NCBI GenBank assembly: GCA_029706075.1
Contig: JAINUG010000134.1
Coordinates: forward strand, 2,546,001-2,610,000
From: Aldrovandia affinis
Lineage: Eukaryota > Chordata > Actinopteri > Notacanthiformes > Halosauridae
Direction of reading: 5' to 3'
DNA: 64,000 nt
The position numbers and the translations under genes were made by a program. Numbering within the stretch: the stretch's first letter is position 1; each line of letters starts with the position of its first letter. Of the stretch, positions 1 through 64,000 are shown one piece after another. A model generated the notes under the pieces. That model worked only from the letters and a program-made list of their open reading frames with translations. It had not been told where the DNA came from and did not search any database.

Positions 1-478
1 TCATCCAACTGCAAAATCTATTCCCTTTCATTTGAATTTTTTTTTTGTTGACGTTTTTTTTATTTTCTTCTTTCCTTGTGATGAGCTGACTGACATAATC
101 TGCGTTGTCGTGGGAGGATAGGGCATAAAGATGTTACTCCTTGTTTGACTGCGTTAAATAACATCAGCTGTCACGGAAGGATTTTTCTGCTGTCTACATT
201 GACATTTTCAACAACACATCTTGCTTCTTTCTTCACTCCCACCAGCTTGACGCCTTTTTATTTCTTTATTTATTAGTTCATTTATTGATATATTCCACCC
301 CCCCCCCCACACACACAAAAAATGGTCCAGTTAAAGCATTGCCCATCGATTGACCTGACACCTTTGATTATGTGTTACTGAGGTTGTCATTTCCGTGTCA
401 GAGAGGAGGAATGAGTCCAGCCGAAGTGGATCTGTACGATGGGCTCTCGTCCTGATTCTGCTGAGTGCATCATATTTT

Positions 479-809
479 GTTGTCGCCGGAAAAACAATCC
501 TATCAACCAATCAAACACGGGACAGCTTTTTGACATCATCAACATAACTAGTTCGTAAATTGCTCGCTGCACATACACCGTTAGCAGATTGTCATCTAAT
601 CTGATCCTTAATATTCTGTATACTACACCTGATTACTCTTAAAGATAATTGAATTAGTTATGAATAAAATGTCAAAAAGAACAAATCCTTTACCTTGCTC
701 AAACAATGGATGGCGCTCGGGTGGTGGCAAATATTGAAACGAGTGGCAAATATGTCAAAAAACTATCCTGTGTTTGATTGGTTGAGAGGATTGTTGGTCC
801 TGGGACAAC
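479..809. repeat. Inverted repeat, 58-bp arms with about 215-bp spacer
   Basis: The reverse complement of 479-536 matches 752-809 at roughly 80 per cent, including the shared core TGTTTGATTGGTTGA. Both arms can be read as PVFDWL-type peptides only because they are copies of each other. The arms contain ATTGG/CCAAT words. This is probably an old non-autonomous DNA element; termini and target duplications could not be placed. Confidence 0.55.
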
Positions 810-1589
810 AGATTATGATAACCCAGCGACATTCCTCAACTTGGCAAAATAAGGACGAGTGCAATGTGCGCTCTCATAGGCTACAGGCTTTACAAAACCT
901 TACTTCCTGCTCTTCGCCACGCGAGCAGCCGCCCCACGGACGCTGAACGATGGACACAGACTCATTTACACGTCCGTCTGTGTATTCACTCATCAAATAG
1001 GCACTGAAATACCTCTGAGAGAACACGCAGAGAAAGAAGAACAAAATAATCGGGTTGCAACTTTCCCCTCACCAGGTGGGCAATTCTACACACGAGGAAG
1101 GTGCAGGTTTAAGATTTAAGTCTAGGTATTCGCATCTGTCAGGTAAATAGGAACAACAACAACAACAACAACGACAGCGCTATGTGCATGTACTGCGGTG
1201 CTTGGGTAGGCAGTGTGGATTTGCGTTTCCAGGAGCCTGAGGGAGAAGCTTTGAGGCACCCAGTGAAGTTGAGGGACGGTGAATAAACAGAAATTAGCAG
1301 ATATCAGCATCACTGCTTGGCAACGAGGGCAGAGAGGGCTGGGGCTGGATGAGGAAAGAGTCAGGAGAGGAACGTGGAGGTGCAGGTGTCGAAGCCCCCA
1401 TACGCTCCACGGACACGTCCCCAAACCAGGTGTAACCCGCAGGCCCCACCTCGCTGTCTCCTCCCAGTTTTGTTTGTTTAATTCTTCCCACCTGCTTCCC
1501 CCATTTCTTTCTGCTGTGTTTTTTTTTCTTCTTCCTCTCCCCTCTTGTCTTCTTAATTGATGGGCTAACACTTCTTTTTTGCCTTCCTT

Positions 1590-1591
1590 CT

Positions 1592-1633
<42 letters not shown>

Positions 1634-1681
1634 CCCGTGTGCTATCAGCTAGAGTACTGTCACTCTGCATGCCAGTTTCAC

Positions 1682-1741
<60 letters not shown>

Positions 1742-1746
1742 TCTCT
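1590..1746. repeat. Two CT microsatellite tracts
   Basis: CT dinucleotide arrays lie at about 1590-1633 and 1687-1746, separated by unique sequence, just upstream of the candidate promoter. They create serine/leucine-rich open frames on plus and arginine/glutamate frames on minus that are not genes. Confidence 0.9.
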
Positions 1747-1799
1747 GTATCTGTTCCTCCCACCCTCCCCACTTGTTTTCATTATTAATTAAGTTTCCT

Positions 1800-2104
1800 T
1801 TAGGTGCTCCCCTGCCAGAGAGGGTCTAGAGAGCGCAAGCATTCAGAGGCTGTGCATCTTGTCCTGGAGTACCTATGAGCCGGGGAGAGAGATAAAGGGA
1901 GAGAGAGCTAGAGGAAACAGAGAGAGAGAGAGAGAGAGGGAAGGGGGAGGTAAAGGAGGGGAGACGTGCAGCGAGTGTGGGGCCAGCCAATCAGAGCTCC
2001 CCTCCTAAGCTGCAGCAGCTGAGCGGAGGAGCTGAGCAGGACTGGGGGGGGAAAGGCTCGATCGCTGCGCCCGGACTCCGGTGTGGTGGGCTGTCTGAAG
2101 AAGG

Positions 2105-2137
<33 letters not shown>

Positions 2138-2242
2138 TGAGGAAGCCCGGAGTCGGGAGGAAAGGATGAGAGGAGCCGATAGAGCCTCGCTCTCCGCTCA
2201 CACACCCAGCTGCTGCTTACCTGTCAGGGCAAGCCAGACGAG
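1800..2242 (+). promoter_or_regulatory. cdh18: Candidate cdh18 promoter and 5' non-coding exon
   Basis: This is a GC- and purine-rich block in otherwise AT-rich DNA. It contains a CCAAT box in good context (GCCAATCAG, near 1986-1994) and GA tracts at 1919-1937 and 2104-2139, and CpG-rich sequence continues to about 2800. It ends at a near-consensus donor, GACGAG followed by GTAAGAG, with the intron starting at 2243. No long ATG-started frame crosses it, so it would be untranslated leader. Type II cadherin genes usually have non-coding 5' exons far upstream of the signal-peptide exon, and cdh18 coding exon 1 lies on the same strand at 23.9 kb. The link to cdh18 is inferred from position and strand; the transcription start is not defined and no TATA box was seen. 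Confidence 0.45.
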
Positions 2243-2799
2243 GTAAGAGCTGGGTAAACTCTTTCACTGTGCGCGCGTGTGCGTGTATGTGTGTTTGAAT
2301 GAGTTTGTGTGCGTGCAAGTTTGCGCATGTGAGCATGCGTTCACGTATGTATGTTTGCACGTTTGTGTGAGTGTGCGTTAGTTCATGCATGTGAGCGTGC
2401 GTCTGTGTACGGGACTGTGTGTGTGTGTGTGTGAGCATGCACTCGTGTATGTGCGATTGAGCGTGCGTGCGCGCGCGGGTGTGCATTACAGCGTTTTCAT
2501 TTCGAGAGTTAACGACGAGCGCTCCGCGCTGGTTCGTGTCTAATCCGGCGGAGCCGCGCGAAAGTGCGGGGAGTTTTTTGGGAGAGCCGCTCGTCTCCCA
2601 AAAAAGGCGAGTGGGTGAATGGGGCACAGGAGGGGGTGGGGGGGGGGGTGTCTCCTCTCCAATGCGAAAGCCCCGGAGTCATGTTCATGGAGAGACCGAC
2701 AGTCTCGCCGTGATGTGGGGTGACGGAGGGAGGGGGGCTGTAATACGCTGGGTTCTGTGGCTGAGACGGGGAGGTTGAGGGGCGAAGTGCCGGCGCTCG

Positions 2800-3693
2800 A
2801 GGATCGTCATACGTCTCTGCCAAACAAGGTGCACTGACAACCTGCTGAGTAAGCAGAGGTGGGAACCAGGGCTGCGTTTGCTGCTGATGTTGTAGCTTGT
2901 AGTTGTGTTTTTTTGGGGGGGTGGGGTGGAGGCAAGGTGTTATATCTGTACAGACGACCCAAAAGCAGTGCTGCCTGGATTAAACGCACACACACACGAG
3001 CGGGCACGAAAAATAATGTGTGTCTAACGTTCAGATTAAGGGTATTGTTAACGGCCGTGCCCATGGTGGGTCTGGATATTATTTTTAAATGTCTTCTTTT
3101 TTTTAACTCTTGGCTGCAAAAAGACCCTTTGAAGTCTGTCATTGATTTGTTTTCCTCTTTCCATTTTTTTCGGACTTCTTTTCAGTGTGTCCCCTGTCTC
3201 TAAAACTACTCAATTGCAAATCATTTCTGAAGAGTCACTTGAAGGAAGGAAGGGAGGAGGGGTGGTGTGGGTGTGTGTGTGTAGGGTGGGGGGCAATCAG
3301 ACCCAGGCGTGGAGGCAGGCAGGCAATGTCCTGGGCCAGTGGCAGTTCCTAATTCTCTTACGCAATCATCCTGCCAAGGTGGTGGATGCACTTCGGTCCC
3401 CTTCGAGACACTCTTGGATTATGCTAATCACACGATAACCAATCATTCTGTCATCTCCTGGGTGAAGGAGGGAGGGATGGAGGTGTGGTGGGGAGGGAGC
3501 GGGGGGAGGGGTGGGGTGGGGGGCTTACTTGGCTGCTACCTACTGCCATACCAGTAGAGGTGAAATGAAATAAAATAAACAGATGGATAAAAAAAGAAAC
3601 ATTGACAGGAAGACAGCAACAAATAATTCCAGGGAGAAGAAGAGTTGGAGAGTGGATGTGAAAACTGACTGTTCTTCAACCTGGTCAGCTGAC

Positions 3694-3725
<32 letters not shown>

Positions 3726-5150
3726 CGTTTTTGTTGTTGTTGTTTGATTTATGATGTAGCGTGGTAATGCTTGCTAGGGAGAGCAAGGGATCTGCCAGCC
3801 TGACACGATGACGAATTACTGGAAATATCAGATGAACTGAAATCCCTGGGTTATTAATACGTCAGCCCAACTCTATCGCCAATATCGCAAAAATGTAGTC
3901 TTTGCTGTGATGCGGATATTAACAGGGTTTGTCTGGAAAGATGGGCCGCACACTTTGTGCGACGTGTTAGTCCTGATTTTCATCGTAGACATTTATCCCT
4001 GCTTCACAGGATTACCAGTATTAACAGCAACTGATTTAATGTTCAATTTGCAAGGTTTCCAGCAAAAGGGACATGTTTCTTACAAATAAATGCTCTTGAA
4101 GTTCAAACAAAGAAAAAACAGTGTCATCCTATTATTATAAATCAAGGGCGTAACAACATATAATTAAAATTAATGTTTTATATCTATAAATCATTAGGGG
4201 GGAAATATATAAGAGTTTTGAATAATTCTGCTGTTTGTTGTACCCCATTTCAGAACTGTGAACATGTGAGAACAAAAAATATATACTTTGTCAACAGCCT
4301 CATTGCAATGTTTTGTTTTTCTAATGCGGATATTCAGATGTTGTTAAATGATGTAAATGCAGATAATGAGTATATTACGATATTATACCAGTGTGTCCAA
4401 TATATGTCTGTGTCCCCATGACAACATGATCTGGTCACATGACAGCCTTCCGAACATCTTATTCGTTAGTCATGGTAAATGGAGGCACTTCTCAGTGGTG
4501 ATATGCGGAGACAAATAGATTGGATTTAAACCTCCCCATTGATATGGAAACCTTTAGTTCATGATTATGGGCCGTGGTTTGATAATTTCAGCCTTACATT
4601 AGTGGCAAATCACTTTGAAATGTTATACTATCACCATATTGATTTATCAAGGTTTATCAGTTATTGATTTCCTGTACCCAGACAGTGAAATAGATCTGTT
4701 TCCCTCTTTTAATCCACTTCATTTATCAAAATGCCATGACAGAGAGAAGCCAGATCATTTTCTGTTGGTACTTCTTCTTTATTTAACAAGTTTGAAATCG
4801 TAAATCTGTTTATCATCCAAATACTGTACATGCACTTGAATTTTAACTGAGGAGACTAGAAACAAAATACATCACCCAGACTCACACCATGGGTAATAAT
4901 TGAAGACTCATTTGAGCATAACGAACATGGCACTCCAATTGTCAAAAGGTGACTTTTTTGATTTCGTCTGTTTAATTATGGTATTTAAAAATATAAACCA
5001 TGCTCTGCAATCCTAAGTTTTGGTGTGAAGGTACCAAGTAAAATGCAGAAAACCACTGAGTTTATGATCTCACCATTGTACTGTTTTACTTTTTTGCAGT
5101 TATATGCACAGATACATACCCCTTAGGTTGCATCGTTTACAAGTGGCAAC
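2800..5150. other. Intronic stretch without recognised genes
   Basis: Non-coding sequence with G-rich runs (3240-3520) and a short ATT array at 3701-3725. No frame shows protein similarity and no transposon end was recognised. Confidence 0.6.
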
Positions 5151-5227
5151 CAAGTGGCTCAATACATTTCCAATATGACAACCCTCCTTCTTTTGCTAGT
5201 TTATATTTGCCTTGTGTTTATTGTTTT

Positions 5228-5228
<1 letters not shown>

Positions 5229-5289
<61 letters not shown>

Positions 5290-5294
5290 TGTGT
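5229..5294. repeat. TG microsatellite
   Basis: About 33 copies of the TG dinucleotide with one interruption near the 3' end. Confidence 0.95.
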
Positions 5295-5689
5295 TTTATC
5301 AAGCCAGTACCCAGAGCAAAAAGTATAGCAAAAAACAGAGCCTGCCCACCCCAAAGATGAAATGGACAGAAAGGTGAGATGGAGATGAGAAACACTTCAT
5401 TACACCTGTTTTAAACAGCATGATCCTCCTCACCCAGCCACCCATGCAGAAATGGCATTTCAGGCTCAGCGGTGAGGATTAAGGCTCAGATGCCACCACT
5501 CTACCTCAGCTTTGTTTGCTTTGTCTCTGACGTTATGCATGTCGCATTTGTCTTATTTGTTTCGCTTACCAATTGTTACCGTTTGTTTTCGCATGATTGA
5601 CAGTTCTGGAGCTTGAGTGCATCCCAGCACAGGTTCAGGTAAAATATGTGTGCATTTACATGCAGCTGACTGACCTTTCATCTATAAGA

Positions 5690-6430
5690 CTAGAGGTAGA
5701 ACCAGGCTGGCTCATTATACCCCTTTCCTACTGCGGAGCTGGAACCATACTGCTTCATTATATACCTTTCCCACCAGAGAGCTGGAACCAGCCTGGCTCA
5801 TTATACCCCTTTCCCACTGTAGAGCTGGAACCAGGCTGGCTCATTATGGCCCTTTTCCACTGTAGAGCTGGAACCAGGCTGGCTCATTATACCCCTTTCC
5901 CACTGTAGAACTGGAACCAATCTGGCTCATTATACCCCTTTCCCACTGTAAACCTGGAACCAGGCTGGCTCATTATAGCCCTTTCCCACTGTAGAGCTGG
6001 AACCAGGCTGGCTCATTATAGCCCTTTCCCACTGCAGAGCTGGAACCGGGCTGGCTCATTATACCCCTTTCCCACTGTAGAGCTGGAACCAGGCTGGCTC
6101 ATTATACCCCTTTCCCACTGTAGAGCTGGAACCAGGCTGGATTACTATAGCCCTTTCCCACTGTAGAGCTGGAACCAGGCTGGCTCATTATAGCCCTTTC
6201 CCACTGTAGAGCTGGAACCGGGTTGGCTCATTATACCCCTTTCCCACTGTAGAACTGGAACCGGGTTGGCTCATTATACCCCTTTCCCACTGTAAAGCTG
6301 GAACCAGGCTGGCTCATTATACCCCTTTCCCACTGTAAAGCTGGAACCAGGCTGGATTACTATAGCCCTTTCCCACTGTAGAGCTGGAACCAGGCTGGCT
6401 CAATATACCCCTTTCCCACTGTAGAGCCAG
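5690..6430. repeat. 43-bp minisatellite, about 17 copies
   Basis: The array has a period of 43 bases. Each unit reads AGCTGGAACCAGGCTGGCTC, then an ATTATA block, then CCCTTTCCCACTGT. Successive units start 43 bases apart (for example 5821 and 5864). Most copies differ at only a few sites, with recurring variants TATACCCC against TATAGCCC and CTCATTA against ATTACTA. Frames through the array are broken by stops, so it is not coding. Confidence 0.95.
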
Positions 6431-7604
6431 CACAAAAATGGAGTTAGTGTTACCAATTAGACTGCCAATAACATGTAAATTTGTGAGAGCATTACGAAGG
6501 AGAAGAATAACTTTCTAAAATGTTTTATTATTTCATGGCTGCAGACATCCATGGTCCTGAATAATGACTGGTATGAGATCCTATCATTTAACACTGGCTA
6601 GACATGCTTTGTCCCACATCTGCCAAGGCTGCCCTTTCTCACTACGGATCATTAACCTATCGGGACAAAACTGCAGTAATATAAGTCCCTTATATCACAC
6701 TTATATCCCTCCGTCATCTTGTTCAAATGATCTCATTCCAAAAGAGTGGTCCAGAAATGCTCCCACAGTTGCCTAGTGACCCGCAGATAGTCGTGAAGCT
6801 GCAACATAGCAGTGCACGTCGATGGGTTTTGACTGACAGAAGAAGAGGGTGGGATGATGCCTCGTTCCTAAAATACATGCTCCTCGCTGTCTGTGATAGG
6901 CTCAGGGGGATGGAAGGGGCTCATTCATCATTGTCGACGGAGAAGTGGGTCGAAAGCTTGGTCCAGCAGCGTAAGGGACAACAGCGTGAACTGGCCAACC
7001 CCCCGCTGTACTGACGGTCAGGGGTGGACTGTTGACGTCCAATCCAGGTGCTTCACTCTGCAGACCGATATCTTTACCTTCACTCCCAAGGTGTGGCAGT
7101 GACAGTGACAGTGGATACTGGGCTGAGACTTTGGCCCCTATTCAATCAACACCTGTCCTTAACTTTGACCAAAACACAAATGGCTGGTTCCAGTTCTACA
7201 TTGGGAAGAGGGTGTAACAAGTTACTGCTGATGTCTGAGCAAACCCTCGGAATCCCAGATAAGAGAGGAAATGGGCCCCAGGTGCCTTGTTTGTAACTGA
7301 TCTCTTTACCTTGACTTCTGGGGTGTGACAGTGGCCTCTATTCAATCAAAATGATTGAAGTCCATAACTTTTGACTGAAAAACAACCTCATATTTATTTT
7401 TATTTTCTTTTAAAGAATGTTTGGGGAGTTCAAAAATCACCTGAGGTAACTTGACAAACTGTTTGTGAAGAAAAATAAAGGAAACACACTTACATTTAAG
7501 TCACATTTAAGTAACAATTAAGGACAATTGATTGAATCCAGGTCATTGACTGACACATGTATCCCAGCCTCAAACGGGCCAGCGAGGCATTGGGTACCTT
7601 AGAT

Positions 7605-7788
7605 CAGTGTTACTCAACTCACGGTCCTCGTGGACCAAGCACTGCTGTTTTTCCATCCTTCCTTTACCTGGGAGTCAGGTGTGAAGACACTCTGTCCAAT
7701 CAGTTGCACTAATTGTTCAATTAACTACTTGAGAGAAAAGAAAACCAGAACCGAATTTGGATTCATGAGCTAGATTTGAGGAAGCCTG
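7605..7788. mobile_element. hAT-like MITE (older copy)
   Basis: The left end is CAGTGTTACTCAACTC. The reverse complement of the right end is CAGGCTTCCTCAAATC, a diverged terminal inverted repeat. The flanking octamers are CCTTAGAT (7597-7604) and TCTTAGAG (7789-7796), matching at six of eight positions, as expected for an aged 8-bp hAT target duplication. It has no coding capacity. Confidence 0.6.
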
Positions 7789-7796
7789 TCTTAGAG

Positions 7797-7877
7797 CAGT
7801 GGTCTCAAACTCAGTGCCACAAAGGGCCGTGTGTATGCAGGTTTTCATCCTCCGTGGCACTGAGTTTGAGACCACTG
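7797..7877. mobile_element. 81-bp hAT MITE with perfect 24-bp inverted ends
   Basis: The terminal inverted repeats start CAGTGGTCTCAAACTCAGTG and are perfectly complementary over 24 bases, with a 33-bp middle. The exact 8-bp target duplication TCTTAGAG occupies 7789-7796 and 7878-7885. The element is fully delimited and can fold into a hairpin. Its left target duplication is the same octamer that forms the right flank of the older MITE at 7605-7788. Confidence 0.85.
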
Positions 7878-8277
7878 TCTTAGAGGCTTTTGGGTAGCTC
7901 ATCTTGTGGCGTCAGGTTGCACTCTTTTGCACAGCTTTTAAAAGTGACACGGCGAGGCTTTCCATTTTAATGGCGTCCATATTGTCTGTTGAAAGGGATA
8001 TGGCTGTGGCAATGTACGTGCTCATCATGCATGCAGGTATGCCTCGGTGTGTCAGTTTGACTAAAATGGCTCCGCTCCCGGTATGAGTTAATAATTTGTG
8101 CTAACATGCCTTGGTTAATTCTACAATCACCTGCCTCTCCCCACCTCCTGCAGCCACGGAACAATCTGTCTTTGTTGTGTTTGATTTGCTCATTCGTTAA
8201 AAGTCTGGTAATTTGAGAAAGAGCCAGAGAAAATGTATCTTTTACCTCCTCTCCACCACTGCTGTTGTTGCTGTGTA

Positions 8278-8403
8278 ATGCACTGCTTTGTGACTGCACT
8301 GATTTGTGACTGCACTGATTTGTGATTGCACTGATTTGTGAGTGCACTGCGTTGTGATTGCACTGATTTGTCATCGTGCTGCTTTTTGATTGCACTGCTT
8401 TGC
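8278..8403. repeat. 16-bp tandem repeat, about 8 copies
   Basis: The unit is TTGTGACTGCACTGAT with small variations (TTGTGATTGCACTG and others). Confidence 0.85.
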
Positions 8404-8449
8404 CAAGAAAGACATCACTGCCGGCATCAAAACTAATGGCACTTAGTGT

Positions 8450-11183
8450 CAAAAGCTGTCAAATTATTTTGAGAGGCGGGGGCCATACACAGTGGCGTTA
8501 AGTGCGACCGATGCTTTCAATTTTCACATTTCAAAGGCGTTTAAGAGCAGAGTGGATTGGAAAATAACACATTGTATTTTCCTTTTCTTTTTTTTTCTTT
8601 TCTTTTTTGAGGCCATCTCAGGAGAGAGCCACTACAGCAAAAAAAAAAAAATGTTGCTTGGGTCCCGAGGGAAAATAATCATTATGATGAAAGCAGAACT
8701 GTATAGGTCCCTGACCCCCCCCCCCAAAATATATTCAATTCAGACAGGTAATTCCAGAAAGGGACATTTCTTTTTTTCTAATAGCTCTGCAAAGTACAGT
8801 AATGTGCATTACCACATGGGCCAAAACCTCCTTTTTGTATTGAGTTTTGTTACAAAAAAATCATAGTTATAAGAAATGGTTTCTTATATTTCCAAATATT
8901 TTCCCAATAAATATCAGCCTACCATTCTGTGTAGGTTTAAAAATAATGTAAAAACATGTGGTAACGCATTGCAACACACAAAGGAGCAACACATTGAGAG
9001 AAACCCTCCGGGGTATTGTGTGCCAGCCCATCAAAGCATACATATATTGGAATAACACAAGGGGATGTGTTCAGTGCTCCAACCGGTTCGTAGATGGTAT
9101 GGCTCATTAATTTCAGTGGCTATCAAGCGTGTGATGAGCAAGACATGAAATAAAGAGAAAATAGCACTTGATCTGCTTATGTTCCTTCATGTCTGGCAAT
9201 AAGAGATGCCCCCTAAATAATCGTAAGCAACCAATGCATGCAAACCATGCATAGAACAACAGGGAGGAAGGTACTGGTTATTGGATATAATAATTGGTTA
9301 TATTGAGGAATTAAGTTGAGGAATAATTGGTTTTCTGTTTGAAAGGTAGAAAACATCACTAAGAACAAGTTCTTGAAGGCCTGGTGTTTTGAAAGGTGCC
9401 TCAGAACAGAAGGTTTAAAAAAAAAAAAAAATTCACTTCACTATTTGTTCAGCAGTAAATGGATGTGAGATTGTTTTTAATCTTAATGATGTCTTTGCTT
9501 TCCGTGGAGATTTTTATAAGACCCAAGGCCATCAGCTTTTGCCTGTAAAAGGCTAATTACTGGGTTGAGTGGATAAACACTGCTGTTATAGCATAACACA
9601 GAACTTTTACAATGACACAGTGTTTTTCATCTGATTTATTCCTACCATATTTCATATGGAGCTAATGTGCTGGCACGTCACTCTGACAAAGCCAATTGAA
9701 ACCGATACGCTCCTGACGGAGAATGCAGAGAAAATACGATTCACCCGTTCGTCCGCTGTCGCTTCCTGAGGGAATGATGGGGGCGTCTGCCTTGATTTGC
9801 GGACATGGGAAGGGAAGGGGAGGGGAGGGAAGGAGGGGGGTGGAACACAAGGACACAACGCACTTAGTCTGACAACCACCGCCCGCCACCCCCGGCCCCC
9901 ATTCCCCCCTGCCCCCAAGCTAAGCTGGCTAGCTTCCATGTTCACCGTCATGCAAGGGACTCTGCTGCTGGTTTCACATTTGTTCCCCCCCCCCCGGATA
10001 TCCCAGTCCGGCTGAGCTGAAACTCTCTGGCGGGGGGGTCAGCAAAAACTCCTATCACATCCTCTCACTTGTGCTTACAGTGTTCTGACCTGCCAGCCAG
10101 CAGCCCTGCCAGCCATGCCTGTCTGCATAGGAGCTCCAAACATGGCAGCAGACTGTGAATAACATAACCTGTGAATACAAAACACACCTAGCACATGAGA
10201 AACAGCAGAGCCTTGTTGCCAAACTCCAGTAGATTCAGCAAGATTCATCTGTTCATCAGACGATTGTAAACACTCCTTGTGGCAGGCGTTTCTGCATACA
10301 TTACACTCCTGCCAGTGCTGAGGGTCCTTACAGGCTGTCTCCCGTGTAGGAGCCAAACCGCAGGAACAGACAGTCGGAGGGGGGCACGTTTGGCACATCA
10401 TGCGTACCCCCCAATATGGAGACAAAGACAAGCAGCTTGATTAATTCCTCACGTTACGTGCTTAGGAACCATCAGTTCCTGGAGGGGGGCCCGGATGGTT
10501 CCGGAAAACCCAATTACAATGACATCGCCCTGGTCGTGCTTTCCTTATTCATAGGAGGCATACAATTCTGCTCCTCAAGCCTGCCACCTACGCAGCCTTC
10601 ATAAATCACTGAACGAGTGCTGAATCTGATGAGCTGCCGATGGGCCGAGGCATTTGTGGCGGTATGTGGCTCGGCCAGGTGGGCGGACTCCCAGGGCTCC
10701 CACCCCTGATTGGCCTTTAAACGTTGAGTCACCCCCAGAAACCCACAGGACTTAAATGACTCGGCGTGAGTCATGTGGGAAGCGAGCGCACAGGGCTCGA
10801 GAAGTTTCCTGGCAGAAAAAATAATCCACATGGCCAGTTGGTTGAACAGATTGTTGGATGACAGTTATAACAGCTCACTTAATATTAAACACACATATAC
10901 ATATTCCAACAGAATATATTTTGCTGGGGTCAGGGAATCATTTTTCAGTGTTTTCCCCACCCAAATGGCTCTAAGCTTTCTTGGATTTCTGTCTCCCTCT
11001 CTGTGCCACTGCAATCATGTTATCCTTTGACTAATTGTGAGGCAAAAGGCACTCTGAAGTTGAAAATAACTCAAGTTTGGACTCCCTTGTTGAAGAGTAT
11101 AATGATATGTTCAATGCGTGTGTCATTTAGTGAACAGCAATTGCCTATCTGGGTTATGTATACATTTTCTCAGTATTCATAGT

Positions 11184-11246
<63 letters not shown>

Positions 11247-14200
11247 GTGCGTGTGCATTATTAGATATAGAATTATACTGTATATGTTTTGGTGGTTTAA
11301 ACAGAAGTAAGACATCTTTATTCTCTGTCCTGGGCATCCAAGCAGAGATTAAGGGAGTCCCTGTACAGAATGGGGGGCTTGTAGTTACCAGCAGATGGGT
11401 TCAGCATGCGGCCTCCTGTCCAATTCACTATGAGAAGGCTGAAAATAAACCCCTTGATGAAAAATACAGCATTTTGGGAGATCTGGGCATTTATATAGCG
11501 AGTGATACTCTCTGAATGGCAAGAGGCCATGTCTGATTATTTCCCTCTCAACTATATTTACTGTTTAACTTGAAAGCTGTCGTGTTCAAAGTGAACTAGG
11601 GCCTTTTACCAGTTTCCACATCACAACAATGTTACTCTTCATCGTTGCTGTATGTCTGAGGCTACAGATTGCGATGTGTACTGAAAACCAATACAGAGGG
11701 CACTGTTGTTAAAATCCTGAGGGAAATCCTTAGCTCCACTTAAGGAGGGTTAATTGCCCTTTCATAACGCATTCATAAAGTGCTATGCCCATTGTCGCTG
11801 TAAAGAGCTTTCTGGAAGAAGCAGAAAACTACTCAGTTCCCAGGGGTGGACCAACAAAATATTCTGTAATTGAGACTATTTACAAGTTAAAGTCACAGTT
11901 AAATTGAATCGAAGTCCTAATGTTACTTGTTCCTGTTCTATAGATTTATATATTAACACTAAATGTCTTTGTGGCTTTATTTACTGAAGCGTTGTTCTCT
12001 TAGCTTATTCATCAAAAGGAGAATTTTTTAAAAAGCTAACAGGAGAAAACAGCTGTGTATAAGTAGCAAGGAGGGTTGAAAAAGTATCAAAATGTTTTCT
12101 AATTAGAAATGACTCGAATAAATAAATTACCACCTTTAATTTGGCATGTAAATACAAAGCAATTTAAACTTGAGAAATGGATCTGATTTAGAAGTACCTC
12201 CTGACATGGAGGAGCTCGCCGTTCTTTCATGGCGGCGGGTAATCAATGATTAGGTGGGTAAGAACAGATGGCATCATCCGTGAAGCCATGGTGGGTTTGA
12301 CTCACGGAAAGGCATACTGACATACTGCTCTGAATTGGTGCGAGTCATTACTGCAATGGGCCTAATTATTACCAGGCTTGATCAGTGCCTACTGCAACCT
12401 ACTGCAGGTTTTCCCTGATTGCTGACAAATTTCGGGAAAAGACCGATCTCGCAACGGCGTATTTCGTTATTTTGACGTTATTTGACATTGTGAATGGATC
12501 AGCGCGCCGGGGTGTCGGGTGTGAGGTCAGAGCTGACCCAAACTATGAGTGTCCGCTCACACAGCAGTGTTCCCGCTAAATGAGAGATTGCACTGTTTCA
12601 GATGTTCTAGAATGTTATTTGGATGTTATGTGTTGATAATGGTATTCTGGAATGTTTTTATCATGCTGGTGGAAGTACATGCTCAGCAATTATAAGGCTG
12701 TTTGAGAGAACGTCTGAATCCTCAGAAACCCAGCCCACTGACCTGCTGAGTGGTGAGCACATACACTTCAATAATTAATAAATAATTAATAATTAATTCA
12801 ATAAAATGTAATCAGCTGAGCAACACAGAAATAAGTAAAATAATGCATGAATAATGAACACACCAAAATAACACTTTCTAGTGTAAATTTGTTTTGCACC
12901 TTATCTGTAGAGCAGTTCAGCATTAATTGGGATGCTAAGATAATGATGATCTTGCGTCAAATATATTGTCGTCAATGTCAGGTTTTTTAATGGCATAATT
13001 AAAACAGGGATAAATGAAAATGAAATCAATATAAAAATTGACTAAGGCTATGCTCACCCTGCAGCTAAAAGTGACCCAATTTGGATTTTTTTCCCTCACA
13101 TGTGAACACAGTTTCATACTCAGTTCAGTTTCACAGAACACTCTCATACCCAAGCAAAACTTGAGGGCTCATATGGCAATCGATCTGCATTAAAAGTCAT
13201 GTCGAGAGAAAAGGCCGAGCACGGCACAAGAACCAGCGTGTCAGTCACTTCCACGATGGGCTGGTAGGCCTGACGTGACTGTCTAGACAGACATGACATC
13301 TTTTGCTGTTGTATATTTGCCCACGGTTATTTCAGGACAAAGGTCAGTTTACACTGATATTGGAAACGGGTCGCTTTCAGAAATGAATATGAATAGTCAG
13401 ACAAAAAAAAAAAAAAACGGATCAGAGCAACAATTGGGAATTGAGCACCTAGGCTTGCAAGCCTGTCATTGAGTTTGCGTTGTGATTGTAGGCCGTGTGT
13501 GGATGAACACTTTAGGCTGTGGCTCATAGTCATGCGAACAACATCAATCCCACTCACCCTTGACCTTTAATGGAAAAGGATAGGGAAACATTCGCCTGTG
13601 TAGTGCACTGAGTTCGATAATTAACCCACTCACAAACCGTGTACACAATTCAGAATCCCTCAGTGAGAAGATGAATTAGCAATCGAATAAACACAGATGA
13701 CATTTATAAGCCAGCAGGCCCCATTCATTAGGCAAATCATTTTGCAAGGGCCTGCTAAAGCATGCGTAGTACTGTCTTCCTTCCCCTTCTGATGCACAAA
13801 GTGCTTCTTCATTTGCATGCTACATCCATTTGCATTAGATCCTTAATTCAATTTGATTAGATGTTTTTTTTTTAAGAATACACAAACATTACCAATGAAT
13901 TTTATGTGTCCGTCTTTCAGATGAGAAAGGTAAAAACCCATGTCCTGACTCATTGCAGTCATTGCAGAAATCCCATGCCACTTATTGTAAACAGTTGAGC
14001 AGGGTCAAGAATGATGTTAACTCAAAATATGGCGGGGGCATGCACCTCTGCCCTCTCTAAACCTGCACAAAATGAGTTTCATAGTCAATGAGACCTTATT
14101 ATGTCAGCCACCATGTGGAGTTGGGTGAACTGAGGTTAGCCCAAGATAGCCAGCCTCCTAACATCACACCAGAGCATCTCCAGTTGGCCATATTGATCCG

Positions 14201-14280
14201 ACTCTAAAATCACACCATTTCATACATTTTGATCGTGGTGGGAGAGACCCAAAAAAGTGGATTTACCAGCGTTTTACAAC
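8450..14280. other. Intronic stretch without recognised genes
   Basis: Mostly unique AT-rich DNA with A or T homopolymers and a C run near 9987. A minus-strand open frame at 10075-10431 is cysteine-rich (see findings) but I cannot assign it. No other coding or transposon signal was seen apart from the TG array listed separately. Confidence 0.55.
11187..11257. repeat. TG microsatellite
   Basis: TG array of about 35 units with interruptions (GCG) at its 3' end. Confidence 0.95.
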
Positions 14281-14289
14281 GGAGACAGT

Positions 14290-14671
14290 TATAAAAAAAA
14301 TGTTTTTCTCCCAATTTAGTGGCCAACAAATACCCTCTATTTGTTTCAATTTGCCATCCCCACACGAACTCACCGCCCGTCTCTATGAGGCAAGCTAATT
14401 CTCCTTGGGCAGAGAACTCCGTTTCCTTCGAGGCGGAATTCACCCGCCCATGTTCTGGAGACACCCTGACGTGCTTCTCAGCGAGTTCATGCCGGCTTAC
14501 CCTCCCCCTTCCCCCTGGGGTGGACAGCCAAACGCCGCCCCTGATCGGGGCTCCCCACCAGGGTCGGATTGGTACTGTCGGGTTTCGAAATGAGACCATG
14601 ATAGGCAGCACACACTTGTAAAGGTCCAGCCAATACGAGTGCGTTAGACTGCTATGCTATCAGAGGCCCCT
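14290..14671 (-). mobile_element. tRNA-derived SINE, full-length copy
   Basis: Read on minus it starts AGGGGCCTCTGATAGCATAG, a tRNA-like head with box A, followed by a box B-like TTTCGAAACCCGAC, a GC-rich body (GGCGGCGTTTGGCTGTCCAC), and a tail ending TAAATTGGGAGAAAAA. The same family recurs at 58804-59185, 40030-40190, 30190-30410 and 51560-51712 in this window. The open frames across it arise from the GC-rich body and are not genes. Confidence 0.85.
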
Positions 14672-15360
14672 ATGGAGAACAACATTTTTAATGGGTTCAT
14701 ACATACCAGGGATTGACACAATGTGGTAGCTGCACCCATTATTAGATGCATAAATATAGGCATACTGGGATTTTTACCTTGTGGTGTGTGTGAGAATTCA
14801 GTTCCCCCATGTACAGGGCAGATTTCAGACCTGAGGCAATGCTTTATGCAAAATAAAGGCAATGCTTTGGTAACCTGATAGGGGGACACTCAAATGGCCA
14901 TCCTAGTGGCAGCTAGATAGATACCAGAACTATTTTTTGTGGAGGAGGTGTACATTATGATTTGTACGGATGCTATTCTCTCCATGGACGAAAGCCGAAA
15001 TCCTTCTTTGATTTCATGAGGAGTAAAGCTTGTCGGATTTTGCTTTGGCATTAGAAATGAATACATATATTTATAAATTAACTCAAATATAACAAAGAGT
15101 TGCGACACCTGCCATGGAGGAATAGAGGAGCTCCGGGGTGCATTCCTTTCTGCTGCGATTATAACGCTGACTCCTTTCACAGAGGGAACATGGAGCCAAA
15201 ACAAACCGCACTGAACAAGGAACTTTTTTGCTTGCATGTGGGAGTCGCTCTCTCTTTTAGGAGGTATCTACATTTCTTCCCAGGACAGCTGTGTTTCCCA
15301 TCAGGTATGCATAATGTGGGAGAGCAGGAAAGTGGCAGAAGCATACATAAATGTGTCTGC

Positions 15361-15497
<137 letters not shown>

Positions 15498-15668
15498 GCA
15501 TGCCTCTTTCAGTTAAATTCAAGTGCTTCATTAGTATTTTATACTACCATAATGCATCTTGTCAAAGCATTAAAAAACATATATACTGTATATAAGAACA
15601 TAAGAACATAAGAATACATAATGATGAGAACGGGCCGTTCGGCCCATCTAGGCTCATTATGTCCTAAT

Positions 15669-17977
15669 CTAAAGAGTATCTAGTACTACATCTAGCCTGG
15701 ACTTGAATAGCCCAAGCATTTCTGCCTCTACTACTCGACCTGGCAAGCTGTTCCAGGCATTGACAACTCTCTGTGCAAAGAAAAATTTACTAATATCTGT
15801 GCGGGATTTGCCTTTAACTAATTTCCACCTGTGGCCTCTTGTTCTGCTGACCCCACTTATCTTTAAAAATCTTAGGTATTTTACTTTGTTAATCCCTTTT
15901 AGGAATTTAAAAACCTCAATCAAATCCCCCCTAAGTCTCCGTTTGCTAAGTTTATATAGATTGAGTGCCTTAAGTCTGTCATACCAGGTATCAGTTTAGT
16001 TGCCCTTCTTTGGACTTTTTCAAGAGCTTCTATATCTTTCTTGTAGTGCGGTGCCCAGAACCGCACACAGTATTCTAAGTGCGGTCTGACAAAGGCATTA
16101 TATAACATTAATATAACCTCCTTTGATTTATACTCAATACTTTTTGCTATGTATCCCAGCAGTCTGTTGGCTTTTTTCACTGCTGTAGCACACTGCTTTG
16201 ATGCAGATAGGCTTTGATCAACTACAATTCCTAAGTCCTTTTCAAATTGAACACCTACTAACTTTTCTCCTCCCATAAAATACTCCTGTCTAATGTTTTT
16301 ATTTCCCACATGCATAACTTTACATTTAGCAATATTGAATGTCATCTGCCATGTATCTGCCCATTTTTGGATTTTGTTTAAGTCATCTTGGATTACTTTA
16401 GTCGATTCCAAACTGTTTCCCAAGTTTAGTATCATCTGCAAATTTAACTATTTTGCTACTAACGTCCATGTCAAGATCATTTATGTAAATAAGGAAGAGC
16501 AGAGGTCCCAGCACCGATCCCTGCGGGACACCACTGCCCACAGCACCGAGGTCAGATACGGCCCCACCTACTGTTACTCTTTGTATTCGCCCTTGAAGCC
16601 AATTATGAACCCACTCTGAAACTACTCCTATATTTCCTACTGAATTCATTTTCGCAATGAGCCTCTCATGTGGTACCTTGTCAAATACTTTCTGAAAGTC
16701 CAAATATATTATATCATATATATAATATCATAAGCCTGGTTCAGGTCAACACACTTTGTAGCCTCTTCAAAAAAGTCCAGGAGGTTTGTTAGGCATGACC
16801 TCCGTTTGAGAAATCCATGTTGGCTCTCCCTTAAAATACTATTATTTTTCAAGAATGATTCCAACTTATCCCTAGTAATACATTCCAGCATTTTACATGC
16901 GATGCAAGTTAAACTGACCGGCTTATAGTTCCCTGGGTCAGTACGGTCCCCCTTCTTATATATTGGAATTATACTACCTTGCTTCCAGTCATCTGGTATT
17001 TCTCCAGTGATTATGGATTGAATGAAAATATCTGTCAATGGTTTATATATAATTTCCCCAAGTTCTTTGAGTACTCTGGAATATATGCCATCTGGGCCTG
17101 CTGCCTTATTTGTCTTAATGTTTTTGTAGTTTTTGTAGTACTTCTACATCCCTTATCTCAAAGTCCTCCAAAACATTCTGTACCTTGTCTATACATTTCG
17201 GCATATTTATAACCTCTTCTCTAGTAAAGCTCTCAACAAAGTAACTGTTTAGTGTGTTAGCAATATCCTTATTTCTCATAGGCTGAGTAACAGACTGTAC
17301 CAAAAAGCAGTCAATGACCATATCTAAAAACTCCTCTTCACATTTGCCCTGACCTGTCACTATCTCCCAATTAATAGAGGGGTAATTGAAGTCGCCCATT
17401 ATTATCGTCTCTCCTTCAGCACAGATTTGTTTTATGTTACCAAAGAGCGTACTATTTATGTTACTATCTGAAGCTGGAGGTCTATAGCATACTCCTATAT
17501 TAAGGCCCTTCTCATGATCTCCCAATAATCTAATCCAGATGTCCTCACAAGAAACAAATTTATAAATTTAACGAGTTTATACCTGGAATTTCCTGCACAT
17601 TAAGATTGTCTTTCACATAAAGGGCCACTCCCCTCCTCTTTTATTAGTTCTATCCTTCCTAAACAATTTGTACCCCTCTACATTATATTCATCCCCATCC
17701 GCTGTGCCAAGCCATGTCTCAGTAATCACAACAATACCATAACCCCCATTCAACATGACAGCCTCCAGTTCCAAAAATAGTTTATGCTTCTCGCATTTAA
17801 ACACATGAGCTTCAGAGCCTTACTCACACTTATGTTGTCCTTCCCCTCCACACCTGAGTGTGCTGAACCACCTCTATTCACATTATGATCTAAAAAATCT
17901 TTATTAATTACATCCTCAGATTTATCATACTCCGCCCTGGTATCTTCCATCTGGGCAGTCTGTACCTCCCTATCCAT
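15669..17977 (-). pseudogene. CR1 ORF2: endonuclease and reverse transcriptase, disrupted
   Basis: Pieces in order on minus: start and first endonuclease strand (17977-17750, LKLMCLNARSI), the ITETWLG block (17804-17613), and the CYRPP and MGDFNYP blocks (17525-17300). After VTQPM the frame jumps to NKDIANTLNSYF, which belongs to the reverse-transcriptase N-terminus, so several hundred bases normally found between them are missing. The polymerase follows (17038-16709, KPVSLTCIACKMLE) and continues at 16703-16398 with GVPQGSVLGPLLFLIYINDL and the catalytic FADDTK motif. The C-terminal LEYCVRFWAPHY and NAWNSLP blocks lie at 16441-15669. At least four frame changes are present. The domains are those of a CR1 APE-type LINE. 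Confidence 0.88.
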
Positions 17978-18036
17978 AATACTACTACTACTACTAATTT
18001 CCCTCCCTGCCCCCCCAGTCCCTAGTTTAAATATTC

Positions 18037-18939
18037 CTACGCTACCCTAAGCATACGCTGGCCCAATGCATCTGTACCACTCCGGTTCAAGTGTAACCCG
18101 TCCCAGTGCCCCATAAACCTGTACCCCTCTTTCCTGCACCAGGTTTGTAGCCACGTGTTAAATCTCCATATAAAATTCTGCTTGCCTTTGCTAGCACGTG
18201 GTCCTGGCAGAATTCCAGAGAAGACCACCGTGGAGGTTCTGCCCCTTAACTTTGTTCCTAATTCTATACATTTGTCCTGCAGAACCTCAAATCTACCCTT
18301 ACCTATGTAATTGGTTCCAACATGGACCATGACCACTGGATCCACCCCTGCTCTGGCCAGGAGCTTGTCCGCGTGTTCCAGGAGATCTCCAACCTGAGCA
18401 CCAGGCAGGCAACATGCCATGGGAGATTCCTTTTCCCGCGAACAGACTATACTGTCTACACCTCTAATTATAGAATCCCCCACTACAATTAACTCCCTTT
18501 TCCTGGGTGGCTTGGCCGCCAGTGTGCCCTGGGGCTCATCAGTCCTCCCGCTTACAGAGGGCTGGGCCAGATCCTCTTCTTGCAAGGGCTGGAATCGGTT
18601 GGACACCAGAATATCTGGAGATGCCGCCCCTGCATGTGCGCGCCCTTTTCTATGCTGGCGCCCTACCGTCACCCAACTCTCTCTCCATACCTGCTCTAGA
18701 GTCTCCCCCCTACCCTGCTTCGGCGTGCAGACTATCTCTCTAAAGGGCGTACTGATTCGTTCCTGGAACTCTACTAATTCTGCAGGGCAGTCAAGACCAG
18801 CAAGTTGGGCTTCGAGATCAAGGATCTTGCTCTCGAGATGCTTCACAAGCTGGCATCTGTCGCAGATGAAGCCCTCCTGGAAGTCTCCTTCCAGAAACGC
18901 AATCATTCTACACTCGCACTGCACTGTCGGTGGCCACAT
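18037..18939 (-). CDS. CR1 ORF1: zinc-finger-like, coiled-coil and SGNH esterase protein
   Basis: CR1 ORF1 proteins bind the element RNA and in many vertebrate CR1s carry a lipolytic SGNH-hydrolase domain. The frame runs from ATG 18939 to the stop at 18037 and predicts 300 residues without interruption. The N-terminal part has paired cysteines (CEC, then ICDRC) followed by a leucine-rich helix (VKHLESKILDLEAQLAGL). The C-terminal half has SGNH blocks in order: VVGDSIIRG with the nucleophile serine, VHVGTNYIG with the block III Gly and Asn, and DGLHLNRSG with the catalytic Asp and His. All expected catalytic residues are present. It lies about 60 bases upstream of ORF2. The frame is open although the rest of the element is decayed, so this is probably a recent insertion rather than a domesticated host gene. 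Confidence 0.8.
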   Translation of the reverse strand: MWPPTVQCECRMIAFLEGDFQEGFICDRCQLVKHLESKILDLEAQLAGLDCPAELVEFQERISTPFREIVCTPKQGRGETLEQVWRESWVTVGRQHRKGRAHAGAASPDILVSNRFQPLQEEDLAQPSVSGRTDEPQGTLAAKPPRKRELIVVGDSIIRGVDSIVCSREKESPMACCLPGAQVGDLLEHADKLLARAGVDPVVMVHVGTNYIGKGRFEVLQDKCIELGTKLRGRTSTVVFSGILPGPRASKGKQNFIWRFNTWLQTWCRKEGYRFMGHWDGLHLNRSGTDALGQRMLRVA

Positions 18940-19509
18940 TTTCACCCCTAAATATATCTACTGCTCACCCTGTACCTAACAAATTACTGCCGAAACAGAG
19001 ACACCAAGTTGATACAAATACTATGCACTGAGGTGGTTCTGAACACTCTAATTTCTAATTGGAAACAACACTTAAAGCGAATTTTAAAACTTTCGGTCTG
19101 GTTGTCTGTAGCAAAAGTAGCAGCCAACCAAAACGGTTATACACTCTACGCTTGAAATTTAAAATTTAAATTTAAGCCAACAAAAGCCACGCGTCTGCTG
19201 GGTGTAATACAAATCGGTAACTTTTTAACAAGCTTTCCAAAGTTAGACGGGGAAAAAATTGAAAATTCCCTCTCTGTCCCCTAACGGCGACAAACGTTTA
19301 CCTTAAGAGCAAATCTTTTATCCTTTTACCTTTCTGATGATAAAACGCTGAACCCTTAGCAACAATCCAAACACAATACAAATACAAACACAATCCAAAT
19401 GATATCCTGACAGCAACAAACAATCCGCTCAAACTCAAACTCTCAGCACATATGACGCAGCAATCCCGTCAGGCAAAGCAATTTCCCGTCAAGCAAAAAA
19501 GTATGTATA

Positions 19510-20600
19510 CGTGTATATATATTTCTTTCTTTCTTTCTTTTTAAATAATATAAAAGGAGCATCTACAAATCTGTATTTTTGGGCCAGCTATGGCTGCTTG
19601 TTCCAGCAGGTTCCTATCGGCCAAACTGTGCTGACTGAGCTTTGAGTTTTCAATATTTTTCTTATTAAGTTTTCTATTTTTTTGCTGTGATTAGGAAATA
19701 TTATAAAGTGTATTGCATTTTTTAGGACCTGATAGCTATTAAGTTTACTTTGTGTTATTGGTTGGGTGTTCCAATAAGTGATATAATTTGCTAGTGTTGT
19801 GATATAATTTGGTTCACTCTAATTTCCTTAGTATTGATGACACTGTGCTGGGGCTTTGTCCTGGGCCGATTTGTGTTATTGGCGCAGTGAGCCTCGGGGC
19901 CAGCTGATTGATGGGCCTTTTTCTCTGTACTTAGCTCTTAGCATTTCAGGGCTTTGGAATGGTTCTGGAAACTGGTTTAGATGTTACCAAAACTTTAAAG
20001 GCTTTTTTCTAATATTGATTCAGTCACAACCACGTTCCAAATTAATTAATTGTTAATTAATACATATAATTTGTGGATTGCACAATTGTGGTTTATCCTA
20101 AATTATACCTGTATTTATCTGAAATCTGTATCATTTCTGAAAAATAAAATATTTTTGACTATTTAAATGTACCTGCCCTGGCCCAGGTCTCATAGTAATG
20201 CTCAAAGAGAGTCAGGGACACCCTGCTCTCTTGGTAACAAAACTGAACTGAACAGAACAGAACAGAACATGGATGTTTATTTGAGCACAGATTTGTCTGT
20301 GCCTCTGTTTCTCTCTTCCTCTCTTTCTTTCTTAGTCACAGTTCAGTGAGGGTATGCATGACTGAGATGTGTGTTTGACCTGCTTGTTCCTCTGTTATCT
20401 TGTGGTCGACATCAGCAGAAGGCTGCCACTCTGAAACGCAATGAAAAGGCCTGGCTCAACAGGAACTGAAACATTAGCTGCAGGCAACAAGACGCTCTCT
20501 CTTTCTCTCTCAATTTCTCTCCCTCACACACTCTCTCTCTCTATCTTATATATACATATAAACCCACTCTCTCTCTCTCTCTCTCACACAGTGTTTATAT
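19510..20600. other. Intronic stretch without recognised genes
   Basis: AT-rich non-coding sequence with CTTT repeats (19524-19545) and CT/CA-rich tracts at 20500-20590. No coding or transposon end was recognised. Confidence 0.55.
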
Positions 20601-20611
20601 ATGTTGTAACA

Positions 20612-21146
20612 CCCTACGGGGTTTGGTTGTAGGTGTTACGTGGAGTAGTGCAAACCAAGAGACAGATCCACAGTCAAATGTACCAAAATTTAAAATGTAA
20701 AAATGTAAAAATGAAAACCAAAATTAAAGGAAAATCTAATCATGAACACAAACACACATGGGGAAGGCACTCAAATGGTTTGAATATTTAAATGAAGTCC
20801 AACACAACTCAAAATCTCTTAAACAAAACTTAAACAAAAGGTTCATTCCACTCTGGGGAGCTAACCCCTTACCCAGAGCCTCTCCAAATCCTGGCTGGTC
20901 AATAGACGTCACAGGCTTCCTTTCCAACAACTTCCAAAAACTTGTCTCTGTTTCTCTCCACTCCACTCGCTCTCTTCACAAGGGAGACCTGGCTCCTTTT
21001 ATTTATTGTTGATTGGGTGTTAATTGATTGATTAGGTGTTAATTAGTTGCAAGCGGCAGTTGTTTTGGTCCTGCGAGGTCAGGGTGTGACCAGTAGATGG
21101 CACCATATGAACCCCTGCACATGGCTCTGCCTGCCAGGTTGCCACA

Positions 21147-21147
<1 letters not shown>
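20612..21147. repeat. Candidate non-autonomous interspersed repeat
   Basis: A 0.5-kb non-coding block begins TAACACCCTACGGGG and ends GGTTGCCACAATG, next to a TA microsatellite (21148-21182). Its A-rich, AAAC/AAAT-rich composition resembles fish non-autonomous elements, but no clear inverted ends or target duplication were found. Classification is uncertain. Confidence 0.3.

Positions 21148-21182
<35 letters not shown>
21148..21182. repeat. TA microsatellite
   Basis: About 17 copies of TA following the candidate interspersed repeat. Confidence 0.9.
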
Positions 21183-21186
<4 letters not shown>

Positions 21187-21418
21187 CCCCGCCCCCACAC
21201 ACGCATACTTTCTCTCTTTTTGTCTCTCTCAACCCCCACCACATCTCTTATTGGTGCTCAGTGAGCATGCTATGTCTGTGTAATTGAAGAATTTTAGGGT
21301 CAATGCGAAAATTGCATGACGCTCCTTTTTGAGGAACAATGATTAGACACTTTCTAGACAAACTTGCAAAATATTAGCAAAATATATGCTTTTGTTTTTT
21401 GCTCCTTGTAAATGAATT

Positions 21419-21419
<1 letters not shown>

Positions 21420-21485
<66 letters not shown>

Positions 21486-21486
21486 C
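21420..21486. repeat. TAG trinucleotide array
   Basis: About 22 copies of the trinucleotide GTA/TAG. It makes a poly-threonine pseudo-frame on the minus strand. Confidence 0.95.
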
Positions 21487-22033
21487 AGTATTATTAACTG
21501 GCAACTTTTTAAACTTTTTAATTACAAGAGTATAGCAAATTGTTGAAAAGCATGTGTCTGAATTATTCACAATGTGTGGGTTACTGCAGGCCATAGGGAG
21601 TCATAGGAAAACATGTACAATGGTACATAATTCAAGCGTGCTGTTTACATACTTGGATCATTGTATTCCACTGACTCTTCCTACAGGAAGTGGGTTAAAT
21701 ACACAGGCTTTCCTCCAGTGAGGCGCTTTCCTCCTCCTTCTCTGGATCCACACTATAGTTAAGATGTGCGCTTAACTAGTGTACATGTATTCTTTTAATG
21801 TCGCTCATATTTGTATTGCATGCCCTTCTCTAGGGTGACTCAGAATACCTGGGGCCATGTATGGCTGCCCATTTATACAGCTGGATTTAACGGGAGTATG
21901 TGTACTGAAGTACTCTGATGAACGATACTATGGCAGAGCTATGGCCACTCTGAATATAAATCCACAGCTATCAGTTCCAGAGACAAGCATGCTCAACTCA
22001 CCTCTCTGCTCCACATCAGCTTTCATTTGGATT

Positions 22034-22035
22034 AC

Positions 22036-22077
<42 letters not shown>

Positions 22078-22079
22078 CA
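22034..22079. repeat. ATT trinucleotide array
   Basis: About 15 copies of ATT; it makes a poly-isoleucine pseudo-frame on plus. Confidence 0.95.
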
Positions 22080-22552
22080 TTAATTTGGCTTATTGAAACG
22101 TATTGAACTCATTGAAAATGTGCTGCCTCAAAAATAAAGCATGAACTAAAAAGAACTCTAAATGAATGAATGACTTAATTATTTTCCATTAAGTAATTAA
22201 GTTAATTTAGAAATTACAGTAATCCAATTAATTACTAAATGTATAAATAATAAATAAACTTTTTTGTCATTTATTGAAGTAATGTTGGTCTCCACACCTG
22301 CTTCTAAGCGCAGTGTTTTCTTTGATCCTCCTCTCAACCAATCGCAATGATTTACTCACCACTGGAGTTAAAAAAGTTAAAAAAAAGAAGAAGCACATTT
22401 GTTTCCACTCTCTGGGTAACACATGACAGCCCCACCCACTCAGGGGTTCATGCGCATTAGTTCTCCTGTCACTAGGAAACACCTCTACATCTCTACGTCT
22501 GATCACCAGACACCTGACATCTGAAAAAGTAATAAATGACTAAATAAGTAAC

Positions 22553-22556
<4 letters not shown>

Positions 22557-22606
<50 letters not shown>

Positions 22607-22619
22607 GTGTGTGCGTATA
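22557..22619. repeat. GT microsatellite
   Basis: About 30 GT units with GCG interruptions near the 3' end. Confidence 0.95.
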
Positions 22620-22639
22620 TACAACATATGTATACTGCT

Positions 22640-23515
22640 ATGTGTAAGTATATGAATGGAGAAAAATGCTGGTTAATTATAGTGCTAAGCGGACAGTAAC
22701 GGGAAAACAAACAAAGTCATATTTACATCTATGATGACCCAATAGTGACCCAACAGTGGCTGAGTCATTTAATTATTCCACTGAAGCTCCTGAGAAACTT
22801 GCTCTTTGATTGGTCCAAGGGAGTGGAACAGTGCCCTACCTCCCCCTCCCCTTTCCGTGTCCGAGGCACACCAGGCTACCTTTGGACGGCTGGGCTGGTT
22901 TGGCTGGCTTAATGTCCTTATGCTGGTTTTTATTCTGTTTGCCCGAGCGTGGCGGAACAGGCTGGGGGAGAGGAGAAGGCCCTTTCAGCCATTATTATAA
23001 ATGAGCTAAAGTACGGCAGGCGCGGTGTCATTGCAGCTCTGACCCACTGTCTCTGACTGGCCCCAATAACTCGTCTCCAACCATTATTGCCACTCCTATT
23101 GAACGCGGCACTACACAGCAATGTCAATCTGTGTGTAGTGTATGTACGCACATGCACGTGTGTTCACGTGTGTACGTTTGATCAATTTTTGAGAATAGAA
23201 TATCCTACCCAGTATTATGCATTAGTGTACAAATATTATGCATTTTATGCACTCTTGATCAGATAACTGTTGAAAAAAAAATGCCAGCTTCACATGAAAT
23301 ATATATAGATGTTAATAATAACTTTACCTGCTACTGCGATTGTTTCACTAAAGTTTGAGGTTGAACTATGTCCCTCCCACTTTGTGCATTTCCAGTGTTC
23401 TCCAGCTCTTTCCCTGAGTTGGCAGAACACACCAACGTTGGCGTAGCTATTTTTTGCTGAGTCCCGCATTCTCTGGTGAAATGTAATGTCACCTTTCCAA
23501 TGTGATTGGCTCATA
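22640..23515. other. Intronic stretch without recognised genes
   Basis: Non-coding sequence upstream of coding exon 1. The block 22800-23050 is GC-richer with C runs; no motif or frame supports an exon here. Confidence 0.5.
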
Positions 23516-23538
23516 CTTCTCTTTCCTTTTCTTCCTAG

Positions 23539-23872
23539 GAGAGGCCTGATCTTCACCAGCTATAGACTGTGCTAATAGCCCCTCAACAACGAGATCAACC
23601 CCTTGCCCTGCTTGGTTATTCATCCATTTATTTTATTTTCTGCATCCACTTTTCCCGACTAACTTTCCGTGGGACCAGGATGTAAATGGAGCTCGGTGTT
23701 TGAACCATGGACTTTAAAATAACTCTCCGGACGGGCCTTCCAGTTTGGATCTAGCGGTACCCCCCAAACCCTGCCTTGCGTCGTTCTGCCGCGGCGGGAG
23801 GAGTCCCGTCCCCCGAAGCCACCAGGGGGGGACATTCACAGGGGGGGGACGCGACACGCCCGTTCCCCCGCC
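23539..23872 (+). other. cdh18: 5' UTR part of the first cdh18 coding exon, with short uORFs
   Basis: The exon begins after the acceptor CTTTTCTTCCTAG. Within about 170 bases upstream of the main start lie three very short upstream reading frames. One is a start-stop ATGTAA at 23680-23685. A five-codon frame follows at 23686-23703, and a fifteen-codon frame at 23707-23754. All end before the main ATG at 23873. G runs at 23825-23830 and 23841-23848 make the stretch between the last uORF and the start codon GC-rich. Such uORFs can lower translation of the main frame; their use here is inference. Confidence 0.5.
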
Positions 23873-24105
23873 ATGAGGATTACAAGCCCCTCCTGCCTCT
23901 GCCCCTTCCTGGTCTGCCTCTGTTTCATCCAGAGGGGCTACGGGTTGGCCCACCACTCCCCGCCCGCCCGGGCCTCCGCCAAAAACCAGACCAGGCCGGG
24001 GGTGTGGTGACCGAGGTGCACCATCGGCCCAAACGCGGCTGGATATGGAACCAATTCTTTGTTTTAGAAGAGCACATAGGCCCGGAGGCTCAGTACGTAG
24101 GCAAG
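23873..24105 (+). CDS. cdh18: cdh18 first coding exon: signal peptide, propeptide, start of EC1 (apparent frameshift)
   Basis: Cadherin-18 is a type II classical cadherin, a calcium-dependent cell-adhesion protein of neurons. The frame from ATG 23873 gives [18 protein letters not shown], a hydrophobic signal peptide close to the known CDH18 start, then a short propeptide with an NQT glycosylation site. The furin site RPKR is at 24025-24036. The mature N-terminus is [20 protein letters not shown], with the two conserved tryptophans (codons 24040 and 24046) used by type II cadherins for strand swapping. The exon ends GGC AAG before GTAAGG, phase 0, as in the family. Oddity: signal peptide and propeptide are in frame 2, furin site and mature protein in frame 1. 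Read literally, frame 2 stops at TGA 24008-24010 after 45 residues. One missing G in the run 23998-24002 explains this. Sequencing error or a real null allele cannot be told apart here. Best match is CDH18 (the HHRPKR and LEEHIGP segments); CDH12 or CDH10 are less likely. Confidence 0.9.
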
Positions 24106-24142
24106 GTAAGGACCCAGCTGTGAGGTTCCTGTCCCTACCTCC

Positions 24143-24148
<6 letters not shown>

Positions 24149-24177
<29 letters not shown>

Positions 24178-24178
24178 G
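24149..24178. repeat. CT microsatellite just inside intron 2
   Basis: A CT tract starting about 45 bases downstream of the splice donor of cdh18 coding exon 1. Confidence 0.9.
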
Positions 24179-24499
24179 TGTCTCCCATTCGCCGCTGCTG
24201 CGTTTATAGAGAGGAGGCACTGGCTGTGATAGCATGTGTCATTATGAACCTTTGGTTGCATGACAAGGGGCCCTTAATACCCAAATCAGCTGAGAATTAC
24301 CTGCACTGATAACACAGAGTGCATTGTGTTAGGCAGGTATTGGAGTGTTGAATGTTGCCTTTATCTGTACTGATGGCTGATCGTGGATAGTGGTATGCAG
24401 AGTGTTGGTAGTTTTAGTGTGTTTTGTCAGTCTTTGAACAGATAAGTGTAACACATGGAAGGTAGTTTGCCCTTTATCACTCCTCCCATACATACACAT

Positions 24500-24595
24500 A
24501 CTACACACACGCACACACACAACACACACACACATATATATACACCCGTGCGCACGCACACGCACACACAACCACATGTGCACACACAGGTATAC
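24500..24595. repeat. CA-rich tract
   Basis: An interrupted CA/CG array of roughly 95 bases. Confidence 0.85.
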
Positions 24596-24619
24596 AACTC
24601 CCCCCTCCACCCCCTCATG

Positions 24620-25670
24620 ATGACCTTCTCACATCGGTCTGTGAAACAACACACACAATCGATAGAGTTATCAAGTCCCCTGTAATGAGTTCAGCCATTT
24701 CCTTACCCCCCCCAGCTGTCTCTCCCCCTCCCAGGTCTCTGTCTCAGGCCTTGTAAATTTCCTGTTTCTGAAGCCAGGTTCGAGGAGACAGTTCACTTGC
24801 CTTGATTTGATGTGATTAAAGCTTTGTCGTTTGTTGTCATGGGCAGAGAAGCCTGGTGGGTGGGGTTGGGGGAGCAATTGTGACGGGGGGTTAAGTGATG
24901 GAATGTCTCGGGCCGCAGCTGAACACCACAGCACGGCACACAGAATTGAGTCATACATTGTTTTGACAAACAAGGGAACGATTCACCCACCAACCCTGAC
25001 GCAGTGGACCAGCATATCGAGTTAGAACAGCCCTTGCTGATGTAACACAGTAACCAAATCCTCCAGGGTATTTTCATGGTGTAGCGCGCTGCTTTTTTTT
25101 TGCTTTCCACCGGCACGCTTCCAAGTACCGCGTTACTTTGCGAAAACTCACCAATTACAGCTATGTGGAAATCAACGAGAACAGAGGTGGCAAGATGAAC
25201 AGAGTCTGTTTATCCTGATCTACGGATATGTAAAATATAATATTACAATATTATTCTAATATGAAAATTAAAATGTATTAAAATGCAGCGGCGATTGAAG
25301 CAACGTATCAAGGATCCAAGTAAGCATTAAGCAAGAAAGCTTATCAACAAAAGTTAAATTTTAAATTTCAGTTTAATTTAATTAAAAGACAGAAAATGAT
25401 GGCGTTTCTGAGGAAGCCATCCCATTCTTTTATTTTTACGATTGGTTACAATTATTGGTTTATTATTATATATTTTTTATTATGTTTACTATTGTTATCT
25501 ATATTTGGTTTAACGTTTAACATTACTCCTACAATTGGTTTTCCCAGCTATGTTGATTCGCTTTTTTACATGAATTTGAGCTCCACAAGATGTTGCTGAT
25601 GAAGAATGTCTGTGACATTATTATAACATTCCTCATATGTTATTTCAATGCCTTTAGCCGTCTTTCACGT
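24620..25670. other. Intronic stretch without recognised genes
   Basis: AT-rich non-coding sequence; short hydrophobic frames (for example 25396-25599) reflect TTT/ATT composition. Nothing else is supportable. Confidence 0.55.
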
Positions 25671-25675
25671 TACAT

Positions 25676-26192
25676 ATCGTCACCTTCTTAAAGTAATGGC
25701 CTAAGTCATTTTTTGAGGAAAAAAAAATTATTCATGATGCTGGCCACCTCTGGTGAAATTGCCTACATCCTTAATTGAAAAGATCATGCTGTTCCTACCC
25801 CGGTAGTATAATGGCCTACGTCAAGAGTGTGACTTAGGCCGTTTTATTTTTTGCCTAAGTCAAAAGACAATGTGACTTAGGCAATTTTACAAGCTTTCAA
25901 GATGGCGGCTGCTTGCCTAAGTCACTTACTCCAGAAGTAATTTGGCCTAAGTCAGGTTTAAAATTGCCTAAGTCACAACGGCATGTTCGTAAATTGGCCT
26001 AAGTAATCTAATCCTTTTATGTTACATAATTGACAGACAGCATTATTTGTGTCAGTAGTCATATATTGTCATAACCTTTTTGTGTGAAATGATTAATAAA
26101 TATCATATATTCTATATTTGGTTCAGTTTATTCTTTTTTTTTTTTTTTACTTGAAAATATGACTTAGGCCATTATTTTAAGAAGGTGACGAT
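25676..26192. mobile_element. MITE with about ten CTAAGTCA-type motifs
   Basis: The left end ATCGTCACCTTCTTAAAGTA and the reverse complement of the right end (same but AAAATA) form an inverted repeat of about 34 bases that runs on into GGCCTAAGTCAT. Inside, the word GCCTAAGTCA or its complement occurs about ten times in both orientations (near 25700, 25812, 25831, 25855, 25873, 25915, 25946, 25969, 25996 and 26161), most as exact or one-mismatch copies. There is no coding frame. The flanks share ATAT, but the target duplication is ambiguous because the terminus is palindromic there. Confidence 0.75.
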
Positions 26193-26399
26193 ATGATAAA
26201 GATCGTTGCTACGGTTGGTTTCACAGCGATGTCACTTCCCTTCCACAAGATATTTTAATGTTGCTGATGATGCGATATCCTGTTGCCACAGAAATGTCTT
26301 ACACCAGTGTGGTTATCTTTGGGGCACCATTGTTATTTCTGTTCACCTTTCCGTTCTGGAATTCAGATCGTGCAGAAGTTGTTGTGTAACAATCTTTAA

Positions 26400-26620
26400 C
26401 CCATTAAGACCTGGAGTGACGTTTAGGTCGCTTCGATTTTGCAATTAATGAAATGCGCTGTGATTCGCTGAAATAGACGTGGGGGAAATGAAGTGCACGT
26501 TGGTGTCAGCTTTTTTTTTTGAAATTATTTCCAGAAAACCCTCAGGTTTTAAGAGGTTGTGTAGAATAATTGCTTAGGTTTTAATAGGCGTTTTTAGCAG
26601 GCATTTTAGGTCTAAATGGG
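26400..26620. mobile_element. 221-bp MITE flanked by TTAA
   Basis: The terminal repeat is CCCATTAAGACCT at the left and CCCATTTAGACCT as reverse complement at the right, immediately bounded by TTAA at 26396-26399 and 26621-26624. TTAA target duplications are characteristic of piggyBac and Kolobok transposons. It has no coding capacity, so it is a non-autonomous derivative. Confidence 0.7.
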
Positions 26621-26732
26621 TTAACTGAGTTGTCCTCCACTCAAATATTCAATGTTTTAGTTATGCCGTAGAAAGAAAAACATCCCTTGGAGCCCAGAGA
26701 TCGTGAAGTAACTCGGAATGCAGATAAACTTT

Positions 26733-26983
26733 GGGGCCCAAGTAAAGCGTCTCAGAGCCGAAGTGCTGATCTAGGATCAGTTTCCCCCCCAGTCCATGTC
26801 CTAACCCGATAGTAGATCAGCACTCCTCCTCTGAAATGCTTCATGAATATTGGCTCTGAGGTCTTTTTACATTCCGGTAGGGTAGCTACACGCTCTGTGT
26901 GCTCTGAGTGATGTTTTTTTTCTTGCAAAACTGATCCTAGATCAGCCTTCCTACTCTACGCTTCACGAATACAGGTCCAGGTC
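26733..26983. mobile_element. MITE with GGGCCC termini and CTGATCTAGGATCAG blocks
   Basis: The left arm reads GGGCCCAAGTAAAGCG and then GTGCTGATCTAGGATCAG. The reverse complement of the right end gives AAGCGTAGAG and then GCTGATCTAGGATCAGTTT. A third, internal copy of the arm lies near 26815-26865. The GATCTAGGATC core is itself palindromic. The GGGCCC start resembles the Harbinger elements further downstream. Confidence 0.6.
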
Positions 26984-26989
26984 CACAGA

Positions 26990-28385
26990 TCCACTCTGGC
27001 TGGTTTACTCCATATCCAGGCAAGGAGAAGGCAAAGCCCTGCATAAGCTCAGAGGCTCTGTTCTGCAATGGATACCCCGCCTGCTTTCATCTTACTAAGC
27101 TTATAATAGCTAATAACACTGAAAACTGTGAGCTTCTGTTGCATCTCAGATGCTCAATACTGTTATTCAATGCAGCAGATTTGTTTTCAAAGCACTGCTC
27201 TACCCTCAGTGGCCACTAGAGTACTGAGGGGGAATTGTAAAATCTTTCGGTTAAGGGTTCAGGGTTTTTTTAAAAGGGGGGTTTCACACCCTTTGAAGAG
27301 GAATTTAAACTGACTGCCGAACATCTGCAAGGTGAAAGTTTTTCATTCCTTTGGATTACATCACTATCATTTTAATTGTTTATATGAGATGTGATCTATT
27401 AATCAACAGCTAAATTTGTTAAACTTACTGACAAACAATATTTTTTGCTTCGTTTTTTTCGTGGCCCGTTTAATTATTGGTCTCTATCGCAATATCAAAG
27501 AATTGGACTGAATTACATTTTGCCTGTGTTTCCATTGTTGTGCTGGGAACCAATATCCTTTCGGTCCCGATGGAAGCTCCTTAAAACAATAATCCCTTGG
27601 CAGTTTGTCAATTACGCAGTGTAGGCCGCATCGAATTGCCTTGTGATCAATATGATTGACGAACATAGTTTCAGGTGTGCAATGCCTGCTGTTGTTATTT
27701 GGAACGGTTGATTGTGTCAATTGTATGCATTTTAAGGATGGGGCTTTGGTTTTGGCCTCACCTTTGTCAAGCTGAGGGTATAGACCAGTAATTATACTTA
27801 TTGTCTACTACTGTATACCTCTAAAAAGGAATTATTTCTCACAGGAAATGAAAGATTTGTCTGCTTATTAGTCTGTGAATATAGCTAACTACCTAATTCT
27901 ACAGACATAGTTTTACACCATAAACCAGATTAAAGCCTACAAAAGTTATTGATTACGGTTACCGATGCAAACAGGAGGCAGCAGCCAAGAAAAAATATGA
28001 GAAGCTGATAAGTATGCAGCATGAGGGCTTCTCTTCTGTAGAGAGTGGTCTCTGGCTGAACCCAAAGTGAACATACATGGAAGCCTCACCTGACAGAGTT
28101 GTCACTTGCAGCTGTCACGGAACTGGGATTTGTGACATGAAGGTAACATTGATTTAAGCAAATGAAATAATACAACATTGCTTACATAGAAAGAAAACTA
28201 ACAAGTCTATCAAGAGAGTAAGTGAAAAAAACGACTAGCAACTAATGTTAGCAACAACTAACAACACAACATAGCACGTCATCTCATCATCGGCGTTTCG
28301 TACTGTTGTTCAGTTCCATGGAAACAAAGCTACAACAAAAAACAGCAAAAAACTGCTAACGTTACAAAATAAAGGAAAGTTTGAT
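26990..28385. other. Intronic stretch without recognised genes
   Basis: Non-coding AT-rich sequence; no transposon end could be placed, although the last 300 bases may belong to the element carrying the THAP exon. Confidence 0.5.
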
Positions 28386-28392
28386 AAATACC

Positions 28393-28664
28393 TTTCACAA
28401 AGTGGTCACTGCATACACGGGCATGTTCATATTCTGCTCCTCCAGAGGAAAGGCACACGTTTGCCAGCCATATCTCCTGGCATTTTTTATAGTTTGTTTT
28501 ACATTTTTCCCTTTATGAAGAATAACTGTTGGTACTTGATAAAAACTTCTGTTTCTTTCTGATTCGACAACCAACACCGCAAGCAAACAACAATTTGATG
28601 TGTGACTATGCCTCGACTCCACTACTCTTGTGTTTACTTGAGCACCATATGGAGTTTGCGCCAC
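28393..28664 (-). pseudogene. THAP-domain exon remnant, transposon-derived
   Basis: Read on minus, one frame gives ERNRSFYQVPTVILHKG. After a frame change the next gives KCQEIWLANVCLSSGGAEYE and then HARVCSDHFVK. This order, a basic FxxxP segment, a WL helix start and C-x2-H-F, is the second half of a THAP zinc-binding domain. The exon ends AAAG|GTATTT, a plausible donor at 28392/28391, as in fish transposon THAP exons. The N-terminal zinc ligands fall in a scrambled stretch and at least one frameshift is present, so it is not functional. It probably comes from a P-element-like, Kolobok-like or ISL2EU transposon; no transposase was found beside it. Confidence 0.6.
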
Positions 28665-29487
28665 TGCGGGGACGTGACATCATCTGTAAACTACCTATTC
28701 GGGATGGTGAAATTACTGTTTTGTCACATTTAACAGGTTCTCATTTATGTATCTATGAAAAAAAAATCTAGTCTAGTTTGCCATTTTAAGATACTGTTGA
28801 ACAAGCTAACTGATGCTCTTGGTTACAGACACTTTGTACTTTTTTTCAGGGAAAGATAAGATCAAGCTGCAAAGAGGAAAATAATGAGGAGGCAAGGAAC
28901 AGAGCAACCAAAGAGAGGATGAAGTGATTTTCACTTTTTTACTTCCATTCTTTTTTGCACCTTAGGGTACTGGACAGACAGCCGGCAAAATTACTGAGTG
29001 CTTTCATCAATCCCCACCCCTCCAGTGTGTGTATTCATTGTTCGGCATAATCACTGGTGTGGTACAGTACTAGTTCTCCATGGTGCAAATGCATGTTTTT
29101 TGGGGATGCATGATTTGACTGTAGTCACAGCCTTGCCACAGTATAAATGACAGCATGAGTGTCTGTCTGGGGGTGCCAGCACCCTACACTTTTCAACGGC
29201 ACAGCCCCTTCCCCCGTTTGAGTATCCCCCTTGGGTTACCAAAGTATTGGCTATATGTTCTTCAGTTACCTGTACAAAACAGCCACCTCCTGCTGTTGCT
29301 TTCTCCCTGCTGTGAAAATGTTATTTTATTTCGACCCATCTTAGAAGTGCTTCCACCACACTGTCACGCGATGATCAACCACAGCCAAAGTGTTTGCATT
29401 GTAAAAATATAACACTCTCTGTCATTAGGAATCATGAAACCCAGACACAGTTCTGACCACTTCAAGATCTGCTTTACCACAGCAGAG

Positions 29488-29703
29488 TTTTACATTTCAT
29501 TTAATTTCCTCATTCAGCACACACTCTTATCCAGAGCAATTTACACAGTTTACATAAAATCCTAAATTATATAGCCGGATATTTACTGAAGCAAATCAGG
29601 TTAAGTACCTTGCTCAAGAGTACAACGACAGTGCCCCACCTGGGAATTAAACCTGCACCCTCAACATTACAAGCACCATTCCCTAAGCCATTATACTATA
29701 CTG
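29488..29703 (-). mobile_element. V-SINE-type tRNA-derived SINE with L2-like tail
   Basis: Read on minus it begins CAGTATAGTATAATGGCTTA (box A region), has the degenerate box B GGTTTAATTCCCAGGTGGGG, then ACTCTTGAGCAAGGTACTTA, and ends in an L2-like tail (CTCTGGATAAGAGTG). The order is that of fish V-SINEs. Confidence 0.7.
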
Positions 29704-30189
29704 TTTTACAATACCCATTTTGTTTTACTTTTTTTTTTTGTCCTTACAAAACAGTTCATTTAGATTCAGTCGCTGTTTGTGTTTGGATTCTCAATACAGC
29801 ATAGTCTAACGTCAAGAAGAGCAATTAATATCAATCAGTAATTCATGAAGGTATAAGTGCCAGATGTTCTACCTAACAAGTGATAATGCCTTTTTTATAG
29901 CCTGGGTGAGAATAGGCTGTGTATCGACATACAAATCCATAATATGACTTCTGTTGGCCACAGATTCCAACACCTGTGGCCAACATCAAAGGCCTCTGAT
30001 TACAGATTAAGTCTATCCGGAATGTGCTTTCTTCACATCATATATCAGAAAGCAGTACTTTAAAGAGTATTTCATTTTTTTTTTTGTCTACCCATTTTGG
30101 CCCATTTTGAGTCCTCTTGTCATTAACAAAAAAAAGTAAAGTGAAGTACAGTTTACAAATAAGTGGCTTTCATTTTGTAATTTATTTCA

Positions 30190-30410
30190 TAATTTTTTTT
30201 GGTAACCCAATTTGGTAGCAAATTACACCCTCTATTTCTTTAAATTTACCCTCCCCACAACCCGTCGCTCGTATTTGGAGTCAAGACAGTTTTTCCCTTA
30301 CAGGGATGCCTTTCGCACTTCTCAGTGAGCGCGTGCCGGCCATCCGTCCCCCCTCCCCCTGGGGCGGTCAGCCAATCGTCGTCCTCAGTGGAGCTCTCAG
30401 GCTGCAGTGG
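30190..30410 (-). mobile_element. tRNA-derived SINE, partial copy
   Basis: Same family as 14290-14671: tail CCCAATTTGGTAGCAAATTA, body with CTTCTCAGTGAGCGCGTGCC and CCCTGGGGCGGTCAGCC. The tRNA-like head is truncated or diverged. Confidence 0.65.
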
Positions 30411-30419
30411 GCAACCTGC

Positions 30420-31690
30420 ATTCCGGACTAATATTTCATATTTTTTTATATTTTGAAAATATTATATAAAAAAACGGAGCCTATGGAGTCGGTCTAGCCC
30501 TAGCATGGGCTGAGGTGTGTTGCCTTTATGTTGGCAGTACGTTTACATATGTACAATGAAAAACAATAATTATACAACAAATTAATTTGGTTCCCATATT
30601 TCCTGCACATTGATACCTGGAAACTAAAATATTACAAAAAGACACCAGCTGAATGCAGATTGGTCTTGCGTGCTGTGTACCAGCTTCTATTGAAATGTTT
30701 GAAACAAATGTTACTGTGCCTCAAGTCAAAGTGTCCAGTTCGCCCTTAGAAATGGAATCTGGAGCCGCTGCACTGCCTTGAGATTAACTGACAATGGCAA
30801 CATCCTGCCGAGTTTTTGACATTTTCCGTTTGTTTTTTTTCTTTTTAACGGAAGATTATATGAATACCAAAGATGCCAAAATCAATCTTCTGTGCACAGA
30901 GAGTGCCACATCATTTTGATAAAAGAGACTGATGTTTTTGATTTCATAACGACTGCAGCTGGAATAATGTCAGCCAAAGTGCCCCAAAGTGACCGAGACA
31001 GTGAATATTGGCAATCCTGTCCTCAGTGTCCCAATGTCCACCACAGGGGAAAGGGTGGCATTTCTTTTTCAGCCATAATCACTTCATGTTTCACACAGCC
31101 TTGGGTATCTATGGTCAGATATGCATATGCCAAATGCTAAAATGTCCACAAATGCATCCACATTGAATTGTGGATACAAAGATCTGCAAAACCTTTGTAC
31201 CATATACAGTGTGCAATGATCAGGTGATTATTGTTATTTTTTTGTTTGTTTGTTTTTTACAATGTATTTATGAATATTGGAAATGTTTAATTAATTTGTT
31301 ACATTTAATTAATTGAACTAATTAATTGTGTATGGACATTCTGACTCAAATACTGGTGCTGGGAGAATTATTCCGTTTTATTTATTTGATTTGAGGTTTT
31401 TTTAAGTTTTTTTGCCATTTATAATAATACATTTGTATTTTTGTCATACAGGATTAGCAAGTTCTGCAACTGTGCATTGTTATGAAAGGAATCTGTTGGC
31501 AAGTAAGTCAAAGATTGGGTGTATAATGTTATTGGGAAAGCACAAGTTGATTCTGTTTGTAACAATTTCAGAGTATGCAATGGGAGTGGATGGCAAGTAA
31601 GACAGTGCTCAGTTTTAGGAGAGATGGGCTGCTTTTACCAGGCGTTGGAGGGCTTAAGATGCAGAGGAATTAGGAATTAGTCATCTTCAT
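30420..31690. other. Intronic stretch without recognised genes
   Basis: AT-rich non-coding sequence with T homopolymers; no frame or repeat end was recognised. Confidence 0.55.
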
Positions 31691-31949
31691 CCTCAGGGGC
31701 TGTATGTATCAAGCCACTCAAAGTAAAAAAATGGTCTCAAGTATAACTTAAGTGTAATAATTGGTGACTTTTACTCCTACACTCAAATGTAAGAATAAAG
31801 ATGGTTTGTTAAATTTCTCTTGACTTAAAATTACTCTTAACCTGTCAGGTGTTTAAGAGATCTCTGGAGCTCTTTTAACTTAGCTAGGAGTAGGCAAGAT
31901 GGCGGAGACGGAGACATGTGCGCACCTTCCAAGACAGGAAGAATGTTTT

Positions 31950-32178
31950 AGAAATGTTTGACGATGCACAGTTAATCAAACATTATTGCTTTGATCGTCA
32001 GGGAATCATTTTCGTCACTAATTGTATCCAGGATATAATATAGCCAGCAACTTTGAGAAATAGCACAGTTACGGCAGAGATGCAAGTTATTTTAACACTG
32101 TGCTTTCTAGCCACGGGGAAAATACAAACTGTAATGCTGATGATTTGGGACCATCACAATCACCTGGCATAGTTTTAT
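31950..32178 (+). pseudogene. Harbinger transposase N-terminal fragment
   Basis: Starting at MFDDAQLIKHYCFDRQGIIF, the translation continues through LRNSTVTAEMQVILTLCFLA and TGKIQT, the N-terminal helical region of HARBI1-like transposases (DxxLIxxYRFDRxGI, then LRFLATGxxQ). There is one in-frame stop (after CIQDII) and a frame change after TGKIQT. The DDE nuclease domain that should follow is absent, so this is a truncated relic. The encoded protein would normally cut the element ends. Confidence 0.75.
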
Positions 32179-32394
32179 ATGTATTATGTAGTTGTATCAA
32201 TATTTTATTCACAAATTATTTTGAGTATTGAGCTACAATACTTTGTACTTGCAGTTTGAGTAGTCCAGCATCCTGACAGTCACTCATTCCACTGATTGAG
32301 CCATTTTCTCTGAGGATGCAGAGCAACAAATGCATCTCATATATAAATAAGTAATACTACGAACCAGTGCCGGATGTTGCCTTCTTCTAAGCAG

Positions 32395-32620
32395 AGATTT
32401 TCCTGACGCGCTTTGGATAGAACATGGTACCATTTCTTTCCACTTTCCTCCGGGCTCCGAATGGCAGAGGTGAAGCTTACATTAATGTTGTCTGCGATCT
32501 GCCTCTTTGCCTCTTTTATTTAAACTTGTAAGATAAAGTTTCCCTTAATTATTTCCTTTTTCACGTCGACCTCCTCTACCAACATCACAGTTTCCTCCAC
32601 AGTCCAATTTGGTTTTCTCT
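32395..32620 (-). pseudogene. Harbinger Myb/SANT-like DNA-binding ORF, disrupted
   Basis: The minus strand reads MYIKRKPNWTVEETVMLVEE, then KKEIIKGNF, and further on ADNINVSFTSAIRSPEESGK and KKWYHV. This is the pattern of the Myb/SANT-like protein encoded by Harbinger elements, which helps transposase bind DNA and enter the nucleus: WTxEE, a basic KxEII(K/R)G helix, then RxxEExxKKW. One in-frame stop interrupts it. It is convergent to the transposase fragment, as in the Harbinger copy at 35717-37856. Confidence 0.7.
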
Positions 32621-33584
32621 TTATATACATTTTGCTTAGCCTAACATTAGCCAATAACGCAGCTTTTATAATGAGGGTCTGTTTAACTTTATTGCAAAAC
32701 TTGTGCTGACCATCAAAGAAAACAGATTTTCTAAAAGCAGATTATTTTGGTTCTTCCTCTTTAAAATTTCTGTGATTTATTACCTCACCTTAATCTTTTC
32801 ATTTGCGGCACCTGTGATTGTCGCAAAAACACACTTAACAGTTACTCTTATAACTATAGAATATTTAGAGACGTACCTAGGAGAAAGTGTGAGCTGCTTG
32901 ATAATTACGTTTTACCGACACTTTAAGCAAAGAATGATTTCACTCCAAAGTAAGCTCTTAGGAGGTGTGTTAAGTGTAATTCTTAAGATATTTGATACAT
33001 ACGGGCCCAGATGTAGAAATCTTGCTGCAGCAGGATTGTTTGAGCAATAAAAGCCAGTGACTGCTTTAAGTATTCCTTTGTGGATGATAGAGTGCCCAGA
33101 TGATTCCAGAAGTGTTCCCAGGTGAATCCAGGTAGGCCAGTAATTAGCATTGATCTTCAACGTGCTACCACTGAGACACCATGTACCTTGATGTTTTTCA
33201 GTCTCTTTGGACATGTTTGTGCATGAAAAAAAATGCAGTTTGTTCCCATGTGTTCACAACCAAGTAAAAACATGGGAAATTGTGCTTGAAGTGCCCATAA
33301 AAACATCAAATTACAAACACTGATCAGAGGCAATTGACAAGGTTGCTGCCACCATCTTGGAAAGATCCTTCTGTTTGCCCACTGTTATTACTGATGTTGC
33401 TAAATTATGTCAACATTAATGCTGCTAACAAAGTCAACATGAATAAAATTCATGATTGAGTCATCAAACATAAAAGGTGACTCAGTGCATTTTGTTTACT
33501 TTGTGTTGTTGTAGGTTCTTAACTGAGGAAAGCTGAAGTTTTAATTTAATTCTATGTTTAATTTAATTCTATATGATAGCATAT

Positions 33585-33587
<3 letters not shown>

Positions 33588-33663
<76 letters not shown>
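33588..33663. repeat. TG microsatellite
   Basis: About 37 TG units running into a TATA-rich junction with the Tc1 relic. Confidence 0.95.
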
Positions 33664-33665
<2 letters not shown>

Positions 33666-33681
33666 ATATACAGTATATATA

Positions 33682-34262
33682 CACTACCGGTCAAAAGTTT
33701 TAGAACACCCCCATTTTCCAGTTTTTACTGAAATTTAAGCAGTTCAAGTCCAATGAATAACCTGAAATGGTACAAAGGTAAGCGGTAAACGGAGGAAGAA
33801 AAAAAAAGTTTATATTACCAAAAACTGAAAAAGAATGTACATTTACAGTTATAAACAAAGGCCCTTTTCAGGAACAAGTAATGGGTTAACGTATGTTAAC
33901 AGTCACTCTGTGCAAGTCGCCAACTCTGGATCCAACAAAAGAGCCCCAGACCATCATGCTTCCTCCTCCATGTTTGACAGTTGGTGTCACAAATTTAAAT
34001 TTAATCAAATTTTGATTAATCGGTCCATAAGACCTTCTTCCAGTCTTCAGTAGTCCACTGGCGGTGCTTCATGACCCAGGCAAGCCTCTTTTTCTTATTT
34101 TGCCATCTTAGAAATGGCTTTCTTACTGCCACTCGACCTGTTAAACCTGCAGCTCAAAGTCTTCTCTTCACAGTTGAAACTGAGACTTCCTTACTTCGAC
34201 CAGTGTTAAGCTGAGCTTGAAGCTGTTTTCCTGTGAGCCGCCTATCACACAAGCTGTTGACT
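33682..34262 (-). mobile_element. Tc1/mariner transposon relic with broken transposase
   Basis: The 3' terminal repeat is at 33682 (CACTACCGGTCAAAAGTTTT), beside TA-rich sequence. On minus the transposase reads CDRRLTGKQLQAQLNTGRSK, EVSVSTVKRRL (then a stop), AGLTGRVAVRKPFLRWQNKK, and RQWTTEDWKKVLWTD. The last aspartate is the first catalytic residue of the DDE domain. The sequence then jumps to the VKHGGGSMMVWG-type block in another frame, near 33950. The 5' end and much of the catalytic domain are missing. It is inactive. Confidence 0.85.
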
Positions 34263-34649
34263 CTCAGAAATCTATATATACTGTATATATAATATAATAT
34301 AAACTGTTGTTTATTTTTTATAGGACATTATATTGTAGAATTGTAGATATCCAGAAAAGGAACTGAGCTTTAAGAATTAATCTGTAGGTTAGAGTCCCCC
34401 TGGATAGATCAGATGAGCTACAGTCTGAAGTTGGTGTTGATTTGTAGGTTAGAGTCATCTTCAGGTCAGGGGTAGTAGAGGCAGTTTGAAGTTGATGTTG
34501 AATCTGGAGATAAATATATAGATAGAAAACCAGCAGAAAATATGACTGGGGTAAATGGTTAACAGTAAGGGTGTGAGAGCTTTACAATATCATCATTCAA
34601 ATCAAAACTACATGTCACATGTAGGAACCTTGACAACACCAAGGAGTTA

Positions 34650-35280
34650 TGGATAGAGCTGTTCAAATCATGTGGGAGAAGGTTTTTTTTCTAATTTAAG
34701 GGCTAAAGAGATGGTATTTTATTTGAGATTTTAAAAATTGAGATGATGAGGAAAACATTTTATGAGGACGCCAGTTGTCGTATACAGTATTTTCAGCCCC
34801 CTGTAGTCGAAAGCTCTCAACTTATGACATTTTGGGGATGAGCAAGCAGCCAGCTAACTGAGACCATAAGGGCCTAGCGGGATAACATGGGATAATAAGC
34901 TCGCTCAGTTATGACGGAGTGAGCCAATTCACTGCTTCATAGGTGAGGAGCAGAATTTGAATGTCTGCTCAGTATTTCTCAGGGCCAGAGAGCCAGTGAA
35001 TAGAGCCTAGGGTATGGGACACGTGATCAGTTTTTCAAGTCGTTGCTGCAACATTGTGGACTAATTGCAGCATGGACTATATCCACTTTCCAGACAAAAT
35101 CTAAACAGTGAGGCACTGCTATAATCCAGTTTAGAGGACACAAAGGCTTGGACAGTTAGACGTTTATCAGCATCTTTGAGCAGTAGGAAACATCTCTGTT
35201 AATAACAGATTCAGAGAAAGGGGGCCTATGAGTTCATAGCCACCCACACTGCAGAAGAACAGTGACATTCTGCGACGAGT
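34650..35280. repeat. L2-like LINE 3' region fragment (tentative)
   Basis: The segment around 34965-35200 (AGCCAGTGAATAGAGCCTAG, TTGCTGCAACATTGTGGACT, CACTGCTATAATCCAGTTTA) resembles the untranslated 3' region of fish L2-type LINEs as I know them. No reverse-transcriptase frame is visible. Confidence 0.35.
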
Positions 35281-36235
35281 TAGAGTCACCTGGGACCAAT
35301 TCCGTTGACGTTACAGAGACACAACATTTATTAAGGATCAGCTCTCAACATTTTTCAAAAAAGATGCTTTTCCACCTGCAGCCTTCGTGAGTGAGGTGCA
35401 TTTTCTCTGTTTAAAAATAGATGCAATCCGTCTCCAATGACTCACTTACAAACTTGTGTGATGTATAAGAGTGCGGACAAGCATTTAAATTAAGTTACCA
35501 AAACAACATTTCATTGATGACAAACATTTCAAGTGCTGAAAACTTTGAATCTATCTGTCTATTTAGTGTGGATCTTTCATGAATGTAAATACCCAAATTA
35601 ATTAAATTTATACACCCATACTAGTAAGCAGTAGCCTAAAATAAGGGTGCTATGCAAAAAAAAGCATAATTTTAAAAGAAAAATGTCTGCGTTCCCTCTT
35701 CTAGTTAAGACACAATGGGCCAGATGCAAGAACCACTTTTACACACAAATTTGTTCATAAGTCACTCTGCGAATTTGCCGCATTCACCAATTTATTGTAT
35801 TTAGAATTTTCTCTTAGGTACGAACAAGATTTACGAGTGGTCCAGAACTGTCGTACGAGTCATACGTACAATTTTCCTGCCGTTCCCCAAAGCAAAACAA
35901 CTTTGTTTTTGACTAATGGATTGTGTCTATTTTGTTACTTAGAAGAACTGTTGAGTTTGAATATATAAACTACATGATAAATGATAGAATTCATAATGTA
36001 TAATCATTTTGAGAGTATCCTGTTTGACAATTCTAGGCCTATATTTGACTGTTTTCTTTTCAAATTGTAGGATAATATCATTCATAATTCATTAATATAA
36101 TTATATCATTATAATTTGTTTCAATTGAGGCTATGGTATAATACTACAATATCAATATAAACATCTCAAACTGCAAAACAACTTAAATGGTGCACTAATT
36201 GGTCCCTGCATATAAGGCCAAGGGGAAGTGTTACC

Positions 36236-37335
36236 ATGCGCAACGTCATGGCTTATCTGCTTCTTTTGGATGCCTGTCAGGCCCTTGGAAGAGAGCACGT
36301 CTTTAGAGAGCGCACTGATCTATTTGCAGAGACAGACGAATGGCTAGTGTCGCGTTTTCAGTCACCACGGGCTGTGCTTCTACATATATGTATGTTGTTG
36401 GAGCCGCAACTCAGCAGACAGACACGCCGATCCAACCCAATTCCACCACATCTCCAAGTACTAACCACCCTCGGATTCCTGGCCACAGGAACGTTCCAAA
36501 GGGAGGGAGATAGGGGACAGATCGGGTGTATCCCAGTCTTCTGTGAGTCGTGCGCTCCCCCCGGTCATCAAAGCCCTCATCACACTATCACCCAAGTACA
36601 TCAAATTCCCATACACCGCCGTCCAACAAGTACAGATCAAGAGGGACTTTCATGCCATCGCTGGACTACCCAACATCATCGGAGCAATAGACTGCACACA
36701 CGTACGCATTAAAGTGCCGTCCTCTGACCCATTCCCCTTCCTAAATCGCAAGCAGTATCACTCCATTAACGTCCAACTTATATCAGATGCTAAATACAAC
36801 CTGCTGAATGTCGTTGCTCAATGGCCTGGGGGAGCGCACGACTCCTTTGTGGTGCAAAACAGTGGAATTGGGACACGTCTTGCACAAGGTGCTCTACTTA
36901 TTGGTAAGTGGCTGATCAACTGTTATTTTCCACCATGCAAACTGACTATTTTAATTGAATTGAAATTCATTATTTTCTCCAGGTGATCGAGGTTATACCA
37001 TAGCTCCCTGGCTCATGACACCTCTAGTGAACCCACAGAACAGACAGGAGCGCGCTTACAACGAGCGTCATACACGCACCCGTTCTGTAGTGGAGCGCAC
37101 AATTGGGGTTCTGAAGGCCAGGTGGATGTGCCTTGACACAGCTGGTGGCAAGCTGCTCTACACCCCAGAGAAGGCATGTAAAATCACTTTTGCATGTTGT
37201 GTTTTGCACAACATTGCAATAAATGAGGGCGTTCCATTGCCGGATCCAGCACCTGCACAGGACATGCCAGTTGACCCCCCACTAGGACCAAACCATCTAG
37301 ATGGCATTAGGCAACAACTAATTGCACGACTTTGA
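36236..37335 (+). pseudogene. HARBI1-like Harbinger transposase, one frameshift, one intron
   Basis: DDE_4-type nuclease that cuts and pastes the element. ATG 36236 starts a frame covering the N-terminal helical region (ACQALGREHVF, then LTTLGFLATGTFQ). The expected EIGDRSGVSQSSVSRALPPV block lies in another frame. A 4-bp tandem duplication (GGAG) near 36502-36511 accounts for the shift. The core then reads on: IGAIDCTHVRIK with the first catalytic Asp, WPGGAHDSFV with the second, and after a 79-bp GT-AG intron (36904-36982) DRGYTIAPWLMTPL and VVERTIGVLKARW with the catalytic Glu. The stop is at 37335. Apart from the 4-bp insertion the protein looks intact, so inactivation appears recent. An in-frame family homologue elsewhere in this genome is likely. 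Confidence 0.85.
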
Positions 37336-37419
37336 GGTATACTCTACTTTATAAACATAAATAAACAAGCTTATTTAGGCAAAGTATTTATTGTTTATTT
37401 AATACATCAGCTATGCTTG

Positions 37420-37583
37420 CGTTAACTGCACAAGTAATTTTTTCACACTCCTTGGTTTTAACACTCCTTAATTCCACTCTTGACGCTCTTAAATAGTATG
37501 TGCCTTCGGTTACTTATTTCAGATAGTAGTACTTAAATCTCTGAGCTCGTGAAGTTTTTCTTCTTGGTTTTGTTCGGTGCCAT
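37420..37583 (-). pseudogene. Harbinger Myb/SANT-like ORF, degenerate
   Basis: From ATG 37583 on minus the translation is MAPNKTKKKNFTSSEI, an in-frame stop, then VLLSEISNRRHILFKSVKSG. After a frame change come residues of the ITCAVNAS type. This matches the first half of the Myb/SANT-like accessory protein of Harbinger elements (KKxNFTxxEIxxLL, then RRxILF, then AVNA). It points towards the transposase gene, the normal two-gene layout. Decay is more advanced than in the neighbouring transposase. Confidence 0.7.
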
Positions 37584-37859
37584 TGTTGTGAATGACTTTC
37601 CTATGAAAATGGGGCGGGACGCCTAACCTTATATAGCATTATTGGGCCGTCAATTATGCTAATTTACAAATCACATGAAGGCGCACTCATTTAAGAAGAC
37701 GTGGCATTCAGCATGTTTACGTTGTCATTTACGACAGTTTTCTGAAGTTACGAGCGTTTGCTGAATCTGACGTGGAACACTCGTAGAAGCCACCTCACGA
37801 AAAAAAAGTATGAGAAAGATACGATAAAAATAAGAAAATGTTCTTGCATGAGGCCCAAT

Positions 37860-38990
37860 GTTAGTGACTTCATGAGTGGTGATTCCTGTGGGTTTCATCG
37901 AAACACAAATTTAAATAGCATCTGCATGAAGTCCCATCTGGCATGCACAAATTTTACCCTGTGTCTCTAGTACTTTTGCCTCTTGGATATGGGCTCTCTG
38001 AACAAGATTTTTGAATGAAACACCATGTAAGCCACGTGGACAGCCGGTGCAAGATATGATAAGACGTCTTTAAGAGCAAACATTATTAGGAGATTAATTG
38101 GACCTGCACATTGAAAAAGATTAAATTCCCTGATTGCTAAGACCAACTGCCTAACATTTAATTATCGGACCTGCGAGTGGTTTACTTTTTCCTAATGCAG
38201 GCATGATATAAGGTGACCAGCGTTAATTAGGCCAGGATTAAGGAAGATTAATTGTCGCCGTCTGAAGCCATCTTTCTCTCTTTCTTTTTTCTCCCTCGCT
38301 TAATTATAAGTTGCGGACCCTGGAATACGGGTGCTGCAAGAGGCTTTCTTTGAGATGACATTCACCATTTTAGGTTCTGAGGTTTTCACTGAATACTGAA
38401 GTATCCTCTTTGAGTACCCCTCTGTGGTCTCCAAGCTCACAAACCCAGCAAATTAATTCATTATAATTAAATGAAAATCAGTATTTCCAGCAGTGTGCTT
38501 CTCAAAAGGTCATACTGGAAAGTATGTTTAGACATGAAAAATAATTGAAAAAATTTATTTCAGTCATTTTCCCAGTTATTCTCATTAAATGTTGACCTGC
38601 AGAGCAGGCTTATGAAAAGATATACAGTACAACATAATGAGACCTTCGACTTTGTCGTGTAACAGATTAAACAGCATTTAATGTGCTCTGGCCTCACAAT
38701 AAATTTTGTCACGATACAGATACAAATCAACATTTGTGATGTGGGTAGTGACATTTTTGGCCATAAATTACACAAATATGGAGAGTTGCCAACTTTGGGA
38801 GCTGGCATTTAGTAAGGTCTGACTCTACACACCTTTTGGATGATATTGCTGAGCACGGGGTGTGGGGGGGTGGGGGTGGGGGGGCGGTAATCTAGTGCCA
38901 ATTTCCTTCTCAGTACTATGTTTTATGCATAGTACTTATATTTCCACAGACACTTTTACATTTGATAACCCTAAGCAAACCCATTAAGAT
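37860..38990. other. Intronic stretch without recognised genes
   Basis: AT-rich non-coding sequence with a G-rich run near 38866-38886. Nothing supportable. Confidence 0.55.
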
Positions 38991-39002
38991 GAAAATGTGT
39001 AT

Positions 39003-39280
39003 GGGCCCTCAGGTGGTTCAATTGGTAAAAGCACTTGCCAGGAGTGCAGGTTGCCCACTGCAGACGGGGGTTTGATTCCCTGGCTGCGCCAACGGCTCTG
39101 GCCAGGGAGTCCCACTTGAGCCCGCCGCAGGTCCCTCTCGATGGGTTCCCTCGCCCTCATCACTGCCGGTACCAGGGTAGCGGCTGATTCTGTAATTGCA
39201 GGCGGTGGGCTCGTGGGGGTGGATAATTGACTCAATAGAGGGCACGATTGGCCACCAAATTGGGGAGAAAACAAAAAATA
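39003..39280 (+). mobile_element. tRNA-derived SINE, second family, shared tail
   Basis: The head GTGGTTCAATTGGTAAAAGC with box B-like GGGTTTGATTCCC differs from the head of the main SINE family. The 3' part (GTGGATAATT, then GGCCACCAAATTGGGGAGAA) matches the tail of the 14290 and 58804 copies. Confidence 0.7.
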
Positions 39281-40029
39281 TTAAAATATGTGAAAAGCCA
39301 TAGGTGTGAGTGCATGTAAAATAGGTGAGACTCAAGCTCAATGCATCGGAGTGAATGATGATATTGCACAGTAGCATCACACCTGCTGTTACTGGTGTAT
39401 GAAGCGTGCAGAAACCGGCGTGACAGAGAACATGTCGTCCCGTAGAGTAGTACCCTCACGTAATCCACTGTGACGCAGACACATCTGATGTTTTCAACGA
39501 TGAGCCAGTGAGAGTGAAGGTGAAACCACAGTGGGACTGGGTGAAGGGCAAAATTTCAGATTAAGAGCGTGTAGGACGACGATGGAAAGGCTTTTCACAA
39601 AAAAAAGAAACGAGAGGGAGTGATCGCTCGGATCCCAGCGGGAGAAAGAGGCGGAATGCCAGTCACAAATCCAGATGATGACAGTGGCCGTCGGACGCTT
39701 ACCGCCCGTGGGAGGATATCTTAGCTCTGTGGAGAACTATGAAACAAGCTCCCACACTTTTTTTCACACGCTTTTCCACAGGTACTGGGGGAGAATACCA
39801 ATGACCAAAGAGTAAGAGAAACTCAATGGCAGAAGACACACTAATTTAGGACCACACAACTGCTGACGTTCCCTCACGGATAACTTTATTTGGGGCAGAC
39901 AGAGGGGTCTTGGGTTTAAAATGTTAGAGTGCATGCAAGACGGGATACTGCGATGGTAAATCAGATGGAAATATACGTAAGCGTCATAGCAGTTAAAAAC
40001 AATCAAATTTGTTTAAAATATGCATGCAC

Positions 40030-40190
40030 AGGGGCCTCCAATGCGTAGCGGTCTGACGCACCCGTATTGGCTGGTACTTTATGAGTATGAGCTGCCTATT
40101 ACAGTCGTGGTTCGAAACCTGACTGTACCAGATCAATCCTGGTGGGGAACCCCCAATCGGGGGCGGCATTTGGCTGAATTGAATTTGGAC
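40030..40190 (+). mobile_element. tRNA-derived SINE, 3'-truncated copy
   Basis: It begins AGGGGCCTCCAATGCGTAGC, with a good box B (GTGGTTCGAAACCTGAC) and then CAATCCTGGTGGGGAACCCC and GGGGGCGGCATTTGGCTG. It breaks off before the tail. It is the best-preserved box B among the copies here. Confidence 0.75.
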
Positions 40191-40199
40191 TATGAATGA

Positions 40200-41090
40200 A
40201 AAACCTATGATTTGGTCTGTTCAATGAAGGGATAATCCAATCCAGTCCAACAGCTTAATTATTGATGCGACGAACAGAAAAGTTTACACTAAACTGTCGT
40301 CGTCGCTAGCTTGGTAGCACCATGGCAAAGTGTCTGGGTGCCAGGCTAACACATCTTACTACAGGACTGTAACCTGTAGGTGAGTAGCTAGTGGTCACTT
40401 TTTCTGCGTTAACCTGAAGAGCACTGGCCGACTGAAGTCCACCTTACCCCTGTGGGAAGGGGCTATTTTTGTCTTGCTGCTGTGGACTCCTGGACATAGT
40501 CAGCTAATTACAGAGCCCAGAGTTAGCCTAGCGATATCTTGGTCATAGCCTCTCAGCTTGTGCTCAGAGAGAGTGCATTTGCTTGAGTCCCTCAGGACGC
40601 CCAGGGTTCTTTGTTTGCCAGATTAATTACTGAGTCCATGTGTAGCTGCGTTGTCCACAGGCAACGTTGTTCACTTCCCTCATTTGTAAGTGTCAGCGCC
40701 TTTCTTTATGGATCCGTCAAGTTCGGTGAATTCCGCACCCTGCTTTGTTTTGTTCCGTTTTTTTGTTCTTCTTCTCAAGTTAATTCATCTCCATTTGTAC
40801 CTATGCTTCAGTGGAGACTTGGTAAATTATTAGGAGCAGGAGGCCAAGGGAGAGCTTGTTTTTTAATTTCCTCCCATTCCAAAACGAATGATGTAGCTAC
40901 GTATTCATCAGAGAATGCAAGCGAAACAGGTGCTGTGTCTCCCTTTTTAAAAAATATGTTATTCAGGTGAAGGTAACACATTTAACCAGGTTGCACTTAC
41001 AGTGAATAACATTGTTTATTTAATTTCCTCCACACCGTACTGTAGGTTTTACCTGTTTTGCGTGTTTTAATGAAAATGTATTTGTCCTAA
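40200..41090. other. Intronic stretch without recognised genes
   Basis: Mixed-composition non-coding sequence. Short frames have no recognisable domain. Confidence 0.5.
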
Positions 41091-41095
41091 ATGTC

Positions 41096-41460
41096 AAAAG
41101 ATAAGATAAGATAAGATAGCCTTTATTAATCCCCGGGGGGGATTTAGTTTGTCACAGCAGCAATGATACAGAAGGTAGTGAAAGAATACACAAGATATAC
41201 AGAACATCACAGTATACTGAAATAATAAATACTAAAATACAAGAGTAAACCTAGCAGCTATACAGATATACAGAACATCACAGTATACTGAAATACTAAA
41301 TGCTAAAATACAAGAGTAAACCTAGCAGCAATCATACTGGAGGTGGTGCAAATCCACAAGATACACAGCACATACCAGTGTACTGAAGTACTAAAAATAC
41401 TAAGATACAAGGATAAGCATAGCAGCAATCGGGGCAACAGTGAAAAGGGCAAAGAATGTA
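41096..41460. repeat. LINE 3'-tail-like repeat with GATAA array and internal 71-bp duplication
   Basis: It begins with AAGATAAGATAAGATAAGAT, followed by AGCCTTTATTAATCCCCGGG, a common fish retroelement 3' end read in reverse. Downstream, AGAACATCACAGTATACTGA occurs at 41201 and again, 71 bases later, near 41272, with a weaker third copy near 41365. Confidence 0.55.
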
Positions 41461-41843
41461 GGGTAGGCACAGCTGTAGCTGTGTGACATGGAATTGGTGA
41501 AGTTGTGTGGGAGGTCCCATTATCCAACTGTAAGTTCTGAAGATAGAAACATGAGTAATAAAACTATGGTCAGCTTTATGTGACTTGTGTTCATCAGTAG
41601 AACACTTCAGCCTCCAGATTTGTGCTATTTTTTTATCAGCTCAGGTCAGGACCTGCCTGAGGAAGACTTTGTATTCTTCAGTGCTTAAAAGTTCCCAAAG
41701 TGTTCCCAAAGATACACGTTTCAACCAAGTGAGGCCTTTGTCAGGTGTGAGATGAGTGTGAGACATGACTCGTATATATCGAGGCATCATCCAATGAATA
41801 TTTCTGAAATGTATCACTTGACAGTATGTTAGTATGTTAAGCA

Positions 41844-41976
41844 GTATGTGTGTGTGTCTGTGTGTGCTCGTATGTGCACACAATACATACATGTTATTGT
41901 ATATTGCATGGGTGCGTGCGTCTGTGTGTGCGTGCGTGCGTGTATGTTTATGTGTGTGTGTGTGTGTGTGTGTGTG
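41844..41976. repeat. GT-rich interrupted microsatellite
   Basis: Imperfect GT/GCGT tracts over about 130 bases. Confidence 0.8.
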
Positions 41977-41979
41977 GGT

Positions 41980-42980
41980 GAATGGGTGGAGCTACGGCCA
42001 TATGTCATAAATGACCAATTGAACCAATCATTGGATGCAGACAGCTGGTCTTTTCTGGTCAGATGGCTGACTATGTTGATTGGTTCACATGATTAACAGG
42101 ATATGATACTGTAGCTCCTCCCATTTTGGGGTCCATGATGACTCACACCCCCGTTGACTGACTGGCTGCTTTACCGCTTGTCTCTAGCTAATATAAACAT
42201 GGTTAAGACGATTATATATATCAGGTTGTAGGCCATTTTAAGCTATGTATGTTTGCATTAATTTGTTTTTTAAAAGCAGGCTAGCAAAAAAAAAAGAAAA
42301 AAGTTAAAAGGCTTTTGCATGATCAGAAGATCTGTTCTTATTATTTGTCTTGTACATTGTTCATTTGCAGCATAAAATGTCCGCCTTCATAAAAATGTTT
42401 TATTCATACTGATAAAAATGGATTATGCTGTGACAGAATAAGGCAATTGCCTTGGATTTTACAGCACAACACGAGTTTACAAAAAATGGATAAATGATGA
42501 GTGAGCTGTGTTTTGTTACCTCCCTTGAGAACCAGGATGCTCATTATCCTTTGAGAGGTCATTTTGTGCTTTGAAGTTCTGTTCTTGAAGGTATGTTCTT
42601 TCTGTCAGACTAGTTTCCGCATTGTTTCATTGGAAATAGAACTTTGGATTTGGATTGTTCTTCCAACAAACGTGAACCTAGAGAAACCATTTGGTTGGAC
42701 ACTAACCCGAGTGCCTATCCCGATGGCTTTTGGGATTCGCTCAGTTGTTGTGCATATAGTTTTATTAGAGATGCTGGAAAAAATGGCAAAAGCCATGCCC
42801 AAAGTTTCATAGGGGCTGGGAAAAAATGCCAAAAATATGTTTTTGTTCAATACAATGAATCTATTATGTTTTATGTAAAATGCTCGTGCTGTATCAGAAA
42901 TATCATTATTCTCTGTCCCGTTTGACTGTACCATTGCATAACGCAGTCCCCTGTTAATGTGACAACTCACATAATACACC
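41980..42980. other. Intronic stretch without recognised genes
   Basis: Non-coding. Overlapping open frames on both strands at 42564-42985 show no recognisable domain and I do not call them genes. Confidence 0.5.
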
Positions 42981-42989
42981 CACATTACC

Positions 42990-43575
42990 TAACCAGGAAA
43001 CACTGTAGCACACAAACGCTCATGTAACATAATGAAGTGGCACTGTAGCCGCACACACTCAGCAATTTACCCAACTTACCCTGTGGCACAAAAACGCTCA
43101 CATACTATAGTCAGGTAACACTGTAGCACACAAACGCTCACATAGTGTATCCAGGTGATTTATATTCAGGTAATTATCCACATAATGTATCCAGCTCACA
43201 TAATTTCACTAGGCGACACCGTAGAACACAACCATTCACATAATTTAACAAGGGGACAATGTGGCACACAACCACTCAGGCAACATAACCAAGTCACTCC
43301 CTGGCACACAAACGCTCACATAATATAATAGGGTGACACTGAAGCACACAAATGGCCAAATAGTGTATTGAGGTAATATTCTAGCTCACAAATGCTCACA
43401 TAATGTAACCAGGGGACACTGTAGTACACAAACACCCACACAACTTTTTCTAGGTAATACTCTAGCTCGCAAACGCTCACATAACGTATCCAGGAGACAC
43501 CGTAGCTTGCACACATTCACATAATGTAACCAAGTTACTCTGTAGCACACAAACGCTCACACATTCTATTATGGT
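42990..43575. repeat. 40-bp minisatellite, about 14 degenerate copies
   Basis: The unit contains ACTGTAGCACACAAACGCTC, ACATAATGTA and ACCAGG. Equivalent positions recur every 40 bases (for example 43261, 43301, 43341, 43381 and 43421). In the 3' half two unit types alternate, GACACTGTAGYACAC and AATAYTCTAGCTCRC, giving a local 80-bp higher-order period. Confidence 0.9.
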
Positions 43576-43675
43576 TTAAGCAAATGTGAGCTTTACTCAT
43601 TCACTCCCCTCACTGACATGGCAGTCTGGTCACAGTGGCAGAAAGTGAGACGAGATAAGGTTTCTGAACCCATAT

Positions 43676-43735
43676 CTCTCTCTCTCTCTCCCTCTCTCTC
43701 TCCCTCCCCCTCCCTCCCTCTCTCTCTTTCTCTCC
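43676..43735. repeat. CT/CCCT microsatellite
   Basis: CT array with CCC interruptions, about 60 bases. Confidence 0.9.
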
Positions 43736-43759
43736 CTCTCCCTTTCCCACACGGATAAC

Positions 43760-44810
43760 GGCCCCGTGTCCCCGGGGTGCAGCCTGGTCTGTCCCAGATA
43801 CAGATGCATGTGCGCTGCCAATCCCAGGGATGAAGGAGGGGCTGCATGCAGACAAGCGAACGGCCAAACAAGCCAAATTAAAGGCAGGCCAACGCTATGC
43901 CAAAATCAATATATTGCATGCGTAAGAGCCACCAAAAATGTGACTAGCCAGAAGGATACAATCTCTTGAGGATCCCTTTTTCACAGTTTCCCTGTCTAAA
44001 GTCTGCCACTGCTCTTTCCCCGTTCAAGAGTACTTGCCTACATTAAATTATTTGAGGAGCAACCATTTTTTTGGGATTCACTACAATTCACTTTAGGCCA
44101 CTGAAAAGAAAAAGACTGACATTTGTAAAACCTTACACTCTTTGTTGAATTTATTTGGTCCTCCACAGGGAGAATCTTTACTAAATACATGCATCTCATG
44201 GTCAAGGGCAACAGACTTTACTAGAGCTATGTGATCCATTCATACCTGGCAACTGTTTTCAAGAAGCAGAAAAAAGAGCACACTTCAGTTCTCCTTGTAT
44301 AATGTTTATTTTGGCATGTTGTTGTATGGGCTCAGAATGTTGGCATAACCAGGTGGATTAAGTCGTATCTTTGTTGATTGAGTCACCCATTAATGATGCA
44401 GAAATTGTATGAGTTGCCTGCCTTTCCTCAAGCATATAAGCAGAGATACTTACTCCTTTAAGGTCTGAGTCACTGTAACTGGGCTGACAATGACCAGCAT
44501 TCAGTTCAGTTCAGTGTCTACAGTACTGCTCCTGAGTTTCTTTAATGGTCGTTTAATGGTTCATTAGCATGGCTTGGTTAATTGCTTGATTCTGACTGAT
44601 ATTTTTCACATGTAAAAATATCAAGGCACAACAATATAAGGCTCCCAACAATGAAAATAAATGTAATCCTATGGGAGTATTCCGGTTCGCAATCACCTTG
44701 GTGCTACTTCTTTTTTTGTTGTTGCAGTGGACATACCTCATTTTCTAATTTGGTGAATAAATGTATTTCTAACATTAATCAATGACGTGTATTAATCCCT
44801 TTGGCAAGTA
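43760..44810. other. Intronic stretch without recognised genes
   Basis: Non-coding AT-rich sequence. Nothing supportable. Confidence 0.55.
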
Positions 44811-44819
44811 GCCATGTTA

Positions 44820-44950
44820 TAAGCGGGATAATGTTCCGCAGACAGTTGTTGAGAATAACAGCACTTCAGGGTGTTCACGTCGAGGTCGCATCACTCTGTC
44901 ATGCTGTTATTTTCAACAACCAACTTGTCCGCATTACATTATCCCTTAAT
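44820..44950. mobile_element. Palindromic MITE (foldback)
   Basis: The left arm, AGCGGGATAATGTTCCGCAG through GTTGTTGAGAATAACAGCA, is complementary to the right arm ending GCATTACATTATCCCTTA. The arms are about 42 bases with several mismatches, separated by a loop of about 40 bases. It is non-coding and would form a long hairpin. Confidence 0.65.
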
Positions 44951-44976
44951 CATTTGTATCTTTTATTTCAATACAG

Positions 44977-45133
44977 CTTTGAACCTGTGAACCTGCTGTC
45001 TGAAGGTCAGATAAAGGCCTATGATGAGATGCGCACCAGTGATGTGATTGCTGGAAATTACAGAGCATGCCACAAAAGGGTGGAAAATGTCAAAATCACC
45101 CTTCTGATACAGGAGCCCGAGGCCAAAAATTGA
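44977..45133 (+). other. Possible orphan exon or coding relic, function unknown
   Basis: A good acceptor (TTTTATTTCAATACAG) precedes an open frame that translates as FEPVNLLSEGQIKAYDEMRT, continues SDVIAGNYRACHKRVENVKI, and stops at 45133 after EPEAKN. Composition is protein-like (charged, non-repetitive). I do not recognise the family. No partner exon was seen on the same strand nearby. It may be the last exon of a transposon gene or a captured fragment. Confidence 0.25.
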
Positions 45134-45139
45134 AAACTG

Positions 45140-46740
45140 CATAATGTTGTGACCTGGTCCTGAACAAATGGGGATTGCATGTTAACGTATAACCTCAACT
45201 GTGATCTAAATTCATATATTTAATACAAAAAAGACTGATTTCAGTTTTTTAAATGTATTGTTTTCTTGTAATGGAATTCAAACCATTTTTGATGGATATT
45301 TATGATATGTAGATAATGTAGATGGAGATTTCTATGGATATTTCAATGCACAGTGAACAATCCCACTGTATTACAAAAAAAAAGTGTTGGCCAAAAACAG
45401 TCATGTGACCTACTCCAGACCCCTCCACAATACCAGACACTGTTGAGAGAAACAGATCAGCATGAGACTTAACACATTTAGAACAATTGTGAACAGCTAT
45501 ATGGGTGGAGAGGAGGAATACTATACCACACGCTGACGTGCAAGATGAGGGGTGGAAAGGTCAAAGATCATCATGGCCGTGTGTCACAACCTGCAGTTCT
45601 TCATTACCTGTTTCTTCTTGCGAAAACTGTGGGGGTTTTAGTCCAAGGTTGTATTGATGTGATTGAATGGGGATTAGCCGTAAATCAACCACGGAGGCCG
45701 CTTTGGGGGTTCAGGAGTGTGGAGGTGTGGGTGAATGCTCTACATGGGTGACCATTTGAAAACAAAAGGGAAACAGCACCTGATTTTATTGTGACGTGAC
45801 ATTGACTTCTTATTCATGGGGTTACAGGTCACCAAACTGATTTAAAAAAATGATTGTACTTATACTGTATAATAAAAAATCAGTCAATAATAAACTTGCA
45901 ATGCAAAACATACCAATTTGACAGTAGCCACATGTATAAAAAACTAATTCATTTGGCAGTTTTTGTCCAAAGCCAAGTCCATGGGCAATATGGCATACAA
46001 CACCAATGAAAATAACTAGATAAGTGCACGTACAAGTTGTACAACTCAGCATAGTGACCATTAAAAAAAAACACCTGAAAAGAGATGGAAGGCTAACAGC
46101 AGCCAGCTTGGTGCTCCAGACTGAATCAGGCTCCCTGGTCCTCTTGGCTAACTGTGAATAATAAGCGCAGTGCTGATGAGCCCTCCTCCCCAGCAGCCAG
46201 GCCTTCATGGCGGCCTGTGATTACTGTGGGAGCCAGAGATTCAGATTGGTTCTGCCCCTCCGGGTCAGGCATGCCGGGTCAGCTCCTCAGCCCATATCCC
46301 ATGGCAACACTTCGCTTTCAACAGCAGGATGAACCGGCACGCATGTCGGCGAGCCAACAACATGTGCTTAACGTATTCATGCTTTCATCACTCATGTTCC
46401 TTAAAAAAAATAAAAATAAAAGATCATATATAATGATGCAATACAAATATGCTGTTTATCCCCACGGGGCAATTTTAGCTGGGCCGGAGCTCTGCAAAAT
46501 AAGCAACTTATTTACATAAAACAAACACACAACAACAGCAACACAGCATCAGGTCCAACTGGCACAAGCTAAAAGCAAGGTGCCGAAATTTTAATAATAA
46601 ATTATTTCAATGTCTATTAAGGAGTAGCTTGGCATGGTGTGTGGGTATGTGTGTGTGTGTGCGTTTGTGCAGGTATGTGTGTGTGCGTGTGTGTGTGTGT
46701 GTGTGTGCGCGTGCACACGCTCATGACAGGCTTTAGAACT
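45140..46740. other. Intronic stretch without recognised genes
   Basis: Non-coding, with a GT/GC-rich tract at 46640-46715. Frames at 45545-45751 and 46154-46519 have no recognisable domain. Confidence 0.5.
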
Positions 46741-46755
46741 AACGGTTACTCTTAC

Positions 46756-47393
46756 ATTTACATTTTAGGCATTTAGCAGATGCTCTTATCCAGGGCAACT
46801 TACAAAAAGTGCCTTTATACATGGTACGATTAATCATGGTTAGAGCAAAAGATCAGTGTAGTAACACTGCAATAGACATCATTGTTGGCAGCTGGGAGAG
46901 AAACGTTTTTTTTGGGGGGGGTTTATTACATTTTTAAACATGTAAACAGTGGTGATGGTCTGAAGAGGTGGGTTTTTAGTCTCTTGTGGAAGATGGCTCG
47001 TGATTCGATTCCTGATCGAGTGCAAAAGATCATTCCACCACCGGGGGGTCAGAACAGAGAAGAGGCGAGACCGCGAGGAATAGCTGCCGGGCACCCGAAG
47101 GGATGGAACATTCAGTTTACCAGAGGAGGCAGAGCGGAGGGTTCTGGCTGGGGTGTAGTGTATGATGAATGTATGGAGGTAGAAAGCAGCGGTTCCCCTT
47201 GCGGCCTGATATGCCAGCACCAGTGATTTAAATTTGATACATGGTGCAATACGAAGCCAGTGCATTGTGGTGAGTAGTGGAGTGACATGTGTGAACTTAT
47301 ATGTGAACAAATTGGCACACGGGGTTGATTTCACCGTACATGTGTGAGTACGGTGGATGTGCAGCTGCCCTGTAGTGTAATGCAGCAACCACA
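46756..47393 (-). mobile_element. L2-family LINE, 5'-truncated, with ORF2 C-terminus
   Basis: The minus strand encodes the C-terminal part of an L2-type reverse-transcriptase polyprotein: HVTPLLTTMHWLRIAPCIKF, SLVLAYQAARGTA, TLRSASSGKLNVPS and SSRSRLFSVLTPRWWNDL, in that order. It ends with the L2 3' signature, on plus TTTAGCAGATGCTCTTATCC at about 46771. The frame is open for about 170 residues but lacks the polymerase domain, so it is a dead 5'-truncated copy. Confidence 0.85.
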
Positions 47394-47397
47394 TCAG

Positions 47398-47833
47398 CCA
47401 GTAACTTACTCCTGCCTGATGGCTGGAGCCAAGCAGGGCTGTGCTTGATTAGTACTTGGATGGCAGATGGCCGGTCTGCTGAAAGTATTGCTTAGGGTTC
47501 AGTTGGGGGTGCTGTTCCCTCCAGACCATGGTCTTGACTCACGGTGGTCATTAAACATCCCATACCACTTATCGTAAAAGAGTAGGGGATTCCCCACTGT
47601 TATGGCCACATTCCCAGCCTGGCTCTCTTAATCTGGTCATCTAATCATCCCTTAGATTTATCTCCTTAATAAATCCCTCCCACTCCATTTTGGTTGATCT
47701 GTGATGAGATTTGTGGTGCTGTGAATCACACAGGTAAGGGCTACACATTGGTGGTTGTTAAGTTACCTCCCTTTTTGTTGACATTCTGAGCTGTGAAATC
47801 CTGAGATGAAAGGCACTGCAATCCATTGGTACT

Positions 47834-47836
<3 letters not shown>
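47398..47836 (+). mobile_element. 5S rRNA-derived SINE (SINE3 type)
   Basis: The head carries the 5S rRNA internal promoter region: GAGCCAAGCAGGGCTGTGCT, then TGATTAGTACTTGGATGGCA. The body (CATACCACTTATCGTAAAAG, CCCCACTGTTATGGCCACAT) is unrelated to 5S, and the end GAAAGGCACTGCAATCCATT runs into an ATT array, as in LINE-tailed SINEs. It is too diverged and fused to be a 5S gene. Confidence 0.8.

Positions 47837-47882
<46 letters not shown>
47837..47882. repeat. ATT array at the SINE 3' end
   Basis: About 15 ATT units directly after the 5S-SINE, likely grown from its tail. Confidence 0.9.
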
Positions 47883-47886
<4 letters not shown>

Positions 47887-47889
47887 GAC

Positions 47890-50800
47890 CGCTCTCTCTT
47901 TCTCTCTCTCTCATATCCGGAGAGATGCAATGCTATTGATAAACTGTACTCATATAAGTACTGTTTAACTGGCTTGTACACCATTATATAATTACTGTAT
48001 ATGTATGCATGCCAAATGGGGGGGGGAACAGAACCCATCTCCACCAGCGTACTACAACCTAACCTACGACCTTCGAACATGGCTGCGAATACATTAAGCT
48101 GCTCTCGTTCTAACGTGACCAAAATTCCCATTCATGAGAAAAATAAAACCGTGCGTACACTTAAATTAGCTTCAAAAACATATCAATTCTCGCTCTGAAT
48201 CTGTGTTAGAATTGTCTGAGGGGTGAAGCCTTGTGATTGACTAAAGTTTTGTAGTCAAGTAAAAAAAAAAACAGGAATGACTGAAAGCTTCTGGAGAATC
48301 AGCAAGTGGTCTGACCACAATACGCACTCTGATATTAAATGACTGCTCAAAGCAAGATATACAAAAACACAATGTATGAATTTATATGTCCAGCACCTAT
48401 AAAAAAATAATAATAGAATGTTCTCCACTGAAGCGCTGTGCAGCAACATCAAATGACTACATGCTGCAGTCTCCTGCACACTACCCTCCCCAATCTAGCT
48501 GTCTCTCAATGCTATTGGCCAACACGAGTCATGTGACCCCCCTCTTTGTGCTCTCAGATTATGTGTTTTCAAGTTTATGTTTGAAAACTCCAGCTAGAGA
48601 TAGAGGGGACACATTTAGAAATGAGCCAAGTGTATGTGCAAGAACAGAGAAGCCTTGGGCTAGTGGTGTAGTCTAGTCCTGGAGGGCCGCATGTCCACAG
48701 TTGTTTTGCTGTATGTTTCAGCACTTATGTGATTAACTTAGTTTAATTTCATTTAAAAAAACGTAAAAAAACTAAACCCTGTAGACACTGAAACCTGTAA
48801 ACTAGGACTTCCAGGGCTCATGAGATACAGTTGCACATACAGGTTTTCAAGCAGTTACTGAAACTAGGGACCTACCATTCCCTATACTATACAGCATGTT
48901 TCCAACAATCCTGATTCTATCCAATTAATCATACTCTATGGCAGGTAAAGTACTGAGGGAATTTCCCTTAGTGATAACATGACTAACTGTATAACTCAAA
49001 CTGAAAAAAAACCATGTCTACTGGGGACAACATTATATTAGAGCACTTATTCTTTTTTTTAATGAATGTACTGTAAATGTAATATTTGGAATGAATTTGC
49101 TGCAGTCCCTTTTGTTTTGTCTGTGTACGTGCTGCTTAATTTGAGCATGAATAGTACATTTCACCCACCCTGTAGGTAAATCTGTAGCCACAATTCAAAG
49201 GCAGCAATAACCCCCCCCCAAATAGTCAGGGCCCTTGTTGAAATGTGAGAGAAACCCCAGTGGTGGGATTTGTATTTTTCTCTCAGAGCCGGTACTCCAA
49301 GGCCCTCCTTTGTTCCTTCGAACTGTACAATAACGCATTGCTCCAGTCAGGCCTTGGCTGCCCCCACTCCAGCCCCAGCCGTCCCTTTTACTGAGACTGT
49401 ATTTATCTGTCTTTTTCCGTCTTTTTTTTATTATTCAATATTCCTCCTCAGAGGTCAGGTGCCGAGTGTGAAAGCGCCACTTCGCTCTTGTACAAATGGT
49501 CAATGGTCACAATGGTCAACCCCGCCCGCCTCTGCTTGATTTTGAGTCACTGCGCAGCCTCTCGCTCTTGATAAATTCCTCCATCATTGCTGCCGCCGAT
49601 GGGGTGGTGGGGCAGGGGGACGCGATCATGCCTCTGAGTTGGCTTGCCTGTCTTGCGAACAAGATAACTGAAAACAAAAGATGGAATGGAGGGATTTGAA
49701 TGAAATTCCACTCAGGTAATGGCCTTCGGGACACGGTAGAAATGGTTTCATTTTAGGGCTTCCACGGTAACAGTTACAGAAATGGAAACAGCAGAGGAAT
49801 GCGATCCGCCTAGAGCCAGTCTTGTCCTAAATAGTGATTTTTTGGAAACGTCAGAAGAGATAGCATCTCCTTTCAGAAGCAACACTGTGAATAGCCAATA
49901 GTAGTGTTATGTTTTTTGTGCTATTACTGAGATGTTTGAGGGAAATTTTAAGAATTATTGTCATGTGTGCCTGTTGGCTGTTGTCCTTCCCAGACAACAC
50001 AGGGAGCATTTTTTGTATAGTAACTGACATTGCGAGACGGTTAAATCCAGCTGAAGTCTCAACTAATCCTGGAAACATTGTATTTTCACCTGCTTTTCAC
50101 AGATATTTAAGAGAGAAAAGACAAATGTCCTCAAGTAGCTAACAAAAACATAGAAGTCTAAAAATGAATATCTAAGAATATCTGAAAATGAATAAATCAA
50201 AGATTTAAAATAATTAAAATGAAAATAGGCTATCACAAAATAAAATTGGGAATAATTAGTGATACCGTGTTGTATTGATAATTCAGCTAATTAAGAAGTT
50301 GATTGTTAATCAAGGAAAGAAAACAGACACAAATTGAGATTAATGAAACCGATCAGGTAAGGTTTCTCGCTCCTCTTTTTCCAGCCCGACAGCCACTCAC
50401 CAAAATGGGGTAAATTGAAGAAACAAAGCCATCAGCTCCTTATACTAAATGGGAACAGTGCCCTATTGTAATTTACAGTGGTCATAGACTTCACACTGCG
50501 CTGGTGTACTAATTAATCTCTCGGGTAAGCACACAAACAGCCGCTGGGCATGAGAAATCATAAATGTTGGGTGTCTGATTGAGAATGACTACAGGCGTAT
50601 GTTCTCTCCTTTACACGTTTCCAGAAAAGCCACCACAGTCTGGGCAAGATGTACTAGGTGCTGGGTTTCCATCGCTTAAAAAAACAAAGACAAAAAAAAA
50701 CAATCCCTCAGATTTCGGCTGACAATGACACCCAGCTTCCGTGAACGACTGACAATCACTCTCAGATCCAGTGAACAACTGACATTTAATATGTGCTATG

Positions 50801-51555
50801 AGTCTGCTGTCGGTTCTCTAATAGACCTTGCCCATCATGACGAGTGGTGCTGTGTGTTATTTACTCGGATGGTGAAGGACTGGCTAAGTGAATGGCGTGA
50901 GGCCCCCGCCGCAGCGGCTCGTCGGACATGAGGCGTTATCACTTTCAACTTTTCACTGGGTCAACAGTGAGCTTACCGCTCCCACTCCTGGTCAAACATA
51001 TAAATAAATACAAGGCCTGGACTTACGATGAGGACTTTGTGGGTTGATGGGAAAAGGGTAGATGCTTTGCATGTTTGTTTTTTTGCTTATCATTTGCATC
51101 ACATCATATCATTTGCATTGCATCATATTGTTCTGTGATGGCTGTGATGACTTCACGTCTTTCACATTCATGATTTGAGGCCAGAGGCATCCAATTAAGC
51201 AGAGAGAAGCATATATATATACAGTATGTGTACATGTGTATTTATACCATGGCTTGGATGAATACTCATTTCTGATTGGCTTTACACTTCTAAACAAATG
51301 TCCTTATTAAGTTACCCAAAGACACATGGTACAATAACAAGAATCACCATTAGTTTAACCCCGGAACTTCTTCTCATTTTTAGATCACGGTTCCAAATTC
51401 AAACGGATGCGGCAGCTCATCTGCAGATGTGTCAAAATTGCTGTCCAGACAATCGATCAGAAATGTGTGGGAGCTTGCTAAAGCAGCAGGACTCATTTGC
51501 TTAGATCAAGACATTGCAATAACTTAATGTAACTGTATTCTAACATACCCAGGAA
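47890..51555. other. Intronic stretch without recognised genes
   Basis: Mostly unique AT-rich sequence with A homopolymers and a C run near 49211. A segment at about 48665-48830 looks like a degenerate hAT-type repeat (TCCTGGAGGGCC on one side, AGGACTTCCAGGGC on the other) but the ends could not be fixed. Confidence 0.5.
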
Positions 51556-51559
51556 TATA

Positions 51560-51712
51560 CTGGAATATACTGTCTCGAAGGAAGCTGCCCTCGGAGACTT
51601 AGCTTGCCTTGTAGAGACGAGCAGCGAGTTTGTGTGGGGAGGGCAAATCAAATATAGGGAACTAAATTGGGAGAAAAACTGGAAAGAATCTGAAACAAAT
51701 TGAAAAAAAAAG
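51560..51712 (+). mobile_element. tRNA-derived SINE tail fragment
   Basis: Contains AGCTTGCCTTGTAGAGACGA and GTTTGTGTGGGGAGGGCAAA and ends AAATTGGGAGAAAAACTGG, the 3' part of the same family as 58804-59185. The 5' half is missing, consistent with truncated reverse transcription. Confidence 0.75.
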
Positions 51713-52422
51713 TTTGAAACTGCTTGTTTCACAGTTACGTGAAACATTTTATCATTAGTAGAAGCCTTTTGAAAGGCTGAGTTTGAACATGTGGTTTGCC
51801 ACACTGAGTCCTGCATTTAAAGTATAATTAGATTTTGAATGGGTAAAAGCATTGAGCATTCATGCAGGAAACAGGCTTTTCTCCTGTGTTCCTCTCCGGT
51901 GTGAGAGCAGGAATTGTGATTGAATGGAGCCCACCTCTCGCCTGGCAGACGCCTCACAATACTAAGCTGCCAATGTGTGCAGGTTTCATCTCACGCCCAA
52001 CGACAAAGCCATATTTCAAACTAAATAATCAAGACCGATTTCTACATTTAACAGACAATTTGGTTTCCAGTAAAACTTTCAGAAAAAAAAAATACATTTG
52101 AAAAAATCTTTGTTTCTTTTGCTTTGGCAGATATTACCTGTGGGGTATAGTTAATATGTTATTGCAGTGGTTGATCTGATCTGCAACTAACTGCTATATA
52201 ATTTTAATATCAGTCAGCAGACCTTAATGAAAACTTTGATTCACACGCTAATTATAGAAATGTGATTTATTTACTAGAGAGAGGGCAGATGGCTCCAATC
52301 AAGAGGTGAGCCACTGTCAGTGATGGCCCCCTAATCTATGATCATTTGTGAGTCACAGCTGTGATTTCATTTTGCCTTAGCGCCTGCTGAGAGTGTGTAA
52401 AAACGATGTGCAATGTAGCTAA

Positions 52423-53436
52423 GACGGATGCGTGAGGGTTGGACCCGAAATGCACGACTCAGAAACAATGACGTAAAATAAAGACCCGCAAGGGCTTTAT
52501 TAGAGGAATGTTCAGGAGACGTAGTCAAAACAAAAGCAAAGTCCAATAACCAAGAAATCAAGCCAATAACCAAAATACAGTACCGAGGCAGTCTCGAACT
52601 GGGTAAACCATGCAAAAATCCAAAACAAACCAGAGTAGCGGTCAGCGGGGCAGAGGTACAGGAGGACGGTAGGCAGGCTCGTAGTCAGGGACGGTGCAAG
52701 AGTCAAGACCGAAGTCTGCTCCGCGGGGCAAAGGCACAAAAGACAGCAGGCAAAAACTTGTGGTATAAACAGGCAGTGGTAACAAAAACGGCAGGCAGTA
52801 ACAATGGTCAATAACAGGCTTGGATCGCAACAAGAAATCAGACAATGAAAACGCTCAAGAGTGCAATAGAAAACTAGGCAACAATTTCGCAAGGACGTGA
52901 CAAAAACACTGAGCTTACATGGAGGTGTAGACAGGTGCAGACACTTAGCTTGAGAACAGAGTGAAACAGAAAACAGCTGAGGAGAGCGTGACAAGGTAAC
53001 AAGATAATTAGTCGTTGTTAGTAATGATCCTATCCTGACCTAGCGTTAGTAGATTAGTAAATCAGACATGAACTAGAAACGAAAGGAAACATTAATACAT
53101 GGTTAGCAAGTTAGTAATTAGTAAATCTCCAGCACGTCGACAATTAGAGTTACTAAATTGCCAATCGTGCTAGCAGAAACAATAAACCTATCTAATCGTT
53201 AGTAAGTTAGTAAATTAGTAAATCAGGCAAGGGGTTAGAAACAATGAGGAAGCGTGAGCGACAGCGAGAGAGAGAGAGAAAGCATGAACGCAAGATTTGC
53301 GGAAACAACATGAAAAAATGTATGCTTTAAACATGAACAGAAACGTAACATGAAAACAGAATCAAGACATGACATGAAATGAAATGTGGCATGAATGAAA
53401 CATAAAACGTGTCATGAATAACATGGAACCGTGACA
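52423..53436 (+). repeat. 1-kb unclassified interspersed repeat, copy A
   Basis: It starts GACGGATGCGTGAGGGTTGG, continues with a CAAAA-rich GGCAGGCAG-containing body and TTAGTAAATTAGTAAATCAG subrepeats, and ends about ACCGTGACA. It is nearly identical to 59376-60364 in the same orientation. Flanking octamers GTAGCTAA and GTAGCAAA match at seven of eight positions, suggesting an hAT-like insertion. It has no coding frame. Confidence 0.75.
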
Positions 53437-53439
53437 GTA

Positions 53440-56400
53440 GCAAATGGTTATCTAGCTCCTGGTTATGTATTTTGGGTAAGTGAAAGGCGACTAGGCTGAG
53501 AAGAACTCTGCAAGAGCAGGTGCCAAACTGTGCCAAACATAATTGTGTGGGAAACTCTGCAAGGCTGTTTACTAGAAAAACTGAAGTGTCTGCTCTGACA
53601 TTTCAACATGGTAAGCATCCATGTTTTATATGTTTTTGTGACTGATGAACATTTACAACCATTGGCCATTCACCCAAGCTAACATGTAGTCAACTGGTAG
53701 TAAACTGATATCTCAGACAGTGATTGTGGGGGGATGATTTTGGGAAACATGTGCAGGGCTTGTGTAGCCCATGAATAGCAGGTGAGGTGATTAGGTTGCC
53801 AGTTTGAGACAGCCAGTTTGGGAATATGAGCAGGACCCTGGGGCTTATCCCCCCTTTCTAATAGCTCTGAGATTCTGATCCCATGTGATCTGTGATCAGT
53901 TAACAGCCACACTAGCCTGCTTAAATTCCTGGCAAAAAGCTGGATCTCTACATCTGGCCACCTTACTTCCTTGCATTCCCTACCCACCTTTGATTCTCAG
54001 TTGACCTACCTGGTTAATTAAAGGTCAAATAGGTCAAATGACAAGCAAAGTGACTCAGGACATATGGCCATATCGCAGCAGTACAAATAACTAAAGGAGG
54101 CGTTAATTTGAGGTGAGAAGTGTGTATTTTCATGATGTCGGTCATTTCAAAGGCTTGCTGTGCCCAGGCTTGGGTGGGTAGAGAGGAGTATGTAATCAAG
54201 ATGCAGAAATACAACAGATTTAAATTGCAACGATCCGACTCAGTGTACCATGACTAATCTGTTTTTTGGTGGATTAACCTGTTCCATTAATGTGCGTCCC
54301 CGCCCACCCCCCTGCCTCCTCCCCCTTGCCCCTCTTCTCCCTCTCAGATATTAGATTAAAGTTTCACTCCCACATCTTAGCAGCAACAGAGATTTGTTCT
54401 AGTTGGGTACCAAGGCAATTTTGACTGTGGCTCAGGAGACTTGTGCTGAAAGCAAGCCACTGTCAGCTTCTGAGAGTCTGTGAACCCATCATTACAAACC
54501 CATTCTAATAAACCATGCCTGCTGTTCTTCCATTCACTTGTTTTTATTAGCATAGCATGTAGGCTTCACGTTAGAGGAAAGCATTCTTCATATTCTACTT
54601 AATTCATTATTATTATTACTATTATTGTATGAAACAGCTGACCTGGTGATAGGCGAGCAAGTCTTCATCAATACAAGAATGGATATTTACTCTATATTGT
54701 CAATCACTGACTTACCACTGACTTGTGCCAATCAAAAGACATTCACGGTATGACACAACACATTGCTCATATAACATCACCACTGTTAACTCATGACAGT
54801 TCCACCTATTTTGGTGAAAGTACACACAGGCATGAGATGCTATGTGATCAAAATCACGAAATGCAAGCTTATTTTTTTATTTGTATTTATTATAGATTTA
54901 GATTATTAAATTCACTATTGATTTGTAATAGATTGTGGCATAGGTTGAGCTACGGTATGTTATTAACTAGAGTTCTGGGCTAATCTTTTCTTTGCTGTTA
55001 GTATAAACACAAAGGTCATGAAGTGGCTCTAATATCTATGTAATTACACTATAACTAAAGAAGTAGGCAGGGGTTAAATTGGACAGCAAAGATCGTTCAT
55101 ATGGTGGCACAAAACCAAAAAAGAAAAAAGAATCACAAATGTAGTTTTTAACGACAAAATCTTGTTTCTTTATTGATATTTTCCATTTTGTATCATTTTC
55201 CCCAGCACAGCGTTTGCCCAAACACCATAAAACTAGGGCTCCCCCAGCCCGGGAAATCCCAATTTAACCATTGGAAGTAGGTCATGTCGGGAAGGTGCAC
55301 AGGCAGACAGAGTGGGGCCATCTTTGGCGGGTTTATGGCTCTGTGAGTGAAGCCAGGGCACTTAGGGCATTTGGCTGTGGGAGCCAGTGCCACACCCCAC
55401 AACTTCAGGGTTCTACCTATGAGTTGGAAATTATGGATCATGGAGAAAGTAATTATGGCCCGCCAGATTAAAGCGGAGGTCAACATAGTATGATTGGTCT
55501 CGTCACTTGGTAGCAATGCTCTTGAGCATATTATGCCTCTCTCGGTATAAACTAAGCTGGCCTCCCCAGGCCCTAGTGATGTTTGATATCGCCATGATTC
55601 TCAATATGAGAGGAGCATATCAATGGCAACCTTGAAAATATATCTTGTGGTAGTAAGTGACCCCATATAAAAAGGGGTTCTAAACCTGGCTTTTGCTGGA
55701 CCTTCCCCCAAATCATAAATTATGGGCTAAGAAGGAATTGAGCCAACCCTCCACCCCCTCCAAACATTTAAAGTGTGACCTGTTGGTGGCACGAGGAAGA
55801 TTTTGGGTGAATTCTACAAGTTTCCATTCCTGTACCTCTTGGAAGATCTGGTTCCAGCTGACACCTTGGCTGTATGTTTTTTCACATTTGGAGAGAGACT
55901 TCTATTTCATCTCTTTTGTGATTGTTACATGTCAATTTTATGTCTCAGATTTAGTCTGTTAAGGTTGTTGAACCTTGGACCTCTGTAGATTGGCCGTTGA
56001 ATATTTTGGCTAATTGTTGTAACTGACTAAAACAGCTGTTCATTTTAATTGAATTGTGAGTTGTATATTTTGACGAAGGTTGATCCACCAGATTGCTCTG
56101 CCTATCAATGAATTCTGTGATTTCATTGATCATTGGTATCCTGTATAGTAATTATTATATTAAATCAAATAAATATATTTTACATGTAGGATAAGTGACG
56201 GGGTTTTGACACGTAATGCCACTCATGTTCAGAATTCAGAGTGCTGAACTTTAAACAAGGGCATTTGACTGTTAAGGCTACTGGATTCAGGGAATAGATC
56301 ATTTTTACTCTAACTTCACTGTTCCGACAGTAAAGTGTACTACTGTGTATGTACCCAATGACAACTATACTTATGTGTATGTACTTACAACTATAAAAAT

Positions 56401-56895
56401 CTGTGTATAGAAATTTGAAGTGTTGTTTTCTATTTTCTAAATTAAGTCCCCACAGTCACAATTATAAGTGCTAGCTAGCTAATTATTTTTCCTTTTCATC
56501 CACAATCATGGTATGAAACATTCAAAGTTCAACATTAAACTGATTCAATTACATTTTTATAATGTAACAATGTGTACATACACAGTAGTTACACTGTACC
56601 TACTTCTGTAATCTCATATTATTTTCCAGTGCTCAAATCGGAAAGTCGCGATTCTAAGGTTTCTGTCAATGTTTTTGCCGTGTGTGTATGATAAAATCTT
56701 GCGACGTTAGAAATAGTAATATACTTTTGTTGCTGCTCAGATTGTCTGCGATCCAGTCGACCTCAGGGGGTTAAGAGGGTCTGCTAACTGCTTAAAATGT
56801 AAAAGTAACGTAAAGTAATGCTTTCGTATAAAGGACAGACACAGAACAGACCTTCATCCTCATATCAAAGCCAGAGATGGTCAATTTGTGTTTGG
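53440..56895. other. Intronic stretch without recognised genes
   Basis: Non-coding AT-rich sequence. The part 55190-55960 has several frames and unusual composition, possibly an old LINE fragment, but I see no diagnostic motif. Confidence 0.45.
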
Positions 56896-57071
56896 TGTAA
56901 TTGACCCTTCGCTAAACCACGCCCCAAAACGCAAACTGGCCAATCACAGCGGCGTGTTTTACATACTCCTACAGTTCTTCCAACATTGTTTTCCTGCCTT
57001 CCATTGAATTACACGCAAAAATTAGACATTTTCTTCATTTTTGAGCTGGTTTTGCGGATTTTTAGCAAATT

Positions 57072-57173
57072 ATGGTTAAACGTTGTGCCTGGGGCAAGTG
57101 TAACAGTGACACTCGTTACCCAGACAGGTTTGAAGGAGATATACGTTTTTTTCCCTTTATAAAACCTAAATAA
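57072..57173 (+). pseudogene. THAP-domain exon of the ISL2EU-like element
   Basis: ATG 57072 opens MVKRCAWGKCNSDTRYPDRF, then EGDIRFFPFIKPK and a stop at 57171. The spaced cysteines (CAWGKC), the DxRYP segment and the FFPF motif are the first half of a THAP zinc-binding domain, which recognises transposon ends. Beyond the stop NPEKC continues the family pattern for a few residues and then similarity is lost. In intact elements a DDE transposase would follow. The start codon sits 170 bases inside the left terminus. Confidence 0.75.
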
Positions 57174-57879
57174 AACCCTGAAAAGTGTAAGCTGAATTGC
57201 TCGCGTATACACGAAACGGTCCTAAACTTGCCTAATTCCAATCCTTTCATAACTGAAATGCCCGAAACACCTGGCGAATCTCCATTCGTCCAAGCGAATT
57301 GTTTTTTTAATCATAGCCTATATATATAATAATTACGACAGCGCAAATATTTTACTGCAAATTTGAGGCTTTGTGAAGTCTTGCCGCGGCAGATGCCAAG
57401 CTATGCCTCGTCAATACCGACTTCCACATCGCGTTAGTAAACAGTATTACGTTATACTGGTCAATAGCGAATTTATATGTCGGTGACATCACCGTGTACG
57501 CTAAACTTGAGATATCTGCTTCACGTTGGCTAGCTAGCTAGCTAGCTACCGTGTTTAAGATCAGGCCATTGTCAAGTGAGCTAGGCTCATTACTAGCTAG
57601 CACTAAATAGCTTGCTAGTTAGGTAGCCTAGTTGGGCTGCGAAAATAGTTAACCAGCGAGCTAGCAAGCAAGCTGATTTAGTAAGTTCATGAGCGATCTG
57701 GTTGGCTAGCTAGCTAGAGGATAAGGTACAAGTTAAACAGAGTAATGTCGTTACAGCACACTATAGGCGACTAATGTTACGTTAGTTAGCTAATGCTAGC
57801 TAACTTACTACTGAATGTAACGTTATATAGGCCTACTGCTTTGGCTTTTTAATGATTGTAATAGTGAATAGAGACCTAC

Positions 57880-58158
57880 CCAGCTTTACAGGAACAGTGT
57901 AACTTAATGTCGTTGTACTCTGTCTTAATCGCCCGGTGATGCGGTGGTTCCCTTTTACTCTGATCTGTAGGCTTTTGCTTCTATCTTAATTTTTTTTACG
58001 TCATTTTGTTGCTGAGTCAGTGTGATATCTTGAATATAACCTTCAAATGCATATTGTATACCCTTCTGTCTGCTTCTATCTGAAATCGCTTTTTCTATTT
58101 TCCAAAAATTGGACAATATTTCTCCAGGGAGTGCAGTTAGTGACAGTGGGAGCGCCAT
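57880..58158 (-). pseudogene. SWIM-type zinc-finger exon of the ISL2EU-like element
   Basis: From ATG 58158 on minus the protein begins MALPLSLTALPGEILSNFWK and continues through RQKGIQYAFEGYIQDITLTQ to AKAYRSE. After a one-base frame change near 57957 it reads REPPHHRAIKTEYNDIKLHC and SCKAG, then a GTAGGT donor at 57879. The CSC followed by a splice site fits the first half of a SWIM CxC...CxH finger, found in fish transposon proteins that also carry a YqaJ-type nuclease. Neither the second half of the finger nor the nuclease exon is present. Confidence 0.55.
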
Positions 58159-58439
58159 GCTGGCTCCGAAAGCTTGACGTACATAGCAACAATAACTAAG
58201 GGGGGCGTGGTTTAGCGAAGGGTCAATTGACAAGGTTGATATTATACATAAATACAGTACAAATTACAAATAACAATGGGAAAGACTTGGGAGAGATTTA
58301 AGCCAACATCTCTACCCACTAGCACTGCCGTCTATAGCAATGTGGATGATAAATATAAAATAATATAATTTAGGGGGTTGTTCTTGGTATCATCCTCTTC
58401 ATTTTTCCTCTCATTGCCAACCCCTTAGTGTGTGTGTGT

Positions 58440-58800
58440 GTGAGTGTGTATCTGCCCATTATAATCTTGCTCTCGAGTGTTTGTCCATACTGAAACATTA
58501 GCTGTCTGGTGTATCAATTGATACAAAAATGCACTGCTTTATACTGGCGGCGGTTTGGTGTAGTGTGCTGAGCTGGAAGATGGCTCCTTACTAGAAGGTT
58601 ACAGGATCAAATCCTGGCTGGGATACTTGGGAACTTGATCTGAATTGGCTCAGTAAATATCTTACTCTAAATTAAGCAGATTAGTTGAATATAGACAGAC
58701 AGTAGGCATACTGTCCATAATATGGTTTGGACAATGAAAGTATGAATTCCTTGTTGAGTTAAAAATGCAGCTTTGGACAGCTTTCTTAAAAAGGACACTT
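58440..58800 (+). mobile_element. V-SINE-like tRNA-derived fragment (about 58548-58680)
   Basis: GGTTTGGTGTAGTGTGCTGA resembles a box A region, AGGATCAAATCCTGGCTGGG a box B, and TTGGCTCAGTAAATATC the V-SINE central part. The rest of this interval is AT-rich non-coding. The fragment lies about 120 bases upstream of the full-length SINE at 58804. Confidence 0.5.
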
Positions 58801-58803
58801 TAA

Positions 58804-59185
58804 GGGGGCCTCCGATAGCGTAGTGGTCTACGAGTGTGAGCTGCCTATCACGGTCGCGACTGTACCACGACTGTACCAGACCAACCCTGGTGGGGAGAAC
58901 CGATCGGGGGCGGCGTTTGGCTGTCCACCCCGGGGGGAAGGGGGGGAGGTGAGCTGACATGAATTCACCGAGATTTGCGTAAGGGTGTATCCAGTGGGTG
59001 TCGCCACGTGGGTGGATAATTTCCACCTCGAAGGAAGTGGAGTTTGCTGCCCCCGGAAAATTAGCTTGCCATGTAGAGCGAGTTCGTGTGGGGAAGGCAA
59101 ATCAAAATAAGTAGAGGGTATAATTGACCACTGAATAGGGAGAAAAACTGGAAAAAAATCTGAAACACAATTTTTTTTTTTTTTT
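58804..59185 (+). mobile_element. tRNA-derived SINE, full-length copy
   Basis: It begins GGGGGCCTCCGATAGCGTAG (box A region), then GCTGCCTATCACGGTCGCGA, AACCCTGGTGGGGAGAACCG and the GGGGGCGGCGTTTGGCTGTC body. The tail is AGGGTATAATTGACCACTGA, GGGAGAAAAACTGG and a T-rich end. Same family as 14290-14671 in opposite orientation. A small internal duplication near the box B (CGACTGTACCA twice, 58858-58877) has altered the promoter. Confidence 0.85.
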
Positions 59186-59375
59186 AAAGCACACTTTCTA
59201 CTCCATTAGTCAATGTGTGGTTCTTGCAAAAGGCTAGGAAAGTAATTTCTATAGAGAAAATCATTTCTATAAATATGTTGTCCACTGGTGTCCATTGATC
59301 TGTCTGCACTTCCCACAGAGGGATACATTACAGGTCAGTGGGGGTTCCTGGGTGAGGAAAGTGCAGGCAAACTGA

Positions 59376-60364
59376 GACGGGTGCGTGAGGGTTGGACCCG
59401 AAATGCACGACTCAGAGACAATGACGTAAAATAAAGACCCGCAAGGGCTTTATTAGAGTAATGTTCAGGAGACGTAGTCAAACAGAAGCAAATTCCGATA
59501 ACCGAAAAATCAAGCCAATAACCAAAATACAGTACCGAGGGAGAAGGCAGTCTCGAACTCGGTAAACCATGCAAAGAATCCAATTAAACCAGAATAGCTG
59601 TCAGCGGGGCAGAGGTACAGGAGGACGGTAGGCAGGCTCGTAGTCAGGGACGGTGCAAGAGTCAAGACCGAAGTCTGCTCAAGGGGCAAAGGCACAAAAG
59701 ACAGCAGGCAAAAACTCGTGGTCTAAACAGGCAGTGGTAACAAAACGGCAGGCAGTAACAATGGTCAGAAAACAGGCTTGGATCGTAACAAAGAAATCAG
59801 ACTTGGGTAATGCTCAAAGGTGCTATAGAGATATAGGCAACAATTTCGCAAGGACATGACAAAAACACTGAGCTTATATGGAGGTGTAGACAGGTGCAGA
59901 CACTTAGCTTGAGAACAGAGCGAAACAGAAAACAGCTGAGGAGAGCATGACAAGGTAACAAGATAATTAGTCGTTGTTAGTAATTATCCTATCCTGACCT
60001 AGCGTTAGTAGATTAGTAAATTGACATGAACTAGAAACGAACGGAAACATGACTACACATGGTTAGTGAGTTAGTAATTAGGAAATCTCCAGCACGTTGG
60101 CAATTAGAGTTACTAAATTGCCAATCGTGCTAGCAGAAACAATAAACCTATCTAATCATTAGTAATTAGTAAATCAGACAAGGAGGGGAAACAATAAGGA
60201 AACGTGAGCGACAGCGAGAGAGAGAGAGAAAGCATGAACGCAAGATCTGCAGAAAGAACATGGAAAAGTGTATGACTTAACTATGAACAGAAACGTAACA
60301 TGAAAACAGAATCAAGACATGAAATGAAACATAAAACATGGCATGAATACGTGAAATCGTGACA
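59376..60364 (+). repeat. 1-kb unclassified interspersed repeat, copy B
   Basis: Second direct copy of the repeat at 52423-53436, differing by scattered substitutions and small indels. Start GACGGGTGCGTGAGGGTTGG, end about ATCGTGACA. Flanks CAAACTGA and CAAACAGT agree over the first five bases. Confidence 0.75.
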
Positions 60365-60369
60365 CAAAC

Positions 60370-61229
60370 AGTCCGATTTCCAATGAAATGGATTTTCACC
60401 TGTGTGGCTTTGATCACATCGCAAGTTCAAATATGGATGTGATTTCATTTCGACACGTCAGTTTTTCAGCACATACTGGAACCTCTTTTTATCTTTATTT
60501 TTAAGGGCTTTTTATCTCTCTCTCTCTCTCTCTCTCTCTGACTTTCTTTTTAAAGCTGATTTAGCAGCATGGAGCTTTACATGTACGGTATTGGTGAGAT
60601 TCATACTCCGTTTACACCTCACCCTGGCAGTTAGCTCATGGCCTGTATCAGCTTTCCCCTCCCAGGGAAATTACGTTTGAGTGACATCTGAACTAGTTTT
60701 ATATCGTTTTCCTCCCTAGGTCTGACCATAACATGTTTATGAAATTCTGAACAGCATTGACATATGATGCCAGTGCCTTTATTGCATGTAACTCAACTTT
60801 TTTAACTAAGTGCTTACAAATGAAGTAATGCGCCGTTTAATGTTAACCCTTAGATTCAGTTTCCACTTTACTGTGCTATTATGTGCTGTAATACTGACTT
60901 GCTTTCATTGCTGCCAATCAGGTGTGTCACACACTACTTGGTTCCGGTATCGTTCAGTTCATAGTATGTTTCCTTTTAATCTCATAATTTCATATGCATT
61001 TAGGAAATGGTACGATCAGTGAATACGAATTATAGGATGTCGTTCCAATGACCAGTGAAATGCTACTATCACTTTTGAATTCCAACCGTTGCTAATGGTT
61101 TAATCAGTAAGTTTGCCTCTTAAACTTAGGCTGCCTAGATGTGCTCCAATTACAAGTGAATATGCCAGTGCTTTTTTTTCTTCACCATTACCTTTTCTGA
61201 TGCATCGTGTTGTTTTTTTCATTCCACAG
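60370..61229. other. Intron end upstream of cdh18 coding exon 2
   Basis: Non-coding sequence with a short CT tract (60517-60540). Only the splice acceptor at its 3' end is supportable. Confidence 0.6.
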
Positions 61230-61524
61230 CTTCACTCGAACTCAGACAAAGGGGATGGCTCCGTGCGGTACATCCTCACTGGGGAAGGGGCCGGAACCAT
61301 TTTTATCATTGACGAGGTCACTGGAGACATCCAAGCCATGAAGAGCCTGGACAGGGAGAAGAAGACGCACTATGTTTTACACGCACAGGCCATCGACCGC
61401 CACACTAACAAGCCCCTGGAGCCAGAGTCTGAATTCATCATTAAGGTTCAGGACATCAACGACAACGCCCCCAAGTTTCCCGACGGGCCCTTCGTAGCCG
61501 CTGTTCCTGAGATGTCTGAAGTCG
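61230..61524 (+). CDS. cdh18: cdh18 second coding exon: rest of EC1 and EC1-EC2 linker
   Basis: This exon encodes most of extracellular cadherin repeat 1. It opens [20 protein letters not shown], continues with [13 protein letters not shown] and the calcium-binding LDRE motif, then the [10 protein letters not shown] strand and the linker DINDNAPKF that binds calcium between EC1 and EC2, and finally the first residues of EC2 (VPEMSEVG). Length is exactly 295 bp, phase 0 in and phase 1 out, the typical size and phases for this exon in type II cadherins. The acceptor has a good pyrimidine tract and the donor is [31 protein letters not shown] and DNAPKF are features I associate with CDH18 rather than CDH6, 7, 9, 10, 12 or 20. 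The exon is intact, with no stop or frameshift, which argues that the locus is under purifying selection. Confidence 0.95.
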
Positions 61525-64000
61525 GTAAGGGACACCGCGTTTAGCATGCTATCTGAGCTCAGCTTGTGTACCCTTTGAGGGGCACTGAAACGTTGTGTTC
61601 CAGAACATGCCGTGACATTCTAGTTCATTCTAATTGATGACATCATAAAGGGCATTTCCTCCATCATAAATTCTGCAATTCCTCAAAGAACCATACAATT
61701 CCAGAATAGAACACCGTGAATTACAACTAGAACTCTCAAAAAACCCATTCCTCAGAAGGTTAAGAGGTTTGTGTTATCTTGAGCTGGTTGCTAACCGCAA
61801 TATGTATTTTCAATGCATCTTGCCATATTAGCATTTGTATGTTAGGGACAGGATGATACTGTCTTCTTACTAATCATTAGAAAATTGCTTGTGCTGATGA
61901 AAAAAAAGAAAAAAAATTGATTCCACAATTTGGCAACAGGAAGTGATACATTTATCGAAGTACAGTCGATGCCCCTGGGGCCACTGTTTCAAAGTGTAAT
62001 TTCTTCCATAGCTCACTGATAGGATTTTTCAGTAGCAGTGTTTATGGTCTATGTGTTTCATTCAGAGATTTATATCCCAGAGATTATATATTGTATCTGA
62101 GCACATGCACGCACACAAACACACATGCACACGTTTCTCAGATTTCTTGCAAGAAGTTAAACATCTTTGTTTTATAAATATCTTAGAACAGGGGTGGCCA
62201 ACCAGTCAGAGACTAAGAGCCACATTTTTTACTGTGTTACCGCAAAGAGCCACATCACCGGGGTGGGGGTGCTGTTCATTTATTTCGCGGACCGGGAGGG
62301 GGAGGGGGTGCTACACGCGAAATAAAACCGGACACCAGTTCATTTATTTCGCGGACCGGGGGGGGGGGGGAGGGGGGTGGTGAGAGGAATAAAAAAATGT
62401 GCGCCACCCCCTAATTTTAAACCCGGTGCATGAAACCAGTCCGTGGTGCAAACTGCTGCCCTAACTGTGTTTTTTTTCGTCTTCTGAAATTTTGCGAGCG
62501 GTGCGCGTTTGACGAAAATACCGTATTGAACTCAAGCGAAGCGAACACGCACATTAAAAAAAAAAAAAACACAAATTTCGATATGAACGTAAGAGCCGCA
62601 TGAAACCAGGCAAAGAGCCGCATGCGGCTCGGGAGCCGCGGGTTGGCCACCCCTGTCTTAGAAGGTCTTTTTGAAACTAATATTTATATTCAGCTGATAT
62701 TCATTATGCTTTCAGAAAGTTATATGTTTGAATGGGTAAATATATGGATGGAGAAGGGAGGCAAAGTAGAGGCTGGCTGGGATTCGTAGATTACTCACTA
62801 CCATTGTGCAGTTCTGGCTGTAACATCTGTTTTGGTCCAGACAGCAAGAGTCTACATTGGATTACTATGACAATGCGTCATCCATACTCCGCTTCGTTAA
62901 TGGTTTTTGTGGATTATCCTGGACAATGGATATAATCAGGTTGAGAGAAAGAAGCGTAAACAGATGTGGGAGGATTGTGTTTAGCAGCTTTTGCTCTGCA
63001 TTTTGACAGCTGATTCCTTTGAACTGATTTCCTCCTCTTCTTTCAGATTCTGTCTCAGTTTTGTGACTCCGGTTATGTGCTCCCAGGCTCAGTTTTAGTT
63101 CTTCTAAAACCCTTTATAGGAATCAAGGTCTTGGGACAGGTTTCTTGATGGTGCTGCGTAACTATTTTGGGGAACATTCCCAATCCTAAAGTGAAATTGG
63201 TTCTGTAATTACTCCTTGTAGCATTTTCGACTGGGGAAACCGGTCAATGAATGTAACCTAATTCTACAAATAACACATTTGAGATTCTGTTCTCCATAAG
63301 CACTGACGATAAATACCACTCTCCTGATTTACAGGGCAGAAAATCTGGTTTGAAGGGTATGACTCTTGTGAGGTAACAGGAATGATGCTAATCTTGTGTG
63401 TTTTGTTAATAATTTTTTGTGTTGTATTGCACCACCCACGGGTCAGAAGGCTTTTCCTCGTGCACAGCTCAGGTTAACCAACAGGACGTTGTGTGTTGAC
63501 ATAGCTGAATAACTACTTGCTATCAGTTATTCTTCTTTTTTCATGTACTTTTCTAATCCAAAGCGAGACGAAGAAGAGTTATAATTTCTCCATTGTTGTG
63601 GTTCATTGCTGTTCATGGTTAACCCTTCTTCAAGTTAGTTTCATTGCCTTCCTTATGAAATGTGTTTTCCACTTTTGTGTCACACCCCCCAAAGACACAC
63701 ACACACACAACAACACAAACACACACAAACGGCTCTGCTCCATCCACTTCCTTTACTTTGGAATACTGCACTTGAGGAAAAAAATTTGGCATAGTATCTC
63801 CTTCGAGAGAAATGCTGTTCTGATGCCTGACATCATGTGATGTCATTGTTGTTTACCTCTTTGTTCATCTGTTCTGCTTATAGCTCAGACAAACAAAAGC
63901 TGGCTTGTACTGTGCCTGACGGAGGAGAAAAAAAAAGACTCTGTAAAAGCCTCAGAGATACCAGTGGGACACATTTGAAATGAGTTTTAAAGAAATGCTT
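61525..64000 (+). other. cdh18: cdh18 intron 3 (continues past the window)
   Basis: The stretch begins with the donor after coding exon 2. The next cadherin exon (normally about 120 bp, continuing EC2) was not found before the end of the window. Apart from the hAT element at 62189-62655 and a short CA-rich tract near 63695-63730, I see nothing supportable in it. Confidence 0.7.
62189..62655. mobile_element. hAT-type non-autonomous element, 467 bp
   Basis: Inverted ends CAGGGGTGGCCAACC (62189) and GGTTGGCCACCCCTG (ending 62655) are perfectly complementary. The exact 8-bp target duplication TCTTAGAA lies at 62181-62188 and 62656-62663. The interior has repeated AGAGCCACAT / AGAGCCGCAT words, a duplicated segment beginning GTTCATTTATTTCGCGGACC (about 62274 and 62338) and G runs. 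There is no transposase frame. Confidence 0.9.

Follow-up and report, generated by a model that had tools for sequence, protein, structure and literature searches.

The first coding exon of a cdh18-like gene was found split across two reading frames in the window (the whole stretch of 64,000 nucleotides analysed, C380:2546001-2610000, from an assembly of 1,222,302,279 bases in 2576 contigs). Comparison with a second copy of the gene and with other conserved genes of the assembly indicated that the frame break is, with high probability, a residual indel of the assembly consensus and not the mark of a dead gene. The break is therefore probably absent from the DNA of the animal.

Structure of the split first coding exon

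The features of the first two coding exons were as follows.

23537-23538, plus strand: pyrimidine-rich AG acceptor before exon 1, from the sequence
23539..23872, plus strand: probable 5' UTR portion of exon 1, from the sequence and from the second copy, which has a comparable acceptor tract and UTR in the corresponding position
23707..23754, plus strand: upstream ORF of 15 codons with an ACCATGG start context; the second copy has one of 14 codons in the corresponding position
23873..24010, plus strand: 5' half of exon 1, encoding the signal peptide and propeptide up to the stop TGA 24008-24010; residues 1-32 match the second copy at 56%
23993..24012, plus strand: interval holding the frame change, including the G run 23998-24002; 20 nt against 21 nt in the second copy
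24013..24105, plus strand: 3' half of exon 1 with EVHH, RPKR and GWIWNQFF, followed by a donor GT at 24106; 90% match to the second copy
61230..61524, plus strand: exon 2, first cadherin repeat, open, with AG before and GT after, from searches and exon joining

Translation of the window showed that the frame opened by ATG 23873 runs for 45 residues (MRITSPSC...KNQTRPGVW), which comprise the signal peptide and propeptide, and ends at the TGA stop at 24008-24010. The furin site RPKR, the mature GWIWNQFF terminus and the splice donor lie in a second frame, open from 23755 to 24123; a GTAAGG donor at 24106 closes the 3' half of the exon. In the assembled exon the signal peptide is not in frame with the mature protein, and the break falls within 23993-24012. 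The open frame 23755-24123 contains no Met over its whole length, so the half with the furin site and GWIWNQFF has no upstream ATG. The sequence-only reading had described the stop after 45 residues, the second frame with its furin site, mature terminus and splice junction, and the lack of an in-frame upstream ATG, and the translation agreed with it on all of these.

The two halves were compared separately with exon 1 of the second copy. For the 5' half the score was 115 in its own frame against 18 and 15 elsewhere, and for the 3' half 165 against 22 and 21. Since each half fits that exon in one frame alone, the split is more than chance. The stretch from the NQT codons to EVHH measures 20 nt in the window copy against 21 nt in the second copy, and the frame change could thus be placed to 23993-24012 and no closer, because the stretch is too diverged between the copies for the exact base to be named. 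The sequence-only reading had put the lesion in the G run at 23998-24002, said to be one base short. The run is indeed five G long and is the likely, though unproven, site of the lesion; the position is less certain than had been claimed. The region is GC-rich, with a GC content of 0.684 over 23740-24040, and runs of seven and eight G stand some 160 to 170 bases upstream.

The upstream ORFs of both copies share the start ATGGAC, and the one at 23707-23754 may be a conserved translational control element. Elsewhere in the window, LINE-like retrotransposon remains were found on the minus strand at 16712-18957, with an endonuclease (PF14529, 17118-17567) and a reverse transcriptase (PF00078, 16712-17143) domain. 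The ORF at 18040-18957 adjoining these domains had a GDSL-lipase-like match below the Pfam cut-off. A DDE transposase (PF13359), presumably of the Harbinger family, lies on the plus strand at 36465-37332 with its two halves in different frames. Finally, a tandem array at 5691-6427 consists of 17.1 copies of a 43-base unit with 89% matches.

The second copy and the remaining exons

Separate protein searches with each half of exon 1 led to one strong second copy, at C2245:3334300-3334527 on the minus strand, where both halves stand in one open frame of 136 aa that reads MRITAPSC and, further on, a segment of 26 residues. The earlier claim that both halves belong to one cdh18-like gene was borne out by this copy, which carries them in a single frame. 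The second gene extends over approximately C2245:3241332-3334527 on the minus strand, has the same exon layout as the window copy and is 79.7% identical to it over exons 2-11; it differs in its first exon, which is in one frame. A DNA search, which detects near-identical copies and missed the diverged second copy, gave one close match only and no alternate haplotype copy.

A presumed human CDH18 sequence, used as a query, picked out ten exons (2-11) on C380; exon 2 lies in the window and the last exon near 2703883-2704379, and every match was free of stops. A script that permitted GT donors and AG acceptors only joined exons 2-11 into a single 716-codon frame ending in a stop, compared to 720 codons for the second copy. 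Exon lengths were equal between the copies in eight of the nine exons 2-10, and the ninth differed by one codon. The sequence-only reading had taken an intact second exon to favour an error or a recent lesion, and exons 2-11 proved to be all open and joinable. No further lesion was seen in the 716 codons, nor any sign of decay in the window copy beyond the single break.

Pfam reported Cadherin (PF00028) in five stretches together with PF01049, whose library name is CADH_Y-type_LIR and which we take to be the cadherin cytoplasmic region of older naming. A hydrophobic stretch was visible by eye before the cytoplasmic part in the translation of the window copy. In type II classical cadherins the mature terminus carries Trp2 and Trp4 after a furin site, and RPKR-GWIW in exon 1 supplies both the furin site and, directly after it, these two residues. 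Over exons 2-11, identity to the presumed human CDH18 was 76.4% for the window copy and 73.6% for the second copy, and over the cytoplasmic exon 79% and 67%, respectively. The gene resembles CDH18, a type II classical cadherin, in its signal peptide and propeptide, furin site, GW-W terminus, five repeats and cytoplasmic family, and differs from it in having exon 1 split over two frames in the assembly. No CDH18 chain occurred among the 60 listed of 162 PDB matches, and the name CDH18 rests on the presumed human sequence.

Between the two copies, pN/pS was 0.21 for the 715 codons of exons 2-11. Within exon 1 it was 0.73 for the 39 codons of the 5' half and 0.06 for the 31 codons of the 3' half. 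A relative rate comparison gave 56 sites for the window copy and 37 for the second copy, among sites shared with the presumed human CDH18 (p = 0.06), which does not support a faster change of the window copy. Among matched cadherin first exons, C380 carries five and C2245 four; together with the cdh18 duplicate, these suggest a teleost genome duplication.

Frame breaks and unbroken sequence elsewhere in the assembly

Small frame breaks were also found in some other conserved single-exon genes. A query of 728 residues matched 61 protocadherin exon places, 11 of them over fewer than 660 residues. Seven of these 11 were fetched at the break, with 700 to 1010 bases read at each and not whole exons, and all seven showed one frame change after which similarity resumed at once or within a few codons; by hand count from match coordinates, each was short by one or two bases. 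The other four were uninspected: two list two stops, and in the other two the open frame is long and the divergence may be confined to one end. One TGA each is listed for a further three full-length rows, also uninspected. Two Kv-like genes and one LINGO-like gene had a frame change between adjacent matches, and hand counting showed that C1446:2377678-2378467 (Kv-like) was long by one base, while C1812:5039024-5039742 (Kv-like) and C1794:1003960-1005662 (LINGO-like) were short by one base. Another LINGO-like place, on C1943 and uninspected, consisted of two pieces separated by 1.9 kb, with two stops in the second piece.

A run of five or six G stood at three of the seven protocadherin breaks, all at one homologous site, against a background of 56 in 5890 positions (0.95%) near a G/C run of at least five in the protocadherin stretches. 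The three count as one of five sites, with a chance of about 0.05. In L054 (768), L055 (755) and L056 (763, reverse complement), from the C2011 and C1765 protocadherin clusters, the frame change fell at the same G run near query residue 243, which may reflect a consensus error or a site prone to slippage in all three. The two Kv-like junctions and the LINGO-like one contained no run of five or more. Homopolymer error as a general rule was rejected on these counts, namely one of five protocadherin sites and none of the three Kv and LINGO junctions.

Over 129 kb of protocadherin exons, the seven breaks correspond to about one per 18 kb, with lengths entered by hand (a rate from 10 breaks was also computed). 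At one break per 18 kb, the chance of hitting a gene of 2.4 kb is about 0.13. True lesions may be among these control breaks, and the protocadherin clusters may hold true pseudogenes.

Much conserved sequence was clean. In other cadherin first exons, Met and the Trp terminus stood in one frame in all 18 counted, across 16 G/C runs of at least five; the count leaves aside four of 22 matches (L021-L024, with E above 0.2), takes the first Met of the open frame as the start, so that a short slip upstream of a later Met could escape, and cuts the first exon of L017, L018 and L020 one residue short. The joined exons 2-11 of both cdh18 copies contained a further 16 such runs, all in frame. Thirteen Kv1-like places matched over at least 394 residues showed no frame change, with one listing an uninspected TGA; several lower rows of the Kv-like listing have one stop each and were likewise uninspected. 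Five LINGO-like places were unbroken.

Origin and meaning of the frame break

The sequence-only reading had offered either a homopolymer error or a loss-of-function allele, with an error or a recent lesion preferred. The open exons 2-11 and the breaks elsewhere in the assembly support that preference, although the placement at one particular base of the G run is unproven. A real and recent frameshift allele, segregating or fixed in the fish, with function carried by the second copy, appears unlikely on the sequences compared. The break does stand in the assembled sequence, a second copy with a single-frame exon 1 could buffer the loss, and the 32 G/C runs in other cadherin coding sequence that were in frame (16 + 16), like the 13 Kv1-like places without a frame change, agree with a lesion of the gene itself. 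Against this, the 716 codons carry no other lesion, the window copy shows no sign of faster change than the second copy (56 vs 37 sites, p = 0.06), and comparable breaks occur elsewhere in the assembly. An allele of this kind would yield a 45-residue peptide, and nonsense-mediated decay would be expected, as a stop 95 nt ahead of the first coding junction, with ten exons downstream, should trigger it.

It is very improbable that the gene works without the upstream half in that frame, be it through a different start, through an alternative 5' exon that is spliced in beyond the lesion, or through ribosomal frameshifting that joins the halves. Entry in frame would meet no stop, as the 3' half is open back to 23755, yet an alternative start within that frame is ruled out by its lack of Met. 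The upstream half also matches the signal peptide and propeptide of the second copy, which has an ordinary single-frame exon, and by inspection CCG GGG GTG does not fit X XXY YYZ, the usual slippery pattern for frameshifting. An old, decaying cdh18 pseudogene would account for one frame-disrupting lesion but has next to no probability, given that exons 2-11 are open and join through to the terminal stop and that the cytoplasmic exon is closer to the presumed human CDH18 (79%) than that of the second copy (67%). A long-dead pseudogene was rejected on the same joining, and the pN/pS of 0.21 and the lack of any further lesion seen also speak against it.

An assembly error is favoured because similar small frame breaks occur in some other conserved single-exon genes. 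Under an assembly error, the gene would be a functional teleost-type cdh18, one of two copies, with a small residual consensus indel where the GC-rich sequence runs from the N-glycosylation codons to EVHH. Exon 1 of the animal would then most likely read in one frame through the signal peptide, a short propeptide, the furin site and the mature Trp terminus. At the level of listings and the beginnings of abstracts, the literature surveyed included gene-fragmenting indel errors in long-read assemblies (PMC12007338) and held nothing on a cdh18 lesion. As far as that level of detail goes, the breaks reported here are similar to such errors in being single and small, with similarity on both sides and partly at homopolymers, long-read sequencing being a candidate source of the error.

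If the break is an error, cdh18 may be missed or shortened in automatic annotation, giving the impression of a gene loss that never happened, and the same caution would apply to further genes that seem to be lost from this assembly. A real break would represent a natural null of cdh18 in a fish that has another copy, which would be useful for understanding how duplicated cadherins share their work.
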